Position numbers and translations under genes: made by a program. From Candidatus Cryptobacteroides faecipullorum (GTDB lineage: Bacteria > Bacteroidota > Bacteroidia > Bacteroidales > UBA932), in contig JADIMH010000065.1 in the NCBI GenBank assembly GCA_017694885.1, forward strand, positions 1 through 64,000: a stretch of DNA of 64,000 bases, in the 5' to 3' direction. Each line of letters begins with the position of its first letter. Within the stretch, counting starts at the first letter, position 1. This document shows, piece by piece, positions 1 to 64,000 of this stretch. The notes under the pieces are model-generated. The model was not told where the DNA came from. It worked only from the letters and a program-made list of their open reading frames with translations, and ran no database searches.

Positions 1-534
1 CTCCTGCACCACTTCGATCAGTTCCTGAGGTATCGATGCCATGGCCACTGCAATGACACCTTCGATCGCGATGACTACGCGCCTGTCACGTGCTCCCTTG
101 ACTTTGAGGAAGATTCCTTCGTACCCCTCGAATTCTCCGCCCGTAACCCTCACCCTGGTACCTTTGCTCAAATTCAGCTCGTCGGTCTTCAGATACAGCA
201 GGCGGTCGTCATATGAACCTGTCACCGCTATGAAGACCCGCATCTGCTCGTCCGGAACTATGATCTTCTCTCCTGCCCTGCGGTTCATCACATACTGCAG
301 GAACGGGATCTCGGACTTCAGGCGACGCATTATGGCATCAGTCGTATATATGAAAATAAAGTTATGGATTACCGGGACCAGTTCTTTTCTCTTTTTATCG
401 TATTTTTCCTTCACGACATAATGCATCGGAATAAAACTCAAGACCGACTCCTTGTCAAGCATTTCCTTGACCTTGAGTTCCCTTCCGTACGTCACATACA
501 TCGCATACCATACGGGTTTTCCTTTTGCGCCCAT
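1..534 (-). CDS. NusG-family (UpxY-like) transcription antitermination protein, C-terminus cut by the window edge
   Basis: Own minus-strand translation from ATG at 534: MGAKGKPVWYAMYVTYGRELKVKEMLDKESVLSFIPMHYVVKEKY...LNLSKGTRVRVTGGEFEGYEGIFLKVKGARDRRVVIAIEG. NGN-type N-terminus plus KOW-like motif. Runs off the left edge, so it is absent from the ORF track. Confidence 0.85.
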   Translation of the reverse strand, partial: MGAKGKPVWYAMYVTYGRELKVKEMLDKESVLSFIPMHYVVKEKYDKKRKELVPVIHNFIFIYTTDAIMRRLKSEIPFLQYVMNRRAGEKIIVPDEQMRVFIAVTGSYDDRLLYLKTDELNLSKGTRVRVTGGEFEGYEGIFLKVKGARDRRVVIAIEGVIAVAMASIPQELIEVVQE

Positions 535-653
535 AATTTTCAGCCATGGATACTATCCGGAGTGCCGAACTTCATATAAATCAATGAAATTCAGCTAATT
601 ATAAGATCCAGCATCACTATAGGCCGCCGACGCGCAAACGTTGGCAACCGGTC

Positions 654-1028
654 TTAAATCCTATCGGGTAGAAACATCCTGACTTTCTCAGGACTGTCTG
701 CCATACGCAGCACCAGACCGGGTACAGGCCTGACGGGCCTGCCGGTCTTCTCTACTTTTTTCCTTAAATAACAATAGGCTAATGTAACCCCCCCCACTTC
801 AGAATGCAAGGTATCAGCGGTCATCTTTCCGACAGATGACCACACGACATGAGAATCCGCAGCCTCGGAAACAGCATTACCGGACTGCAAGGACCCAATG
901 TCCACCCCTGTCAGGGAGTCTGCTCTCAGAACCGAATCCGGCGACAAAGCAAGCAAAGCCGAAGATTCGTTACATAAAGGGAAATCCCCGAGAACAGATA
1001 CGTTTAGAATCTGTCTTATTCCAAGCAT
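654..1028 (-). CDS. hypothetical protein (124 aa) upstream of the NusG-like gene
   Basis: Open frame on the same strand as its neighbours. A TAAATTTG -7-like motif lies about 28 nt upstream of the ATG. No recognisable domain. Confidence 0.4.
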   Translation of the reverse strand: MLGIRQILNVSVLGDFPLCNESSALLALSPDSVLRADSLTGVDIGSLQSGNAVSEAADSHVVWSSVGKMTADTLHSEVGGVTLAYCYLRKKVEKTGRPVRPVPGLVLRMADSPEKVRMFLPDRI

Positions 1029-1055
1029 TACCTTTTCACATTCACACTAGCGTTG

Positions 1056-1063
1056 CAAATTTA
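1056..1063 (-). promoter_or_regulatory. Bacteroidota -7-like element TAAATTTG
   Basis: CAAATTTA on + strand, reading TAAATTTG on -, just upstream of the 654..1028 ORF. No clear -33 element. Confidence 0.35.
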
Positions 1064-1081
1064 CAACAATTTTTCAATTTG

Positions 1082-2434
1082 TTACGCTTTTTTACCGAAT
1101 AAAGGATCAACTTTTATAAAACATGTGACTGCAACGGTCGCCAGGCAGCATACGATGACCATCCAGAAAAAGCCAGTGTACCCGAGCCATTCCTGAAGAT
1201 ACCCCGCCGCCATGCCCGGAAGCATCATGCTCAAGGCCATAAATGCAGTACAGAGTGAATAATGGGCTGTCTTGAATTCCCCTTGTGAAAAGTATATCAG
1301 ATAGAGCATGTAGGCCGTGAATCCGAATCCGTAGCCGAACTGCTCGATAAAGACGAAAAGATTGATGATGAAGAAGCCTGAAGGCTGAGCCATGCTCAGA
1401 TACACGAAAGTCAGGCACGGAAGGGTCATGCTTGCCGCCATGGGCCAGAGCGATTTTTTCAGGCCCCAGTGCGATGCCGCTACACCGCCGACTATACCTC
1501 CGAGCGTAAGCGCCGCCACCCCGACCGTCCCGTATACGATTCCGACGCTTTCCGTAGAAAGCCCCAGTCCGCCGGCTTCCCGGGGATCAAGCAGGAAAGG
1601 GTTCATCATTTTCACTAAAAATGCCTCAGGAAGGCGGTACAGCAACATGAAAAGTATAGCTATCCATACATGCTTTTTCCGGAAGAATGTCACGAACGTC
1701 CGGCCGAATTCACGCATGATTCCGGATACCGGACGCACACCGGGCAAACCGCCGGAAGCCTCGTTTCCGGCAGTTTGTCCGAAGGGGGATTCAACCTTCG
1801 GAAGAAGGAATGCATGATAAAGCGAAACCGCAGCGAAAAGTACCGCACACAGCACTAAGGTCACTGTCCATGCCTTCGGTACGTCACCGTAATGCGTCTC
1901 TAAAAGTCCGGCGATGACCACCAGGACACCCTGTCCGAAAATCGAGGCACACCTGTAGAAAGTGCTTCTTATCCCTACGAAAAACGACTGCTCCCTCTGA
2001 TCCAGGGCTATCATGTAATACCCGTCGGCGGCAATATCGTGGGTGGCCGATGCAAAGGCCGTAATCCAGAAAATGACCAGAGTCAACACGAAAAGCGATA
2101 CCGGTGCGTGCCCTTCCGATATGGTCTCCGAAGAGGGATGGGGAAGGGAAAACGCCGCCAGGGCGAATGTCACGGCTATAATGGCCTGCATGGCCAGTAT
2201 CCACCATCTCTTGGTCCTGATGATGTCCACGAAAGGGCTCCAGAGAGGCTTGACCGTCCACGGCAGATAAAGAAGTCCGGTATACATGGCGATATCCCCG
2301 TTGGACATGCCCATATTCTTGAACATGATCACCGATATGACATTCACTATGAAATACGGAATCCCTTCCGCAAAATACAGGGTAGGCACCCATGCCCATG
2401 GAGTCCTCCTTTTTTCTCCGAGACTTCTTTCCAT
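1082..2434 (-). CDS. AmpG-like MFS permease (muropeptide transporter family)
   Basis: Polytopic 450 aa; N-terminal WVPTLYFAEGIPYFIVNVISVIMFKNMGMSNGDIAMYTGLLYLPWTVKPLWSPFVD is typical of AmpG-type MFS proteins. Confidence 0.8.
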   Translation of the reverse strand: MERSLGEKRRTPWAWVPTLYFAEGIPYFIVNVISVIMFKNMGMSNGDIAMYTGLLYLPWTVKPLWSPFVDIIRTKRWWILAMQAIIAVTFALAAFSLPHPSSETISEGHAPVSLFVLTLVIFWITAFASATHDIAADGYYMIALDQREQSFFVGIRSTFYRCASIFGQGVLVVIAGLLETHYGDVPKAWTVTLVLCAVLFAAVSLYHAFLLPKVESPFGQTAGNEASGGLPGVRPVSGIMREFGRTFVTFFRKKHVWIAILFMLLYRLPEAFLVKMMNPFLLDPREAGGLGLSTESVGIVYGTVGVAALTLGGIVGGVAASHWGLKKSLWPMAASMTLPCLTFVYLSMAQPSGFFIINLFVFIEQFGYGFGFTAYMLYLIYFSQGEFKTAHYSLCTAFMALSMMLPGMAAGYLQEWLGYTGFFWMVIVCCLATVAVTCFIKVDPLFGKKA

Positions 2435-2452
2435 ACAGTCAGATATTTAAAA

Positions 2453-4921
2453 TCATGGCCGATAGAGCGTTTCCATTCCGTCACGCCTTTCCCGGAAGGC
2501 ATCCGAAACCTCTGCTCCCCTATAATAATGCGCCAGAATGTCCTTATAGCCGTATCCTTTCTCCGACATCACGGCCGCACCTATCTGACAGAGACCGACA
2601 CCGTGCCCCCATCCGCGTCCGGAAAGAACCACCCTGTCGAATGCGGCGACCGGTTTCCGGCCGGTTTTCCTGTAACAGGCCGCCTCTTTTGCTACGGCAT
2701 CGGCCGGCAGCATCATGCCTACAGAGTCATAATAAGACACCTCGAATGCAGAGCTCTTCAAATGGGTATCGGAAAGCACTTTCCTGATTTCAAGCTCTTT
2801 GCCTACCCTTACCGAACATCCTGTGCCGATTATCTCCAGCAGTGAAATCCTTCCCGAATCCCCTCTTTCAAGCGGAATCAAGGCAAGCAACTCCCCTATA
2901 TCGATTCCCAGTTTCCCGGAAATCAGGGAGGAGAGTTCCCTTCGGTCATATTCCGCCTTCCACTCGAAGAAATCCATTGTTTCCAGATCATAGTCATTCA
3001 GCACCTGGGTCAGGACAGACATGTCCGAAGTGTTGCAGAAATATCCCGTACACTGTTCCCCGACGGGTCCCGGAGCAGGACGGATCCCTGCCGCAGAGCA
3101 GGATTCAGGGGAATCCCCGACACTCTGCAGATACGGGAAGTCCTCATTTTCCCAGCAGACGGAAAATTTTTCCGTCCTGCCTCCGCAGCATTTGGAAAAT
3201 CTGGCGTCGCAGATCCTGCCGCCATAAGTCAGGACCTGTCCCCATGTAGCGTCTATTACTTTCCTGGCCTTGTTCCCGATAACCCGTGTCAGCCCCTGAT
3301 AACGCTGGCAATGGTCATCTGCACATACATCAAACAACTTATGGTCATCATGTCCGTACCACTTTATGTGCTCTACGGTATCGATCCATTCCCCTCTCTC
3401 CGATGCCGGATGCCTTTCCTTTTCACTGCCTTTCAATGAATCCAGCCATGTAACCACGGAAGGAAGGTTCTTTACCTCTTCAGGGAAACATCCCGATGCC
3501 TGACCGCCGTGCGCCGGATTCCCGTTACGCCGCCCTATCAGGGACATCACCCATGATCTGGAAATGACCGCATGCGCCTTTAGGAACTCTTCCGAGGCAG
3601 TGGACTTCATCTCAGAAGAAATCACGCTCAGAAGATAGTCCTCGACACCTATGACATTTACGGCAGTCAGAGCGTCTTTCTCGACGATTATCTTCAGGGC
3701 ACCTGCAAATTTCTGGTTTTCTTTCCTTTGCCAATGGAAACTGTTGCCTATAGTCACTCCGTACAGTATGAAAGCCGGCTCTGCGAACATCATCGACGGG
3801 GTCAGCGAGTCGAAATAAAGCTCATCATACAGAGCTCCGTCATATTCGATCTTGCCTCCGTTGAAAACCGCCTTTCTGGGACCGGCCCCGTCCGATATGA
3901 TCTCGAATTCTATCTCCTTTGCCGACATTATGCCCACGGACAGCATAGTCTGGCTCCTGGTAAGCCTCCACAGAAGAAGGCTTTCGGCCTCCTCGGACAT
4001 GGAGACCTCATCATAGACCTCTGCAAGGAGTTCAGGGGTCAGTTTGTCGAAGTCCTCCTGACGCGGCGTAACAATGACCCCGGCCATGTCCGCACATCCA
4101 GGACTTATCACCAGCCGGTCTTCATTATCCGAAAAATAATGGCTGGATCTGTGTGCAGCCCTGAATATCACTACCGAGCGGTATTCTCCTGCAGCGTACC
4201 AGGTCAGAAGGTTGAACATGGGTTCCTTCCCCTCTTCGGCAGCAGGGGCGCAGTCCAGCAGACGATAGAACATCTTGGCTGCGGACTTGGCCGTTGCGGC
4301 CCTTATTACGAATACACCGCGGATGAATTTCCTGTAACGGAACACTTCAGCATCCTGGACCGAAGAAAGGTATTCGAGATCGCTGTCCCTTATCGAATCC
4401 AGCATGCCGTCCACATCGCACTCGAGAGGCATCATGCCTCTCGATGCCGCCTGGAAATGGAAATGGTCGGGGGCCGATGCTCCGCAGCAGGGACCATTGT
4501 AGAATACGGTATATCCGCCAAGCGCCCTGGCCAGGTCGAGCATGTCCACATATCGTTTCCATATGCTCTGGTCTACGTGCCTGTCCGAGGCGATGACCAG
4601 ATGCCCTGGAAAAATCGGATACGGATTTACCAGAATGTCGTATTTTTTGGATTTCCTGCCCTCGAACCTGAGGCTGATCTGTCCGGCAGGCCTGTTTTCC
4701 CGGCACAGGAAACATCTGCGCTCTTTTATTGCCTTTTCAGACACATCCGCCGCCGAGGAAACGATCCTTGCCGGATTGAACTGTATCCGGACTTCCAGTC
4801 CGCCTATGGACACCGGCCTGATACGGGCATCCTTCAAAGCCCGGAAATTGTCGCAGGCCAGAGGCCATTGCGAGAGCTGGTCGTTTATGAATTTTTCTAT
4901 TGGCTTCCTACCGGTTTTCAT
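2453..4921 (-). CDS. DUF4922-like HIT/GalT-branch phosphorylase domain fused to a SpoIID/LytB domain
   Basis: N-terminal half has the HxHxQ motif (APDHFHFQAAS) and RRCFLCRENRPAGQ. C-terminal half has IGVEDYLLSVISSEM, VIDATWGQVLTYGG and GRGWGHGVGLCQIGA, which are SpoIID hallmarks. No N-terminal signal peptide. Confidence 0.82.
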   Translation of the reverse strand: MKTGRKPIEKFINDQLSQWPLACDNFRALKDARIRPVSIGGLEVRIQFNPARIVSSAADVSEKAIKERRCFLCRENRPAGQISLRFEGRKSKKYDILVNPYPIFPGHLVIASDRHVDQSIWKRYVDMLDLARALGGYTVFYNGPCCGASAPDHFHFQAASRGMMPLECDVDGMLDSIRDSDLEYLSSVQDAEVFRYRKFIRGVFVIRAATAKSAAKMFYRLLDCAPAAEEGKEPMFNLLTWYAAGEYRSVVIFRAAHRSSHYFSDNEDRLVISPGCADMAGVIVTPRQEDFDKLTPELLAEVYDEVSMSEEAESLLLWRLTRSQTMLSVGIMSAKEIEFEIISDGAGPRKAVFNGGKIEYDGALYDELYFDSLTPSMMFAEPAFILYGVTIGNSFHWQRKENQKFAGALKIIVEKDALTAVNVIGVEDYLLSVISSEMKSTASEEFLKAHAVISRSWVMSLIGRRNGNPAHGGQASGCFPEEVKNLPSVVTWLDSLKGSEKERHPASERGEWIDTVEHIKWYGHDDHKLFDVCADDHCQRYQGLTRVIGNKARKVIDATWGQVLTYGGRICDARFSKCCGGRTEKFSVCWENEDFPYLQSVGDSPESCSAAGIRPAPGPVGEQCTGYFCNTSDMSVLTQVLNDYDLETMDFFEWKAEYDRRELSSLISGKLGIDIGELLALIPLERGDSGRISLLEIIGTGCSVRVGKELEIRKVLSDTHLKSSAFEVSYYDSVGMMLPADAVAKEAACYRKTGRKPVAAFDRVVLSGRGWGHGVGLCQIGAAVMSEKGYGYKDILAHYYRGAEVSDAFRERRDGMETLYRP

Positions 4922-6350
4922 GAGTCGGGCCTCCCTTACCCCTGAGACGGGCTTCCAGTTCGCAGGTGCGGATCCAGTCCTTGTAGAAATTGTTGGAGTT
5001 AGTCTTTTCTATGCTGAGGGCCGCGTCCGAGTTCCCTTCCCATCTCCGGCAGCAGTACAGGACTTCATATATCCTGCCGATCCGGTATTCGCGGCTTATC
5101 CTGAGCCCCGCCGCATAATCTTCTCCGTAACTGGTATTGGGGAATCCCCCTATGCGCCTGAGAACAGGCACATAAAATGCTCTCGGGGCACCGAGCCCGT
5201 TGATTCTCAGGGCATTGTTCCTGCCATTATCAGGCGTCCACTCCCTATGGTCGATGACTCCAGGAGGAATGGGCTTCATGGCAAAGTCTGTCATCCGGTA
5301 TGAACCTACGACCATCGCACAGTCTTCTTCCCCGAACTTTGCGATGATCCTGGACAGAGTGTCCGGTCCGCTGTAGACATCGTCACTGTCCAGCTGGACA
5401 GCATATCTGCCGCAATATACGCTGTTTACCGCCAGATTCCAGCATCCGCCTATCCCCAGATCATCCCTTTCCGGAACCAGATGCACAAGTCTGTCTCCGC
5501 AGCCGGCTTTCATACGCTCGAGAACTTCCGTGGTTCCGTCGGTAGAATGGTTGTCGACTACGATTATATTGAAACTGAAGTCGCACTCCTGTGAAAGAGC
5601 GCTTCTGACCGCGTCTTCAATGGTTCTGACCCTGTTGAATACAGGTATGATCACTGAAGCCGTTACAGGGAATACCTCACCGGCTTCCTGGGGTTCGTTT
5701 TCCGCGACGCTTCTGAACACCGGTTCGAGACAGGCGCCGATACGTTTCAGGTATGCTGTACAGATCTGCTCCATTTCGATCTGCACCTGCCTGTTCTTCG
5801 GGTCTACATAATCGAAGATCTTTTCTCCCGACCTGCGATGGTCGGTCTCGGTTTCCGAGTACAGGAACTCGCTGACATGGACTATGCTTTTCATGTTCAG
5901 GCGCAGTTCATACAGCGCACCCCATTTACGCGGCTCCGTCATCAGGCCCACTGCCCTCCGGAAGGACCTGGTCCTGAATACCAGCACCGACCCGAAATCG
6001 AAGTCATCCCTCAATGCCCCTTTCTGGCAGTCTATCAGAGGATGTTTCCTTCCCTGGTCATAGTGGTCAGAATACAGCATGTCCGCTCCGGTATCTTCCG
6101 CGATCCTCACAAACCGGTCCAGGGCCAGATAACCCATCTCCAGCGGCTGCGCCTTGGTATAAAGCAGCAAATATTCAGATCTGGCCGCGTCCGCTATGGA
6201 CCGCAACGTTTCCGTAGCTCCGAAAGAGTGCTGCGGAATGACCGTAACTCCGTCGAAAGAGTCGCTGCCGGACAGGGACCCGAGAGTACAGGACATGTCC
6301 TGTTCGCACGGCATCGGTAAAATGAAGCATTCGATTCCTGGCATAATCAT
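4908..6350 (-). CDS. glycosyltransferase family 2 protein
   Basis: TASVIIPVFNRVRTIEDAVRSALSQ...NIIVVDNHSTDGT...YAVQLDSDDVY; GT-A motifs. Overlaps the next gene by 14 nt. Confidence 0.85.
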   Translation of the reverse strand: MIMPGIECFILPMPCEQDMSCTLGSLSGSDSFDGVTVIPQHSFGATETLRSIADAARSEYLLLYTKAQPLEMGYLALDRFVRIAEDTGADMLYSDHYDQGRKHPLIDCQKGALRDDFDFGSVLVFRTRSFRRAVGLMTEPRKWGALYELRLNMKSIVHVSEFLYSETETDHRRSGEKIFDYVDPKNRQVQIEMEQICTAYLKRIGACLEPVFRSVAENEPQEAGEVFPVTASVIIPVFNRVRTIEDAVRSALSQECDFSFNIIVVDNHSTDGTTEVLERMKAGCGDRLVHLVPERDDLGIGGCWNLAVNSVYCGRYAVQLDSDDVYSGPDTLSRIIAKFGEEDCAMVVGSYRMTDFAMKPIPPGVIDHREWTPDNGRNNALRINGLGAPRAFYVPVLRRIGGFPNTSYGEDYAAGLRISREYRIGRIYEVLYCCRRWEGNSDAALSIEKTNSNNFYKDWIRTCELEARLRGKGGPTHENR

Positions 6351-6422
6351 ATTTGTTTTTCTGCTGCTCCTCCGGGTTCGGCAGCGGATCCGCGTTCAGG
6401 ATGACAAAACTGCGAGTTCCTG

Positions 6423-7022
6423 TCAGAGAAGGGCAAGAAGCCTGTCTTTGATCCTTACGAACTCTTGTTCAAAGTTAGGGGTCAGAACTGACTTGCCCAA
6501 ATTTTCTTCCACTTCTTCCATATCCCAGAAGCGTCCCTCGGCCACCTCCTCCATATCAGGGGACAGGATGAACGAACCGACCGCCGCAAATACATTGACA
6601 AGCTCTTTCTCTATCTCGGATTCGAAGACATAGGACCCAAGATAGACAGGATTGAATTCCTTCAGTCCGAGTTCTTCCGAGGCTTCCCTGTAAAGCGCTT
6701 CCAGCAATATTTCCCCATAATCTACATGACCTCCGACAGCGGTATCCCATTTCCCGGGCTGGATGTCCTTTTCCATGGACCTCTTCTGAAGATAAATCCG
6801 CCCGTACCTGTCCAGCACATGCAGATGCACTACGGGATGCAGGACTTTGGCTCCGCTGTGGCAGTATGAGCGCGAGGCTCTGGCCACCACTTCTCCCGTA
6901 GGCTCCACCACCGGGAACATCTCGGCTTTTGTCCCTGTCTCCGGACTTTCTGCATCGCACGCCCTTCTCGGCGGCAGTACAGGAGGCAGCCATGAAGGAT
7001 AGATCAGATCAAACATATTCAA
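6423..7022 (-). CDS. NUDIX hydrolase
   Basis: Nudix box GGHVDYGEILLEALYREASEELGL. Confidence 0.9.
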   Translation of the reverse strand: MNMFDLIYPSWLPPVLPPRRACDAESPETGTKAEMFPVVEPTGEVVARASRSYCHSGAKVLHPVVHLHVLDRYGRIYLQKRSMEKDIQPGKWDTAVGGHVDYGEILLEALYREASEELGLKEFNPVYLGSYVFESEIEKELVNVFAAVGSFILSPDMEEVAEGRFWDMEEVEENLGKSVLTPNFEQEFVRIKDRLLALL

Positions 7023-7719
7023 TCACCATACATGCCCCTATGAGGACGGTTACAGCCAGGATCAGTGCCTTTACCGCCGGTTTGGACGGCTTGCTTCCGA
7101 CTTCTTCGGCAGAGGAGTCCACGGCTTCCTTGAAAAATATGAACATTGCAGGCAGACAGGCCGCCGCCAGGAGTGTGTCTTCAGGAATATTGAACAATAC
7201 GATTTTGGAAATCGCGATAACAGCCCAATGCACTATGAAGATAAACGCGAAGAAATTGATTTTCCTGTTGAATGCCATGAGCATCCCGAGCATATAGAGA
7301 GCGACTGCGCTCGGAAGCATCGGTGTGGTCATCTGCGGGAAAGTCATCCCCCTGAAAAGGGAAATCAACGGATAGACCAGAGGAAGGAGTATCATGAGCA
7401 CTCCCCACGGCCTGTATTTCCCGGACTTCTGGAAAGATGAAAAATGCGTGGCCAGATCATAGACCCAGGCCGCAGCGACAAGACACCAGAAAATGGTCAT
7501 TACATTGGAGTAATCGCGTCCGCCGGCGAATTTCATGTAATATACGAATGCTATCCAGAGAGCTTCCAGCACCATAAGGACCTTGGTGGCTATTTTCACC
7601 CATGTCATAGGTTTCACCCACAGCAACACCGTGAACAAGGCAGCCACAGCAATGAAAGCCAGCTGCCAGGGCCAGGTCTGTGCGTTATATTCAGCTATCG
7701 AGTTCCAGAATACTTCCAT
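7009..7719 (-). CDS. DUF6064-like multi-pass membrane protein
   Basis: 236 aa, several hydrophobic helices, N-terminus MEVFWNSIAEYNAQTWPWQ; 14-nt overlap with the NUDIX gene. Confidence 0.65.
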   Translation of the reverse strand: MEVFWNSIAEYNAQTWPWQLAFIAVAALFTVLLWVKPMTWVKIATKVLMVLEALWIAFVYYMKFAGGRDYSNVMTIFWCLVAAAWVYDLATHFSSFQKSGKYRPWGVLMILLPLVYPLISLFRGMTFPQMTTPMLPSAVALYMLGMLMAFNRKINFFAFIFIVHWAVIAISKIVLFNIPEDTLLAAACLPAMFIFFKEAVDSSAEEVGSKPSKPAVKALILAVTVLIGACMVIEYV

Positions 7720-7720
7720 A

Positions 7721-8218
7721 CTACAGATATTTAGAGTCCCTGGTCATAGAATAGGCCTTGCCGTGCAGGAGAAACACCGGTATGGTCGCCCCTACAGCAA
7801 GCATGAACAGCACGCTTCCCGCAACCGCCCCGTTGAACATCATGGACTGGAGATATTCGAAGCCCTGCGAAGGAGAAGAAATGTTCTGAAGGAACATTAT
7901 CAGGGAAAACACCGTCTTATAGGCATAAGTCCCCGGGATCATCGGGAGAAGTGCAGGAATATACAGCACGGTCATCGGACAATAGACTTTCTTTCCGCAC
8001 CATACGCTTCCCGTGCCTATTATCAGAGCGGCTACCAGGGAGGCGGAGGCGATGTCCACCCCGAGAAAAGTCATAAGGCAATACCTTGCCGCATGCCCTA
8101 CTGCAGCCAGCAGGGCGATGAATTTGAACGCCCTGAGAGGAGGATCGGAAATGGCCCCGAACCCCATTGCCGCGACAGCGGCGAAAAGTCCGTCGGAAAT
8201 AATATCTACCGCTATCAT
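7721..8218 (-). CDS. threonine/serine exporter family, C-terminal-type subunit (ThrE_2 / YjjB-like)
   Basis: 165-aa membrane protein with PMTVLYIPALLPMIPGTYAYKTV; partner of the adjacent DUF1212-like ORF. Confidence 0.75.
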   Translation of the reverse strand: MIAVDIISDGLFAAVAAMGFGAISDPPLRAFKFIALLAAVGHAARYCLMTFLGVDIASASLVAALIIGTGSVWCGKKVYCPMTVLYIPALLPMIPGTYAYKTVFSLIMFLQNISSPSQGFEYLQSMMFNGAVAGSVLFMLAVGATIPVFLLHGKAYSMTRDSKYL

Positions 8219-8982
8219 AACAGACTGTCTTTAACCAGCATAAGTGTTGCCGACATACCTATGGCAATACAGACTATCAGCATAAGTGCATTCACCAGAC
8301 GGCTGATTCCTATCTGTATGTGGCCGTCCGTAATGTCTATGACCCCGTTTATCAGAGGAACTCCCGGAACAAGATACAGGACGCTCGTCGCCAATGCGAT
8401 TTCAGCCGTATTCAGTCCGAGAGCGAGGGCAGAGGAGGCGCACAGAGACGCAACGAATGCAGAAACTATAAATACTATATAATGGTTCACCCCGCGTCTG
8501 GTCAGATGCTGTCTCGTAAAGAATCCGACGAGAGTCGAGGTAAATACTATGAGCATGGCCCATATGTCGCCTCCGAAAAGACGGCAGAACGATGCGTTAG
8601 CCAGAGCGGCCATGAAGAGCACGAACCACGGATTCATCTTGGGCTTGGCAACTATCTCTTCGAACTTGTGCCGGATGGCATCGAGAGACATGTCGTTGTC
8701 ATATGCCGCCCAACTCAGGGCGCTGAGGTCGGCGTTCCATTCGAAACTGATCGGCAGTCCAGGAATGTCGAGCACTCTCGTACTCATGGTTTTTCCGCCT
8801 TTCTCGCAGACGGTCAGCGTGGCCGTCTTCTGTGAAGTGTGGATTCTCACATCGGTTCCGAGTGCCTCTCCTATGCGCTTGCTGTTACGCACGACGCGGG
8901 AAGTATGAACCCCCGCGCCGAGCATATGAGAAACATATCCGGATATGAAGTCCGCTATGTCGTTTACGTATTCCTGAGTCAT
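8215..8982 (-). CDS. threonine/serine exporter family, N-terminal-type subunit (ThrE / YjjP-like)
   Basis: Start corrected to MTQEYVNDIADFISGYVSHMLGAGVHTSRVVRNSKRIGEALG (8982); the upstream part of the track ORF overlaps the next gene. 4-nt overlap with 7721..8218. Confidence 0.8.
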   Translation of the reverse strand: MTQEYVNDIADFISGYVSHMLGAGVHTSRVVRNSKRIGEALGTDVRIHTSQKTATLTVCEKGGKTMSTRVLDIPGLPISFEWNADLSALSWAAYDNDMSLDAIRHKFEEIVAKPKMNPWFVLFMAALANASFCRLFGGDIWAMLIVFTSTLVGFFTRQHLTRRGVNHYIVFIVSAFVASLCASSALALGLNTAEIALATSVLYLVPGVPLINGVIDITDGHIQIGISRLVNALMLIVCIAIGMSATLMLVKDSLL

Positions 8983-8984
8983 CT

Positions 8985-10673
8985 TTAAGCTACAGCTATC
9001 AGGATCAGTACCTGTGCCACAAGCACCCTCATGAACATGGCCAAAGGATATACTGTAGCATAGCTTACTGAAGTATAATCCGTACCGTATGCGTTCTGGG
9101 CAAAGGCGAGGACAGGAGGGTTGGTGCAGCTGCCTGACAGCAGACCGCAGATCTGGTAGAAGTTGAGCTTGAATACCAGACGGCCTATTACTGCTATGAG
9201 GGACGTAGGTATGATAGTGATAAGCGCTCCGTAAAGAATCCACCAGTAACCGCCGTTGACGATAGAGCTTACGAAATTCTCGCCCGCACCGAGACCGACA
9301 GCAGCCAGGAAGATGGAGATACCGAGTTCACGGAGCATCATGTTTGCACTCGTTGTTGTATACGTAGTGATCTTGAGTCTCGGTCCGAAGTAGCCTATGA
9401 GAATGGCGACGATGAGCGGACCGCCAGCAAGACCGAACTTGATTGCCTGAGGAATGCCAGGGAACTTCATCGGGATGGAACCGAGAAGGACACCGAGAGC
9501 GATACCGAAGAAGATAGGGATCAGATGAGGATGGCTCAGTGTGGATTCTGAATTTCCTACAGCCTTTGCGACCTTGTCTATGGCATTGTCCGGACCTACC
9601 ACCAGGATGACGTCTCCGAGCTGGAGCGTAAGGTTAGGGTTGGCGACCAGATCAACGCCGGCACGCGATACCCTTGTGATACTTACACCATATGTGGACC
9701 GTATCTTCAGTTCCTTGAGCTTCTTTCCGGTAAGGGAAGATTTCGTGATTACGAGCTTCCTTACGGACATGGAAGTATCCAGCTTGTCCCATACTTCTTT
9801 AGGCATGTCGATAACCTTGCCGAAAAGCATGGTCACCACATCGACCGAAGCCTGGGAGGTAACTACCAGCACCTTGTCATCCTTGTTTATGACTGTGGAA
9901 GCGAGAGGAACCTCAACGGCGCCGTCGCGCAGTATCCTCGACACGACAAACTTGTTGGTTATCTCCTTGTCTATTTCTACGAGGGTCTTCCCGAAAATAG
10001 CAGGGTTCTCGACCTGGAAAGCTACACGCACCGCACTTTCGATTCCGGCTTCCTCTCCGTCAAGCTGCGCTTCCTCTTTCTTGAGGTCTATCCTGAAAGC
10101 AGCCTTTACAATCATAAGGACAGCTATCACGCCCAGCACACCGAGCGGATATGCCACGGCATAGCCGGATGCCAGCGAGGCCGATATGTCGGAAGCCCCG
10201 ACCTCTGAAAGGAAGGACCCTGAACTTGTCACATCGTAGAATGTCTGCTGCGCCGCACCGAGACCGGGAGTATTGGTTACCGCACCCGACATTACGCCGG
10301 TAAGAGTCACAAGACTTTCGCCGGTAATCAGATGCAGGACATACGTGGTTATGACTCCGAGCAGCACCAGGCATATAGCCAGCATGTTGAGGGTCAGGCC
10401 TCCTTTTTTGAACGAGTGGAAAAATCCCGGGCCGACCTGCAGACCGATAGAGAATACGAACAGTATAAGTCCGAACTCCTTGAGGAAATGAAGCAGATTC
10501 TCATCTGCGCGGAATCCGAAATGGCTCAGGACGATACCCACGAAGAGAATCCATGTGGTCCCGAGAGAAATCCCTTTGACCTTGAACTTGCCAAGGTAGA
10601 TTCCGGTTGCAATGACAAAGGCGAGCAACATGATAGAGTGCCCTGTCCCCTGACCGAAAAACAAATCTCTCAT
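8985..10673 (-). CDS. AspT/YidE/YbjL-type transporter with central TrkA-C-like (RCK) domains
   Basis: 562 aa, duplicated membrane domain (GLILFVFSIGLQVGPGFF; LGISIFLAAVGLGAGENFV) flanking two RCK-like regions. Confidence 0.82.
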   Translation of the reverse strand: MRDLFFGQGTGHSIMLLAFVIATGIYLGKFKVKGISLGTTWILFVGIVLSHFGFRADENLLHFLKEFGLILFVFSIGLQVGPGFFHSFKKGGLTLNMLAICLVLLGVITTYVLHLITGESLVTLTGVMSGAVTNTPGLGAAQQTFYDVTSSGSFLSEVGASDISASLASGYAVAYPLGVLGVIAVLMIVKAAFRIDLKKEEAQLDGEEAGIESAVRVAFQVENPAIFGKTLVEIDKEITNKFVVSRILRDGAVEVPLASTVINKDDKVLVVTSQASVDVVTMLFGKVIDMPKEVWDKLDTSMSVRKLVITKSSLTGKKLKELKIRSTYGVSITRVSRAGVDLVANPNLTLQLGDVILVVGPDNAIDKVAKAVGNSESTLSHPHLIPIFFGIALGVLLGSIPMKFPGIPQAIKFGLAGGPLIVAILIGYFGPRLKITTYTTTSANMMLRELGISIFLAAVGLGAGENFVSSIVNGGYWWILYGALITIIPTSLIAVIGRLVFKLNFYQICGLLSGSCTNPPVLAFAQNAYGTDYTSVSYATVYPLAMFMRVLVAQVLILIAVA

Positions 10674-10701
10674 ATCTTTTAAGCTTTAGTTTTTATTCTT
10701 T

Positions 10702-11436
10702 TCAAAAAAGCAGTTCTGCGCTGAAGGCGGATTGTCCGCCGGCTTCTCCTTCTATATGGAATACCAGCCCGTCGGGAGTCTCCATGCATGATTTGCAGAT
10801 AGTTACTTCGTCTCCCGGTCTGGTCTCCCGGTTGAAATTGATTTTCATCTCCTTCAACGGCCTGGACGATGTGATGTCATAACCGACCGCATCCATGGCC
10901 CAGACAAGGTACATGGCGTTGTTCGTGTGGCCGTTCATGTCCACGTCAGAATATGAAACCGTATGGACGCACGCCTTTTCCATTATGCAGCCGTCCGGCT
11001 TCTGGACCTTTCCGCACGGTTCGGCAATGGCATTGTCCCGGCATATGCCGTCCTCGCATATCCCGGCTTCACGGACTATGCGCCTGGTGTCGATATTCAG
11101 CACCAGCCATGAAGTCGTGGCCTCGACAAGCCTGTTTCCCTGGGAATCCGTCATGAGGAAATCCCTCAGATAAAACAGCCTTTCCGGTCCCTTGTGCCAG
11201 GTGGCAAGGTCTACTTCCTCTCTCCAGCGGGGAAGACGCAAAAAACGGATATGCATCCTTGAGAGCACCCAGGCAGTCCTGGTCTCCATGAGGTTGTCAT
11301 ATCCGAATCCCAATATGTTGGCATGAAGATTTGCCGCTTCCTGTGCCAGATCCATGAAAGAGGCCGGCTTAAGCAACTGTGAAATATCCGTATCGTAGCA
11401 CGGGATCAGTATATGCTGTCTGAATTTATTCTCCAT
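10702..11436 (-). CDS. acyl-ACP thioesterase family protein
   Basis: 244 aa; double-hotdog-type sequence with TAWVLSRMHIRFLRLPRWREEVDLATWHKG and SYSDVDMNGHTNNAMYLVWAMD. Confidence 0.82.
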   Translation of the reverse strand: MENKFRQHILIPCYDTDISQLLKPASFMDLAQEAANLHANILGFGYDNLMETRTAWVLSRMHIRFLRLPRWREEVDLATWHKGPERLFYLRDFLMTDSQGNRLVEATTSWLVLNIDTRRIVREAGICEDGICRDNAIAEPCGKVQKPDGCIMEKACVHTVSYSDVDMNGHTNNAMYLVWAMDAVGYDITSSRPLKEMKINFNRETRPGDEVTICKSCMETPDGLVFHIEGEAGGQSAFSAELLF

Positions 11437-11485
11437 ATCGAATCATTTTCCTGCGCTGAAATCAAGCGGCCTGCAAAAGTAGCAT

Positions 11486-12511
11486 TTAATTTTTGAATTG
11501 AGAAATATTATGGAGAATCTCATAATCCTCATTATTATACAGGAGACCGTCCATAACTCCCGGAAACAGTCTCGCCACAAGGATATAAAGCGCCAGGAGC
11601 AATATGGCCGTACCCAATACGGCCAATGCCGGATACAGCACTTTCCTCTTCCAGCCCGGCACCGTATCCGGTGCTGTGGCCTTTCCGGCAGTAGCAGGTT
11701 CGGATTCCTGCATGGATTCGCAGGTCTGTCCCGACGGCGATTCCGTTTCTGACTCCGGTTTCAGTTCCGTTTCAGGCTCCGGGTTCAGTTCCTGCTCCGG
11801 CTCCATTGCCGATTCAGAGACGGATTCCGGTTCAGGATCTGGGGTCGGCTCAGGTTCTGACATCGATTCCGGTTCAGGATCAGGTCCCGGTTCTGATTCA
11901 CGGTTCTGAACTGATTCGGAGTCCGGTGTATCGGATGTCACCAAAAGCGGCATCTCCTCTAATTCTTTTATCTGCTCGTCCGACATGGATTCTTCAGGCA
12001 GCGGCTCTTCCGCAGGTTCCTCCTGCCCGGAAATGATGTTCTTCAGGTCTCCTATCGCAGATGAAAGCTCGGCCTTCGTCTCTTCATGCGTTTTAAGGGA
12101 CACCGGCTCCAGGCCGAAACCTTCCGGATAGATATCGAGATCTTCATCGGAGACAAAAAAGAAATTGTTTTCCTTCGTTGCACGAAGACGGCCCAGTCCC
12201 GGAAAAACGACGTTCTTCTTCTTCTCGAGAATTTCTTTCATCCCTGCCACAAAATCCGTCAAAGCCGCCAGCGCCACTTTCTCGCTGACATTATTTACGG
12301 ATGCATACAAAGCGACCAGCAAACCATCGCCGCCCTGCCCGGGACGGAACGAAAGCTTTCTGTAAGGCGGTGTTATAGTATAACCTTTATCCGTAAACGC
12401 AGCAGGGACAGTCTCTGCTACAAAAGTCCCCAACCCCGGAAGATCTACCCGATCATGATCCAGAATCAGTTCTTTAATCATCTTCGACAAAAGATCTATA
12501 TCCATATCCAA
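11486..12511 (-). CDS. HU/CCDC81-like domain protein with PES-rich linker and C-terminal TM helix
   Basis: N-terminus MDMDIDLLSKMIKELILDHDRVDLPGLGTFVAE and KKNVVFPGLGRLRATKENNFFFV resemble the bacterial HU-CCDC81 domains. Low-complexity linker, then the hydrophobic segment YPALAVLGTAILLLALYILVA. Confidence 0.72.
   Translation of the reverse strand: MDMDIDLLSKMIKELILDHDRVDLPGLGTFVAETVPAAFTDKGYTITPPYRKLSFRPGQGGDGLLVALYASVNNVSEKVALAALTDFVAGMKEILEKKKNVVFPGLGRLRATKENNFFFVSDEDLDIYPEGFGLEPVSLKTHEETKAELSSAIGDLKNIISGQEEPAEEPLPEESMSDEQIKELEEMPLLVTSDTPDSESVQNRESEPGPDPEPESMSEPEPTPDPEPESVSESAMEPEQELNPEPETELKPESETESPSGQTCESMQESEPATAGKATAPDTVPGWKRKVLYPALAVLGTAILLLALYILVARLFPGVMDGLLYNNEDYEILHNISQFKN
11740..11900. 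repeat. low-complexity imperfect repeat encoding (P/S)EPE(P/S) units
   Basis: Repeated ggttcaggatct / ggttccggttcagg-like units on + strand, encoding PEPESMSEPEPTPDPEPESVSES on -. Confidence 0.65.
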
Positions 12512-12595
12512 ACAATTTCACGGCAAAGTTAACATATATTAAACAAAATCCCCATTCCGCAGATAAATAAAAAAATCAAAAAAAACATCAAAAAA

Positions 12596-12626
12596 TTTGC
12601 ACGTTAAGAAAAAATGCGTACCTTTG
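12596..12626 (+). promoter_or_regulatory. Bacteroidota promoter (TTTG-N19-TACCTTTG) for tRNA-Asn
   Basis: TTTG at 12596-12599 and TACCTTTG at 12619-12626, about 36 nt before the tRNA. Confidence 0.65.
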
Positions 12627-12662
12627 CAATCCCATTCGGAAAACAACCGGATGACACAAAAT

Positions 12663-12739
12663 TCCTGAATAGCTCAGTTGGTTAGAGCATCTGACTGTTA
12701 ATCAGAGGGTCGCAGGTTCAAGTCCTGCTTCAGGAGCCA
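12663..12739 (+). tRNA. tRNA-Asn (anticodon GTT), CCA encoded
   Basis: TCCTGAATAGCTCAGTTGGTTAGAGCATCTGACTGTTAATCAGAGGGTCGCAGGTTCAAGTCCTGCTTCAGGAGCCA; complete cloverleaf. Confidence 0.97.
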
Positions 12740-12749
12740 CTAAAAATCA

Positions 12750-12784
12750 AGGAGTTACGAATTTCTCGCAACTCCTTTTTCTTT
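12750..12784 (+). terminator. Rho-independent terminator after tRNA-Asn
   Basis: AAGGAGTT-acgaatttctcgc-AACTCCTT followed by TTTCTTTTT. Confidence 0.75.
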
Positions 12785-12809
12785 TTATTTGACTAACAAA
12801 CTTGTCTTT

Positions 12810-13290
12810 CACTGAGCCATTTTGGGTATAATTGCCAAAAATGGTTGGTAAAACCTGTAGACGGCGCCAGCGCTGCCCGGAATGCAGAAGAATGCCGCGC
12901 ACACCTGGAAATAGTTTATATGCGTAAGCCGTTGATATTTAAATGATTCGGCAAAAGTATCAATTCCAGGTGTAACATTTCCCGACACACCTGCAGTAGT
13001 GAGACCTCGCTACACGCACCTGTGGGGCACATCCGTTACTGCAGGTGTGCATAAAAGTGCGACACCTGTAAATGGTCTGTCACTGGAATACATTCACTTA
13101 CAAGATGTTATGCATATTGCCCAACTGCAGGTATGTCGCGGGTGGCGAGGCAAGCAGGCACGCCTCCGCGGGAAGAAAGACTTGAATGTCTTGCGGGAAC
13201 ATATGCGGACAGCTGCATCCCGCCAACCACTTTTGTCATTCTCTCCAACCCAAAATGGCAATTATGCCAAAAGCACCTCCAAATACAAAG
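12810..13290. repeat. palindromic non-coding element: three ACACCTG-armed dyads inside an imperfect outer inverted repeat
   Basis: Perfect IR ACACCTGGAA (12901-12910) / TTCCAGGTGT (12964-12973). Perfect IR CACACCTGCAGTA (12986-12998) / TACTGCAGGTGTG (13037-13049). Imperfect third pair GCGACACCTG (~13059) / CTGCAGGTATGTCGC (~13125-13139). Outer ends share ATAATTGCC and CCATTTTGGGT blocks in inverted orientation. Confidence 0.55.
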
Positions 13291-13298
13291 ATACCGGC

Positions 13299-13337
13299 TC
13301 AAAAGTGACTTTTGGGCCGGTATCTTGTGCGAATTCA
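13299..13337 (-). terminator. hairpin terminator downstream of the OmpH-like gene
   Basis: AGATACCGGCtcAAAAGtgaCTTTTgggCCGGTATCTT, long stem just 3' of the minus-strand ompH-like ORF. Confidence 0.65.
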
Positions 13338-13358
13338 AAAAAAATCGTCAGACGAAGA

Positions 13359-13928
13359 CTACTGCTGTGCAGCCTGGGCTTTTGTCTGAAGTTCAGCCTG
13401 AAGCGATTCCATTGTCCTGCCTGCAGGGATATTCAGAGCCTCTCTGGCGCTCTGGGTAAGGTTCGTACTCTGAGACTCGTCGATATAAAGAAGCTGCGAT
13501 GAATCGAATACATAAATGAATCCCTGAGCCTTTGCAAGATTATTGACTACATCCTGGGCCTTCTGATAGATAGGGGCCATAAGAGTATTCTGAAGCTGGG
13601 CAAGATCCTGCTGGCTTGACTGCTCGAACTCCTGTATCCTGGCCTGGATGCTCTGGATTTCGCGCTCTTTGCTTTCCCTTACAGACTGTGTCCATGTAGC
13701 CTGTTTCTCGCCATATTCGGCATACTTTGAATTGAATTCCTCGATCATGCTCTGGTATGTATCCTGAATCTCTTTCTGGGAAGCATCCATCTGCACTCTT
13801 GCTGAATCCATCTCCGGCATGAGCTGAACAAGCTCGTTGAAATTAACATGGGCGAACTTCGGGCCCTGTGCTGAAGCAGCTGCACCTATAAAAAGAAAAG
13901 CTGCCGCAATGATGATCAATTTTTTCAT
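13359..13928 (-). CDS. OmpH/Skp family periplasmic chaperone
   Basis: Signal peptide (MKKLIIIAAAFLFIGAAASAQG) and coiled-coil OmpH-like sequence; directly downstream of bamA. Confidence 0.88.
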   Translation of the reverse strand: MKKLIIIAAAFLFIGAAASAQGPKFAHVNFNELVQLMPEMDSARVQMDASQKEIQDTYQSMIEEFNSKYAEYGEKQATWTQSVRESKEREIQSIQARIQEFEQSSQQDLAQLQNTLMAPIYQKAQDVVNNLAKAQGFIYVFDSSQLLYIDESQSTNLTQSAREALNIPAGRTMESLQAELQTKAQAAQQ

Positions 13929-13959
13929 ACCTATAAAATTTTCAAATTATATATCCTTT

Positions 13960-16551
13960 TTAGAATTGTTGTCCGATCACGAAGTGGAACTGGCTGCCGC
14001 CATACTGGCTATCATCGAATCCGTATCCCCAGTCTACGCCAAGGAGTCCGATCATAGGCAGGAAGACCCTCACGCCGACACCGGCCGACCTCTTGATCTG
14101 GAACGGATTGAAGTCCCTGATATCCGACCATGCGTTACCTCCCTCAAGGAATACGAGCGCAAATATCGTCGACTGAGGCTGAAGCACCACAGGGTAACGC
14201 AGCTCTACCGTGAACTTGTCATATACGTTACCCGAGTATGCATAACCGTTGGCATACGGGGCATAGACCTGAGGAGTAAGCGAATAGTTCTCATATCCTC
14301 GGAGAGAGATTACTTCGGAACCGTATGTATTGTAACCCGACATACCGTCGCCTCCGAGAAGGAATCCTTCAAACGGTGAATAACCCCAGTTCCTGTTATA
14401 ATATCCGAGGTATCCGAACTGCGCCCTGGCCATCAGGACAAGATCTCCTACGAGTTTCGTGTATACCGTTCCTTTGAAAGACCATTTATGATACTCGATC
14501 CACTTGTATCTGTCTTCGGAAGACTGCCTGTTGTAATCTATGTCCCGCCAGCTGTTCACACGCGTCGGTTTGCCGTTGGCATCAAGCACGCCCCTGTCCT
14601 TCTTCCGCAGAAGGGAATAAGGCGGAGTAAGCTGGAGAGAGAACGAGAAGTCCGATCCCTGTCTCGGATATATCTGCTGGTCCGTAGAATTTCTGGAGAG
14701 ACTCAGCGTATAACTCAAGTTGTGCGAAATACCGGTATTGAACAGAAAGTTGTAGTTCCAGTTCTGAAGACGGTAGGTCTGCCAGCTGATCTGGTTGTAA
14801 AGGACGAAATAGTTGTCTGGCCATTTAAGCCTGTTTCCGATTCCGGCCGCAGCTCCGTACACTTCCATGAATTCATCATCGTTCAGGATGTTGAAAGCTA
14901 TATAGGAGTTGGTCTGTCTCGTGTAATACAGCGATATGCTCAGCGAGGTAGGCTTCTTGCCGAACAGCCATGGCTCCATGAAGCTTGCGGAAAGGCTCGT
15001 ATAGTATGTTCCGTTGGTCTGGAACCTGATGGCAAGATTCTGCGCGTCTCCGAGCGGAACAGGCCGCCATGCGGACTTGTCGAACAGACGGCGGGTAGAG
15101 AAGTTGTTGAAGCTGACACCGACAGTGGCTACGAACGTGTTTCCGCCCCATCCTCCTGAAAGCTCCAGCTGGCTGGACGGCTTCTCCGTTACATTGTATA
15201 CCAGATCGACAGTATTGTCCGCCTGGTTAGGTATTATCGAGTATCCTTTCGCCGGATCCGTAATGGCCTCCGGATCGAACTGCCCCATTGAAGCGATTTC
15301 CCTGATCGACCTTTCGAAGTCAGTCTGGCTGAAAAGGTATCCCGGTCTGGTGAATATCTGCCTGCGCACCACCCGTTCGTTGGTAAGGTCGTTGCCGTTA
15401 ATGACGATATTGTTGAGAGTGGCCGGTTTTCCTTCGACTATCCTCATCTCGACATCGACGGAATCCCCTTCCACATTCAGTTCGACAGGCTGGATATTGA
15501 AAAACAGATAGCCGTTGTCCCTGTAAAGCTTGGAGACATCGAACTCGTTCTGCTTGCCGCCGCCGAAAAGACGCTTCTCCATAGTGACGACATCATAGAC
15601 ATCCCCTTTATTGATCATCAGGATGCTGTTCAGGTCATCCGTAGAATAAACCGAGTTTCCGGTCCACGTTATATTCCTGAAATAATACTGCTTACCTTCA
15701 TCTATATCGAAATCTATCTGAAGCCTGTTCGGTTCTATATAATATATGGTATCCTTCAGTATTCTGGCGTCACGGTAACCGGCCTCATTGAATGCACTGA
15801 TAAGGCTCCGCTTGTCGTTGTCATATTCCTTTTCATTGAATTTCTTCGAACTGAAGAAGTTAAGTATGCGCATATCCTTGGTCTTCTTCATCGACCTCGC
15901 GAGCTTGGATTCCTTTACATGGTCATTGCCGTTAAAAGTGATTTTCTTGATCTTCACCTTCTGGCCCCTGTTTACCGCAAAGTTCACCCGGATAGCGCTC
16001 TTTACCACCGTATCTTTCTTTGTCTGGACATCGACTTCTGCCAAAAGGAAACCCTTTTCCTTAAAATACCTTATGATTATATCGGAGGCCGTCTTGGCCA
16101 CGTAATCGGAAAATTCCCCTCCCCTCTTCAGGTTCAGGCGCTCCATCAGTTCTTTCTGCTCCCCCGTCTTCACTCCGGAAAAGGTCCAGCGGGAAACCCT
16201 TGGACGTTCCACTATGGAAATCTTGAAGAAAGCGGTATCGGTGGCCGGGACTATGGAATCGACTACCATAGCGACATCCTCGAAGTAGCGCTGCATCCAA
16301 AGCCTGTTCACTATCGAAGACATATCATCGCCCGGAACAGTGACCTCCATTCCCTTCTGGAGACCTGTCAGCTGGATTATCTGTCTGTCACTGAAATAGT
16401 TGTTTCCTTCAACAGTAACACCTCCGACTTTATATTTCTTCGGATTGTTATAATCTACCACAATACCGTCTTCTCCGTCTTGGGCCGGCAGGGGGATAGA
16501 AACTGCGACCAGAAGAAAGAAAAAGATTATCCGACAAGCTCTCATCGTCAA
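13960..16551 (-). CDS. bamA: outer membrane protein assembly factor BamA (Omp85)
   Basis: 863 aa; POTRA-like N-terminal repeats and C-terminal Omp85 barrel (VEGNNYFSDRQIIQLTGL...LRGYENYSL...VELRYPVVLQPQSTIFALVFLEGGNAW). Confidence 0.93.
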   Translation of the reverse strand: MTMRACRIIFFFLLVAVSIPLPAQDGEDGIVVDYNNPKKYKVGGVTVEGNNYFSDRQIIQLTGLQKGMEVTVPGDDMSSIVNRLWMQRYFEDVAMVVDSIVPATDTAFFKISIVERPRVSRWTFSGVKTGEQKELMERLNLKRGGEFSDYVAKTASDIIIRYFKEKGFLLAEVDVQTKKDTVVKSAIRVNFAVNRGQKVKIKKITFNGNDHVKESKLARSMKKTKDMRILNFFSSKKFNEKEYDNDKRSLISAFNEAGYRDARILKDTIYYIEPNRLQIDFDIDEGKQYYFRNITWTGNSVYSTDDLNSILMINKGDVYDVVTMEKRLFGGGKQNEFDVSKLYRDNGYLFFNIQPVELNVEGDSVDVEMRIVEGKPATLNNIVINGNDLTNERVVRRQIFTRPGYLFSQTDFERSIREIASMGQFDPEAITDPAKGYSIIPNQADNTVDLVYNVTEKPSSQLELSGGWGGNTFVATVGVSFNNFSTRRLFDKSAWRPVPLGDAQNLAIRFQTNGTYYTSLSASFMEPWLFGKKPTSLSISLYYTRQTNSYIAFNILNDDEFMEVYGAAAGIGNRLKWPDNYFVLYNQISWQTYRLQNWNYNFLFNTGISHNLSYTLSLSRNSTDQQIYPRQGSDFSFSLQLTPPYSLLRKKDRGVLDANGKPTRVNSWRDIDYNRQSSEDRYKWIEYHKWSFKGTVYTKLVGDLVLMARAQFGYLGYYNRNWGYSPFEGFLLGGDGMSGYNTYGSEVISLRGYENYSLTPQVYAPYANGYAYSGNVYDKFTVELRYPVVLQPQSTIFALVFLEGGNAWSDIRDFNPFQIKRSAGVGVRVFLPMIGLLGVDWGYGFDDSQYGGSQFHFVIGQQF

Positions 16552-16591
16552 TTATAGCTATTTAACATAACAAACGTGCAAATATAAGCAA

Positions 16592-17314
16592 TTATTTGAC
16601 TTTTCCATAGCGTCTGTCCCGTTTTGCATATTCGGCGAGCGCCGCATCGAATTCCTTTTCCCTGAAATCAGGCCACAGGATGTCCGTGAAATACAGTTCC
16701 GAATAGGCGCACTGCCATAACAGGTAATTGCTCAGTCTGACTTCGCCCGAAGTCCTTATGATCAGGTCCGGGTCCGGTATGCCGGAGGTAGAAAGATACC
16801 TGCTGAAGTCATCCGCCGACATGTTCCCGAGAGCCTCTGCCCGGGCAGGATCGGATGCGGCTTCAAGAGCCAGACGCCTGGCAGCCTGAAGCACGTCCCA
16901 GCGGCCGCTGTAGCTCATGAAGATTACGAGGGAAAGGTTACTGCAGTCCGCAGTCTTCCGCATGCATTCATCGATCTGTTCATTCAAGGAGCTGTCCAGA
17001 CGGGCCCTGTTCCCGATGACCATGAACCTTATCCCGTTTTTCAGAAAGGAAGGAAGCTCATTCACCATCGCCTTGACCATCAGCTCCATCAATGCCTTGA
17101 CTTCTTCTTCCGGCCTGTTCCAGTTTTCTTCGGAAAACGCAAACAGGGACAGATACCTTACGCCTTGCCTGATAGCCTCTTCAGTGCAGGCCCTTACGCT
17201 TTCCACGCCTTCGGCATGTCCGTAATAGCGTTCTTTTCCGCGTTCTTTTGCCCATCTTCCGTTCCCGTCCATAATAATGGATACGTGAACCGGGATCTTG
17301 CTGTTTACCACCAT
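16592..17314 (-). CDS. uppS: isoprenyl transferase (undecaprenyl diphosphate synthase)
   Basis: VHVSIIMDGNGRWAKERGKERYYGHAEGVESVR...DPDLIIRTSGEVRLSNYLLWQCAYSELYFTDILWPDF. Confidence 0.95.
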   Translation of the reverse strand: MVVNSKIPVHVSIIMDGNGRWAKERGKERYYGHAEGVESVRACTEEAIRQGVRYLSLFAFSEENWNRPEEEVKALMELMVKAMVNELPSFLKNGIRFMVIGNRARLDSSLNEQIDECMRKTADCSNLSLVIFMSYSGRWDVLQAARRLALEAASDPARAEALGNMSADDFSRYLSTSGIPDPDLIIRTSGEVRLSNYLLWQCAYSELYFTDILWPDFREKEFDAALAEYAKRDRRYGKVK

Positions 17315-17321
17315 ATTCTAT

Positions 17322-18179
17322 TTATTGATTATTGCCATTTCTGATATCTTCTCCCCAGAAGAGTTTTCCGGTCAGGGCATTGATAAAATCAGAACTGTCC
17401 AATTTTATCCTGTTCAGAGAAAAGCCTGCCTTGGAAATCCGTATCACGGTATCCGCGCCGATTTCGGCATTGCGGTTGTCGGCGGTGAAAAGCACGCAGC
17501 TGTCTCTGGCAACGAATCCGATTTCGACAAGGGTAGAGTCCGGGACAATCAATGGTCTGACATTAAGGTTATGAGGTGCGATCGGAGCGATAATGAGCAC
17601 TTTAGACTCCGGAAGGACGATCGGTCCCCCAACGCTCAGGGAATATGCCGTGGAACCGGAACTCGTGGCAACGAGAAGACCGTCAGACCAATATACGGGA
17701 AGGCTGTTCCCGTCCACTTTTACGGTTACGCCCAAAGTAGCCGCCCCGGAACGGTGGACGGTGAATTCATTGAGGGCGTAAGGCCAGGAGGTTATCTGCT
17801 CACAGCCGGATACCGGAGAAAGTCCGGCATGGAGCAGTGTCCGCCGCTCTACGGTATAGCCACCGGAAGAAATGGCTCTGCAGATGTCTTCCGGTCTGTT
17901 TTCAGATAAAAAGCCGAGCCTTCCGAAATTGACCCCGAGTACGGGAATGCCGCTTCCTCCGGCGACTGTCGCGGCAGAAAGGAAAGTCCCGTCGCCACCC
18001 ACGCTGAGAATCATTTCTGTACCTGGGAGGATATCCCCGGAAGTCCTGACAGGGTACAGGCTATACCCCAGATCTTCAAGACCCAGTTCCAGACCGGCAT
18101 ACCTACTGTCGGAAAGGAAGCGACCTTCCCGGACAAATACGGCCAGTTTCTTATCCGATGCCATCCGATGATTCGTCAT
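17322..18179 (-). CDS. nadK: NAD kinase
   Basis: [38 protein letters not shown]. Start set at [15 protein letters not shown]; the longer track ORF runs antisense into pdxJ. Confidence 0.93.
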
Positions 18180-18202
18180 ACGGGGTTCAAAATTAACACT
18201 AT

Positions 18203-18236
18203 TTTGCCAAACTTTAAACAATAATATATATTTTTG
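18203..18236 (+). promoter_or_regulatory. promoter-like TTTG-N22-TATTTTTG upstream of pdxJ
   Basis: TTTG 18203-18206, TATTTTTG 18229-18236, ATG at 18259; spacing slightly long. Confidence 0.45.
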
Positions 18237-18258
18237 CGGCGCGAAAATATTTTCAGAC

Positions 18259-18978
18259 ATGACAAAATTAAGTGTCAATATCAACAAAATAGCGACTCTG
18301 AGAAACTCCAGAGGAGGCAATATGCCCGATGTGGAAAAGGCCGCGGCCGACTGCGAAAGGTTCGGGGCGGAAGGTATAACCGTACATCCGAGACCGGATG
18401 AAAGGCATATCAGGTATTCCGATGTCCGCGCGATCAGACCGATCGTCACTACAGAGCTCAACATAGAAGGAAACCCGATTCCCAAATTCATGGATCTGGT
18501 AAATGAGGTCAGGCCCGCCCAGGTGACCCTGGTCCCGGATGCGGAAGACGCACTGACTTCAAATGCGGGATGGGACACGGTCAGAAACAGGGAGTTCCTG
18601 ACCGAAGTCTGCAAGGAATTCAAGAACAACGGAATCAGGACATCGATCTTCATCGACCCGTCACCTGCCATGGCCGAAGGTGCGGCGGAATGCGGATGCG
18701 ACCGTGTGGAACTTTACACTGAAGCATACGCCTCCGGATACAGGAACGGCAGACAGGCCGCAATAGCCCCGTATCTGGCAACGGCGGAAACCGCCAGGAA
18801 ATGCGGTCTGGGGCTCAATGCAGGCCATGACCTCAACCTTGAAAACCTTGAGTTCTACATCAGAACCATTCCATGGACCGACGAAGTGTCCATAGGCCAC
18901 GCCATCATCTGCGATGCTCTATACATGGGTCTGGAAAGAACAATCCAGGCATACCTCACCAAGGTAAAGATTTTTTGA
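18259..18978 (+). CDS. pdxJ: pyridoxine 5'-phosphate synthase
   Basis: [23 protein letters not shown]...[22 protein letters not shown]...[14 protein letters not shown]. Confidence 0.96.
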
Positions 18979-19051
18979 CTATCTTTGCGCGATATCCGGC
19001 TTTCCACAGCCGGGTAAAAATCCGAAATAACAACGAAAACAGCTTATTATA

Positions 19052-19669
19052 ATGAAAAACGTATCTTTAATCCTCAGCATTGTTGCCATACTGGCAGCCG
19101 CTGCATTCGGAATAATCCTGCTTACATCAGACAAGGGCACAGCCGCTGAAAGCACTACGGAAGGAACTGTTGAAGCCGGTTCGGCGGCCAAAGGCGACAT
19201 AGTCTACATCCAGCTCGACCGCATTCTGCAGGAATACGACATGGCAAACGATCTGAGGTCAGTAGTTGAAACCAAAGTACAGAATATCCAGGCAGAAGTA
19301 GACCGCAGGGGCAAGAAACTGGAAACGGACGTAAACGAATTCCAGGAAAAGCTCAACAAGGGACTCATGACCAGGTCTGTAGCGGAAGTGCAGAGCGAGA
19401 AGCTCAGACAGCAGGAAGCCGATTTCAACAACTATGCAAACCAGAAGCAGAACGAAATAATGGAAGAGCAGACCGTTATGATGAACCAGCTTGCCGATGC
19501 CATCAAGACTTTCCTCGACAAATATAACGAGGACAAGAAATATGCGATGATCCTGACCAATCAGGGCGGCGCTCCTGTCATCACAGGCGATCCTGCACTC
19601 GATATCACTGACGATGTCCTTGTAAAACTCAATGAGGAATACATCAAGAATAAGAACAAGAAAGACTGA
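19052..19669 (+). CDS. OmpH/Skp family protein with N-terminal TM/signal
   Basis: Hydrophobic N-terminus then DIVYIQLDRILQEYDMANDLR and a long coiled coil. Confidence 0.8.
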   Translation: MKNVSLILSIVAILAAAAFGIILLTSDKGTAAESTTEGTVEAGSAAKGDIVYIQLDRILQEYDMANDLRSVVETKVQNIQAEVDRRGKKLETDVNEFQEKLNKGLMTRSVAEVQSEKLRQQEADFNNYANQKQNEIMEEQTVMMNQLADAIKTFLDKYNEDKKYAMILTNQGGAPVITGDPALDITDDVLVKLNEEYIKNKNKKD

Positions 19670-19677
19670 TCCGGATT

Positions 19678-20811
19678 TTGAAAATAGCCATACTGTCGTG
19701 TTTTTATCCTTATAGAGGTGGAATTTCCCAGTTCAACGCCTGTCTGTACGGGGAACTGGGGAAAGAGCACGTTGTCAAGGCTTTCAATTTCAAAAGACAA
19801 TATCCGGATTTCCTGTTTCCGGGGAAAACACAGTACGTGACTGCCGACGATGAAGCCGTACCGGTAGAGAGCATATCTCTATTGGATACGGCTAATCCTT
19901 TTACATATGCCGCTACCCTGAAAGCTATCAGGGACTGGAAGCCCGATCTTCTGATAGTACGGTACTGGATGTCGTATTTCGCCCCGTCTCTCGGGTTCAT
20001 AACAAGACATATGAAAAAGCATTGTACGGTAATCTCCATCCTGGACAATGTAATACCGCATGAACCTCATTTTTTCGACAGGCCTTTCACAAAATACTTC
20101 CTTAAAGGAAGCCATGGACACATAACCTTGTGCGAAGCCGTCGCAAAAGATCTGTTGGAAATCGATCCCGGGGCAAGATACAAGGTAATCCAGCATCCGC
20201 TGTATTCGCATTTCGGGAAAAAGACAGAAAGAAAGGAAGCGGAAAAGAAACTCGGACTTGTGCCAGGAATGAAGAATATCCTGTTTTTCGGTCTTATCAG
20301 AGACTATAAAGGGCTCGATATACTGATAGATGCCTTTAAAGGTCTTGGAAAGGGATATCAGCTCATAATAGCCGGAGAACCATACGGTTCCTTCTCAAAA
20401 TACCAGGATCAGATCGACGGCTCCGGATGCAAAGACCGTATCCATACCTTTCTCCACTACATCAGGGACTCGGAAGTGAAAGACTACTTCTCCGCAGCCG
20501 ATGTCACTGTCCTGCCTTACAGGAGTGCGACCCAGAGCGGCATAAGCTCGATATCGTACCATTTCGAAGTGCCTATGATAGTGACCGATGTCGGGGGCAT
20601 GAAAGAGACTGTCGGAGACAAAGGGACAGGACTTCTTGCAGACGGATGCAACGCTGACGCTATCAGGAGAGCTATCCTGAAGTATTTCGGCGACACAGAT
20701 ATACGGGAACAATGTAAAACAGAGATACGGAAAGAGAAAGAGCGGCTGTCCTGGAGCAGTTTCTGCAGGCAGCTGACTGACTTCTCTTCCCAGCTCAAGA
20801 ACTCTTTATGA
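19678..20811 (+). CDS. glycosyltransferase family 4 protein (TTG start)
   Basis: KIAILSCFYPYRGGISQFNACLYGEL...KNILFFGLIRDYKGLDILIDAF...VLPYRSATQSGISSISYHFEVPMIVTDVGGM. Confidence 0.88.
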   Translation: MKIAILSCFYPYRGGISQFNACLYGELGKEHVVKAFNFKRQYPDFLFPGKTQYVTADDEAVPVESISLLDTANPFTYAATLKAIRDWKPDLLIVRYWMSYFAPSLGFITRHMKKHCTVISILDNVIPHEPHFFDRPFTKYFLKGSHGHITLCEAVAKDLLEIDPGARYKVIQHPLYSHFGKKTERKEAEKKLGLVPGMKNILFFGLIRDYKGLDILIDAFKGLGKGYQLIIAGEPYGSFSKYQDQIDGSGCKDRIHTFLHYIRDSEVKDYFSAADVTVLPYRSATQSGISSISYHFEVPMIVTDVGGMKETVGDKGTGLLADGCNADAIRRAILKYFGDTDIREQCKTEIRKEKERLSWSSFCRQLTDFSSQLKNSL

Positions 20812-22502
20812 TGACCAACAGATTTTCAGCCGCTCTGGCTTTAGTTTTTCTGATAATATCGAACGCACCTGTATCCCATGCCCAGGATTATACTGCGCCT
20901 CAGGTAACCCTTTCCAAGGAAAAGACCAGGATGGGGGGCAAACTGTACTATTCACATATAGTACTTGAAAAACAGACGCTTTATTCCATCAGCAAGGCAT
21001 ACGGAGTAACGGTAGAAGACATATACAAGGCCAATCCAGGGCTGAAGGAATCCGGGCTGAAGAAAAATGCGGTAATACTCATTCCGGATATCCAGGCAAG
21101 CGCCCCTGCCGAAGAAGGCAGGAAGAGGAAGAAAGACAAGACCGATGATGGTTTCATTACCCATACGGTAAGATGGTACGAGGATCTTGACGTGATTTCA
21201 GAAAAGTACGGGATTCCTGTGGAAACCATCATGGAAGTCAACGGGCTTACCGGAAGAAAACTCAAGAACAGACAGAAACTCAGGATACCGTCAGACCCGC
21301 AGGCATATGCCGTTCCCGATCAGCTGAAGGAAAATGCTGAAGCAGAGACTTCACGGGAAGCATCCGAAAATGTTTCAGACGCTTCCGCAACCGGACAGGA
21401 TGCAGGGCGGCCGCTTTCGGAAGCCATTCCGATGTTCAGGACGAATTCCGTTGAAATCTCCCTCCTGCTGCCTTTGAATGCAAAAGACAGTACTGCAGGG
21501 AGCAGAAGCAACATGGATTTCTACAGCGGCGTGCTGCTTGCTGCCAGAAATCTCGGTGAAAAAGGCTTGAACATAGACCTCAACGTCTATGATGTGTCCG
21601 ACGGACAGATGCACATTACGGAAGACAGGCTCAAGAAAAGCGATGTCGTAATAGGCCCGGTATCATACGGCGACCTCGGAAGGCTCATGTCGGTAGCTCC
21701 GAACAGCACATATGTAGTCTCCCCTCTCGACCACAGGGCCGAACAGCTCGCCGGTTCATACAGGAACTTCATACAGGCCCCCGCATCCTATTCTACACAG
21801 TATGCGGACCTGGCAAAATGGATAAGGGAAGAAAGGAATCCGCATGACTCCGTACTGGTAATCTATGAAAAGGGAGTAAAGGACAAATCGAATTTCGTCA
21901 CTCTTTCCCGCAGACTGGAAGAGAACGGGGTAAGCTACCGGACTTTTTCATACAGCATTCTGGAAGGAAGGGACATACTCCATTCGCTGCAGGAAAAGAT
22001 GACACTTACCGGAAAGAACCATCTGGTGATAGCATCTGAAAGCGAAGCGTTCGTAAATGACGTTGTAAGGAACATCAACCTGATGATTCATGAAAAATAC
22101 GATGTCTCCCTGTATGCATCGTCAAGGATAAGAAGTTTCGAAACCATCGAGGTGGAAAATCTGCATAACGCAAATCTTCATGTATCCACTTCATACTATA
22201 TCGATTACGATCAGAAAGAAGTACAGGATTTCATTATGGAATACAGGGCGCTGTTCAACACCGAGCCTACCCCGTTTGCATTCCAGGGCTATGACATCAC
22301 CATGTATTTCTCCGAAATGTGTTCCAAATACGGGAAAGCATGGCCTTCAGTGATTCCGCTCGAGGAGGAAGAAATGCTCCAGTCCGGATTCAGGTTTTCA
22401 AGGGTACGTACAGGAGAATCGGAAATCGGTTTCACAAACACCGCTGTCAGAAGGATCATCTACGGCCCGGACTATTCCGTCACCCTTTCAGAAGGGCTTT
22501 AG
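20808..22502 (+). CDS. two LysM domains fused to a type I periplasmic-binding-protein-like domain
   Basis: LysM motifs (YSHIVLEKQTLYSISKAYGVTVEDIYKANPGL; ITHTVRWYEDLDVISEKYGIPVETIMEVNGL) then EISLLLPLNAKD...FYSGVLLAARNL...DVVIGPVSYGDLGRL. Confidence 0.82.
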   Translation: MMTNRFSAALALVFLIISNAPVSHAQDYTAPQVTLSKEKTRMGGKLYYSHIVLEKQTLYSISKAYGVTVEDIYKANPGLKESGLKKNAVILIPDIQASAPAEEGRKRKKDKTDDGFITHTVRWYEDLDVISEKYGIPVETIMEVNGLTGRKLKNRQKLRIPSDPQAYAVPDQLKENAEAETSREASENVSDASATGQDAGRPLSEAIPMFRTNSVEISLLLPLNAKDSTAGSRSNMDFYSGVLLAARNLGEKGLNIDLNVYDVSDGQMHITEDRLKKSDVVIGPVSYGDLGRLMSVAPNSTYVVSPLDHRAEQLAGSYRNFIQAPASYSTQYADLAKWIREERNPHDSVLVIYEKGVKDKSNFVTLSRRLEENGVSYRTFSYSILEGRDILHSLQEKMTLTGKNHLVIASESEAFVNDVVRNINLMIHEKYDVSLYASSRIRSFETIEVENLHNANLHVSTSYYIDYDQKEVQDFIMEYRALFNTEPTPFAFQGYDITMYFSEMCSKYGKAWPSVIPLEEEEMLQSGFRFSRVRTGESEIGFTNTAVRRIIYGPDYSVTLSEGL

Positions 22503-24156
22503 CGTTTGCTATCGCAGCTTCCGTAAGCGTGGAACCGCTGAGCATGCGTGCGACTTCAAGGACTCTCTGCTCCCCGGAGAGTTTTTTTATTGTGGTTTCA
22601 GCCTGAGAGGAGACAGGATCTACCGTTTTGGATACCAGATAATGCACACTGCCCTTTGCTGCCACCTGCGGCAGATGGGTAATGGCAAACACCTGCATGT
22701 AATTCCCCATTTCGCATATCAGTGAGCCCATCCTGTCGGCCACGCTGCCTGAGACTCCGGTATCGATCTCGTCGAAAATCATTGTAGGCATTTTGTAAAA
22801 ACGCGACATTACGGCTTTCAATGAAAGCATTATCCTGGAAAGCTCGCCTCCTGAAGCGCATCTGGCGACATCCGCCGGATCCTTGCCTGTAGAAGAAAAC
22901 CTGAACATGACAGAATCCTGCCCCAACGAAGAAATCCCGGCAGGAAGGACGTCTATACGGAAAACGGCTAAAGGCAGTTCAAGGAAATGCAGTTTCTCCT
23001 GAATGGCCGCAGACAGGGAAGGAGCCGCCTCCAACCTCGATTTACTGAGAGCATCAGACCTGGCTTTCATTTCCTTTTCAGCTTCGCACAGCTGCTTCTC
23101 GAGGGATTCTTTTTTCTCCTGAAGTTCCGAGAGACCGGATATCGAGGTCCGCAGAGAATCCCTCAATGCGATAAGTTCCCCGACACTATGGCATGAATGC
23201 CTCTGCATCAGGCCGTATATCAATGAAATCCTTGCCTCAACGGTCTGCAGACGCTCAGGAGAGACGTCTATCGAAGAATTTATTTCCGATATTCCGGAAT
23301 AAATGTCATCCAGTTCCAGACGGCAGGACTCTACCCTGGATGAAAAGGAAGACGCTTCGCCGATAAAGGATGAAAGCCTGTCAAGATTCCGCTGGATACC
23401 TTTCAGAGTAGAAGACACCGAGCCTGAATCTCCGTTCATGTCCCCTTCGAAGGCCGACTCTATGCTGCAGAGCGCAGATTTGATATCTTCGGCATTTGCA
23501 AGTTTCTTCTGTTCTTCCTCCAGTTCTTCCATCTCTCCGGAGCGCAGCCGGGCCTCGTCGAGCTGACGGAACAAAGCCTCGTTGTACTCCTTTTCGGCCA
23601 AAGACCGCGAAATGGAATCCGTTATGGATTTCAGGTCCGCTTTCAGTCCGTTGAACCTTTCCCAGGATTTTCCGAACTCTTCGAGGACTGCGGCATTGCC
23701 TGCGAAACTGTCAAGCATTTTCAGCTGGAAACCCCTGTCTGAAAGGAGGAGGGTCTGATGCTGGGAATGTATATCCAGCAAATGGGAAGAAACCGATGAA
23801 AGCACCTGTATAGATACAGGACAGTCATTGATGAATGCCCTCGAACGGCCGGACCGGTTTATCACCCTCCTGACAATAAGCCTGCCTCCATCCCACTCCA
23901 CATCGCCTGCCTCGACCGTACTTCGGAGAAAGGCATCGGCTTCGCCCATGTCGAACTCGGCTTCGACTACGCAACTGTCGGCCCCAACGGCTATGGAAGA
24001 CGGATCAGCCTTGGCTCCCGACACCAGGGCCAGCGCTCCTATCATTATGGATTTTCCAGCCCCTGTCTGACCGGTAATTATGACAAGACCCTCCGGAAAA
24101 TCTATATCCAGAGAGTCTATAAGCACATAGTTCTTGACATGTAAGCTTTTTAGCAT
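22480..24156 (-). CDS. recN: DNA repair protein RecN
   Basis: MLKSLHVKNYVLIDSLDIDFPEGLVIITGQTGAGKSIMIGAL...CASGGELSRIMLSLKAVM...TMIFDEIDTGVSG. Confidence 0.95.
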   Translation of the reverse strand: MLKSLHVKNYVLIDSLDIDFPEGLVIITGQTGAGKSIMIGALALVSGAKADPSSIAVGADSCVVEAEFDMGEADAFLRSTVEAGDVEWDGGRLIVRRVINRSGRSRAFINDCPVSIQVLSSVSSHLLDIHSQHQTLLLSDRGFQLKMLDSFAGNAAVLEEFGKSWERFNGLKADLKSITDSISRSLAEKEYNEALFRQLDEARLRSGEMEELEEEQKKLANAEDIKSALCSIESAFEGDMNGDSGSVSSTLKGIQRNLDRLSSFIGEASSFSSRVESCRLELDDIYSGISEINSSIDVSPERLQTVEARISLIYGLMQRHSCHSVGELIALRDSLRTSISGLSELQEKKESLEKQLCEAEKEMKARSDALSKSRLEAAPSLSAAIQEKLHFLELPLAVFRIDVLPAGISSLGQDSVMFRFSSTGKDPADVARCASGGELSRIMLSLKAVMSRFYKMPTMIFDEIDTGVSGSVADRMGSLICEMGNYMQVFAITHLPQVAAKGSVHYLVSKTVDPVSSQAETTIKKLSGEQRVLEVARMLSGSTLTEAAIANAKALLKG

Positions 24157-24173
24157 CTGAAATGCCTCAGGGA

Positions 24174-24500
24174 TCAGTCGTTGGTATCCTGGCTCTGCGC
24201 CATTCTGTAATAGATTTCGCCCGACTCGAATTCGGAGATTGCCACGAGTCCCGGTTTAGGCTGTTTTTCATAATACTTCGAGATCTCTATCTGCTCCCTG
24301 TTCTCGAAGACTTCCTCCATGGTATCCCTGTCATTCTTGAAGTCTTCAAGCTTCTTGGTCAGTTCTTTCTTTTCAGCCATCGCTATCTGGTTCGCCCTTT
24401 TGGACAGGATAACCACAGTCTCGTAAATATTGCCTGTCGGAGCCGCAAGGTCGCACAGGTCCCGTGTAATCGTGTTTGTAGGAATCTTTTTAGTTACCAT
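24174..24500 (-). CDS. rpoZ: DNA-directed RNA polymerase omega subunit (Rpb6-type)
   Basis: TNTITRDLCDLAAPTGNIYETVVILSKRANQIAMAEKKELTKKLEDF; Bacteroidota omega-like. Confidence 0.8.
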   Translation of the reverse strand: MVTKKIPTNTITRDLCDLAAPTGNIYETVVILSKRANQIAMAEKKELTKKLEDFKNDRDTMEEVFENREQIEISKYYEKQPKPGLVAISEFESGEIYYRMAQSQDTND

Positions 24501-24554
24501 ATCTTTAAATTTCTTGTCTCTACATTAATTATACATCTGAAGGAAATACGGGTT

Positions 24555-25544
24555 TCAATTTTTTTCCGCTCCCTCGGCTGCATTTATATCTTTCTCATCC
24601 GCAACCGCACCTTCAACGACATCCTCCTTGGATTCTTCGATCAGTTTCCGGTTTTTTCTGTCCTCCTTTCTTGCATCCCGTACAAGCTGCTTGCGCTCTT
24701 TCGCAAAATCCTTCTCATCCACATCTTCGAAGAGTTCGGTGTCGACAGGTCTTCCAAGAGCCTTCTGGGCCCTTCGGTACAGTACGTCAAGTTCTTTCCT
24801 GTAAGGGGAATCCGGAAGTTCGCCGATGAAGTTCAGATAATCATCGATGAACGTAAGGTACCTTTCCTTCTGCTTTGCCCTGACGCTGAAATGCGCGTAT
24901 TTATATGAGGACATCGCTATGTAGTACAATATATCTTCCCTGTAGACATTTTCGGAATTATCCTTCAGGACATTTTTCAAAGCCACTCTGGATGCGATGT
25001 AGTCTTCCATCTTATAGTACAGGCGGGCCGCTTCATAAGCCTTTGTATCCAATCTCCTGTTAAGGTCGTCAAGCATCTCATTGCAGACCTTTATATTCTC
25101 ATTGTCGGGATATTCCGATATATATTCGCTAATGGCGCCAATTGCGACCCTTGTCGGGGACTGGTCCAGTTCGTACCTGAGCGTCGACCGGTACAGGCAG
25201 TCTATCCTGAGAAACCTTGCCTGAGGGGCGAACGGGCTTCTGGGGAAACTTTCTACGAAATCCGAGAAATTCGTTTCTGCAGTATAGTAGTCGGACGCCC
25301 TGTAATTGCTCAGGCCCCAATAATACCTGACAGTATCATCCCGTTCCGTTCCGTTGGTAAGCACCGACAGGGACTCGAACAGTGCGGCCGCCTTCTGGTA
25401 TTTTTCCTGGTCGAAATACTTGAAGGCAGCTTCGAACTTGGTATCGGCATCATTGCTGTTCAACAGCATTTCATACTGGGACTTGCATGATACAGCAAGC
25501 ATAGCCACTGCCATTGCGATAAGGAAAAACCTGGTCTGTTTCAT
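24555..25544 (-). CDS. bamD: outer membrane protein assembly factor BamD
   Basis: Lipoprotein signal (MKQTRFFLIAMAVAMLAVSCKSQ) and TPR-like repeats. Start corrected to 25544; the track ORF start overlaps trxB. Confidence 0.87.
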   Translation of the reverse strand: MKQTRFFLIAMAVAMLAVSCKSQYEMLLNSNDADTKFEAAFKYFDQEKYQKAAALFESLSVLTNGTERDDTVRYYWGLSNYRASDYYTAETNFSDFVESFPRSPFAPQARFLRIDCLYRSTLRYELDQSPTRVAIGAISEYISEYPDNENIKVCNEMLDDLNRRLDTKAYEAARLYYKMEDYIASRVALKNVLKDNSENVYREDILYYIAMSSYKYAHFSVRAKQKERYLTFIDDYLNFIGELPDSPYRKELDVLYRRAQKALGRPVDTELFEDVDEKDFAKERKQLVRDARKEDRKNRKLIEESKEDVVEGAVADEKDINAAEGAEKN

Positions 25545-25549
25545 AGTTC

Positions 25550-26476
25550 TCATTTTAATGAAGAAAGATATTTTTCGAGGTCGAGTGCTGCCCTGCATCC
25601 TGAAGCTGCCGCCGTAACGGCCTGTCTGTAAAGAGGATCCTGAACGTCACCGGCAGCAAAGACTCCTTCGACATTGGTCCTGGAGGTCTTGCCTTCGGTG
25701 ATGATATATCCGTTTCCGTCCACATTGACCCATTTGCTGAAAAGTTCGGAATTGGGATGATGGCCTATGGCCAGGAAAAAGCCGTCGATGCCTATCTCTT
25801 TTTCCGAGCCGTCCTTTCCGACAAGAAGGGCGCCTGTCACGCCAGAGGCATCCCCGAGGATCTCTTTCGTGTTGCAGTTCCAGAGTATCTCTATATTGTC
25901 TGTCCTGCGGACTTTTTCCTGCATCGCTTCCGAAGCCCTGAGGACATCCCGCCTGACTATCATGTATACTTTCTCGCACAGGGAAGCCAGGTATGTCGCC
26001 TCTTCGCATGCGGTATCCCCTCCCCCGACGACAGCGACCTTCTTGCCTCTGTAAAAGAAACCGTCACAGGTGGCGCATGCGGATACGCCCATCCCCTTGA
26101 ACTTCTCTTCCGACGGCAGGCCGAGATACTTCGCTGTAGCTCCCGTAGCTATGATGATGGCATCGGCGGCAATGTCCGTCTCTCCATCCGCCGTGATCCG
26201 GAAAGGACGAGAAGAAAGGTCCGCATCCGTAACGGCCCCGAGCCGGATATCCGCCCCGAGCCTCAGGGCCTGGGATCTCATCGAATCCATAAGCCCCTGT
26301 CCGTCGACACCGTTTTCAAAGCCGGGAAAATTCTCTATGTCAGTCGTTGTCGTAAGCTGGCCCCCGGGCTGCAGGCCTTCATACAAGACCGGCCGAAGAC
26401 CTGCCCTCGAGGCATAGATGGCCGCCGTATAACCGGCAGGTCCGCCTCCTATTATCAGACATTGTACGTGTTCCAT
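25550..26476 (-). CDS. trxB: thioredoxin-disulfide reductase
   Basis: IIGGGPAGYTAAIYASRAGLRPVLYEG...ACATCDGFFYRGKKVAVVGGGDTACEEA. Confidence 0.96.
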   Translation of the reverse strand: MEHVQCLIIGGGPAGYTAAIYASRAGLRPVLYEGLQPGGQLTTTTDIENFPGFENGVDGQGLMDSMRSQALRLGADIRLGAVTDADLSSRPFRITADGETDIAADAIIIATGATAKYLGLPSEEKFKGMGVSACATCDGFFYRGKKVAVVGGGDTACEEATYLASLCEKVYMIVRRDVLRASEAMQEKVRRTDNIEILWNCNTKEILGDASGVTGALLVGKDGSEKEIGIDGFFLAIGHHPNSELFSKWVNVDGNGYIITEGKTSRTNVEGVFAAGDVQDPLYRQAVTAAASGCRAALDLEKYLSSLK

Positions 26477-26620
26477 CGCTATATTTCTAAAATTTCAAAC
26501 GTAATCCAGCACAAACTGCAAATATAATGATTTATTTGTTATATACGTTTTTTTATCTTTGCATGCAAGATTCAGGCAATACCTGATTTATCTTATTGGA
26601 ACAAATAAAACAGGACAATT

Positions 26621-27385
26621 ATGAAAAAATACATGAAATGGATCTGCGCCTTTTCCGCGCTCATCACACTCGGACTTGCGACTCAGTCATGTTCGAAAAA
26701 CGAAGGGTATGACATGTCGCTGCTCATGCCCAATGCCATCGTAACGCTTAAGCCGGCAGAAGGTACACCATCCTTCTATATACAGCTCGATGACAACACC
26801 ACCCTGGAACCTGTCAACATCCTGTCCTCCCCTATCGGAGACAAGGAAGGCAGGGCCCTCATGAACTTTTCAGAGACAGGACAGGCAAGCGAAAAGTACG
26901 ACAGGAAAGTCCATGTCAACTGGATCAGGCCCGTCCTTACCAAAGACATGGTTGCGGACGCCGGAGACGGGAATGACGGCAAATACGGTTCCGATCCGGT
27001 GGAAATTGCGGATTCATGGGTGAACATCGCTGAAGACGGTTACCTGACGCTACAGTTCCTGACCTATTTCGGCAATTCGGGAATCGCACATGAAGTCAAC
27101 CTGCTCAATGCCGGAACCGAATCCGACCCGTATATTGTGGAATTCAGGCATAATGCACATGGAGACTACAGCGGGTCTCTGGCATCAGGCATAGCGGCTT
27201 TCAGACTCGACGGTCTTGAAAACGGGCTGGGTCTTCCGGATACCGAAGGCAAAACGGTGGATCTCACGCTGAAATACAAGTCATACAGCGGCGAAAAGTC
27301 AATAAAATTCAAATACTGCACCCGGAAAACCACGGAGCCCGGGAAAATAGATACCGGAGCAGACTACAGTCTGAAGCTCAAATAA
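26621..27385 (+). CDS. NigD-like lipoprotein
   Basis: Lipoprotein signal (LGLATQSCSKNEG) followed by NigD-type sequence PNAIVTLKPAEGTPSFYIQLDDNTTLEPVN. Confidence 0.75.
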   Translation: MKKYMKWICAFSALITLGLATQSCSKNEGYDMSLLMPNAIVTLKPAEGTPSFYIQLDDNTTLEPVNILSSPIGDKEGRALMNFSETGQASEKYDRKVHVNWIRPVLTKDMVADAGDGNDGKYGSDPVEIADSWVNIAEDGYLTLQFLTYFGNSGIAHEVNLLNAGTESDPYIVEFRHNAHGDYSGSLASGIAAFRLDGLENGLGLPDTEGKTVDLTLKYKSYSGEKSIKFKYCTRKTTEPGKIDTGADYSLKLK

Positions 27386-27407
27386 CAGCTCCGGGACCTG
27401 AATATCA

Positions 27408-27968
27408 ATGGGACAGGACAGGGAATTACAGCTCGTAACGGATATAAGGAAAGGTGACAGGTCTGCAATGTCAGACCTGTACCGTTATTATATAGGTTAC
27501 CTGAGGGCCTTGTGTTCCAGATATGTCACCGATGATGACGATGTCAACGACATATTGCAGTCATGTTTCATCAAGATATTCACTTCCATGGACAGGTTCC
27601 AGTACAGGGGCCAGGGTTCCCTGAAAGCATGGATCAGCAGGATTACTGTCAATGAATCGCTCAGGTTCCTCCACCGGAACAGAAAAGATGACGCCTTCAA
27701 GGACAGTATTCTCAAAGAAGCGGAAGAATCGGATGACGCGGATCCGGAGGTGGAAGATATCCCGGCCGATGTCCTGCAGCAGATGATACGCGACCTTCCT
27801 GACGGATACAGAAGTGTATTCAATCTCTATGTCCTTGAGGAAAAGAGCCATAGGGAGATAGCGGAAATGCTCGGAATTACGGAAAGCACATCGGCATCGC
27901 AGTTCCACAGGGCAAAGAAGATTCTTGCCGCCAGAATCAAGGAATACAGAAAACGGACAAACGGATAA
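27408..27968 (+). CDS. ECF-type RNA polymerase sigma factor
   Basis: Sigma70 r2 (LYRYYIGYLRALCSRYVTDDDDVNDILQSCFIKIF) and r4 (DLPDGYRSVFNLYVLEEKSHREIAEMLGITESTSASQFHRAKKIL). Confidence 0.93.
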   Translation: MGQDRELQLVTDIRKGDRSAMSDLYRYYIGYLRALCSRYVTDDDDVNDILQSCFIKIFTSMDRFQYRGQGSLKAWISRITVNESLRFLHRNRKDDAFKDSILKEAEESDDADPEVEDIPADVLQQMIRDLPDGYRSVFNLYVLEEKSHREIAEMLGITESTSASQFHRAKKILAARIKEYRKRTNG

Positions 27969-27971
27969 GCT

Positions 27972-29219
27972 ATGGACAGACAATGGGAAAAACAGCTGCG
28001 CGAGAAGATGTCGCAATATTCTCAGAGCGAACCTGACGGACTCTGGGAAGACATCATGCACAGGATGGATGAGATCAGACCCATACAGACTGAACCGCAC
28101 AGGAAAAGCAAGAATGTTTTCTTGCTGCCGTTTATTGCAGCAGCTGCGGCCGTCGCCGCCTTCTTTATAGTCATGAAAGGCACCGGTGCATCCGACCCGG
28201 GTTCTCCGGCCGGCAGGGCTGCGATACTGGCGGATGCCGCCGAGGTATCTCTGCCGGAAATACCGTCGCCTGTACCTGCAGGAAGCCTGGAAAGACCTTA
28301 TTATACAGAAAAAAAGCAAGAAGAACGCAGTAGCGGAAATGAAAACGGCGCCCCGACAGGAATACAGGAAGCGGCAGCCAGTGACATACACGAAGACAAT
28401 GATGGACGGGACACGCATATAAGCGGGGAAAAGCCTGCAGAAGACGAAGGCTTCACCATGGGCGGAGATTATTTTCAGGACCTTGACTACAAAGAGAAGG
28501 GACGGAAAAGCAGAGGAAACAGGAAAAGATTCAGCACAAGCCTTTCCATATCCAATCTGACCGGATCCAGACAGGCCTATGGCGGATACGGGACAATCCA
28601 GCCGGCAGCATTGTCTTTCAATGGGATACCTGTCAAGAATGCCATAAGCGCAATTCCCGGAAACGGAATACTGCTTCTGAACAGAGGGAACGAATCCAGC
28701 ACCGAAATCAGGCACAGACAGCCTGTTCGGGCCGGAGTAACATTCAAGTATTATCTTTCCGACAAATGGGGAGTAGAAACCGGACTTGTATATTCCTATC
28801 TGGCGTCCCGGATGGAAACCGTAAATTCGACCATGTACGCAAGCAATACCGACCAGCAGCTGCACTATCTCGGAATACCGCTACGGTTAAGCTATAACAT
28901 TTTCGACTCCAAATATCTTACCGTCTATGCAAGTGCCGGAGGAATGGCCGAGAAATGCATTTCCGGCTCAGCCAGGACAATAGTGGAAATAAACGGCACA
29001 GAGACAGACAATACTGCCGGCAGGATAAACATAAAGCCATTGCAGTGGTCTGTAAGTGCAGAAGCGGGAGTTCAGGGGAACATCAACGATTTTATCGGAA
29101 TATACATCGAGCCCGGAGCGAGCTGGCATTTCGACAACGGAAGCCTTGTCAGTACAGTCTACAAGGAAAAGCCTCTTAATTTCAACCTTGAGTTCGGAAT
29201 AAGATTCTCTTTTAGGTAA
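27972..29219 (+). CDS. anti-sigma-like N-terminus, single TM, linker and C-terminal outer-membrane beta-barrel
   Basis: Residues 1-47 polar; TM NVFLLPFIAAAAAVAAFFIVM; ~115-aa low-complexity linker; from ~residue 186 OMP_b-brl-like strands (VRAGVTFKYYLSDKWGVETGLVYSYL...ISGSARTIVEI...FNLEFGIRFSFR). Starts 3 nt after the sigma-factor gene. Confidence 0.75.
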   Translation: MDRQWEKQLREKMSQYSQSEPDGLWEDIMHRMDEIRPIQTEPHRKSKNVFLLPFIAAAAAVAAFFIVMKGTGASDPGSPAGRAAILADAAEVSLPEIPSPVPAGSLERPYYTEKKQEERSSGNENGAPTGIQEAAASDIHEDNDGRDTHISGEKPAEDEGFTMGGDYFQDLDYKEKGRKSRGNRKRFSTSLSISNLTGSRQAYGGYGTIQPAALSFNGIPVKNAISAIPGNGILLLNRGNESSTEIRHRQPVRAGVTFKYYLSDKWGVETGLVYSYLASRMETVNSTMYASNTDQQLHYLGIPLRLSYNIFDSKYLTVYASAGGMAEKCISGSARTIVEINGTETDNTAGRINIKPLQWSVSAEAGVQGNINDFIGIYIEPGASWHFDNGSLVSTVYKEKPLNFNLEFGIRFSFR

Positions 29220-29235
29220 AAAATCGGATAAGGTG

Positions 29236-29265
29236 TTGCAGTGTACGATTTTTTTACTACCTTTG
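29236..29265 (+). promoter_or_regulatory. promoter (TTG-N19-TACCTTTG) for tRNA-His
   Basis: TTG 29236-29238, TACCTTTG 29258-29265; the -7 box and following GCAATCCCA match the tRNA-Asn promoter region. Confidence 0.6.
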
Positions 29266-29283
29266 CAATCCCAAAACCAATAT

Positions 29284-29358
29284 GGTACCCATAGTTCAGT
29301 TGGTTAGAGCGTCAGATTGTGGTTCTGAATGTCGTCGGTTCGAATCCGACTGGGTACC
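29284..29358 (+). tRNA. tRNA-His (anticodon GTG), G-1:C73 encoded, no encoded CCA
   Basis: GGTACCCATAGTTCAGTTGGTTAGAGCGTCAGATTGTGGTTCTGAATGTCGTCGGTTCGAATCCGACTGGGTACC; complete cloverleaf. Confidence 0.96.
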
Positions 29359-29362
29359 CTTC

Positions 29363-29396
29363 AAAAAAGCCTCTCACGATTGCGAGAGGCTTTTTT
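29363..29396 (+). terminator. Rho-independent terminator after tRNA-His (potentially bidirectional)
   Basis: AAAAAAGCCTCTC-acgattgc-GAGAGGCTTTTTT. Confidence 0.85.
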
Positions 29397-29405
29397 CATT
29401 CCCAT

Positions 29406-30977
29406 TTACCGGGCCCTGGCCGCGAGTTTGCTTTCTATCGGATCATGGTACTGGTCCTGAAGCCGTTTCAGCTCGGTCCTCAACTGTTCGGTTATCTCCT
29501 CATATCCTTCTTTCCCGTAGAGATTGTTCATTTCATGAGGATCGGACTGGAGATCATAGAGTTCCCAGCAGTCGATGTCGTTATAGAAATGCATGAGCTT
29601 CCATCTGTCGGTCCTTACCCCATAGTGCCGCTTTACCATATGCTCTGCAGGGTACTCATAAAAATGATAGTACAGAGACTGTCTCCAGTCCGACGGGTTC
29701 TCCCCTTTCAGAAGAGGAAGAAGAGAAACGCCCTGGATATCATCAGGGACAGGCGCTCCTGCCAGTTCAAGGAACGTAGGGGCATAGTCTATATTCTGGA
29801 CCATCTGTGAAATATCGCCTCTGGCCTTGAGCCCTTTCGGGAGCCTCATTACCAGCGGAGTCCGCATTGATTCCTCATACATGAACCTCTTGTCGAACCA
29901 GCCATGCTCACCCATATAGAATCCCTGGTCTGAAGTGTAGACGACAAGGGTGTTGTCCAGCAGACCTTTCTCCTCAAGATAATCCAGAACCCTGCCGATA
30001 TTGTCATCCAGAGACTTGACGACCTTTGCATAATCACGCATGTATCTCTGGAATTTCCATTCGGCGAGATCTTTCCCCTGCGGATTCTTCTCCTTGAATT
30101 CTTCGATTATCGGAGCATAGGCGTCATGATAGGTTTTCCTGTCTTCAGGAGAGAGCCTGTTTACCATATAACGGTAAGTGGATGCAAGAGGGGTATCGAT
30201 TCCTGTATCCATTTTCGTATCATAGACGATATCCATATCCTTCCATATGCTCATTTCCTGCGCTGCCGCCGCCTGACGCCCCTGATAGTCATCATAGAAG
30301 TTTTCCGGAAGATCGAATACGGTATCCTCGTACTCGTTCAGATACTTGAGGTCCGGGAGCCATGCCCTGTGACAGGCCTTATGGTGTATGAAAAGACAGA
30401 AAGGCTTGTCCTTGTCCCTCTTATTCTCGATCCAGTCTATTCCCTTGTCGGTAACGATATCTGTCACATATCCTTCTACGCGGACAGTATCATTATCCAT
30501 GGTTATGAAATCCGGATTATAATAATCGCCCTGGTTCGGAAGTATCTCCCAGTAATCGAATCCGGTAGGAAGCGATATCAGATGCCACTTGCCGACTATC
30601 GCCGTCTGATAGCCTGCCTTCTGAAGCAGTTTCGGCATAGTCTGCTGCGAGCCGTCGAAAATGCAGGTCGTGTTGTCGGTAAAACCGTTGGCATGGCTGT
30701 GCTTGCCTGTCAACATACATGCCCGGCTCGGGCCGCTGAGAGAATTGGCCACGAAACTGTTGACGAATTTCACGCCATCGGCGGCAATGCGGTCAAGGTT
30801 GGGCGTATGCACATTGGAGTCATCATAGCAGCTCATCATCTGGGCTGTATGATCATCGGTCATGATATAAACGATATTGTACCTGGTATCGGCCTTTTTG
30901 TCGGCCCCGCAGGAGGTAAGGGACAGCAGGACGGCCGTTCCTGAAAGGGTCTTGATAATGTTGATTCCGGTCATCAT
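29406..30977 (-). CDS. Ser-type sulfatase lipoprotein (S1 family; GlcNAc-6-sulfatase-like by context)
   Basis: NIVYIMTDDHTAQMMSCY...HTPNLDRIAADGVKF...SLSGPSRACMLTGKHSHANGF: sulfatase signature with Ser at the formylglycine position. Lipoprotein-type N-terminus. Confidence 0.9.
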   Translation of the reverse strand: MMTGINIIKTLSGTAVLLSLTSCGADKKADTRYNIVYIMTDDHTAQMMSCYDDSNVHTPNLDRIAADGVKFVNSFVANSLSGPSRACMLTGKHSHANGFTDNTTCIFDGSQQTMPKLLQKAGYQTAIVGKWHLISLPTGFDYWEILPNQGDYYNPDFITMDNDTVRVEGYVTDIVTDKGIDWIENKRDKDKPFCLFIHHKACHRAWLPDLKYLNEYEDTVFDLPENFYDDYQGRQAAAAQEMSIWKDMDIVYDTKMDTGIDTPLASTYRYMVNRLSPEDRKTYHDAYAPIIEEFKEKNPQGKDLAEWKFQRYMRDYAKVVKSLDDNIGRVLDYLEEKGLLDNTLVVYTSDQGFYMGEHGWFDKRFMYEESMRTPLVMRLPKGLKARGDISQMVQNIDYAPTFLELAGAPVPDDIQGVSLLPLLKGENPSDWRQSLYYHFYEYPAEHMVKRHYGVRTDRWKLMHFYNDIDCWELYDLQSDPHEMNNLYGKEGYEEITEQLRTELKRLQDQYHDPIESKLAARAR

Positions 30978-31013
30978 ATGTATGTTAACTGATTATTGCT
31001 GCAAATTTAACAG

Positions 31014-31053
31014 ACAAGCCGGCCATTCCGGAATCCGGAATGACCGGCCTTGT
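31014..31053 (-). terminator. very strong hairpin between susD-like and sulfatase genes
   Basis: ACAAGCCGGCCATTCCGG-aat-CCGGAATGACCGGCCTTGT, near-perfect ~18-bp stem with 3-nt loop. Confidence 0.65.
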
Positions 31054-31078
31054 CATAAGATCTGATTCCCAAAGCGGT

Positions 31079-32947
31079 TTACCAGCCAGGATTCTGCACC
31101 CACAGATTATTTGTAAGGGTGATCATACCATCTCTGATAGGAAGAAGATAATCCCTGTCTACTTTAAACTGATATCCGTTCGGAAGATTGCCGTAAGGAA
31201 TGATATACCTGAAGCCGTTTTCATCTGCTTCTGTCAGGAACAGGTTATTGTCCGCAGGCTGGTCATATCTGAGGGCATCGCCGTAGAATTCATTGCCCTC
31301 CAGATCACTGCCGGTAAATACCGCACCGGAAGGGGTATACCCTTTGATAAGAACATCGGCGGCAGCCCAGCGGAAGATGTCGTACATGCGCTTGCCTTCG
31401 CAGGCAAGTTCCACCCTGCGCTCGCGGCGTACAGCCTGGATGTATTTGTCATCGCCGCCAGCGACATTCATCATAGGGTAATCAGAATCACTGTTGAACT
31501 CCCTGTCGAAATCCACCTCAGGCATTCCTACACGGTCGCGCAGCGGTTTCAGCGCAGCCTTGATCCTCTCGGCATTGCCTGGTCCGTCAAGTTCTGCCAA
31601 TGCCTCGGCAAAGTTAAGCAGAGCTTCCGCATAACGGAACTGGATAGCCGGAGCCTGGCTCTTGTACTCTCCTTCTATCGTAGAGAGGTCTGCAGGATCT
31701 ATCTCCACATGTTTCAGAAGCGCATAGCCGGTAGCATTCGAGTGGTATGCCCCGGACGGGTCTCCCTGAAGCAACGGATATGTGAAAATAAACGCATTGC
31801 TCGGCTCTTCATCACCTGCGGTATTCGGACGCAGCTGCTGTCCCGGGATACAAACCGTCTGGGAAAGACGCGGGTCACGCACAGTAGGCTGAAGCTCTGT
31901 ACCGTACACCTTCTTTGCCTCTATTCTTTCTTCCTTGCTGTAAGGCTTTCCGTCTATAGTAAGATAATCGTCAACCAGGGATGCAGTGATGCCTTTCTGT
32001 CCGCCTCCGAGGTTCTGGAAACGTGTAACCGAATGGCCGATATTGTCCGCTATGTCATATTTCTTCCACCAAAGGACTTCCGGATTGGATGACAGATCGT
32101 ACGTTACGAAAAGGGACCTGTAATCGTCAAGGGTGTTTCCCGTACTGTAGATTCTCCATCTTCCGGCCTCTGCTCCGTCGATTATAGGAGCGACGGCATC
32201 GACTGCCTGCTGGAGATAGTCGTCGATCTTATCGTCTGTAACTTCAGGATCATAGAAAGCATCGTCTTTCAGCTTGTGGTATTTCTCCCATGTACCTTCA
32301 AACAGGGCGACTTCGCTCTTCAGTATGCGGGCCACATCCTTATGGACTCTCATCGAAGCGCTGCTCGACTGGGTCTGGAGATTCTCGATGGCCATATCGA
32401 GGTCTGCAAGAATCTTGTCAGCAATGAATGTCCTGCTGTCGCGAGGAAGCTGCAGCTGCTCCAGGTCCGGATCCATCACCTTGTCTATCCATGTGACTCC
32501 GCCGTAATCCTTGAGAAGGCCATAGTAATACCATGCCCTGAAGTAATAGGCTTCACCGACACACTGCTTATAGGCGGCATCCTCAGTCGAACCTGTGTAA
32601 TGGTCAAGGTTGTTCAGAAGGAAATTCACGGCCCTTATCCAGTCGTATGCCGTAAGTTCGGCTCCGTTGGAGACAGAAAGGGCGCCGTTCAGCCTGGTGT
32701 CTACAGAAGAATACACCATATTGTCGCTCTGAACGTCACCGAAAGCTATGCCGGTTCCGTTTACAGTAGAAGGATGACCGCGGAAAGCATTGTTATAGAA
32801 ATTGTTGAGATACTTTTCCATCTCTCCGGTAGTCCTGAATACAGTAGAGGTCGATATCACAACCTCCGGTTCCTTCTCCAGACTGAAGCAGCCTGTTACG
32901 GAAGGAAGCAACGCAAGACCTGCAAATAGAATATATATTTTTTTCAT
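31079..32947 (-). CDS. SusD/RagB-family nutrient-binding outer membrane lipoprotein
   Basis: Lipoprotein signal (LLPSVTGCFSLEKEP) and SusD hallmarks (AYKQCVGEAYYFRAWYYYGLLKDYGGVTWID...RYAEALLNFAEALAELDG...RRERRVELACEGKRMYDIFRW). Confidence 0.95.
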   Translation of the reverse strand: MKKIYILFAGLALLPSVTGCFSLEKEPEVVISTSTVFRTTGEMEKYLNNFYNNAFRGHPSTVNGTGIAFGDVQSDNMVYSSVDTRLNGALSVSNGAELTAYDWIRAVNFLLNNLDHYTGSTEDAAYKQCVGEAYYFRAWYYYGLLKDYGGVTWIDKVMDPDLEQLQLPRDSRTFIADKILADLDMAIENLQTQSSSASMRVHKDVARILKSEVALFEGTWEKYHKLKDDAFYDPEVTDDKIDDYLQQAVDAVAPIIDGAEAGRWRIYSTGNTLDDYRSLFVTYDLSSNPEVLWWKKYDIADNIGHSVTRFQNLGGGQKGITASLVDDYLTIDGKPYSKEERIEAKKVYGTELQPTVRDPRLSQTVCIPGQQLRPNTAGDEEPSNAFIFTYPLLQGDPSGAYHSNATGYALLKHVEIDPADLSTIEGEYKSQAPAIQFRYAEALLNFAEALAELDGPGNAERIKAALKPLRDRVGMPEVDFDREFNSDSDYPMMNVAGGDDKYIQAVRRERRVELACEGKRMYDIFRWAAADVLIKGYTPSGAVFTGSDLEGNEFYGDALRYDQPADNNLFLTEADENGFRYIIPYGNLPNGYQFKVDRDYLLPIRDGMITLTNNLWVQNPGW

Positions 32948-32958
32948 TGTCGTGATAA

Positions 32959-35900
32959 TTACAGATTAACGATAAGACCTACTGAATATATCCTGTTCAT
33001 AGGATAGTTCTTTCCTGCTTCTCCGTTGTAGCTGTTGCCCGTAAAGACGGCCTCAGGGTCGAACATCTTGGCCAGCTTGGTGAATGTCACGAGGTTGTCG
33101 CCGGAGAAATAGACCTGGAGTTTGGTAAGACCTATCTTCTTTATCATCTTCTGTGGGAAGTCATAGCTGAGGGTCAGGTTCTTGAGCCTGCAGTATGCAG
33201 CATTCTGAAGATAAAGGTCGCATGTCTGCTGGGTCTTGTTTGTGTACTGCGAAGTAGCGGCACCGGCAGCATTGATATAAGGTCTCGGATAGTAAGCATC
33301 CCTGTTGTCCTCGGTCCAATAGTCGAGATGCTGGGTAAAGACTGTAGTCTGAGCATAGGAACTTGCACCCCAGAAATACACTCCGCTCGGAGCCCAGTCG
33401 CGTTTCCCTACGCCCTGGAACATCACGCTCAGGGAGATTCCTTTCCATGAAAGCGAACCCTGGATAGTGTAGTTGTATCTTGGAGTAGTGCTGCCTATGA
33501 TTTCACGGTCGCCCATATCGTCCAGAGTATTGTTGCCGGTATCGATTCTTTCGTCTCCGTTCAGATTCTTATACTTCACGTCTCCAGGCTGCCATGGCTG
33601 GCTGGAAAGATAAGTAAGGTCGTAAGCGGCATTATAGGCATCGGCTTCTTCCTGGGTCTGGATAAGGCCGTCGGCGCGGTATCCCCAAATCTCGCCTACT
33701 TCACGTCCCTTATACCATGCACCGGCAGGGTTCGTTCCGGTAGGGTTCGAATATTCGGTAACTACAGCCGTAGCGTCATATACCGATCCGCCTATCGAGA
33801 AGTCCACTTCCTTGGCAATCTGGCCTCTATAGAGTACGGAGAACTCCCATCCGCGGTTACGCATGCAGGCATTGTTCGTCTGAGGAGGCGTAGCTCCGAA
33901 CATGTCAGGAAGTTCTTCTACAGGGCCGAGCATATCCCTCGTATCTCTCTGGAAGAACTCCAGGCTACCGGTCAGTCTGCCTTTGAACATGTTCCAGTCG
34001 AGGGCGATGTTCTTGCTGTCCACCTTTTCCCATGTAGTATTAGGGTTGACAACACCCGGAGCATAGAAATACATCTCGCGTCCGTTCTGGAAATACCAAC
34101 TGGTCTGCGCACCCGGGCTGATTGTAGAGGCAAAAGTATAAAGGGCGGCACCCGCCTGGTTTCCGAGCTGTCCCCATGAAGCTCTCAGCTTCAGTTCATC
34201 GAATATATGGTTTGCCGGCTCGAAGAAAGGCTCTCTGGCAATATTCCAGCCGACAGACACTGAAGGGAAGAAGCCCCAGCGGTTTCCTTTGGCAAATCTC
34301 GATGACCCGTCATAACGTGCGCTGAACTCAACCAGATACCTTCCGTCATAGTCATAATTGATACGGCCGAAGAAACCTCTTGTGGCCCAGCCGTTACGGG
34401 TCTCGGTCACCACTTTGTTGTCATCAGACATACCGAGATTAAGACCCGAGTTGGTGTATGTGGCAAGGTCGGTCGTATAACCGTACATGTAGTTATAGTC
34501 ATAATTTTCCTCCTGGAAACCTACTGTAGCGGCAAAGTTGTTCTTGCCTGCAGAGAAATTGTAGGAAGTATAGAGATTCAGGGACTGGTAACGGATTATA
34601 TCCATCTTTCTTGTGTAGGCGCCGTCTGCCACAACACCCATCTCGCCTCTGGTACCCTTGCTCGTAGTGACCCCGTCAAGTGCGTAGATATCAGGAGCCT
34701 GATTCATCGCCTTATAGTTCCAGTTATTCTGCTTATAGGTGTAATCAGCGAAAATCTTCCAGTTCTTCACAGGCTCGACTTCCAGACCGAGAGTAAAAAG
34801 GAAGTCATCGTCAAGACTGTTGGTGAATGTGCCGCTCTGGAGATAAGGCACCAGGGACAGCTCCGTGAAATGTCCGTTCGGATCCTTGTAATGGACAGTC
34901 GGGCGGAAACGGGCGAGAGAGTGGTAGAATCCTTCGGAAAGACCGCCGGAACCGAATGGAGTGTTGGTCTCCTGGTGGCTGTACTTGGCATTGAATTTAA
35001 GACGCAGCCATTTGGTAAGATCGGCATTGAGGTTTCCGTTGATATTGAACCTCTTGTAATCGATATCCGCATAACGGAGAATACCGTCTTCAGTATAGGC
35101 GCCGCCGGAAACATAGTAACGTACCTTGTCGGTTCCGCCGCTGAGACTCAGGTTGTGGTCCTGCTTGAAGGCGAAATTCTTATAGTGCAGATCGAAATAG
35201 TCTGTATTTCCGACACCGCTTTCAGAGTTTTCGAAAGCAGGATTCATCGATGAACCGGCAGGAAGCTCAGCCCAAGGGTCAACGCTTGAAGGGTTGTCTA
35301 TGAACTGCTGAAGCAATGCTATCTTTTCATCTGAATAAAGCCTGGTACTTCCCGTGTTCCTTACACCTTCGTTCCAGAAGTTGGCGAATTCAACGGAATT
35401 TGCCATGTCCGGAAGGACTGTAGGCTGCGTCCAGCCGAGGTTTCCGTGATAGCTGACCCTCATCTTGCCTTCTTCTCCGCTCTTGGTGGTCACGAGGATC
35501 ACACCGTATGCGGCGCGTGCTCCGTAGATGGCACTGGCGGAAGCATCCTTGAGGACTGAAATGCTCGCAACGTCGTTAGGATTCACATCTGAAAGGTCCA
35601 TTTCCACTCCGTCTACAAGGACATAAGGATTGGAAGTGCCCGACAGGTTACCTTGACCGCGGATCTGGAGAGTTCCCTTGGAACCAGGACGTCCCGAGTT
35701 GCTGTTGTTCACGGTAAGACCAGGAACAAGACCCTGCAGACTCTGCGTGATATTCGCGACAGGACGCATATCGAGGTCCTCTGATTCCACTGTAGAGACC
35801 GAACCGGTAAGGTTCACTTTCTTCTGAACACCGTAACCCACAACCACTACTTCGTCAAGGAAGTCCATAGAGGTACGGAGAAGGATATTCTGCGTAGCCT

Positions 35901-36195
35901 GGCCGTTCCATGTGATTTCCTGGGTATTGTATCCCAAAAGAGAAAATACGATAATGTCTCCCTGATTAAGACCAGAAAGAGTATAGCTTCCGTCGAAATC
36001 GGATGTAACTCCATTGTTGGTATCCTTTACAAAGACGGCGGCGCCCACTACCGGGCCGCTTTCATCTGTTATGACACCTGTAAGAGTTCCTGACCCCCCC
36101 TGAGCAAAAGCCTGAGGGGCGAAAACATTCAGGACAAGTGCAGACACGACGAATGCACAGACAAGCCTGAATGCAGACTTAATTTTTAGAAACAT
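32959..36195 (-). CDS. SusC/RagA-family TonB-dependent outer membrane transporter
   Basis: CarboxypepD_reg-like N-terminus (GTLTGVITDESGPVVGAAVFVKDTNNGVTSDFDGSYTLSGL), plug (LDEVVVVGYGVQKKVNLTGSVS), TonB-dependent barrel; directly precedes susD. Confidence 0.96.
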   Translation of the reverse strand: MFLKIKSAFRLVCAFVVSALVLNVFAPQAFAQGGSGTLTGVITDESGPVVGAAVFVKDTNNGVTSDFDGSYTLSGLNQGDIIVFSLLGYNTQEITWNGQATQNILLRTSMDFLDEVVVVGYGVQKKVNLTGSVSTVESEDLDMRPVANITQSLQGLVPGLTVNNSNSGRPGSKGTLQIRGQGNLSGTSNPYVLVDGVEMDLSDVNPNDVASISVLKDASASAIYGARAAYGVILVTTKSGEEGKMRVSYHGNLGWTQPTVLPDMANSVEFANFWNEGVRNTGSTRLYSDEKIALLQQFIDNPSSVDPWAELPAGSSMNPAFENSESGVGNTDYFDLHYKNFAFKQDHNLSLSGGTDKVRYYVSGGAYTEDGILRYADIDYKRFNINGNLNADLTKWLRLKFNAKYSHQETNTPFGSGGLSEGFYHSLARFRPTVHYKDPNGHFTELSLVPYLQSGTFTNSLDDDFLFTLGLEVEPVKNWKIFADYTYKQNNWNYKAMNQAPDIYALDGVTTSKGTRGEMGVVADGAYTRKMDIIRYQSLNLYTSYNFSAGKNNFAATVGFQEENYDYNYMYGYTTDLATYTNSGLNLGMSDDNKVVTETRNGWATRGFFGRINYDYDGRYLVEFSARYDGSSRFAKGNRWGFFPSVSVGWNIAREPFFEPANHIFDELKLRASWGQLGNQAGAALYTFASTISPGAQTSWYFQNGREMYFYAPGVVNPNTTWEKVDSKNIALDWNMFKGRLTGSLEFFQRDTRDMLGPVEELPDMFGATPPQTNNACMRNRGWEFSVLYRGQIAKEVDFSIGGSVYDATAVVTEYSNPTGTNPAGAWYKGREVGEIWGYRADGLIQTQEEADAYNAAYDLTYLSSQPWQPGDVKYKNLNGDERIDTGNNTLDDMGDREIIGSTTPRYNYTIQGSLSWKGISLSVMFQGVGKRDWAPSGVYFWGASSYAQTTVFTQHLDYWTEDNRDAYYPRPYINAAGAATSQYTNKTQQTCDLYLQNAAYCRLKNLTLSYDFPQKMIKKIGLTKLQVYFSGDNLVTFTKLAKMFDPEAVFTGNSYNGEAGKNYPMNRIYSVGLIVNL

Positions 36196-36234
36196 ATGAA
36201 TAACGGTTAGTTAGTTATTAAAGTGCTATTTCGA

Positions 36235-36258
36235 CAAATATAGTATTTTTTATACTAA
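36235..36258 (-). promoter_or_regulatory. -7-like TATATTTG overlapping dyad TAGTAT-TTTT-ATACTA upstream of susC
   Basis: CAAATATA at 36235-36242 (+), reads TATATTTG on -; adjacent palindrome tagtattttttatacta. No clear -33. Confidence 0.4.
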
Positions 36259-36283
36259 TTCCGAGAATTCGCTAAAAAAATAA

Positions 36284-38605
36284 TCAATCAACACCTATTT
36301 CATCTACAAAAAGGAAAGCCTTGCGTCCGGCTCCCGGATGCCAGGCCGGGAGTTCGGGAGTACATTTGCCGACGATGCGGACATATCTGGCAGGGGTTTC
36401 AGCAAATGATATCTCATATTTGTGAGGGACATTGTTCTTCGAGCCTTTTTCCAGCACAGGGAACCGGGCGGAGCCAGCCTTCCTGAAAGACTTTCCGTCT
36501 TCAGAGACATAGACCTCAAGGCCGGTAAGGCCGAAAATGAAATCTCCAGGCACGAGCATGGTATTGACGAAAGCAGTAGAAACCGTCTGATCGGACAACA
36601 GGTCGAAAGTCACGTCAAGATCCTGTCCGTAAATTCCGAGATATCTTCCGGAACGGTAACTGTCATCCCCGAACAGGCCGTCATTCATGATGGAAGCGCC
36701 TTTATAAGTGAACTGGGGGTCAGGCTCGCAGGAAAGTTCTATCGGACACATTGTAACCTTATTGGCCTTAAGGGTTTCGCTTACGGTCTCCGAATTCCTG
36801 CCGTTTCTAACCGCCACTGCCTTTATCACTGTCTCTCCGGATACGGTGAACGGTCCGGCATACTTTTCCGATGCAGATGAAGGGTCCGTGCCGTCAAGCG
36901 TATAATATACTGCAGCACCGTCAAATGTAGAAAGCGTGACTACCGCCTTGCCGGCTTCTCCTGAAGGAGCCAGGTCGATTACCGGATTTTCTATATCAGG
37001 CCTGTAATGCAGGCCCATAAGACGGTAAAGGTCCAGCTGGTGACGCAGCCTTGCGAGAAAATCCCCGAGATTCCTTCCGGAAGGGTCGGACCACTGGAGT
37101 TCGCTGAGCGCATCAATCCGGGGCATCATCTGCCACTCCATCTTGGTGCTGTCTTTGGTCCACTCAGTCCAGATGCAGGCCTGGACTCCGATAATGTTTT
37201 TCTTCTGTTCATCGGTAAGCTTGTCCGAAACAGGGTTGAAGTCATATACCCGCTGCACGCTCGAGACTCCTTTCAGACGGTTATACCCGGGATTGCTGAA
37301 ATACAGATGGCTTATAGGGCAGACGATGGTCTTGTGTCCGAGCCGTGCCGAACGTATGGAAGCATCCTCTCCCGTCCATGCCATTACAGTTACCGAAGTA
37401 TCGGGGTCGCCGTCGAGGATTTCATCCCATGCGAGCATCTTGCGTCCTCTCGATTCGATTTCCTTTTTCACTTCTCCCATGAACCACACCTGCAGCTGAT
37501 TCTCTTTAGTATGCTCCGGAGTATCTTTCAGGCCGAGCTCCCTGATCCTGGCCTGGCATACCGGACATTCTTTCCAGCGGGCTTTCGGACACTCGTCTCC
37601 GCCGATATGTATATATTCGGACGGGAAAATGTCCATAATCTCGGAAAGGACATCCTTTGCGAACTGCAGTGTCTGCTCTTTTCCCCCGCACAGGACTTCC
37701 TTGAATACGCCGAAACGGGTCTGGACTTCATATGGGCCGCCGGTACATCCGAGCTCGGGATATGCCGCCAGGGCCGCCATCATATGTCCCGGCATGTCCA
37801 CTTCAGGAATGACGGTTATGAAGCGCTCGGCTGCATAACGGACTATCTCCCTGGCCTCTTCCTGCGTATAGAATCCGCTGACCGGCACACCGTCGTATTT
37901 GCCGGATCCCGGTGCGGTGATCGTTTCCTTGCGGACAGATCCTATCTCGGTAAGTTTAGGGTATTTCTTGATCTCGATGCGCCATCCCTGGTCTTCGGTC
38001 AGATGCCAGTGGAAGTAATTGATGTTGTGCAGGGCCATCACATCGATAAGTTCTTTCAGATAATCGACAGAGAAGAAATGTCTGCCGACATCCACCATGA
38101 AGCCCCTGTAGCCGAATCTCGGGAAATCATACACCGATCCGGCAGGAACGGCAGGGCGCCCCCCTGTTTCTACAGTTATCGGCAGAGCCTTGTGGATAGT
38201 CTGCACGCCATAGAAAACGGCCGCTTCGCTCTGTCCTTCCACCGTTATCCGGTTTTCTGAAACATCAAGCCTGTACCCGTCTTTCTCCGGTATCGACTGA
38301 TCTATGCTTAAAATTATGGAATGTTTCCCCGGAGTATCGGAAAGCCTTACCTTTACGCCGGTCACTTCCTCAATATATGAAGCAAGGAATTCCGCTGTTC
38401 TGGCAAGCTTTTCATTATCTGCAGGATAGACAATCTCCGTCGAACGTGTTACTGCAAACGGAGCAGCGTCCTCCTTCTCTATCAGTACCTGTGGCTTCGG
38501 AATGACATCGAGGTCGCCGGTCACAGTGCCGCCATTTCCTGAACAGGAAAACAATACCGCAAGGAAAGCCCCTGCGGCCGCAATTCTGAGATGGGTTAAA
38601 TTCAT
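36284..38605 (-). CDS. GH20 beta-N-acetylhexosaminidase lipoprotein with C-terminal chitobiase-C and discoidin-like regions
   Basis: YFHWHLTEDQGWRIEIKKYPKLTEIGS; EYIHIGGDECPKARW catalytic Asp-Glu; VYYTLDGTDPSSASEKY (CHB_HEX_C-like). Confidence 0.94.
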   Translation of the reverse strand: MNLTHLRIAAAGAFLAVLFSCSGNGGTVTGDLDVIPKPQVLIEKEDAAPFAVTRSTEIVYPADNEKLARTAEFLASYIEEVTGVKVRLSDTPGKHSIILSIDQSIPEKDGYRLDVSENRITVEGQSEAAVFYGVQTIHKALPITVETGGRPAVPAGSVYDFPRFGYRGFMVDVGRHFFSVDYLKELIDVMALHNINYFHWHLTEDQGWRIEIKKYPKLTEIGSVRKETITAPGSGKYDGVPVSGFYTQEEAREIVRYAAERFITVIPEVDMPGHMMAALAAYPELGCTGGPYEVQTRFGVFKEVLCGGKEQTLQFAKDVLSEIMDIFPSEYIHIGGDECPKARWKECPVCQARIRELGLKDTPEHTKENQLQVWFMGEVKKEIESRGRKMLAWDEILDGDPDTSVTVMAWTGEDASIRSARLGHKTIVCPISHLYFSNPGYNRLKGVSSVQRVYDFNPVSDKLTDEQKKNIIGVQACIWTEWTKDSTKMEWQMMPRIDALSELQWSDPSGRNLGDFLARLRHQLDLYRLMGLHYRPDIENPVIDLAPSGEAGKAVVTLSTFDGAAVYYTLDGTDPSSASEKYAGPFTVSGETVIKAVAVRNGRNSETVSETLKANKVTMCPIELSCEPDPQFTYKGASIMNDGLFGDDSYRSGRYLGIYGQDLDVTFDLLSDQTVSTAFVNTMLVPGDFIFGLTGLEVYVSEDGKSFRKAGSARFPVLEKGSKNNVPHKYEISFAETPARYVRIVGKCTPELPAWHPGAGRKAFLFVDEIGVD

Positions 38606-38668
38606 ATCTGAAAAATTATATGGTTAGTCTACAGGCAAAGGTAAGAATAAAACTAACAATAGCAATAA

Positions 38669-38701
38669 GGCCTGTTCCCGGAAATCTCCGGCAAACAGGC
38701 C
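38669..38701 (-). terminator. hairpin downstream of the carboxyltransferase-like gene
   Basis: GGCCTGTT...AACAGGCC dyad between the two minus-strand genes; weak U-tract. Confidence 0.45.
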
Positions 38702-38728
38702 TGAAACGATATCCTTTTTATTCAAGGA

Positions 38729-40510
38729 TTATTCTACAAATGCTATTATTTCACCTTTGGCCACCATATCGCCCTGCTTTGAGCATACTGCGACAATACG
38801 GCCGTCGACTGCAGGAACCACCTCTTCCATTCCATAGTATGTCTGGATATAGCTCATGGCCTGGCCCGCCTTGACTTCCGTGCCGACAACAGGAGCCGTC
38901 GAAGCGTCATCTACATCGACCTGCCACAGCAGCTGTCCTTTTACAGGAGCCTGGACAGGGGTAGCCTTCGGATATTTCTCCGCAATCTTCTCTACATCGT
39001 ATTTCGGCATTTCCACTACCGGACGGACAATCACTATCGGAGCACCTGCCTTTTCCTTTGCTGCTTCAAGGTCCTTCTTGAAACGCTCTTTGGCTATGCC
39101 GCTCTTGTAGTCACGGTACTGGCGCTCATGCATAGCGAACTCGAACAGTTCCTCATCATCCTCTCCGGTATCCCAGCCTTCTTCCTTCATCATCTGACGG
39201 TACTTGTCAAGTTCGTTCGGGAATGCATCCTGAGGGTTGCCGGTATAGAATTCGAGACCTTTGGTCTTCGCGAGTTCCACGATTTCAGGAGCAAGCTCGC
39301 CAGGCAGTTTTCCCATCTTGCCGAGAATCATATTCCAGGTATCCTTGTCGATCGTAGACCATCTCGGCTGTCCCTTGAGTATGTTCATAAGGTTCATCAG
39401 GGCAGTATTCTTCACATACTGGCTGAACGGTGTAACAAGCGGAGGATAGCCCAGACGAGGCCATACATACTCCACCTCCTGGAACAGCATCACCATCAGT
39501 TCGTCAAGAGACATCTCTTTCTTGCCCTGGGCGCGCAAGGAAGCGTTGATTGCGCCATGGAATCCTTTCAGGTCCGCCATCATCGATCCCATCATGCCGC
39601 CCGGAAGGCCGCATCCTACGAGCAGGGAGCTCATATGGGAGTTGTTCGGATCGATCCAGTACCCGAGGAATTCGTCCATGAACTTCTGGGTCAGACGGCG
39701 TACCTCCATGTAGGCGTTCATATTGAGGTCCTTTACCTTGAAACCGTCAGCCTTCATCATCTCGCGGATGGTTATTACATCCGGATGCACTTTTCCCCAT
39801 GAAAGCGGCTCTACCGCCACATCGAGGTAGTCGGCGCCGGCCCTTGCCACCTCAAGCATTGAGGCAGGAGAAAAACCGGGACCCGTATGTCCGTGATACT
39901 GTACCTTGATATGAGGGTATTTCTTCTTGATGGAAGAAGTGAGTTTGCCCAGGAATGTAGGACGTCCGATACCTGCCATATCCTTGAGACAGATCTCATC
40001 GCACCCGTATTCCACTACCTTGTCCACTATACCCATATAGTATTCGACCGTATGGATAGGAGAATTGGTTATGGAAAGGGCCACCTGGGAAATCATTCCG
40101 CCCTTCTTCGCGTATTCTACGGAAAGGCGCAGGTTCCTGTGGTCGTTAAGGCCGCAGAACGAACGGGAGATGTTGGTGCCCTGCTTGCACTTTACCTTAT
40201 ACATAAGTTCGCGGACATCAGCAGGTACAGGATTCATCCTGAGTGCGTTGAGTCCGCGTTCAAGCATGTGTGTCTGTATTCCGACCTTGTTGAATGGAGC
40301 AGTCCACTCACGTACGGCCTTGTTAGGGTTCTCTCCGAACAGGAGGTTGACCTGTTCGAATGCTCCACCATTGGTTTCAACCCTGTCGAAGCATCCCATG
40401 TCGATAATCGCAGGAGCTACCTCTTTAAGCTGGCTGACCGTAGGCACATACTTGCCTGAAGACTGCCACATGTCCCTGTAGACCAGGGAGAATTTTATTT
40501 CTCTTGCCAT
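38729..40510 (-). CDS. pyruvate carboxylase subunit B / oxaloacetate decarboxylase alpha-type carboxyltransferase with biotinyl-like C-terminal domain
   Basis: REIKFSLVYRDMWQSSGKYVP...QTHMLERGLNALRMNPVP...EICLKDMAGIGRPTFLGKL...VQYHGHTGPGF. Start corrected to MAREIKF. Biotinyl-like domain carries YYGMEE where a lysine motif is expected. Confidence 0.88.
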   Translation of the reverse strand: MAREIKFSLVYRDMWQSSGKYVPTVSQLKEVAPAIIDMGCFDRVETNGGAFEQVNLLFGENPNKAVREWTAPFNKVGIQTHMLERGLNALRMNPVPADVRELMYKVKCKQGTNISRSFCGLNDHRNLRLSVEYAKKGGMISQVALSITNSPIHTVEYYMGIVDKVVEYGCDEICLKDMAGIGRPTFLGKLTSSIKKKYPHIKVQYHGHTGPGFSPASMLEVARAGADYLDVAVEPLSWGKVHPDVITIREMMKADGFKVKDLNMNAYMEVRRLTQKFMDEFLGYWIDPNNSHMSSLLVGCGLPGGMMGSMMADLKGFHGAINASLRAQGKKEMSLDELMVMLFQEVEYVWPRLGYPPLVTPFSQYVKNTALMNLMNILKGQPRWSTIDKDTWNMILGKMGKLPGELAPEIVELAKTKGLEFYTGNPQDAFPNELDKYRQMMKEEGWDTGEDDEELFEFAMHERQYRDYKSGIAKERFKKDLEAAKEKAGAPIVIVRPVVEMPKYDVEKIAEKYPKATPVQAPVKGQLLWQVDVDDASTAPVVGTEVKAGQAMSYIQTYYGMEEVVPAVDGRIVAVCSKQGDMVAKGEIIAFVE

Positions 40511-40558
40511 AAATAAGATATTATCAATCTGTTCAGCCTGCAAATATAATGGTTTTTA

Positions 40559-41413
40559 TCAAACATTCATCCTTATAGGAGAGAGAAGTCTGTATATCCA
40601 TGCCAGCACAGGGTCGGGAAGGACTCTTACCACAGGCTTGAAAATATGGTTCAGAAGACCTGGCATTGTACCTTTACGTCTTTTGAATGTGGCTTTCAGG
40701 GCCTTTTCCACCGCCGTTTCCGCCGGTACCATTATCCGCAGGGCCCGTGCCAGTTTCCGGTATGAAGGCTTCAGGTTGAAAAGCGGGGTATCCACTGCGC
40801 CGAAATATGCGTTGGTCACACTCACTCCGGTTCCGCGGCATTCCACTCTCAGTGCGCGTGAAAAATCTTTTACGAAGCGCTTGGTAGAGGCATACATCCC
40901 GAGCCCGGGCCACGGGATCCATGCGGCAAGGGACGAGACATTGAGTACGTAGCCGCATCCGCGTTTACGCATGTCCGGAACATACGCCCGGCAAAGCAGC
41001 AGCGGCGTATAATCATGCACCATGACCATTCTGGCAAGGGCTGCGGGAGATGTCTCGGCTATTTCCTGATAGTAGAAAAGTCCGGCGTTGTTTATCAGCA
41101 CTTCGATATCGCATCCGTGCTGTCCGGTAAACGCATAGACTTTCTCGGCGGCGTCCTGCCTGGAAAGGTCCTGTACCAAAGGCAGGACCTTAAAAGAAGA
41201 CTTGTACGGAATCCTCCAGTCCGACAGAGAGGCGACCTGCTCCCTCAACTCATCGGCGGTTTTTTCCAGCCTGTCCGCACTGATGTCAACTATTACAAGG
41301 CTGTACCCCATCATGGCAAGCCTTCCGGCATATAGTTTCCCCATTCCGGAGGCGGCTCCGGTGACAAGGGCAAAGGCTTGATACTCTTTAAAATTCTGAC
41401 TGTCTATTTTCAT
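40559..41413 (-). CDS. short-chain dehydrogenase/reductase (SDR)
   Basis: ALVTGAASGMGKLYAGRLAMMGYSLVIVDIS...VLINNAGLFYYQEI...MYASTKRFVKDFSRAL. Confidence 0.9.
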   Translation of the reverse strand: MKIDSQNFKEYQAFALVTGAASGMGKLYAGRLAMMGYSLVIVDISADRLEKTADELREQVASLSDWRIPYKSSFKVLPLVQDLSRQDAAEKVYAFTGQHGCDIEVLINNAGLFYYQEIAETSPAALARMVMVHDYTPLLLCRAYVPDMRKRGCGYVLNVSSLAAWIPWPGLGMYASTKRFVKDFSRALRVECRGTGVSVTNAYFGAVDTPLFNLKPSYRKLARALRIMVPAETAVEKALKATFKRRKGTMPGLLNHIFKPVVRVLPDPVLAWIYRLLSPIRMNV

Positions 41414-41459
41414 AACCGTATCAGAAACTCGTATTCTAAATTTGAATTGTTCAATTTTA

Positions 41460-41491
41460 TTTGGCGCAAGGGCAAAATATTCCTAATTTTG
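41460..41491 (+). promoter_or_regulatory. promoter (TTTG-N20-TAATTTTG) for the Fur-family gene
   Basis: TTTG 41460-41463 and TAATTTTG 41484-41491; supports translation start at 41513. Confidence 0.6.
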
Positions 41492-41512
41492 CGCAATTCG
41501 AGCTGCAAATAT

Positions 41513-41971
41513 ATGACCAATTCCAGAAATACGAATATAGAAACGTTCAAAACCAGCCTGAAAAGACATGGGCTGAAAGCCACTCCCCAGAGGCTTGCCG
41601 TTCACGAAGCCATGATGAAGCTCGGACATGCCTCTGCGGACATGGTCACTGAAGAGATCCGGAAAAACGGGACTACGAAAGTAACGGTCGCCTCAGTCTA
41701 CAACATCCTTTCAAACCTCGCCCTGCTGGGAATATACGACCACAGGCTGAGCGCCAACAACAAGATGTACTTCGATGTCAACACCTTCAGGCACCTTCAC
41801 ATCTATGATTGCGAGAACCACGAGTTCAAGGATATAATAGACGATGACCTGCTGGCTCTGGTAGAAAAACACCTTGTCCGCAGAAAATTCAAAGGCTACA
41901 GGATTGAAGACATCGACATCCAGCTGATAGGAAGGCCTACCAGAAAAAAATCCAAAAGCGTCTCGGCATGA
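41513..41971 (+). CDS. Fur-family transcriptional regulator lacking CxxC structural-zinc motifs
   Basis: LKRHGLKATPQRLAVHEAMMKLGHASADMVTEEIRKNGTTKVTVASVYNILSNLALLGI; winged helix of Fur/PerR type. Confidence 0.87.
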   Translation: MTNSRNTNIETFKTSLKRHGLKATPQRLAVHEAMMKLGHASADMVTEEIRKNGTTKVTVASVYNILSNLALLGIYDHRLSANNKMYFDVNTFRHLHIYDCENHEFKDIIDDDLLALVEKHLVRRKFKGYRIEDIDIQLIGRPTRKKSKSVSA

Positions 41972-42750
41972 AAAGACATGTAATGATAACCGTGCAGGTT
42001 CTGATGGCCGCAGTACTGCTCCCCGCGCTTGAATCTTCTGCACAGTATTTCAATCCCAACGGTTTCCGTAATGACATTGAAGTGAGCGCAGGATTCCAGG
42101 GAGACTTCAGAAGCGGCGAAAATGTCGGTGCCAGAATAGACATCACCTGCGGACACTTCTATAATAACGGTATCGGATTCCGGGTCGGGGCATGTTATAT
42201 GCCTGAAAATGTCGGGATCAGACATTCCGCCGGAATTCCTCTCGCTTTCGCATGGCGCACCAGGATATGGGGATTCGAAGACCAGTACATCAATGCGGCG
42301 AGAAATGCCCTTGAAGCGGATACCGACCTTTTTGAAAGCCCTGATTACTACGATCCCTACTACGACCTTGGCAGAGAAGTGGCTGAAGATGCGGCATCCC
42401 GCTTCATCACCTTTCTCGCCAATCTGGTTTCCCGCATCGAACTGTATGGAGGACTTACGCCAGGATACATTTTCGGCGAGGACAACCTGCATTACGAAAG
42501 CCGGCCGGACATAAACCATGGAGAATACTACCCGACCGGAATAGTCGTACCGCACAGGTTCTTCCTGTCCGCCGACGCCGGCATCAGGCTGGTGATAAGG
42601 ATATGGAGGCTTTCGGTAAACATCACTCCTGCCGTACACTACTACCTGACGGACAACTTCAGGACTTACCACCCGATACTGAAAGAAGATTACTCCAGGC
42701 CGATACGCTGGCAGATGTCGCTCAACGGAGGAATAAGCCTGATGTTCTAA
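41968..42750 (+). CDS. hypothetical outer-membrane beta-barrel-like protein
   Basis: Signal peptide (LPALESSAQ) and alternating-strand pattern ending in SLNGGISLMF; 4-nt overlap with the Fur gene. Confidence 0.6.
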   Translation: MKRHVMITVQVLMAAVLLPALESSAQYFNPNGFRNDIEVSAGFQGDFRSGENVGARIDITCGHFYNNGIGFRVGACYMPENVGIRHSAGIPLAFAWRTRIWGFEDQYINAARNALEADTDLFESPDYYDPYYDLGREVAEDAASRFITFLANLVSRIELYGGLTPGYIFGEDNLHYESRPDINHGEYYPTGIVVPHRFFLSADAGIRLVIRIWRLSVNITPAVHYYLTDNFRTYHPILKEDYSRPIRWQMSLNGGISLMF

Positions 42751-42762
42751 CGCGAACCGGAA

Positions 42763-44046
42763 ATGAAAGTTCTGTGGCTATCATCCGCAAACACCCTTTC
42801 TGATGAGAAAGGAGACAGGGCATACAACGGGAAAGGCTGGATAGCCTCCCTGCAGGAGGCGGTCTGTTCCACAGGCAAGGACATTGGGCTTGCCGTGGCA
42901 TTCCTGTCATCGGAAGGGGACAGTCCCGTTTCCCGTCTGGACAAGGACGGGGTTACTTATTACCGGATCAGGAAAAGAAGTCCCGGCGGAGTGAAAAAAC
43001 TGATCGGAAACTGGACCGGGTTCTTTGCCGAGAATTATGATTCCGAAATCAAGCATATCGCAGATGACTTTTCTCCGGATATAATCCACCTTTTCGGATG
43101 CGAATCGAAACTGGCGTCCGCCATTGTCTCCATTTCCGGAATTCCGGTCATCACCCATATACAGGGCATCCTCAATGAATGTCTTGAATCTTTCTATCCG
43201 CCGCACATAAAGGACAGCGACTTCATCCTGCCGCAGACTTTCTTCAATGAAGCTGTCCTGATGAACGGGTTCATACACCTTCGGAAAGATTACATGAGAA
43301 GGGCCCGGACAGAAAAAAAGTATCTGTCCGCACTGAAGTTCGCCATGGGAAGGACAGACTGGGACAGACAGAAAACAAGTGAATACTCGAATGCAGAGTA
43401 CTTTCATGTAGATGAAGTACTTCGGGATGAGTTCTATGCCGCTGCCGGCTCATGGTCCGTCAGAGACGGAAACAGCGGAAAGCCAAGGGTACTTTCCACC
43501 ATTTCGGAAACCCCGTACAAAGGGCTTGACGTCATCATGGACTGTGCCCGTATTCTGAAATCGGAAGGAACCGATGTCGAATGGGATGTGGCGGGAATAC
43601 CGTCGGGATCCCATCTGGCCGAAGTTTTCGGACACAAATACGGAATAGACTGCGGCACTTACGGAATAAGGCTGTGCGGGGTCGCCACTCCGGCACAGCT
43701 GGTATCCCTTATGCTGGCTTCAGACATGTTCGTCCACCCGTCCTATATAGACAATTCACCCAACAGTGTATGCGAGGCCCAGATGACCGGCATGCCGGTC
43801 ATAGCATCCGCCACAGGAGGGGTGCCGACTCTCGTCCGGGACGGAGATACAGGCCTGCTGTTTCCACCCGGCGATGCTGACGCACTGGCAGGCAGGATAC
43901 TGCAGATTGCGGCTGCACCCCGCCTGGCCGTACGGCTTGGAAAACAGGCGGCTGAAACTGCAGCACGCAGGCACGACCGCACCCGCATAGTCTCAGACCT
44001 TATGGCCGTCTACAGGCAAAGCGTGGCCGATTATTCCAGAATCTGA
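42763..44046 (+). CDS. glycosyltransferase family 4 protein
   Basis: KPRVLSTISETPYKGLDVIMDCARIL...DMFVHPSYIDNSPNSVCEAQMTGMPVIASATGGVPTLVRDGDTGLLFPPGDADAL. Confidence 0.92.
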   Translation: MKVLWLSSANTLSDEKGDRAYNGKGWIASLQEAVCSTGKDIGLAVAFLSSEGDSPVSRLDKDGVTYYRIRKRSPGGVKKLIGNWTGFFAENYDSEIKHIADDFSPDIIHLFGCESKLASAIVSISGIPVITHIQGILNECLESFYPPHIKDSDFILPQTFFNEAVLMNGFIHLRKDYMRRARTEKKYLSALKFAMGRTDWDRQKTSEYSNAEYFHVDEVLRDEFYAAAGSWSVRDGNSGKPRVLSTISETPYKGLDVIMDCARILKSEGTDVEWDVAGIPSGSHLAEVFGHKYGIDCGTYGIRLCGVATPAQLVSLMLASDMFVHPSYIDNSPNSVCEAQMTGMPVIASATGGVPTLVRDGDTGLLFPPGDADALAGRILQIAAAPRLAVRLGKQAAETAARRHDRTRIVSDLMAVYRQSVADYSRI

Positions 44047-44477
44047 GCCGCGTGGTTCTTCGTATCCACTTTCTCGATTATCTTCTCGAGAGTGCCATCC
44101 TCAGAAAAAATGGAAGTCTTGCGCAAGGTTCCGACGGTAACCTTGCCGTACATTTTCTTTTCACCCCACGCTCCGAAAGCCTGGAGGATCTGCGTTGAAG
44201 GGTCTGCAAGCAAAGTGAAGGGAAGGGAATTCTTCAGGGCGAACTTCTTGTGGGAAGCCTCGCTGTCCTTGCTCACGCCGACCACATTATAGCCGGCTCC
44301 GACAAGAGCCCCATAGTTATCCCTCAGATTGCACGCCTCGGCAGTGCATCCCGGAGTATTGTCCTTCGGATAAAAATAAACGACTGTCTTCTTTCCCTTC
44401 AGGTCCGATGACCTGACGGTATTGCCGTCCTGATCGACTGCCTCGAACTCGGGCATTTTATCTCCTATTTCCAACAT
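44031..44477 (-). CDS. bcp: thioredoxin-dependent peroxiredoxin (BCP-type)
   Basis: MLEIGDKMPEFEAVDQDGNTVRSSDLKGKKTVVYFYPKDNTPGCTAEACNLRDNY; start corrected from track ORF. Confidence 0.94.
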   Translation of the reverse strand: MLEIGDKMPEFEAVDQDGNTVRSSDLKGKKTVVYFYPKDNTPGCTAEACNLRDNYGALVGAGYNVVGVSKDSEASHKKFALKNSLPFTLLADPSTQILQAFGAWGEKKMYGKVTVGTLRKTSIFSEDGTLEKIIEKVDTKNHAAQILE

Positions 44478-44520
44478 ATATTCAGATACTGTAGATATTT
44501 CAAAAACGGAACAGAGCCTT

Positions 44521-45174
44521 CTATTTCTTGTCCCCGTAAGCAAGATCCCCGGCATCGCCGAGTCCCGGGACTATGTACGAATGACTGGTAAGCTCTTCAT
44601 CGGCGGTAGCCATCCATAGTGTTACGCTTTCGGATGGAAGATGCTTCTGAAGATATTCTACGGCATACACACTGGAAACAGGGCATACAAGATGCGTATG
44701 CGACGGGGTACCTTCTTCCAGAAGTTTATTGTATGCCAGTTCCAGGGACGCTCCTGTCGCCAGCATCGTATCCGCCAGAATAAGCACCTTACCGTTCAGA
44801 TCGGGAGCCGTAACATATTCTATGTTTATATGGAAATCATCCCCTTTGTCGTATTTTCTGTATGCGGCGACAAATGCATTCTGGGCATTGTCAAAAAAAT
44901 CCAGGATACCTCTATGCAAAGGAAGTCCTGCCCTGAGGATAGTGGCGACGACGATCTGGTCATCATATGTGGGCACGTCTGCAATTCCCAACGGAGTCAC
45001 GACCTTTTTTTCAGAATAATGCAGCCGCTTGCTGATTTCATAGGCGAAAACCGCTCCGACACGCTCCAGATTCGCCCTGAAGCGCATGCTGTCTTTCTGC
45101 ACAGTCCGGTCCCTCATCTGGGCGATGAAACTGTTAAGAATAGAATTCTGTTCTCCAAGATTGATGATTTCCAT
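44521..45174 (-). CDS. upp: uracil phosphoribosyltransferase
   Basis: VVATILRAGLPLHRGILDFFDNAQNAFVAAYRKY...GKVLILADTMLATGASLELAYNKLLEEG; PRPP motif degenerate but family clear. Confidence 0.88.
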   Translation of the reverse strand: MEIINLGEQNSILNSFIAQMRDRTVQKDSMRFRANLERVGAVFAYEISKRLHYSEKKVVTPLGIADVPTYDDQIVVATILRAGLPLHRGILDFFDNAQNAFVAAYRKYDKGDDFHINIEYVTAPDLNGKVLILADTMLATGASLELAYNKLLEEGTPSHTHLVCPVSSVYAVEYLQKHLPSESVTLWMATADEELTSHSYIVPGLGDAGDLAYGDKK

Positions 45175-45214
45175 GATTATAGGCATTATTTGCGCTAATA
45201 TACGATATTTTCCG

Positions 45215-45919
45215 TCAGCGAACAACTTCTGTCCGCTCATCGGCGAAACTGTAGAAGCTGTCATCCGTTATGATTATATGGTCGACAAGCGAAATGTCAA
45301 ATGTCTCCGCCGCTTTTTTCAGTATTCCGGTCTGTTTTATGTCGCTGATTCCCGGCTGCGGGTTTCCTGAAGGATGGTTATGCACCAGGATGATTCCGCT
45401 GGCAAGTTTTTCCAGTGCATTCTTTATGATCATCCTGACATCTATCACAGTCGCAGACAAGCCTCCCGAACTGAGTCTTTCCTTGCCTATTATGTAATTC
45501 GCCCTGTTAAGGTATATGACCCAGCATTCCTCGTGTCCGAGACCTTTCATATGGTTAAGCATGTTCCTGTAGATCATTGACGGTCCGGTTATCGAGACCT
45601 TCTCGACACTGCTGGACTCGACTGCAAACCTGCGGCCGAGTTCAAAGGCAGCGATTATAGAAGCTGCCTTTCCCGGCCCCATCCCTTTTGTCCGGCACAT
45701 CTGTCCAGCCGTCATACCGGACAGGCAGACAAGGCTGTCTCCGGCAGATTTCAGCAGCTTCCGCGATATGTCCACGGCATTCTCGCTTCCGCAACCGGTC
45801 CTTATAAGAACTGCCGCCAGTTCAGCGTTGCTCAATGCACCGGCCCCTTTCCAGGCCATTTTCTCCCGCGGCCTGTCATCTGTTCCAAGTTCTTTTATCT
45901 TCATTATTTTTTCCGGCAA
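45215..45919 (-). CDS. radC: RadC/JAB-domain protein
   Basis: GALSNAELAAVLIRTGCGSENAVDISRKLL...GIILVHNHPSGNPQPGISDIKQT. Confidence 0.94.
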   Translation of the reverse strand: MPEKIMKIKELGTDDRPREKMAWKGAGALSNAELAAVLIRTGCGSENAVDISRKLLKSAGDSLVCLSGMTAGQMCRTKGMGPGKAASIIAAFELGRRFAVESSSVEKVSITGPSMIYRNMLNHMKGLGHEECWVIYLNRANYIIGKERLSSGGLSATVIDVRMIIKNALEKLASGIILVHNHPSGNPQPGISDIKQTGILKKAAETFDISLVDHIIITDDSFYSFADERTEVVR

Positions 45920-45939
45920 ATATACGCCTGAAACAAAAC

Positions 45940-45971
45940 ATCGTATCCAGGAGCAATGCCCGGGATACGAT
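45940..45971 (-). terminator. hairpin downstream of the MFS gene
   Basis: ATCGTATCC...GGATACGAT; followed on the minus strand by GTTTTGTTT. Confidence 0.55.
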
Positions 45972-46017
45972 ATTTTTCTTTTTCTTTATGTTTTTTTCAA
46001 ATCTTTAGGAAAAGGTC

Positions 46018-47412
46018 TTATCGAAGATTCTCCCTGTCTATCTCCTGCAGAATCTCCTCGGCCTTTTCATAGCCGTCGGCTTTCGCTTTCCACATAGTGG
46101 CAATGACCACGGACCCGATGACTCCTACTATTACCGACACCATAAAGACCGAATTCCAGCCGAAATGCTGTGCAAGATAACCGAAGCCGAGACCGGAAAC
46201 CGTCGTACTCGCATATCCGAATACGCCGAGTATGCCGTTCGCCGTAGCGCAGGCATGCTTTGTCGCCTGATTCGAGGCAGCTATCCCGAGCAGAGCCTGC
46301 GGCCCGTACACGAAGAAACTTGACAGACACAGGAAAACGGATGCGAGCCAGTTCATGTCCGAAGGCGTTTTCCAGAACAGGAAGAATGAAACTGTTGCTC
46401 CTATTGTGCAGAACAGACAGGTCCTGTGTGCCCTGCTTTTCATGAACCTGTCCGTAAACCATCCGGCGATAAGCATTCCTGCTATGCCTCCTATTATCTC
46501 AGAGGCGGCCACAACTGATCCGGCATGCGATATCTCCATCCCTTTATACTGGGTAAGGAACGTAGCGCCCCAGTCAAGGATAGTGAAACGTACGACATAA
46601 ATACAGAAATTGGATACGGCAAGGATCCAGATAAGGGGGTTTCTGAACACGAGCCTGCTTATAAACCGCTTGAATGCCGCCCCTGTAAGCTCGGTTTCCT
46701 TCTTTTGTTCAGCCGGAGAAGCCGCTGCGTCATCCATATCCTCAAGTTCGGGAAGTCCTACGGAAGACGGAGTATCTTTCAATGCGAACAGAAGGACGAA
46801 TGCCCCCACTACAGCGATGGACGCAGGTACGGCAAAGCACATCTGCCAGGCACTATAGCCATAATGATCAAGTATAAAAGCGCATATGACGCTTATCAGA
46901 CCTGCCCCTATCGAATGGGACGCATTCCAGACAGACTGTTTGGTGGCAAGTTCCTGCGGTTTTATCCAATGAGCCATAAGGCTCATGCACGGAGGGACAC
47001 CCATTCCCTGAAAATATCCGTTCAGTACCCAGACCGAACCTATCACATATACGAGAGCAAGAGTAGCCTTGCCTTCCGTATCGAGCACATCCACAAAAGA
47101 ATCCATCGCGGGGCTGAAGCAAATGAAAAAGTTCGCCGCCGCCGAAAGGAACAGTCCGGCTGACATTAGCTTCCTTCGGCTGAACCTGTCAGCCAGAAAT
47201 CCGTTTGCAAAACGGGACAGGCCATAGATTATTCCGTTCAAGGTAAGGAACAGACCCAGCTGGACTTTAGTAATGCCGAGCTCAGCCTCAAGCGCAGGCA
47301 TCACCACACTGAAGTTTTTCCTTACGAAATAATAGAACGCATAGCCAAGCATCAGGACGATCAAGGTCCTCCACTGCCAGTAGTTGTATTTTTTCTGCTG
47401 CTCAACGGTCAT
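46018..47412 (-). CDS. MFS transporter of the organophosphate:phosphate antiporter (GlpT/UhpC-like) type
   Basis: WRTLIVLMLGYAFYYFVRKNFSVVMPALEAELGITKVQLGLFLTLNGIIYGLSRFANGFLADRFSRR...GMGVPPCMSLMAHWI. Confidence 0.85.
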   Translation of the reverse strand: MTVEQQKKYNYWQWRTLIVLMLGYAFYYFVRKNFSVVMPALEAELGITKVQLGLFLTLNGIIYGLSRFANGFLADRFSRRKLMSAGLFLSAAANFFICFSPAMDSFVDVLDTEGKATLALVYVIGSVWVLNGYFQGMGVPPCMSLMAHWIKPQELATKQSVWNASHSIGAGLISVICAFILDHYGYSAWQMCFAVPASIAVVGAFVLLFALKDTPSSVGLPELEDMDDAAASPAEQKKETELTGAAFKRFISRLVFRNPLIWILAVSNFCIYVVRFTILDWGATFLTQYKGMEISHAGSVVAASEIIGGIAGMLIAGWFTDRFMKSRAHRTCLFCTIGATVSFFLFWKTPSDMNWLASVFLCLSSFFVYGPQALLGIAASNQATKHACATANGILGVFGYASTTVSGLGFGYLAQHFGWNSVFMVSVIVGVIGSVVIATMWKAKADGYEKAEEILQEIDRENLR

Positions 47413-47532
47413 AGGATACCGGTATTTTCAGATTAAGACGCACAAAGATAGCTATTGACGGTTTCATTCCAAACATTTTTGGTACTTTTGCGAAAGTATA
47501 TGAAACCGTATGACTTCTTTTTCATAAGCAAA

Positions 47533-48417
47533 ATGGAAAACAACTACAACTCCGCACTCAGCCAGGCGCTGGCTTCAAGACTCAGGAAAATAAAGCATGT
47601 CGCCCTCGACATGGACGGAACGATATATTTGGGAAACACACTGTTCCCTTTTACGCTGGATTTTCTGAAATCACTGTCCGACAACGGCATCGGATACTCT
47701 TTTCTGACCAACAACCCCACAAAATCCATAGAAGACTATCTGAAAAAACTTGCCGGCATGGGGATAATGGCGACTGAAGAGAATATGTATACCACATCCA
47801 TTGCCGCCATAGACTATATAAGATCGCACTACCCTTCAGCCCGGAGGCTGTTCATGCTCGGGACTCCGAGCATGGTATCCCAGTTCAGAAAAGCAGGATT
47901 CGAGGAATGTGCGGACGACCCTGACGACGTGCCGGATGTCCTTGTCGGTTCGTTCGACATGACCCTGACATATTCCAGGCTATGCAGGGCAGCCTGGTGG
48001 GCTTCACAAGGGATTCCTTACATAGCGACAAACCCGGACAGAGTATGCCCTACCGGCGAAAGGACAGTGCTCGTAGACTGCGGTTCCATATGCAAATGCA
48101 TAGAACACGCAACGGGACGCAAACCGGACATCACTCTCGGGAAACCGGATCCCAATATGCTTACAGGCATTCTCGACAGGCACGGTCTTGCTCCGGACGA
48201 GATAGCCATGGTCGGAGACAGAATATACACTGATATAGCGATGGCTCATAACGCAGGCGCATTCGGAGTGCTGGTCCTTTCAGGCGAAACCACGCTGGAA
48301 ACGGCCCTGGACGTAAAGGCTGAAGCAGAAAAAGAAAAAGATCCGGAGTTTTTCCCTCCGGACCTTATTGTCCGCGACATAGCAGAACTCGGCGAACTTC
48401 TGCTATCCGTAAGATGA
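47533..48417 (+). CDS. HAD-IIA family hydrolase (NagD-like)
   Basis: HVALDMDGTIYLGNTLFPFTLDFLKSL...YSFLTNNPTKS...MVGDRIYTDIAMAHNAGAFGVLVLSGETT. Start at 47533 or 47500 uncertain. Confidence 0.9.
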   Translation: MENNYNSALSQALASRLRKIKHVALDMDGTIYLGNTLFPFTLDFLKSLSDNGIGYSFLTNNPTKSIEDYLKKLAGMGIMATEENMYTTSIAAIDYIRSHYPSARRLFMLGTPSMVSQFRKAGFEECADDPDDVPDVLVGSFDMTLTYSRLCRAAWWASQGIPYIATNPDRVCPTGERTVLVDCGSICKCIEHATGRKPDITLGKPDPNMLTGILDRHGLAPDEIAMVGDRIYTDIAMAHNAGAFGVLVLSGETTLETALDVKAEAEKEKDPEFFPPDLIVRDIAELGELLLSVR

Positions 48418-48422
48418 CCGGT

Positions 48423-48998
48423 CTACCTGGTTTCTTTTGCAAAGAACCTGAACTGGAAGAAAAGCAGATACAGGGCTCCGCAAGTCACGCAGCTATCGGC
48501 AAAATTGAATACCGGTGCAAAAAAACGGAAAGGATGTCCGCCTATCAGAGGCATCCAGTCCGGAAAGACCGTATCAATTATCGGAAAATAGAACATGTCC
48601 ACTACCCTGCCGAACATGAACGGAGCATAATCCCATATGAGTCCGTAAAAAAGGCAGTCTATAATATTCCCCATAGCACCCGCAGTAATCATTGTCAGGC
48701 CGACAGTCACGCCGAAAGGAGTATCCCCCTTCTTCAAAAGCCTGCCTATCCACCATACAAGAAAGCCGAAAAGCACTATCCTGAACAGGGAAAGCAGGAA
48801 CTTGCCCACTGCCCCGCCGAACTTCATCCCGAAGGCCATTCCTTCATTTTCAATGAAATAGATCTGGAACCAGTCTCCGAAGACATGAATACTCTCGCCT
48901 ATCGACATGTTGGTCTTTACGAGCACCTTGATCACCTGGTCGATTACAACCAGAAGCACACCCAAGAATATCAGGAATTTCCCCTTCGATATCTTCAT
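48423..48998 (-). CDS. lspA: lipoprotein signal peptidase
   Basis: FLGVLLVVIDQVIKVLVKTNMSIGE...AGAMGNIIDCLFYGLIWDY...FPIIDTVFPDW...FNFADSCVTCG. Confidence 0.93.
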   Translation of the reverse strand: MKISKGKFLIFLGVLLVVIDQVIKVLVKTNMSIGESIHVFGDWFQIYFIENEGMAFGMKFGGAVGKFLLSLFRIVLFGFLVWWIGRLLKKGDTPFGVTVGLTMITAGAMGNIIDCLFYGLIWDYAPFMFGRVVDMFYFPIIDTVFPDWMPLIGGHPFRFFAPVFNFADSCVTCGALYLLFFQFRFFAKETR

Positions 48999-48999
48999 C

Positions 49000-49413
49000 T
49001 TATTTGTTCTTGTTCAGCATCTCCTTGGCCTCTACTGTCAATGTGGCATGAGGCACAAGACGGAGTCTCTCCTTAGGAATCAGCTTTCCGGTAACGCGGC
49101 AGACGCCATAAGTCTTGTTCTCTATCCTCACGAGTGCAGCTTCAAGATTCTGGATGAACTTGTACTGGCGCTGGGCGAGCTGTCCGGCCTCCTCCTTTGA
49201 AAGAGTGGACGCACCTTCCTCCATGACCTTGAATGTAGGCGACGTATCCTCTATGTCATTGCTTGATCCGTGAGTAACGACATCCCTGAGCGTCTTATAC
49301 TCCTTTTTGGCCTTTGCAAGCATATCGAGGATTATACCTTTGAACTCCTGCAGTTCCTCGTCGCTGTAACGGACCTTGAGTTCAGGCTCGTTGTTTTTCT
49401 TTTCTTCAGCCAT
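49000..49413 (-). CDS. DksA/TraR-like protein with degenerate zinc finger
   Basis: YKFIQNLEAALVRIENKTYGVCRVTGKLIPKERLRLVPHATLTVEAK; DksA-type C-terminus with one Cys only. Start corrected to MAEEKKNN. Confidence 0.85.
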   Translation of the reverse strand: MAEEKKNNEPELKVRYSDEELQEFKGIILDMLAKAKKEYKTLRDVVTHGSSNDIEDTSPTFKVMEEGASTLSKEEAGQLAQRQYKFIQNLEAALVRIENKTYGVCRVTGKLIPKERLRLVPHATLTVEAKEMLNKNK

Positions 49414-49438
49414 AATATAAAGTTTTAGTTTATTATTA

Positions 49439-52400
49439 TCATATTTTCTTGACATCTATGTATATAGGTGCATCTCCCCATTCGACTTCCTTGCCTGCCG
49501 GAGCGTCTCCGGTCTTCTGCAGCACTATATCTTTTGCCAGAGTCTGCGCAAGGATATAATCCTTGAATTCCTGCAGTGAATCCCCGATCTCGGAAAATTC
49601 CTCCCCCGATGCAGAGACAGAGACATTCACCCTGTCCGTAACATCGAATCCGCTGTCCTTTCTCAGGTTCTGTATCCTGTTTATAAGCTCTCTGGCCGTA
49701 CCTTCGCGCTTGAGGGTATCAGTTATGGTAACGTCAAGGGCCAGAGTAAGCGGACCGTCGGAAGCGACGAGCCAGCCAGGCATATCCTCGGAGGATATCT
49801 CGTAATCTCCCGGATACAGATATACATTGCCTGAAGGCAGGAGGAGCTCATAGCCGGCTTCTCCGCTGGCCTGTATCCTGGATATATCCTCCTGGGAAAG
49901 ACCGGCAAACGCAGCTGCTATCTCTTTCATCTGCTTGCCGTATTTCTTTCCGAGAGTCTTGAAATTAGGCTTTATCTTCTTGGTAATCAAGCCGGCCGTA
50001 TCGGAAATGAATTCGGCCTCCTTCACATTTACCTCTCCGAGAAGGAGCGGTTTCACCTTCTCCAGCTGCTCCTTTACGGTACTGTCGATGACAGGTATGA
50101 TCAGCTTTGAAAGAGGCTGGCGCACCTTTATATTGACCTTGCGTCTCAAGGCAAGCACCATAGACGACGCCCTCTGTGCAAGCTCCATCCTCTCTTCCAG
50201 ATTCTTGTCCACTACGGAAGCGTCATAAGCCGGCATGGGTTCATAATGCACTGACTCGGCCCCAGGCACCAGATCAAGATAAAGTCTCTCCATAAAGAAC
50301 GGAGCTATAGGGGCAGAAAGCAGTGCCACATCTACAAGGACTTCATACAGGGTCTGGTAGGCGGTAAGCTTATCGTGATCCATTTCACCTCCCCAGAATC
50401 GCTTGCGGTTCAGGCGGACATACCAGTTGCTCAGATGGTCGCAGACGAAATCCTGTATAAGGCGTCCGGCCGTGGTGATATCGTAATCTTCGTATGCGTC
50501 TTCGACGTTTTTCACGAGAGTATTCAGCAGGGATATTATCCACCTGTCGATCTCCGGACGTTCCGCAACCGGAACACTTTCATGCGAATCCGGAGCGAAT
50601 CCGTCCACATTGGCATAAAGGGCAAAGAACGAATATGTGTTGTACAGCGTACCGAAGAACTTCCTGCGTACTTCATCCACGCCAGCTTCATCGAACTTGA
50701 GGTTGTCCCATGGCTGGGAGTTCGTGAGCATGTACCATCTCAATGCATCCGGTCCGTATTTATCCAGAGCCTTGAAAGGATCGACTGCGTTCCCGAGCCT
50801 CTTGCTCATCTTGTTTCCGTCCTTATCGAGTACAAGGCCGTTGGAAATCACTCTCTTGAATGCACAGGTGCCGCTCACCATCGTATGAATGGCATGCAGG
50901 GTATAGAACCATCCTCTGGTCTGGTCCACTCCCTCCGCGATGAAGTCCGCGGTACAGCCGAACTTAGGGCTTCCGAGATTCCTCAACCCCTCCTGCGCAT
51001 AAGGCATGGAGCCGGAATCGAACCAGACATCGATAAGGTCCGCTTCCCTGACCATCTTTTTCCCGCTGTCGGAGACAAGATATATTCCGTCTACATACGG
51101 ACGGTGCAAGTCTATCCTGTCATAATTTTCCTTTGACATGTCTTCAGGATCGAATCCCTTTTCTTTCAAAGGATTAGAACACATCACACCGGCAGCGACC
51201 GATTTTTCGATCTCCGCGTAGAGTTCCTTCAGTGACCCTATGCACTTCTCTTCCCTGCCGTCTTCGGTCCTCCATATAGGCAGAGGAGTCCCCCAATAGC
51301 GGCTGCGGGAGAGGTTCCAGTCCTGAATATTCTCAAGCCATTTGCCGAAACGTCCCGTACCGGTAGATTCCGGTTTCCAGACAATCGTGCTGTTCAGCTC
51401 CATCATCTTTTCCCTTACCGCAGTGGTCCTGACGAACCATGAATTGAGAGGATAATAGAGCACCGGCTTGTCCGTCCTCCAGCAATGCGGATAAGTATGG
51501 ACATGTTTCTCTATCTTGAAGGCCTTTCCCTGCTGTTTGAGCATCACGCAAAGATCCACGTCAAGGGTCGGGGCATCAGGTCCGAGTGTATCGTCATAGG
51601 CATTCTTGACATATCTTCCCGCAAACTCGGCATATTCCGGCGCCACCCTTTCCGCCACATAGTCCGGATCCATATCCTCTATCCTGAAGAAGCGTCCTTT
51701 GCGGTCTACCTGGGCCTGACGGTCACCGTTGCGGTCTATCACCATCAGAGGAGGTACGCCGGTAGCCTTTGCCACCTTGTCATCGTCTGCACCGAACGTA
51801 GGCGCGATATGGACTATACCTGTCGTCCCTTCATCCGTGGTGACATAATCCCCCGGAATTACCCTGAACGCACCGGCGTCAGGTCTGAACCACGGGATCA
51901 GCTGATGATATGACACCCCTACCAGATCCGTTCCCTTGAATCTTCCGTCCAGCACCTTATAAGGCACAAGTCTGTCACCCGGTCTGTAATCCTCGATGGA
52001 CAGCCCCTTGGCCTTGGGGTTGAACACGGAATCGAGAAGAGCCTCGGCTATGATGTAGATTGCCTGGGAACCGGTGTACGGATTGAAGGAAAGCACTCTT
52101 ATATAATCGATACCGGGACCGACGCAGAGAGCCGTATTCGACGGCAGGGTCCACGGAGTCGTGGTCCACGCCAGGAAATATACAGGAAGAGTCTCGCATC
52201 CGAAAAGCATCTGGGACTTTTCATCCTTGATAACCTCGAACTGTACCACTGCCGTAGTGTCTTTCACATCACGGTAGCATCCCGGCTGGTTGAGTTCGTG
52301 CGAACTGAGTCCGGTTCCGGCTGCCGGAGAATATGGCTGTATGGAATATCCCTTGTACAGCAGTCCCTTGCCGTATATATCCTTAAGCAGGTACCACAGA

Positions 52401-52873
52401 GTCTCTATATACCTGTTGTCATATGTAATATACGGGTCGTCCATATCCACCCAATATCCGATACGCTCGGTCAGGTTCACCCATTCACGCGTATATTTCA
52501 TCACCTCCTTGCGGCAGGCCCTGTTGTAGTCCTCTACGCTTATGCCGGTACCTATGTCCTCTTTGGTTATGCCGAGCATCTTTTCTACGCCGAGCTCGAC
52601 AGGAAGGCCATGTGTATCCCACCCTGCACGCCTTTCTACACGATAGCCGCTCTGGGTCTTGTATCTGCAGACCGCATCCTTTATGGACCTCGCCATCACA
52701 TGGTGGATACCTGGCATTCCGTTGGCGGAAGGCGGACCTTCAAAGAAAACAAATTCAGGAGCTCCTTCCCTGACTTCCAGAGAACGCTCGAAGGCATGGT
52801 TCTTCTTCCACCTGTCAAGAACCTCGTTCCCGATCTTCACCAGGTCCAATCCCTTATACTCTTTAAATCCCAT
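49439..52873 (-). CDS. ileS: isoleucine--tRNA ligase
   Basis: 1144 aa; EGPPSANGMPGIHHVMARSIKDAVCRYKTQSGYRVERRAGWDTHGLPVE; DGNKMSKRLGN. Confidence 0.97.
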   Translation of the reverse strand: MGFKEYKGLDLVKIGNEVLDRWKKNHAFERSLEVREGAPEFVFFEGPPSANGMPGIHHVMARSIKDAVCRYKTQSGYRVERRAGWDTHGLPVELGVEKMLGITKEDIGTGISVEDYNRACRKEVMKYTREWVNLTERIGYWVDMDDPYITYDNRYIETLWYLLKDIYGKGLLYKGYSIQPYSPAAGTGLSSHELNQPGCYRDVKDTTAVVQFEVIKDEKSQMLFGCETLPVYFLAWTTTPWTLPSNTALCVGPGIDYIRVLSFNPYTGSQAIYIIAEALLDSVFNPKAKGLSIEDYRPGDRLVPYKVLDGRFKGTDLVGVSYHQLIPWFRPDAGAFRVIPGDYVTTDEGTTGIVHIAPTFGADDDKVAKATGVPPLMVIDRNGDRQAQVDRKGRFFRIEDMDPDYVAERVAPEYAEFAGRYVKNAYDDTLGPDAPTLDVDLCVMLKQQGKAFKIEKHVHTYPHCWRTDKPVLYYPLNSWFVRTTAVREKMMELNSTIVWKPESTGTGRFGKWLENIQDWNLSRSRYWGTPLPIWRTEDGREEKCIGSLKELYAEIEKSVAAGVMCSNPLKEKGFDPEDMSKENYDRIDLHRPYVDGIYLVSDSGKKMVREADLIDVWFDSGSMPYAQEGLRNLGSPKFGCTADFIAEGVDQTRGWFYTLHAIHTMVSGTCAFKRVISNGLVLDKDGNKMSKRLGNAVDPFKALDKYGPDALRWYMLTNSQPWDNLKFDEAGVDEVRRKFFGTLYNTYSFFALYANVDGFAPDSHESVPVAERPEIDRWIISLLNTLVKNVEDAYEDYDITTAGRLIQDFVCDHLSNWYVRLNRKRFWGGEMDHDKLTAYQTLYEVLVDVALLSAPIAPFFMERLYLDLVPGAESVHYEPMPAYDASVVDKNLEERMELAQRASSMVLALRRKVNIKVRQPLSKLIIPVIDSTVKEQLEKVKPLLLGEVNVKEAEFISDTAGLITKKIKPNFKTLGKKYGKQMKEIAAAFAGLSQEDISRIQASGEAGYELLLPSGNVYLYPGDYEISSEDMPGWLVASDGPLTLALDVTITDTLKREGTARELINRIQNLRKDSGFDVTDRVNVSVSASGEEFSEIGDSLQEFKDYILAQTLAKDIVLQKTGDAPAGKEVEWGDAPIYIDVKKI

Positions 52874-53002
52874 ATATGATAATTTTTTCTTCCGTTTACA
52901 ATCCGTACCGAGCCGGCTTTTGCAAAAATTTTCTATTTTTGCAGGCCGGCTGCATCCCGGATTTTTTCAACTTGCAAATATAAGCATTAACTTTGAGAAA
53001 AA

Positions 53003-53497
53003 ATGAATATCCTTGACATAATAATCCTCGTATGTTTCATCCCGGCCATAATCGGAGGATTGAGAAAAGGACTTATCGCCCAAGTCGTTTCAATCATTTC
53101 CATCATTCTGGGAGTGTGGCTGGCCTTCAAGTTTTCATCTCTTGTAAGCGGTTGGATGGCAGGCTGGTTCGACGGAGCATCTCCGGCCATACTGAATATT
53201 ATCGCATTCGCCGTAATACTGATAGCCGTTATCTTCGGGCTGTTTGCCATAGGAAAGGTCATAGAAGCCAGCATCAAAATAATAATGCTCGGGTGGCTCA
53301 ACAGAATACTCGGACTGATATTCGCAATTCTGAAATGCGCTCTGATATTGGGACTCGTAATAATAATGTTCGACTCCATAAACGGAAACTTTCATGCCGT
53401 GCCGGAAAAGACCCTGTCGGAATCAATACTGTATCCCCCATTAAAGGATCTGGCCAACTGCATATTCCCTTACCTGAAAGACCTTCTTTTCAAATAA
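53003..53497 (+). CDS. CvpA family membrane protein
   Basis: MNILDIIILVCFIPAIIGGLRKGLIAQVVSIISIILGVWLAFKFSS. Confidence 0.88.
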   Translation: MNILDIIILVCFIPAIIGGLRKGLIAQVVSIISIILGVWLAFKFSSLVSGWMAGWFDGASPAILNIIAFAVILIAVIFGLFAIGKVIEASIKIIMLGWLNRILGLIFAILKCALILGLVIIMFDSINGNFHAVPEKTLSESILYPPLKDLANCIFPYLKDLLFK

Positions 53498-53504
53498 GAC
53501 AGAC

Positions 53505-54206
53505 ATGGATACCAACATAATACTTATCGAAACGTCTACCGAACTGTGCTCTACAGCCCTGGCGCACAACGGAAAACTGATCTCATACAAGGAAAGCTCT
53601 GTTCCCAGGGCACATGCTTCATTGACTGCAGTCTACGTAAAAGAAATGCTGGATGAATGCGGCATGACCCCTGACGACTGCTCTGCAGTATGCGTAAGCA
53701 TGGGCCCCGGTTCCTACACCGGACTGCGTGTTGGGGTATCAACGGCAAAAGGACTGTGCTTCGGAACAGGGAAACCGCTTCTGGCAGTAGGGACACTGGA
53801 CACATTGGTATGGCAGGCCAGGACGGAAGGACTGGTTCCGGACGGATGCAGGTATATAGTGCCGATGATCGATGCCAGACGGATGGAGGTCTATACAGCA
53901 ATATTCACGGGAGACTGCAGACAGACCGCGGAGACAAAGCCTCTCATTCTTGATGAAAACAGCTTCGGAAGCATCCTCGATGAAGGTCCTGTCCTTTTCA
54001 TAGGGGACGGAGCCGGCAAGGCATCTTCCATAATCAGACATCCGTCCGCCAGCTTTTGCCAGTGCTGTCCAAAGGCCTCGGCAATGCTTGTTCCGGCCAT
54101 GGAAGAATATAAAGAAAAACGGTTCAAAGATACAGCATACTTTGAACCGTTCTATCTGAAAGAATTCGTTGCGACCGTGAGCAAAAAATCGGTGCTCGGG
54201 AAATAA
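53505..54206 (+). CDS. tsaB: tRNA threonylcarbamoyladenosine biosynthesis protein TsaB
   Basis: IILIETSTELCSTALAHNGKLI...VSMGPGSYTGLRVGVSTAKGLCFGTGKPLLAVGTLD. Confidence 0.93.
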   Translation: MDTNIILIETSTELCSTALAHNGKLISYKESSVPRAHASLTAVYVKEMLDECGMTPDDCSAVCVSMGPGSYTGLRVGVSTAKGLCFGTGKPLLAVGTLDTLVWQARTEGLVPDGCRYIVPMIDARRMEVYTAIFTGDCRQTAETKPLILDENSFGSILDEGPVLFIGDGAGKASSIIRHPSASFCQCCPKASAMLVPAMEEYKEKRFKDTAYFEPFYLKEFVATVSKKSVLGK

Positions 54207-54220
54207 TTTCCCGGCGCATG

Positions 54221-55369
54221 TTACAGAAGACTGTCAAGCAGCTTTCTGAGCGATGCCTCGTCCGAGAACTGGCCGTCGACAAGTTCCCCGCCGGAGATTA
54301 TGAATGAAACCGGCAAAGCTCCAAGGTTATACAGAAGAATGGACGAGGAGTCGGTTCCAAGACCATCGCAAACATTTATCCACTCCAGCCCCTGGTCTTT
54401 GACCGTCCTTGCCCAGCCGGCCTTATCCGTATCCAGGGCTACCTGATAAATTTCAAGGCCCTTAGGATGGTATTTCTTATAAAGAGGTTTCAGAACATCC
54501 AGATTGAACATCTTCTGGGCCGGGTCTGAAGACGTCCAGAAGTGAAGAAGTATGACCTTGGCATTCACTCCGCTCAATCTGACTTTTTCGGCATTGACAT
54601 CAGGAAGATCGAGGTCAGGATAGGAAAGCTGAGGCGCATTCTGCAGTCTCAGGCTCAATGAAAGCAGGTCGGATCTCCTTTTCGCCTCATTTTTCAAGGC
54701 TTTTACATATTTCGAATCAGGATAGACAGTCTCCAGTGAATCGCAGATATTTTTGAAATGGATGGCATCCGTCTGCTGCGAGAATACAGGAAGGTCAGTA
54801 CCTATTGTCTGATACAGTACGGGCACTACGGTGAGCGAATGCGAATTTTCAAGGATATACCTGACCCTGCTCCTGTAATAGGATGTATATGCCTTTGCCG
54901 CCCTGATCCTCAAATCCGCAGCCGTGCCGGAAGATGCATCCAGGAAGGAAAGGCTGTCGATCATAGGCGTGAATTCTGCGGTAAAGTCCGCGAAATCCTT
55001 CTCTACACCGGCCAGCCTGATGCTTTCCTCCGACCCTTCTACCGTATAGTTTCCCGACGTATCGGCCGAAACCCTCACGTTGTCCCCACGCTCCAGAAGA
55101 AGGGAAGCGATTCTGGTATCGTTGTGGAAAAGATATACGAACTCCGGCTGTCCTTTTTCCAGATCCATTTTATAGGAGAAATCGCCGGAAGCATCGGTCG
55201 TGACAGTATCTACGACATTGTACTGGTTGATATCCAAGATCTTCACGATAACTTCACCATCATGAAGATCCTTTATGTTTCCCTTTATACCCGCCTTGCC
55301 GCCGCAAGAAGCCAACGACACGGCTGCAGTAAAGAAAGCCAGAATCCTTGATACTCTACAGTTTTTCAT
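54221..55369 (-). CDS. DUF4369/thioredoxin-like lipoprotein lacking the CxxC active site
   Basis: Lipoprotein signal (AAVSLASCGGKAG); GNIKDLHDGEVIVKILD; thioredoxin fold VILLHFWTSSDPAQKMFNLDVLKPLYKKYHPKGLEIYQVALD with SSDP in place of CxxC. Confidence 0.8.
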   Translation of the reverse strand: MKNCRVSRILAFFTAAVSLASCGGKAGIKGNIKDLHDGEVIVKILDINQYNVVDTVTTDASGDFSYKMDLEKGQPEFVYLFHNDTRIASLLLERGDNVRVSADTSGNYTVEGSEESIRLAGVEKDFADFTAEFTPMIDSLSFLDASSGTAADLRIRAAKAYTSYYRSRVRYILENSHSLTVVPVLYQTIGTDLPVFSQQTDAIHFKNICDSLETVYPDSKYVKALKNEAKRRSDLLSLSLRLQNAPQLSYPDLDLPDVNAEKVRLSGVNAKVILLHFWTSSDPAQKMFNLDVLKPLYKKYHPKGLEIYQVALDTDKAGWARTVKDQGLEWINVCDGLGTDSSSILLYNLGALPVSFIISGGELVDGQFSDEASLRKLLDSLL

Positions 55370-55760
55370 ACTCGGCAGCTATTTTAGACGCTATAGACTT
55401 GAACTCTTCCGGAGAAAGCTCCAGTTTTTTCTTCCTGAAATCCAGATCCGACTCGCTGTTCAGAGGTACCAGATGGATATGGGTATGGGGTACCTCCATG
55501 CCGAGCACTGCCACTCCGACCCTCTTGCATGGAATCGCCCTTTCTATCGCAAGGGCCACTTTCTTTGCAAAAGCGCAGAGTCCCATGTAAGTACCGTCAT
55601 CGAGACGGAAAATATAATCGTTCTCAACATTTCTGGGAATGACCAGAGTATGACCCTGAGCCAAAGGGTTTATATCGAGGAATGCGTAGAAATCCTCACT
55701 CTCGGCAACCTTGTAGGACGGGATCTCCCCCTTGGCAATTTTTGTGAATACAGTCGCCAT
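55356..55760 (-). CDS. HIT family protein
   Basis: TVFTKIAKGEIPSYKVAESEDFYAFLDINPLAQGHTLVIPR...VPHTHIHLVPL (HxHxH). Confidence 0.94.
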   Translation of the reverse strand: MATVFTKIAKGEIPSYKVAESEDFYAFLDINPLAQGHTLVIPRNVENDYIFRLDDGTYMGLCAFAKKVALAIERAIPCKRVGVAVLGMEVPHTHIHLVPLNSESDLDFRKKKLELSPEEFKSIASKIAAEYEKL

Positions 55761-55765
55761 GGTCC

Positions 55766-56233
55766 TTAAAGTGTTATATCCAGAATTTCAAACCTGATTA
55801 TGCCTGAAGGCACTTTCGCATCCACGATCTCGCCTTTGGAATGGCCCATCAGGGCACGGCCGATCGGAGTAGTAGCGGCGAGCTTTCCAGATGCGAAATC
55901 AGCCTCGCTCTCACCGACAAGGGTGAACTCTACTACCTGGTTGTTACTGAGGTTCTTGACTTTTACCTTGTTAAGCATCTGCACCTTATCGGTTCCTATC
56001 TGGGATTCGTCGATGACTCTGGCATTGGCCACCAGGTTCTGCAGTTTGGAAATCTTGAGTTCCAGCAGCCCCTGTGCCTCACGAGCCGCTTCATACTCTG
56101 CATTCTCGGACAGATCGCCCTTGTCCCTTGCTTCCGCAATTTGGGCAGAAATCACAGGCCTCTGTGCAATCGCTTCAGAAAGGTCCTTTTTCAGTTTGTC
56201 AAGACCTTCCTGGGTCATGTAATGTACTTCCAT
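55766..56233 (-). CDS. greA: transcription elongation factor GreA
   Basis: MTQEGLDKLKKDLSEAIAQRPVISAQIAEARDKGDLSENAEYEAAREAQG...ATTPIGRALMGHSKGEIVDAKVPSG. Confidence 0.96.
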   Translation of the reverse strand: MEVHYMTQEGLDKLKKDLSEAIAQRPVISAQIAEARDKGDLSENAEYEAAREAQGLLELKISKLQNLVANARVIDESQIGTDKVQMLNKVKVKNLSNNQVVEFTLVGESEADFASGKLAATTPIGRALMGHSKGEIVDAKVPSGIIRFEILDITL

Positions 56234-56321
56234 AATATTTCAATTTAATTTTCCGATGCAATAAACCGAAGCGTGTCTGCGGGATTCTTCTCCGGCATGA
56301 CATACTTTGGCAAAAATATAA

Positions 56322-56347
56322 TCGACCAAAAATCACATTTTTGGCCG
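56322..56347 (-). terminator. hairpin between the 152-aa hypothetical gene and greA
   Basis: TCGaCCAAAAATcacATTTTTGGcCGA dyad. Confidence 0.4.
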
Positions 56348-56399
56348 ACCTCTGTCTTTGCAAATATAGGAATTTATATTGTCGAAAACAAATAATGTA

Positions 56400-56858
56400 C
56401 TAAAACTTGGTCTTCATTATTTCAGAATAAAGGATAAGTTTCCTGGGATCGATTTCCAGACGGCTTTTCCTCTCGGGTTCATGACAGGCCGGTCCGGGTA
56501 CGGATTTTCCGGTCCTCTGCGCAATGATATCCTTTATGGACCTGTAACCGTCATCGAGAAGGTCCTCAGGCACCGAGGATACAGGGAAAGCGGCCTCGGA
56601 AGTCAGGGCCGCGGCGGAACGAACGTCCTTTTCAGGAGTTTCCGGAGCATGGACTACTGTCGGGAACGGTTCGTCAAGAATGCGACGGTCGGAAGGTTCC
56701 TGTCCCTTATCCACTTCCCCTTCGAGCTTTTCCCTGAAACCGCGGACCTTGCCGGCAGCACCTTGCTTCCCGGCCTGGATCAGGACCTTCTCTATTGCCT
56801 TGGCGATAACAGGAATAATGAATAACAATACAGTAAGTACAGTGATAATACCATCCAT
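56400..56858 (-). CDS. hypothetical protein with N-terminal TM helix
   Basis: MDGIITVLTVLLFIIPVIAKAIEKVLIQAGKQ...RKLILYSEIMKTKF; upstream of greA in the same orientation. Confidence 0.6.
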   Translation of the reverse strand: MDGIITVLTVLLFIIPVIAKAIEKVLIQAGKQGAAGKVRGFREKLEGEVDKGQEPSDRRILDEPFPTVVHAPETPEKDVRSAAALTSEAAFPVSSVPEDLLDDGYRSIKDIIAQRTGKSVPGPACHEPERKSRLEIDPRKLILYSEIMKTKF

Positions 56859-56914
56859 GCCTTATCCGGTTTTTTCCAAATTTCAGAAATTTTTTCCAAT
56901 CTCCAATGAATATC

Positions 56915-57799
56915 TCAAAAATCAGACATAAGACAGAGCTGCCTGTCTTTCTGAAGCTGGTTCTTCAGGGCTTCCAATGAAGCGAACCTGATCTCCTCCC
57001 TTATCTTACGTATGAAAGTAACTTTCATGTCCAGGCCATAGATATCCTCGTCAAAGCCGAAAATGTTGGTTTCCACCGTGCATGCATTTCCCGCTCCTAC
57101 CGTCGGTCTGTTGCCGATATTGCACATTCCCTTCCATTCCTTTCCGAGCGTCTGCACTTTAACGGAATATACCCCGTTCCCGGGAATGAGTTTCAACGGT
57201 TCATACAGCTGCATGTTCGCCGTAGGGAATCCCATCGTCCTGCCTATCCTGTTGCCCGCTACGACAACACCGTAAAGAGAATAGTCATAGCCGAGCATGG
57301 CAGCGGCATCCGATACGTCTCCGGAAGAGATCAGAGCCCTGATCCTTGTAGAACTTACCGCCGTTCCGGGCATGCCCTCCACCATATCGGTCCTGATTAC
57401 ATCAAGACCGAGGCTTTCAGCGACGGAAGCCACCTCCTGCGGAGGAATAGAGTCGGATCCCATTCTGTTGTCGTATCCGAGAATGATTGCAGTACCGTTG
57501 AACTTTTCCTTGACATACTGCTTCAAATACTCTCCGGTGGTCAAGGATCCGAATTCCCTTGTGAAAGGTATCACCTCGACCCTGTCGACCCCGAGTTCTT
57601 CCAGCATCTTCTTTTTCTCATGAAGAGAAGACAGCAGCCTGAAAGTCCGGGCTTCAAGCTGAAGCACATTACGGGGATGAGGCCAGAATGTGATAACCAG
57701 GCTCTCCTCCCCGCGTGCTTTTGCAGCCTTTACCAGCTGCGATATTACAAGACGGTGCCCGAGATGGACACCGTCGAAAAATCCGGTCGCTACAACCAT
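56915..57799 (-). CDS. ribF: bifunctional riboflavin kinase / FAD synthetase
   Basis: VVATGFFDGVHLGHRLVISQLVKAAKARGEESLVITFWPHPRNVL...GNRIGRTMGFPTANMQL...MCNIGNRPTVG. Confidence 0.95.
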   Translation of the reverse strand: MVVATGFFDGVHLGHRLVISQLVKAAKARGEESLVITFWPHPRNVLQLEARTFRLLSSLHEKKKMLEELGVDRVEVIPFTREFGSLTTGEYLKQYVKEKFNGTAIILGYDNRMGSDSIPPQEVASVAESLGLDVIRTDMVEGMPGTAVSSTRIRALISSGDVSDAAAMLGYDYSLYGVVVAGNRIGRTMGFPTANMQLYEPLKLIPGNGVYSVKVQTLGKEWKGMCNIGNRPTVGAGNACTVETNIFGFDEDIYGLDMKVTFIRKIREEIRFASLEALKNQLQKDRQLCLMSDF

Positions 57800-60700
57800 C
57801 TTACAAGTTCAAAATCCTGTCTGTGAGGCAACAGCGGATTCTTTGCATAAATCCTTGCCGCCACCTGATACAGACCTGCCCTTTCAGGCATTACCGATGC
57901 CTGATACTTGGCTGTTTCATCATGATACTCGACAGGGGTGAATTCGTACTTCTCCTGAATATGAAGCTTGCCCTTGTTGTCGGTAGTCGCGAACAGCATC
58001 TCCACGCCTATATCGTCCGGATGAAGGTCGCTTATGTTCAGGACTACTTCAGCCTTGAACTCCTTGCCGAGAGATACATAGTCGTAAGAACCGTCAGGTT
58101 TCACTACGGAAACGACACTTACATTAGGCCATTCGCGTCTCATATGCCTCTTCCATGCAGCAATATCCTTTGCTGTCTTATAATCGTCGGCTACCATCAT
58201 GGCCGTACGCCTGGACTGAGGATCATAATACTGGTTAATGTAATCGGTAAGCATACGGTTCGTAGTGAAGTTGCATGCCACCTGAGCCACGGTATTCTTG
58301 ATATAGCCGATCCAGCCGGCTGAAAGGCCGGTCTCCTTGTTCTTGTCATAGAACAGAGGGGCGATCTCATTCTCGATTATGGTATAGATCGTAGCTGCAT
58401 CGAGTTCATCCTGATAGTTCTGGTCATCGTATGTGCGCTCGCGAGGAAGTGCCCATCCTGCGCCCTGCCTGTAACCTTCGACCCACCATCCGTCAAGTAC
58501 GGAGAAATGCATCACTCCATTCATGGCCGCCTTTTCTCCTGATGTGCCGGAAGCCTCAAGAGGCCTTGTAGGGTTGTTCATCCAGACATCCACTCCCTGG
58601 ACGAGCATTTTGGCCAGAGAAATATCATAATTAGGGACAAACACGATCTTGCCTATGAACTGAGGCATCTTGGATACGTCGACAATCATCTTTATGAGAT
58701 CCTGTCCGGCCTTGTCGGCAGGATGGGCTTTTCCGGCAAAGATGAACTGCACAGGATGCTCTGGATCATTGACTATCTCATTGAGCCTGTCAAGATCACG
58801 GAACAGGAGATGAGCCCTCTTGTATGTGGCGAACCGCCTTGCGAATCCGATAGTGAGGACATCGTCACGAAGCGTCTCCTTGATGGTAACTATCTGACGT
58901 GGAGAATAGTGGTTGGCTGCCGCAGGATCGGACAGGCGCTCCTTGATGGCAGAGATAAGTTTTGCCCTCAAAGCAGTCCTGACATTCCAGACGACCTTGT
59001 CATCCACTTTATAGATTCCCTCGAAGCATGACTTGTCATAATGATGCGTAGCGAACTCGTCACCGAAGACTTCGGCATGGACTTTCTTCCATTCCGGAGC
59101 GGTCCATGTAGGGTAGTGGACACCGTTAGTGACATAAGTGATATTGAGTTCCTCCGGGAGATACCCAGGCCACATATTGGCGAATATGTCCTTGCTGACC
59201 TCGCCGTGGAGCCATGAAACACCATTTACTTCCTGCGAGATATTGGCAGCAAGGTAGCTCATGGAGAACTTCTCGTTAGGGTCGGAACCGTTTATCTTGC
59301 CCAGTCCCATCATTGTCTCCCAATCGATCTTAAGACGCTGCGGGTAATGTCCGATGTACTTTCTCAGAAGGCCTTCATCGAATGCGTCATGTCCTGCAGG
59401 GACAGGAGTATGGGTAGTGAACAGGGAAGAAGACCTGACCACTTCCATTGCCTCAGGGAAATCGAGGTTGTCCTGCTGGATATACTCACGGAGCCTCTCC
59501 AGGCCGATGAAAGCGGCATGCCCCTCGTTGCAATGGTAAACTTCAGGATTAATGCCGAGCTTTCTCAGGGCACGGATACCGCCGACTCCCAAAAGGAGTT
59601 CCTGTTTCAGACGGTTTTCCCAGTCGCCGCCATAAAGGTGATGCGTGACCGACCTGTCCTCAGGAAGGTTGTCCTCATAGTCGGTATCCATGAGATACAG
59701 TTCGGTACGGCCTACATCCACCCTCCAGAGCCTTGCATTAAGGTTCCTGCCGGGGAATGCCACGCTGACCGTCATCCAGTTCCCTTCAGCATCCTTTACA
59801 GGAATTGCCGGAATCTTCATGAAATCCTGGGCATCGTATTTCGCCACCTGGTTGCCCTGGGCGGAAAGTATCTGGGTAAAATAACCGTAACGGTAAAGAA
59901 GTCCCACGGCTACGAGATTGGTATTCATGTCACTGGTTTCCTTCAGGTAGTCGCCTGCGAGGATACCCAGACCTCCCGAATATATCTTCAGCGAGGTATC
60001 CAGTCCGTATTCCATGCAGAAATAGGCTATCGACGGACTCTTCCGCTCGGCCTTGAGTGCCATGTAGGAGTTGAACTCGTCGACAACGGATTTAAGTCTG
60101 GCAAGGAAGCCGCTGTCCTTTTCAAGGGCATGATAACGTTTGAGGCTGACCTTGTCGAGCATGGCTATAGGATTCTCGCCTGAGGCCTCCCACGCATCCG
60201 GATCTATGGATCTGAACAGATCCTTCGCTGACTCGTTCCAGCACCACCACAAATTTCTCGACAGGACCTCAAGATCCTTCAGACTGTCCGGAAGATGGCG
60301 CAAGAAGAATACGCTGTTCCAGGACGGCTTGTTGACATCTATTTTATACTGCATTGATTTCTCACTCCTTGTCTCAGGGAATGCTCCTTTTTCTGATATG
60401 ACTTTCTCAAGCGCTTCTGAATACGCCTGCTTGTAATAAACTATATTGTTTTCCCAAAGAGCTATCTCGGACACCTCTTTGGCGTTCGACATATACACCT
60501 GTCTTCCTGACTTGTCCAGGTTCGCGATTTCCTTCATGCGGCCGATTACCCCTTCTACGACATCATTGTAGTTGGTATCGTTCCTCTCCACGATGGAAAT
60601 TCCCGGATGCTCCTTACCGTAATGGTCTTTCACCCATACGCCGAATCCCGCAAGGGTCGTAGTCAGGGTAGGCACCTTGAAAGCAAGGCTCTCGAGCGGG

Positions 60701-62025
60701 GTATATCCCCAAGGCTCGTAGTATGACGGGAATACCGTAAGATCAAGACCGGCCAGAAGATCGTAGTACTTCATGTTGAAGATACCGTCATCCCCGTTAA
60801 GGTAAGACGGGATGAAGTATACTTTGACCTTGTCTCCGACAGCATTGTTCAGTTTCACTTCACGCAGGCGGCGTGTTATGATATCGTATTCAGGATCCAT
60901 CAGATAATGGGAAACCTGGGTAACATATCCGCTGTCAGCACCGTTCATCTTCGCCACGAGCTCCTTGTCAGCGCCCTTGTGTCCTGACGGTATCAGGATG
61001 AAAGCCTGAACGGTCTTTCCTTCAAATCCTGTCTCATTGAGTTTGGCGAGAGCATCGATGAAGACATCGATACCCTTGTTCTTCCACTCGTAGCGACCGC
61101 CTATTCCGACGAATACCGCATTTTCCGGAACAGTCTCCCCTGACATGGCAGTAGCCACTTCGACGAATTTCGCCCTGGCGGCTTTCCTCATCGTATCGTA
61201 TTCTTCATCCGTCGAAGGAGTGAAACTGTTTTCGAAACCGTTCGGAGTTACGATATCCACCTCCCTGGTAAGGAACTGTCTGCATTCCGCTGCGGTGATT
61301 CCGCTGACCGTAGTGAAAATGTCGGAATGCAAGGCAGACTGCTTTTCGAGGGAATGACGTGCGAGGACGTTGAATTCACGGGCCTTGGCGTCTCCGTCAT
61401 ACAGTTTCATGGAATCATACAGAGGAAGGTTGTTCCCTGCAACGCATCTGCCTACCACAGTCGCATGTGTAGTAAAGACAGTAGCCACCGGCAACTTGGT
61501 CTTCTTTAAATAAAGGAGTCCGGCACCGGTCATCCATTCATGGAACTGTGCGACTACCTTGTCGGAAGGCGTAAGATTGAACTTGTAAAAACTTTCGATC
61601 ACCTTTCCGGCAGTGTAGCCGAAGAGGGCAGACTCCACGTAATCCCAGTTGCCTGTAAGGGAATCCACCCCGAAATCCTTCCACATCTCGGTCAGCAATT
61701 CATCTTTTCTCGTAAGATACTGCTTGAAATCGACCAGGATTGCCGTAGGCTTTCCCGGTACGTTCCATTTGCCGACCCTTATGCGCAGCCCTTCCTGTGC
61801 AGCCTGCTCTCTCCACATCCTGTAGAGAAGCGGGTCTTCGATAAAATCAGGGTTGTTTTCAACATTCATCCAGACATCAGGGCCTATGAGGATATGATGC
61901 CTCTTCAGCTCGCTCTTAAGGTAAAGCGACTTGGTGGCAATGACGGTATAGATACCGCCTACTTTGTTGCACACTTCCCAGCTTACCTCAAAAAGATAGT
62001 CCGGCTTGATCAATTCTTTATTCAT
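57790..62025 (-). CDS. fusion: GT3-type glycogen synthase domain + GT35 alpha-glucan phosphorylase
   Basis: 1411 aa. N-terminus PDYLFEVSWEVCNKVGGIYTVIATKS, FPSYYEPWGYTPLESLAFKVPTLTTTLAGFG. C-terminal phosphorylase FCMEYGLDTSLKIYSGGLGILAGDYLKETSD, EASGTSGEKAAMNGVMHFSVLDGWWVEGY (PLP lysine). Confidence 0.92.
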   Translation of the reverse strand: MNKELIKPDYLFEVSWEVCNKVGGIYTVIATKSLYLKSELKRHHILIGPDVWMNVENNPDFIEDPLLYRMWREQAAQEGLRIRVGKWNVPGKPTAILVDFKQYLTRKDELLTEMWKDFGVDSLTGNWDYVESALFGYTAGKVIESFYKFNLTPSDKVVAQFHEWMTGAGLLYLKKTKLPVATVFTTHATVVGRCVAGNNLPLYDSMKLYDGDAKAREFNVLARHSLEKQSALHSDIFTTVSGITAAECRQFLTREVDIVTPNGFENSFTPSTDEEYDTMRKAARAKFVEVATAMSGETVPENAVFVGIGGRYEWKNKGIDVFIDALAKLNETGFEGKTVQAFILIPSGHKGADKELVAKMNGADSGYVTQVSHYLMDPEYDIITRRLREVKLNNAVGDKVKVYFIPSYLNGDDGIFNMKYYDLLAGLDLTVFPSYYEPWGYTPLESLAFKVPTLTTTLAGFGVWVKDHYGKEHPGISIVERNDTNYNDVVEGVIGRMKEIANLDKSGRQVYMSNAKEVSEIALWENNIVYYKQAYSEALEKVISEKGAFPETRSEKSMQYKIDVNKPSWNSVFFLRHLPDSLKDLEVLSRNLWWCWNESAKDLFRSIDPDAWEASGENPIAMLDKVSLKRYHALEKDSGFLARLKSVVDEFNSYMALKAERKSPSIAYFCMEYGLDTSLKIYSGGLGILAGDYLKETSDMNTNLVAVGLLYRYGYFTQILSAQGNQVAKYDAQDFMKIPAIPVKDAEGNWMTVSVAFPGRNLNARLWRVDVGRTELYLMDTDYEDNLPEDRSVTHHLYGGDWENRLKQELLLGVGGIRALRKLGINPEVYHCNEGHAAFIGLERLREYIQQDNLDFPEAMEVVRSSSLFTTHTPVPAGHDAFDEGLLRKYIGHYPQRLKIDWETMMGLGKINGSDPNEKFSMSYLAANISQEVNGVSWLHGEVSKDIFANMWPGYLPEELNITYVTNGVHYPTWTAPEWKKVHAEVFGDEFATHHYDKSCFEGIYKVDDKVVWNVRTALRAKLISAIKERLSDPAAANHYSPRQIVTIKETLRDDVLTIGFARRFATYKRAHLLFRDLDRLNEIVNDPEHPVQFIFAGKAHPADKAGQDLIKMIVDVSKMPQFIGKIVFVPNYDISLAKMLVQGVDVWMNNPTRPLEASGTSGEKAAMNGVMHFSVLDGWWVEGYRQGAGWALPRERTYDDQNYQDELDAATIYTIIENEIAPLFYDKNKETGLSAGWIGYIKNTVAQVACNFTTNRMLTDYINQYYDPQSRRTAMMVADDYKTAKDIAAWKRHMRREWPNVSVVSVVKPDGSYDYVSLGKEFKAEVVLNISDLHPDDIGVEMLFATTDNKGKLHIQEKYEFTPVEYHDETAKYQASVMPERAGLYQVAARIYAKNPLLPHRQDFELVRWL

Positions 62026-63323
62026 TTGTCAGTTTTTGTTTTTACCGTTTTCTTCCTGGCGGCAGGTTTCTTCGCAGGAGCCTTTTTTACCGCTTTCTGT
62101 GTTTTTGAGTCCGCAAATTTAGCATCAGAAAATGAAATAGCATCATCTACCCTGATAATAAAATCGCTCAAAACATTCATATAATTTATAAATGCCTCAT
62201 ACGGAGTATCATACGGGTTGAAATACTTATGAACCGCACCGTCCGAGAAGAACTTGGTACACATATAATAGAAATGGTCGCTCTCCTGAAGATGGCCGAA
62301 ATCCGACCATAGCACCGGATCATTCAGCAGAGAAAGCTTCTCTGTAAGACCGTAAAGCTTGTTGAATGCATCGTTCTGGAGTTCGTTGCCGAGCCATGCA
62401 GTCACATCCCTTTCCTCGTCTGCCCATGATATCGCATCCGGAACGTCGAGCTCCCCTACCGGATTATGCTTCTTGGCAGCCTGTGTCGGGGTCACGAATT
62501 CGAATTCCCCGTCCTTAAGGACGACTTCAGGGAAAAATCTCATGAAATCGAAAATGCCGCTCTGGGCCTTCTGGTGCTCTCCGAATGTCTCATAATCCAT
62601 AAACAGATTCACGATCTCGCTGTCCTTTGCGGAGGCCTTGATCCATGAAAGGTACTTTTCTCCGGTCAACGGCCAGTCCTGCCAGCTCTTGTCAGAGAAC
62701 CTGAAAGCGATGTCATCGCTCAGGGAAGAATTCTTGAGAAGGAGTTTCAGGCCCGGCGCCTGCGCCCCGCTGTACAGATAGTTCGGGCTTCTCCATCCGA
62801 GGACATGCTTGGCGCCTTCAGTAAGCATGGTCTTGAATCCCAGGTCGTAGACCATCGACCCTATAGCATCGGAATAGATCAGCTCGGTATTTCTGAAAGC
62901 CTTCGGAGTCACGCCGAAATAGTTCTTGATGGCAGCCTTATGCTTTTCGACCTGATGTCTGAACTCGGCAGGTGAAGCGAGTGAAGCCAATGAATGGTAA
63001 TAAGTCTCGCACAGGAACTCCACACAGCCCGTATCGGCAAGTTTCCTGAAGCTCTCGATGACCTCGGGATCATAACGGTCGAACTGCTCAAGGACAGATC
63101 CTGAAATGGAGAAAGTGACCTTGAACTGCCCCTTGTACCTGTTAATAAGCTCAAGAAGCAGGGCATTGGTAGGAAGATAGCATCTCTGGGATACCCTGCG
63201 GAGGATAGTCCTGTTTGCAAAATCATCGTAATAATGGGAATCCTTACCTATATCGAAGAATCTGTATAACCTTAACCTGTTTGGCTGATGTACCTGGAAA
63301 TATAGGCAAATACTTTTTTTCAT
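62022..63323 (-). CDS. GH57 family glycoside hydrolase with Lys/Ala-rich C-terminal tail
   Basis: SICLYFQVHQPNRLRLYRFFDIG...AFRNTELIYSDAIGSMVYDLGFKTMLTEGAKHVLGWRSPNYLY; tail KKAPAKKPAARKKTVKTKTDK. 4-nt overlap with the synthase/phosphorylase gene. Confidence 0.9.
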   Translation of the reverse strand: MKKSICLYFQVHQPNRLRLYRFFDIGKDSHYYDDFANRTILRRVSQRCYLPTNALLLELINRYKGQFKVTFSISGSVLEQFDRYDPEVIESFRKLADTGCVEFLCETYYHSLASLASPAEFRHQVEKHKAAIKNYFGVTPKAFRNTELIYSDAIGSMVYDLGFKTMLTEGAKHVLGWRSPNYLYSGAQAPGLKLLLKNSSLSDDIAFRFSDKSWQDWPLTGEKYLSWIKASAKDSEIVNLFMDYETFGEHQKAQSGIFDFMRFFPEVVLKDGEFEFVTPTQAAKKHNPVGELDVPDAISWADEERDVTAWLGNELQNDAFNKLYGLTEKLSLLNDPVLWSDFGHLQESDHFYYMCTKFFSDGAVHKYFNPYDTPYEAFINYMNVLSDFIIRVDDAISFSDAKFADSKTQKAVKKAPAKKPAARKKTVKTKTDK

Positions 63324-63339
63324 GGCTATTATGTTTTTA

Positions 63340-64000
63340 CTATTTTATCACTGATTCGTACACTTTCTTTATCTTATAGGCTGCATTGTTCCATTTGAGA
63401 GTATTCACCTCATCGTAACCACAACGTGCAGCCAGATCAGCCATCGCGCTATAGTTCAGCAACCCGTAAATGGCATCAGCCATAGCATCCACATCCCAGA
63501 AATCCACCTTGATGGCATATTTCAGGACCTCGGCTACGCCTGACTGCTTGGAAATGATGGTAGGCACATTCGTCTGCATGGCCTCCAGCGGAGATATGCC
63601 GAACGGTTCGGAAACCGACGGCATGATATAGACATCGGACAGGGCGAACATCTTCTGGACATCAGCCCCTCTGAGGAATCCCGTAAAATGGAATCTGTCG
63701 GAAATGCCCAGACGCGCCACGTGTCTGATACACCTGTTGAGCATGTCGCCGCTTCCGGCCATGACGAAACGGACATTGTCGCATCTCTTGAGCACTTTCG
63801 CAGCAGCTTCGATAAAATACTCCGGACCTTTCTGGAAAGTGATACGGCCAAGGAAGGTAACAACCTTGTCCCTGACTCCGCGCTCGACCTGAAGGTTGGT
63901 GCGTCCGCTGAAATCCACGGCATTGTGTACGGCCACTACCTTTTCAGGAGCAATACCGTATCTGTTTATCACTATGTTTCTGGTAAGTTCACTCACTGCG
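63340..64000 (-). CDS. glycosyltransferase family 4 / starch-synthase-like protein, N-terminus beyond the window
   Basis: KVVTFLGRITFQKGPEYFIEAAAKVLKRCDNVRFVMAGSGDML...DVYIMPSVSEPFGISPLEAMQTNVPTIISKQSGVAEVL; frame open to the right edge. Confidence 0.88.
   Translation of the reverse strand, partial: AVSELTRNIVINRYGIAPEKVVAVHNAVDFSGRTNLQVERGVRDKVVTFLGRITFQKGPEYFIEAAAKVLKRCDNVRFVMAGSGDMLNRCIRHVARLGISDRFHFTGFLRGADVQKMFALSDVYIMPSVSEPFGISPLEAMQTNVPTIISKQSGVAEVLKYAIKVDFWDVDAMADAIYGLLNYSAMADLAARCGYDEVNTLKWNNAAYKIKKVYESVIK

Follow-up and report, generated by a model that had tools for sequence, protein, structure and literature searches.

A conserved ampG-linked module with a leaderless SpoIID protein as a candidate for peptidoglycan recycling in Bacteroidales

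Results

Gene organization of the locus

The window analysed here, a stretch of 64,000 nucleotides from Candidatus Cryptobacteroides faecipullorum, opens contig C57 of a draft genome (G000; 2.43 Mb, 91% complete). Re-derivation of its open reading frames revealed three closely packed minus-strand genes encoding an AmpG-type permease (450 aa), a DUF4922::SpoIID fusion (822 aa) and a two-domain GT2 protein (480 aa), and reproduced the tight packing described in an initial annotation of this DNA, with a 14-nt overlap at 4908–4921 and an 18-nt gap at 2435–2452. Since the identical gene order was found again in dozens of genomes, the operon arrangement is not a matter of chance. The features of the locus are as follows.

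1082–2434, minus strand: putative AmpG-type muropeptide permease (MFS), by TIGR00901 (E 8.4e-50, below the curated cut-off) and MFS_1, in the position of the functional Tannerella forsythia ampG (PMC5388701)
2453–4921, minus strand: DUF4922::SpoIID fusion, 822 aa, without signal peptide, by profiles and an AF2 model
4445–4891, minus strand: DUF4922 domain, residues 11–159, first HIT-type half (PF16269, E 1.4e-56)
4451–4468, minus strand: HxHxQ motif DHFHFQ, residues 152–157, aligned to DHKHLQ of yeast Apa2
3962–4384, minus strand: second half of the Apa2/GalT-like unit, approximately residues 180–320 (Foldseek Apa2 4i5t, 333 columns, E 2.2e-10; limits approximate)
2498–3769, minus strand: SpoIID domain, approximately residues 385–808 (PF08486, TIGR02669; Foldseek 5i1t, E 2.8e-12, target TM 0.73)
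3611–3613, minus strand: predicted SpoIID catalytic Glu437, aligned to C. difficile E101
3308–3343, minus strand: predicted Zn-site residues H527, C533, H537 and C538 (C. difficile H134, C140, H145 and C146), by alignment and conservation
2576–2620, minus strand: C-terminal SpoIID signature GRGWGHGVGLCQIGA, residues 768–782, by motif match and conservation
4908–6350, minus strand: GT2 protein with tandem GT-A domains (PF00535, E 3e-19; AF2 model; Foldseek match over the whole length to 2z86, K4 chondroitin polymerase, E 6.5e-20)
5043–5660, minus strand: predicted catalytic GT2 domain, residues 231–436, with DSDD and GED motifs (L320–D324 and G409-E410-D411 invariant in 36 sequences)

Upstream of the operon, Pfam identified same-strand genes for NUDIX, DUF6064, ThrE-type and Asp-Al_Ex proteins. 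The NUDIX hydrolase gene (6423–7022, minus strand) adjoins the operon, and a homologue lies beside or near the module in 24 scanned loci, including some from which GT2 has moved away. Downstream of ampG, a NusG-like antiterminator gene, possibly of UpxY type (1–534, minus strand), is cut by the contig start, beyond which a polysaccharide locus may continue. NamZ does not follow ampG in the window, though it does in relatives of the same genus. Farther away, the region 29406–38605 (minus strand) encodes sulfatase-, SusD- and SusC-like proteins, as read from sequence, and a GH20 hexosaminidase identified by Pfam, and resembles a glycan utilisation locus. Promoter- and terminator-like signals in the window were no better than in shuffled sequences, and the only RNA family found there was tRNA.

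Domains and conserved residues of the three proteins

Profile searches bore out the two-domain fusion proposed in the initial annotation: the 822-aa protein contains a full DUF4922 and a SpoIID domain, both over curated cut-offs (PF08486: E 3.8e-20, 72.7 bits against 23; TIGR02669: 159.6 bits against 83.3), as well as the two motifs named there, DHFHFQ and GRGWGHGVGLCQIGA. Structure prediction, which had been suggested for both domains, agreed with this assignment. A Foldseek search with an AlphaFold model built from a 52-sequence alignment (pLDDT 86.5, pTM 0.84) matched the N-terminal part to the yeast Ap4A phosphorylase Apa2, GalT (E 1.6e-5) and ADP-glucose phosphorylase (E 9.7e-5), and the C-terminal part to the SpoIID proteins of C. 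difficile and B. anthracis. The DUF4922 unit possesses both the tandem HIT-type fold and the HxHxQ motif that mark phosphorylases and transferases of the HIT superfamily, and a sequence search linked it to Apa2 at E 5e-6, pairing HxHxQ with DHKHLQ. The literature search on DUF4922 turned up only plant GGP papers.

The catalytic residues, whose possible loss the initial annotation had raised, are kept in both domains. Among the 52 homologues, H153, H155 and Q157 of the HxHxQ motif are invariant, as are E437 of SpoIID (aligned to E101/E88) and the Zn ligands H527, C533 and C538, with H537 nearly so, as in C. difficile. E101 is essential in the C. difficile protein (PMC6221140). Members of the SpoIID family make 1,6-anhydroMurNAc ends; a SpoIID of Chlamydiales can also work with water, as a muramidase on denuded glycans (PMC6635528).

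The permease scored 169.6 bits against the AmpG subfamily profile, below its cut-off of 350; the functional AmpG of T. forsythia itself shares just 27% identity with the E. coli protein (PMC7670621). By analogy, the window permease would be a muropeptide importer. The GT2 domain reached 70 bits against PF00535, and the model of this protein (pLDDT 89.8) resembles, along its full length, the two-domain K4 chondroitin polymerase. In its C-terminal GT-A domain, DSDD and GED occur without exception in 36 sequences, and represent the DxD and ED motifs expected of a GT2 domain; the N-terminal GT-A domain has no obvious DxD in our own reading of the sequence.

Absence of leaders in ampG-linked SpoIID proteins

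The fusion had been described as lacking a signal peptide, and this holds. The protein begins with MKTGRKPIEKFINDQLSQ, no earlier start codon is present in the frame, and DUF4922 is already complete from residue 11, leaving no room for a signal peptide. A hydropathy scan found a hydrophobic leader in none of the ampG-linked SpoIIDs, including those encoded by separate genes, which begin with the domain's first strand. Clear leaders were found in the SpoIIDs of G001, G009, G025 and G048, which are distant and have no AmpG match nearby. The scan thus gave no sign of the export that would have spoken against the initial annotation. The signal peptide or membrane anchor for export that characterizes SpoIID/LytB proteins is lacking in the fusion, which, judged by its sequence, has a SpoIID domain yet is not a canonical exported SpoIID.

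Distribution, linkage and fusion states

A genome scan yielded 572 confirmed relatives, of which the best 80 loci, ranked by match to a query derived from the fusion, were kept; the linkage fractions describe this sample, with neighbours identified by tblastn and NamZ also by Pfam. Record titles among the scanned loci include Bacteroides, Phocaeicola, Prevotella, Dysgonomonas, Geofilum, Muribaculaceae, Candidatus Cryptobacteroides and other Bacteroidales. Among the best 80 of 572, the gene immediately downstream is ampG in 70 of the 75 loci with enough sequence, mostly Bacteroidales, GT2 either precedes directly or is fused in 57/78, and NamZ is located at most 3.2 kb downstream in 43/66. The synteny survey suggested in the initial annotation, which had treated a lack of conserved ampG linkage as evidence against its reading, accordingly revealed that this linkage is conserved, with NamZ following in many loci. 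MurT-like and MurK-like genes also occur near the module in the neighbourhoods inspected.

The components occur in three states: as separate genes (Bacteroides and others), as DUF4922::SpoIID (the window and its kin), and as a GT2::DUF4922::SpoIID triple fusion in 20 Prevotella-type loci of the best 80 of 572, confirmed by Pfam on L090. On the SpoIID tree the triple-fusion loci form a single clade, and a minimum of two changes on starred branches is required to explain the double fusion. Two tandem ampG-like genes follow the triple fusion in three loci (L075, L078 and L085).

In several genomes (G015, G016, G022, G034, G041, G052 and G058), DUF4922 is lacking while GT2 and a leaderless SpoIID are encoded; AmpG directly follows SpoIID in all of them except G015, and some DUF4922-less relatives keep the order GT2-SpoIID-AmpG-NamZ. 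An essential role of DUF4922 was rejected, since loci L097–L103 keep the module without it; DUF4922 is accessory and dispensable. Loss of GT2 in the clade with non-adjacent GT2 was also rejected, as GT2 is encoded elsewhere in 15/17 genomes. Because DUF4922 is missing in some relatives and GT2 is usually found elsewhere if not adjacent, the constant core consists of GT2, the leaderless SpoIID and AmpG, with the exception that GT2 and DUF4922 are each missing beside SpoIID in some clades.

Other arrangements were also observed. The fusion at L114 (G047) has neither AmpG nor GT2 nearby and sits on a long tree branch, and is possibly a decaying or diverging copy. L116 / L133 (G289) encodes an 826-aa GT2::DUF4922 fusion without SpoIID or AmpG after it, their place being taken by a pair of minus-strand genes, of which one encodes an ATP-binding motif. 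In Bacteroides-type loci (L057, L058, L061, L062, L065, L088 and L115), a protein of approximately 1000 aa and a metallophosphoesterase with PQQ repeats are encoded upstream of GT2; the former, which looks like an Amidase_3 relative, matched Golvesin_C by Pfam on L065 and is named xanthan lyase in T. forsythia.

Recycling enzymes in genomes carrying the module

AnmK was found in 6 of the 45 carriers from the scan and was missing in 39, and MurQ scored at least 240 bits in about 25 of these 45 genomes. A draw across the phylum yielded AnmK in 16/37 genomes with a strong DUF4922 match versus 157/211 without one (Fisher p 3e-4, ignoring kinship), and a draw within the family in 19/41 carriers versus 15/19 non-carriers (p 0.025, ignoring kinship). 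The carriers that keep AnmK in the two draws make strict replacement of AnmK by the module too strong a claim. Most genomes are drafts or MAGs and profile searches can miss diverged enzymes, so absence is not proof; for these reasons, and because many genomes have AnmK as well as the module, replacement is to be understood as probabilistic. Both AnmK and MurQ were missing in 13 family-draw carriers, including all four genomes of the window's genus (G000, G023, G042 and G059; profile search), three of which are 99–100% complete. The absence of AnmK from most carriers makes the module a good candidate for the recycling step that they lack.

Inspection of GH3 proteins, which in G023 and G042 covered some of them, revealed none carrying the NagZ motif in G000 or G059, and no GH3 of any kind was found in G017, G054, G006, G047 or G016. 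Leaders are present at the start of the NagZ-motif GH3s of G012, G019, G038, G289 and G297, and also of RmNag3 from Rhodothermus (PMC6987092). There is no support for GH20 as the cytosolic GlcNAc-releasing enzyme, since nearly all starts inspected carry leaders (those at L174 and L176 are ambiguous); G016 has neither GH20 nor GH3. An AmgK-like kinase adjoins a MurU-like transferase in G000 (on C37), G023, G042, G059 and G017, with a presumed specificity, as the families are broad (APH, NTP_transferase).

Discussion

The closest described counterpart is the ampG operon of T. forsythia, Tanf_08345-08385, with the order gtf, gtf, lytB, ampG, ybbC, murT, murK, murQ (PMC5388701). Its gtf, gtf, lytB (‘amidase enhancer’), ampG and ybbC (namZ) parallel GT2, DUF4922, SpoIID, AmpG and NamZ of Bacteroides loci, and judging from this order one ‘gtf’ would be DUF4922. 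AmpG activity was demonstrated in T. forsythia (PMC5388701, PMC7670621); lytB and gtf are uncharacterised and named just in a figure legend (PMC5388701). Unlike T. forsythia, in which the genes are listed separately and murT-murK-murQ come next, the window has DUF4922 and SpoIID fused and no namZ after ampG, and MurQ and AnmK were not found in its genus. The literature searched describes the operon from a single organism and contains no study of its central enzymes (SpoIID/LytB and gtf).

With the AmpG-NagZ-AnmK-MurQ pathway of E. coli the window shares the putative AmpG-type importer, whereas its genus is without AnmK and MurQ, and the inspected genomes contain the SpoIID/GT2/DUF4922 module, presumably cytosolic, instead of any NagZ-motif GH3 that we could see. 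The AmpG-type importer and AmgK/MurU-like genes are common to the AmgK-MurU route of Pseudomonas and Caulobacter (PMC13046382). The fusion resembles the SpoIID/LytB proteins of Bacillus, Clostridioides and Chlamydiales in fold, catalytic Glu and Zn residues, but differs from them in having no signal peptide or membrane anchor, in being joined to nucleotide-sugar type enzymes and in its ampG linkage. Similarly, the DUF4922 unit shares the two-half fold and HxHxQ motif with Apa2, GalT and ADP-glucose phosphorylase, yet is approximately 16% identical to Apa2 and fused to SpoIID, and the GT2 protein has the tandem GT-A domains of K4 chondroitin polymerase without an obvious DxD in the N-terminal one.

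The cytosolic location of the SpoIID module and its ampG linkage are well supported. Apart from the missing leaders, fusion of SpoIID to GT2 and to an Apa2-like unit, both needing cytosolic substrates, argues independently for the cytosol, and the triple fusion supports a cytosolic module by tying SpoIID to GT2, which would be expected to depend on NDP-sugars of the cytosol. It is thus likely that the module acts on imported fragments in the cytosol. This agrees with the initial annotation on location and recycling context; its proposal that SpoIID is coupled to nucleotidyl chemistry is weakened by the accessory nature of DUF4922. Our best overall reading, to which we assign a probability of roughly 0.55, is that of a cytosolic module for the processing of peptidoglycan disaccharides after import, which probably opens 1,6-anhydroMurNAc without AnmK. 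T. forsythia grows on GlcNAc-anhMurNAc via AmpG with no AnmK predicted, and the route was stated to be open (PMC7670621).

We infer the reactions of the module to run as follows. AmpG would import GlcNAc-anhMurNAc and GlcNAc-MurNAc of periplasmic origin, as shown in T. forsythia. The leaderless SpoIID, with Glu437, may then open the 1,6-anhydro ring of GlcNAc-anhMurNAc in AnmK's stead; SpoIID is the best candidate for this step because its family makes anhydro ends and the chlamydial member can use water (PMC6635528), and we put this assignment forward tentatively. More speculatively, the bond between GlcNAc and MurNAc might be the target of GT2, which could run backwards with UDP and yield UDP-GlcNAc plus MurNAc; the NDP-sugar might be handled by the DUF4922 unit with its HxHxQ phosphorylase/transferase fold. 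AmgK and MurU, whose genes are present and whose reaction is known elsewhere, would finally turn MurNAc into UDP-MurNAc. Since UDP-GlcNAc is usable directly, the dispensability of DUF4922 fits such a splitting scheme. Running a GT2 backwards is thermodynamically unfavourable, however, and we regard the reverse scheme as improbable. We know of no SpoIID that acts on disaccharides, which counts against the best reading. The broadest version, in which GT2, the Apa2-like phosphorylase and the leaderless SpoIID (one chain in Prevotella-type bacteria) form a cytosolic enzyme machine not described before and replacing NagZ/AnmK across Bacteroidales, opening 1,6-anhydroMurNAc and splitting GlcNAc-MurNAc with conservation of the bond energy, appears unlikely, if somewhat less so than the reverse scheme.

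The intact GT2 motifs, a tandem GT-A fold akin to soluble alternating-sugar polymerases and a conservation of GT2 equal to that of SpoIID would also suit a biosynthetic use, with GT2 building on imported GlcNAc-(anh)MurNAc with NDP-sugars, DUF4922 feeding or clearing the nucleotide sugar and SpoIID trimming or transferring the product as a transglycosylase. We consider such repurposing rather unlikely, as the neighbourhoods inspected contain no conserved lipid carrier, flippase or export gene, the nearby NamZ, MurT-like and MurK-like genes point to salvage, and T. forsythia takes the imported sugar as a MurNAc source (PMC7670621). Somewhat less probable still is that the cytosolic SpoIID merely shortens longer imported oligosaccharides as an ordinary muramidase or lytic transglycosylase and leaves anhMurNAc to other enzymes: this is the known SpoIID activity (PMC6635528, PMC6221140) and the active site is conserved, but T. 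forsythia AmpG imports mainly disaccharides, which have no MurNAc-GlcNAc bond (PMC7670621), and AnmK-less carriers would still have their gap.

Two further explanations we consider very improbable. Export by an unconventional route would make the protein periplasmic like other SpoIIDs, and those characterised do act outside the cytoplasm (PMC6635528, PMC6221140); against this, no linked homologue has a leader, and the protein is fused to GT2 and an Apa2-like enzyme needing cytosolic substrates. Equally doubtful is that the permease has no part in muropeptide import and that the grouping means something else, with SpoIID, for example, as a binding or regulatory domain. The TIGR00901 score under the curated cut-off would allow this, but the corresponding operon of T. 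forsythia has a functional permease (PMC5388701, PMC7670621), NamZ is often a neighbour and the SpoIID catalytic residues are invariant.

Returning to the preferred reading of a cytosolic recycling module, the conserved ampG-linked SpoIID offers a concrete, testable answer to the GlcNAc-anhMurNAc question in T. forsythia (PMC7670621). The titles and passages of the literature on SpoIID with recycling, AnmK or ampG contained no cytosolic SpoIID; if the reading is true, this would be, as far as the literature searched shows, the first SpoIID working in the cytoplasm, and it would give DUF4922 a role. The carriers include abundant gut and oral bacteria, in which the module would bear on the fate of peptidoglycan fragments sensed by their hosts.
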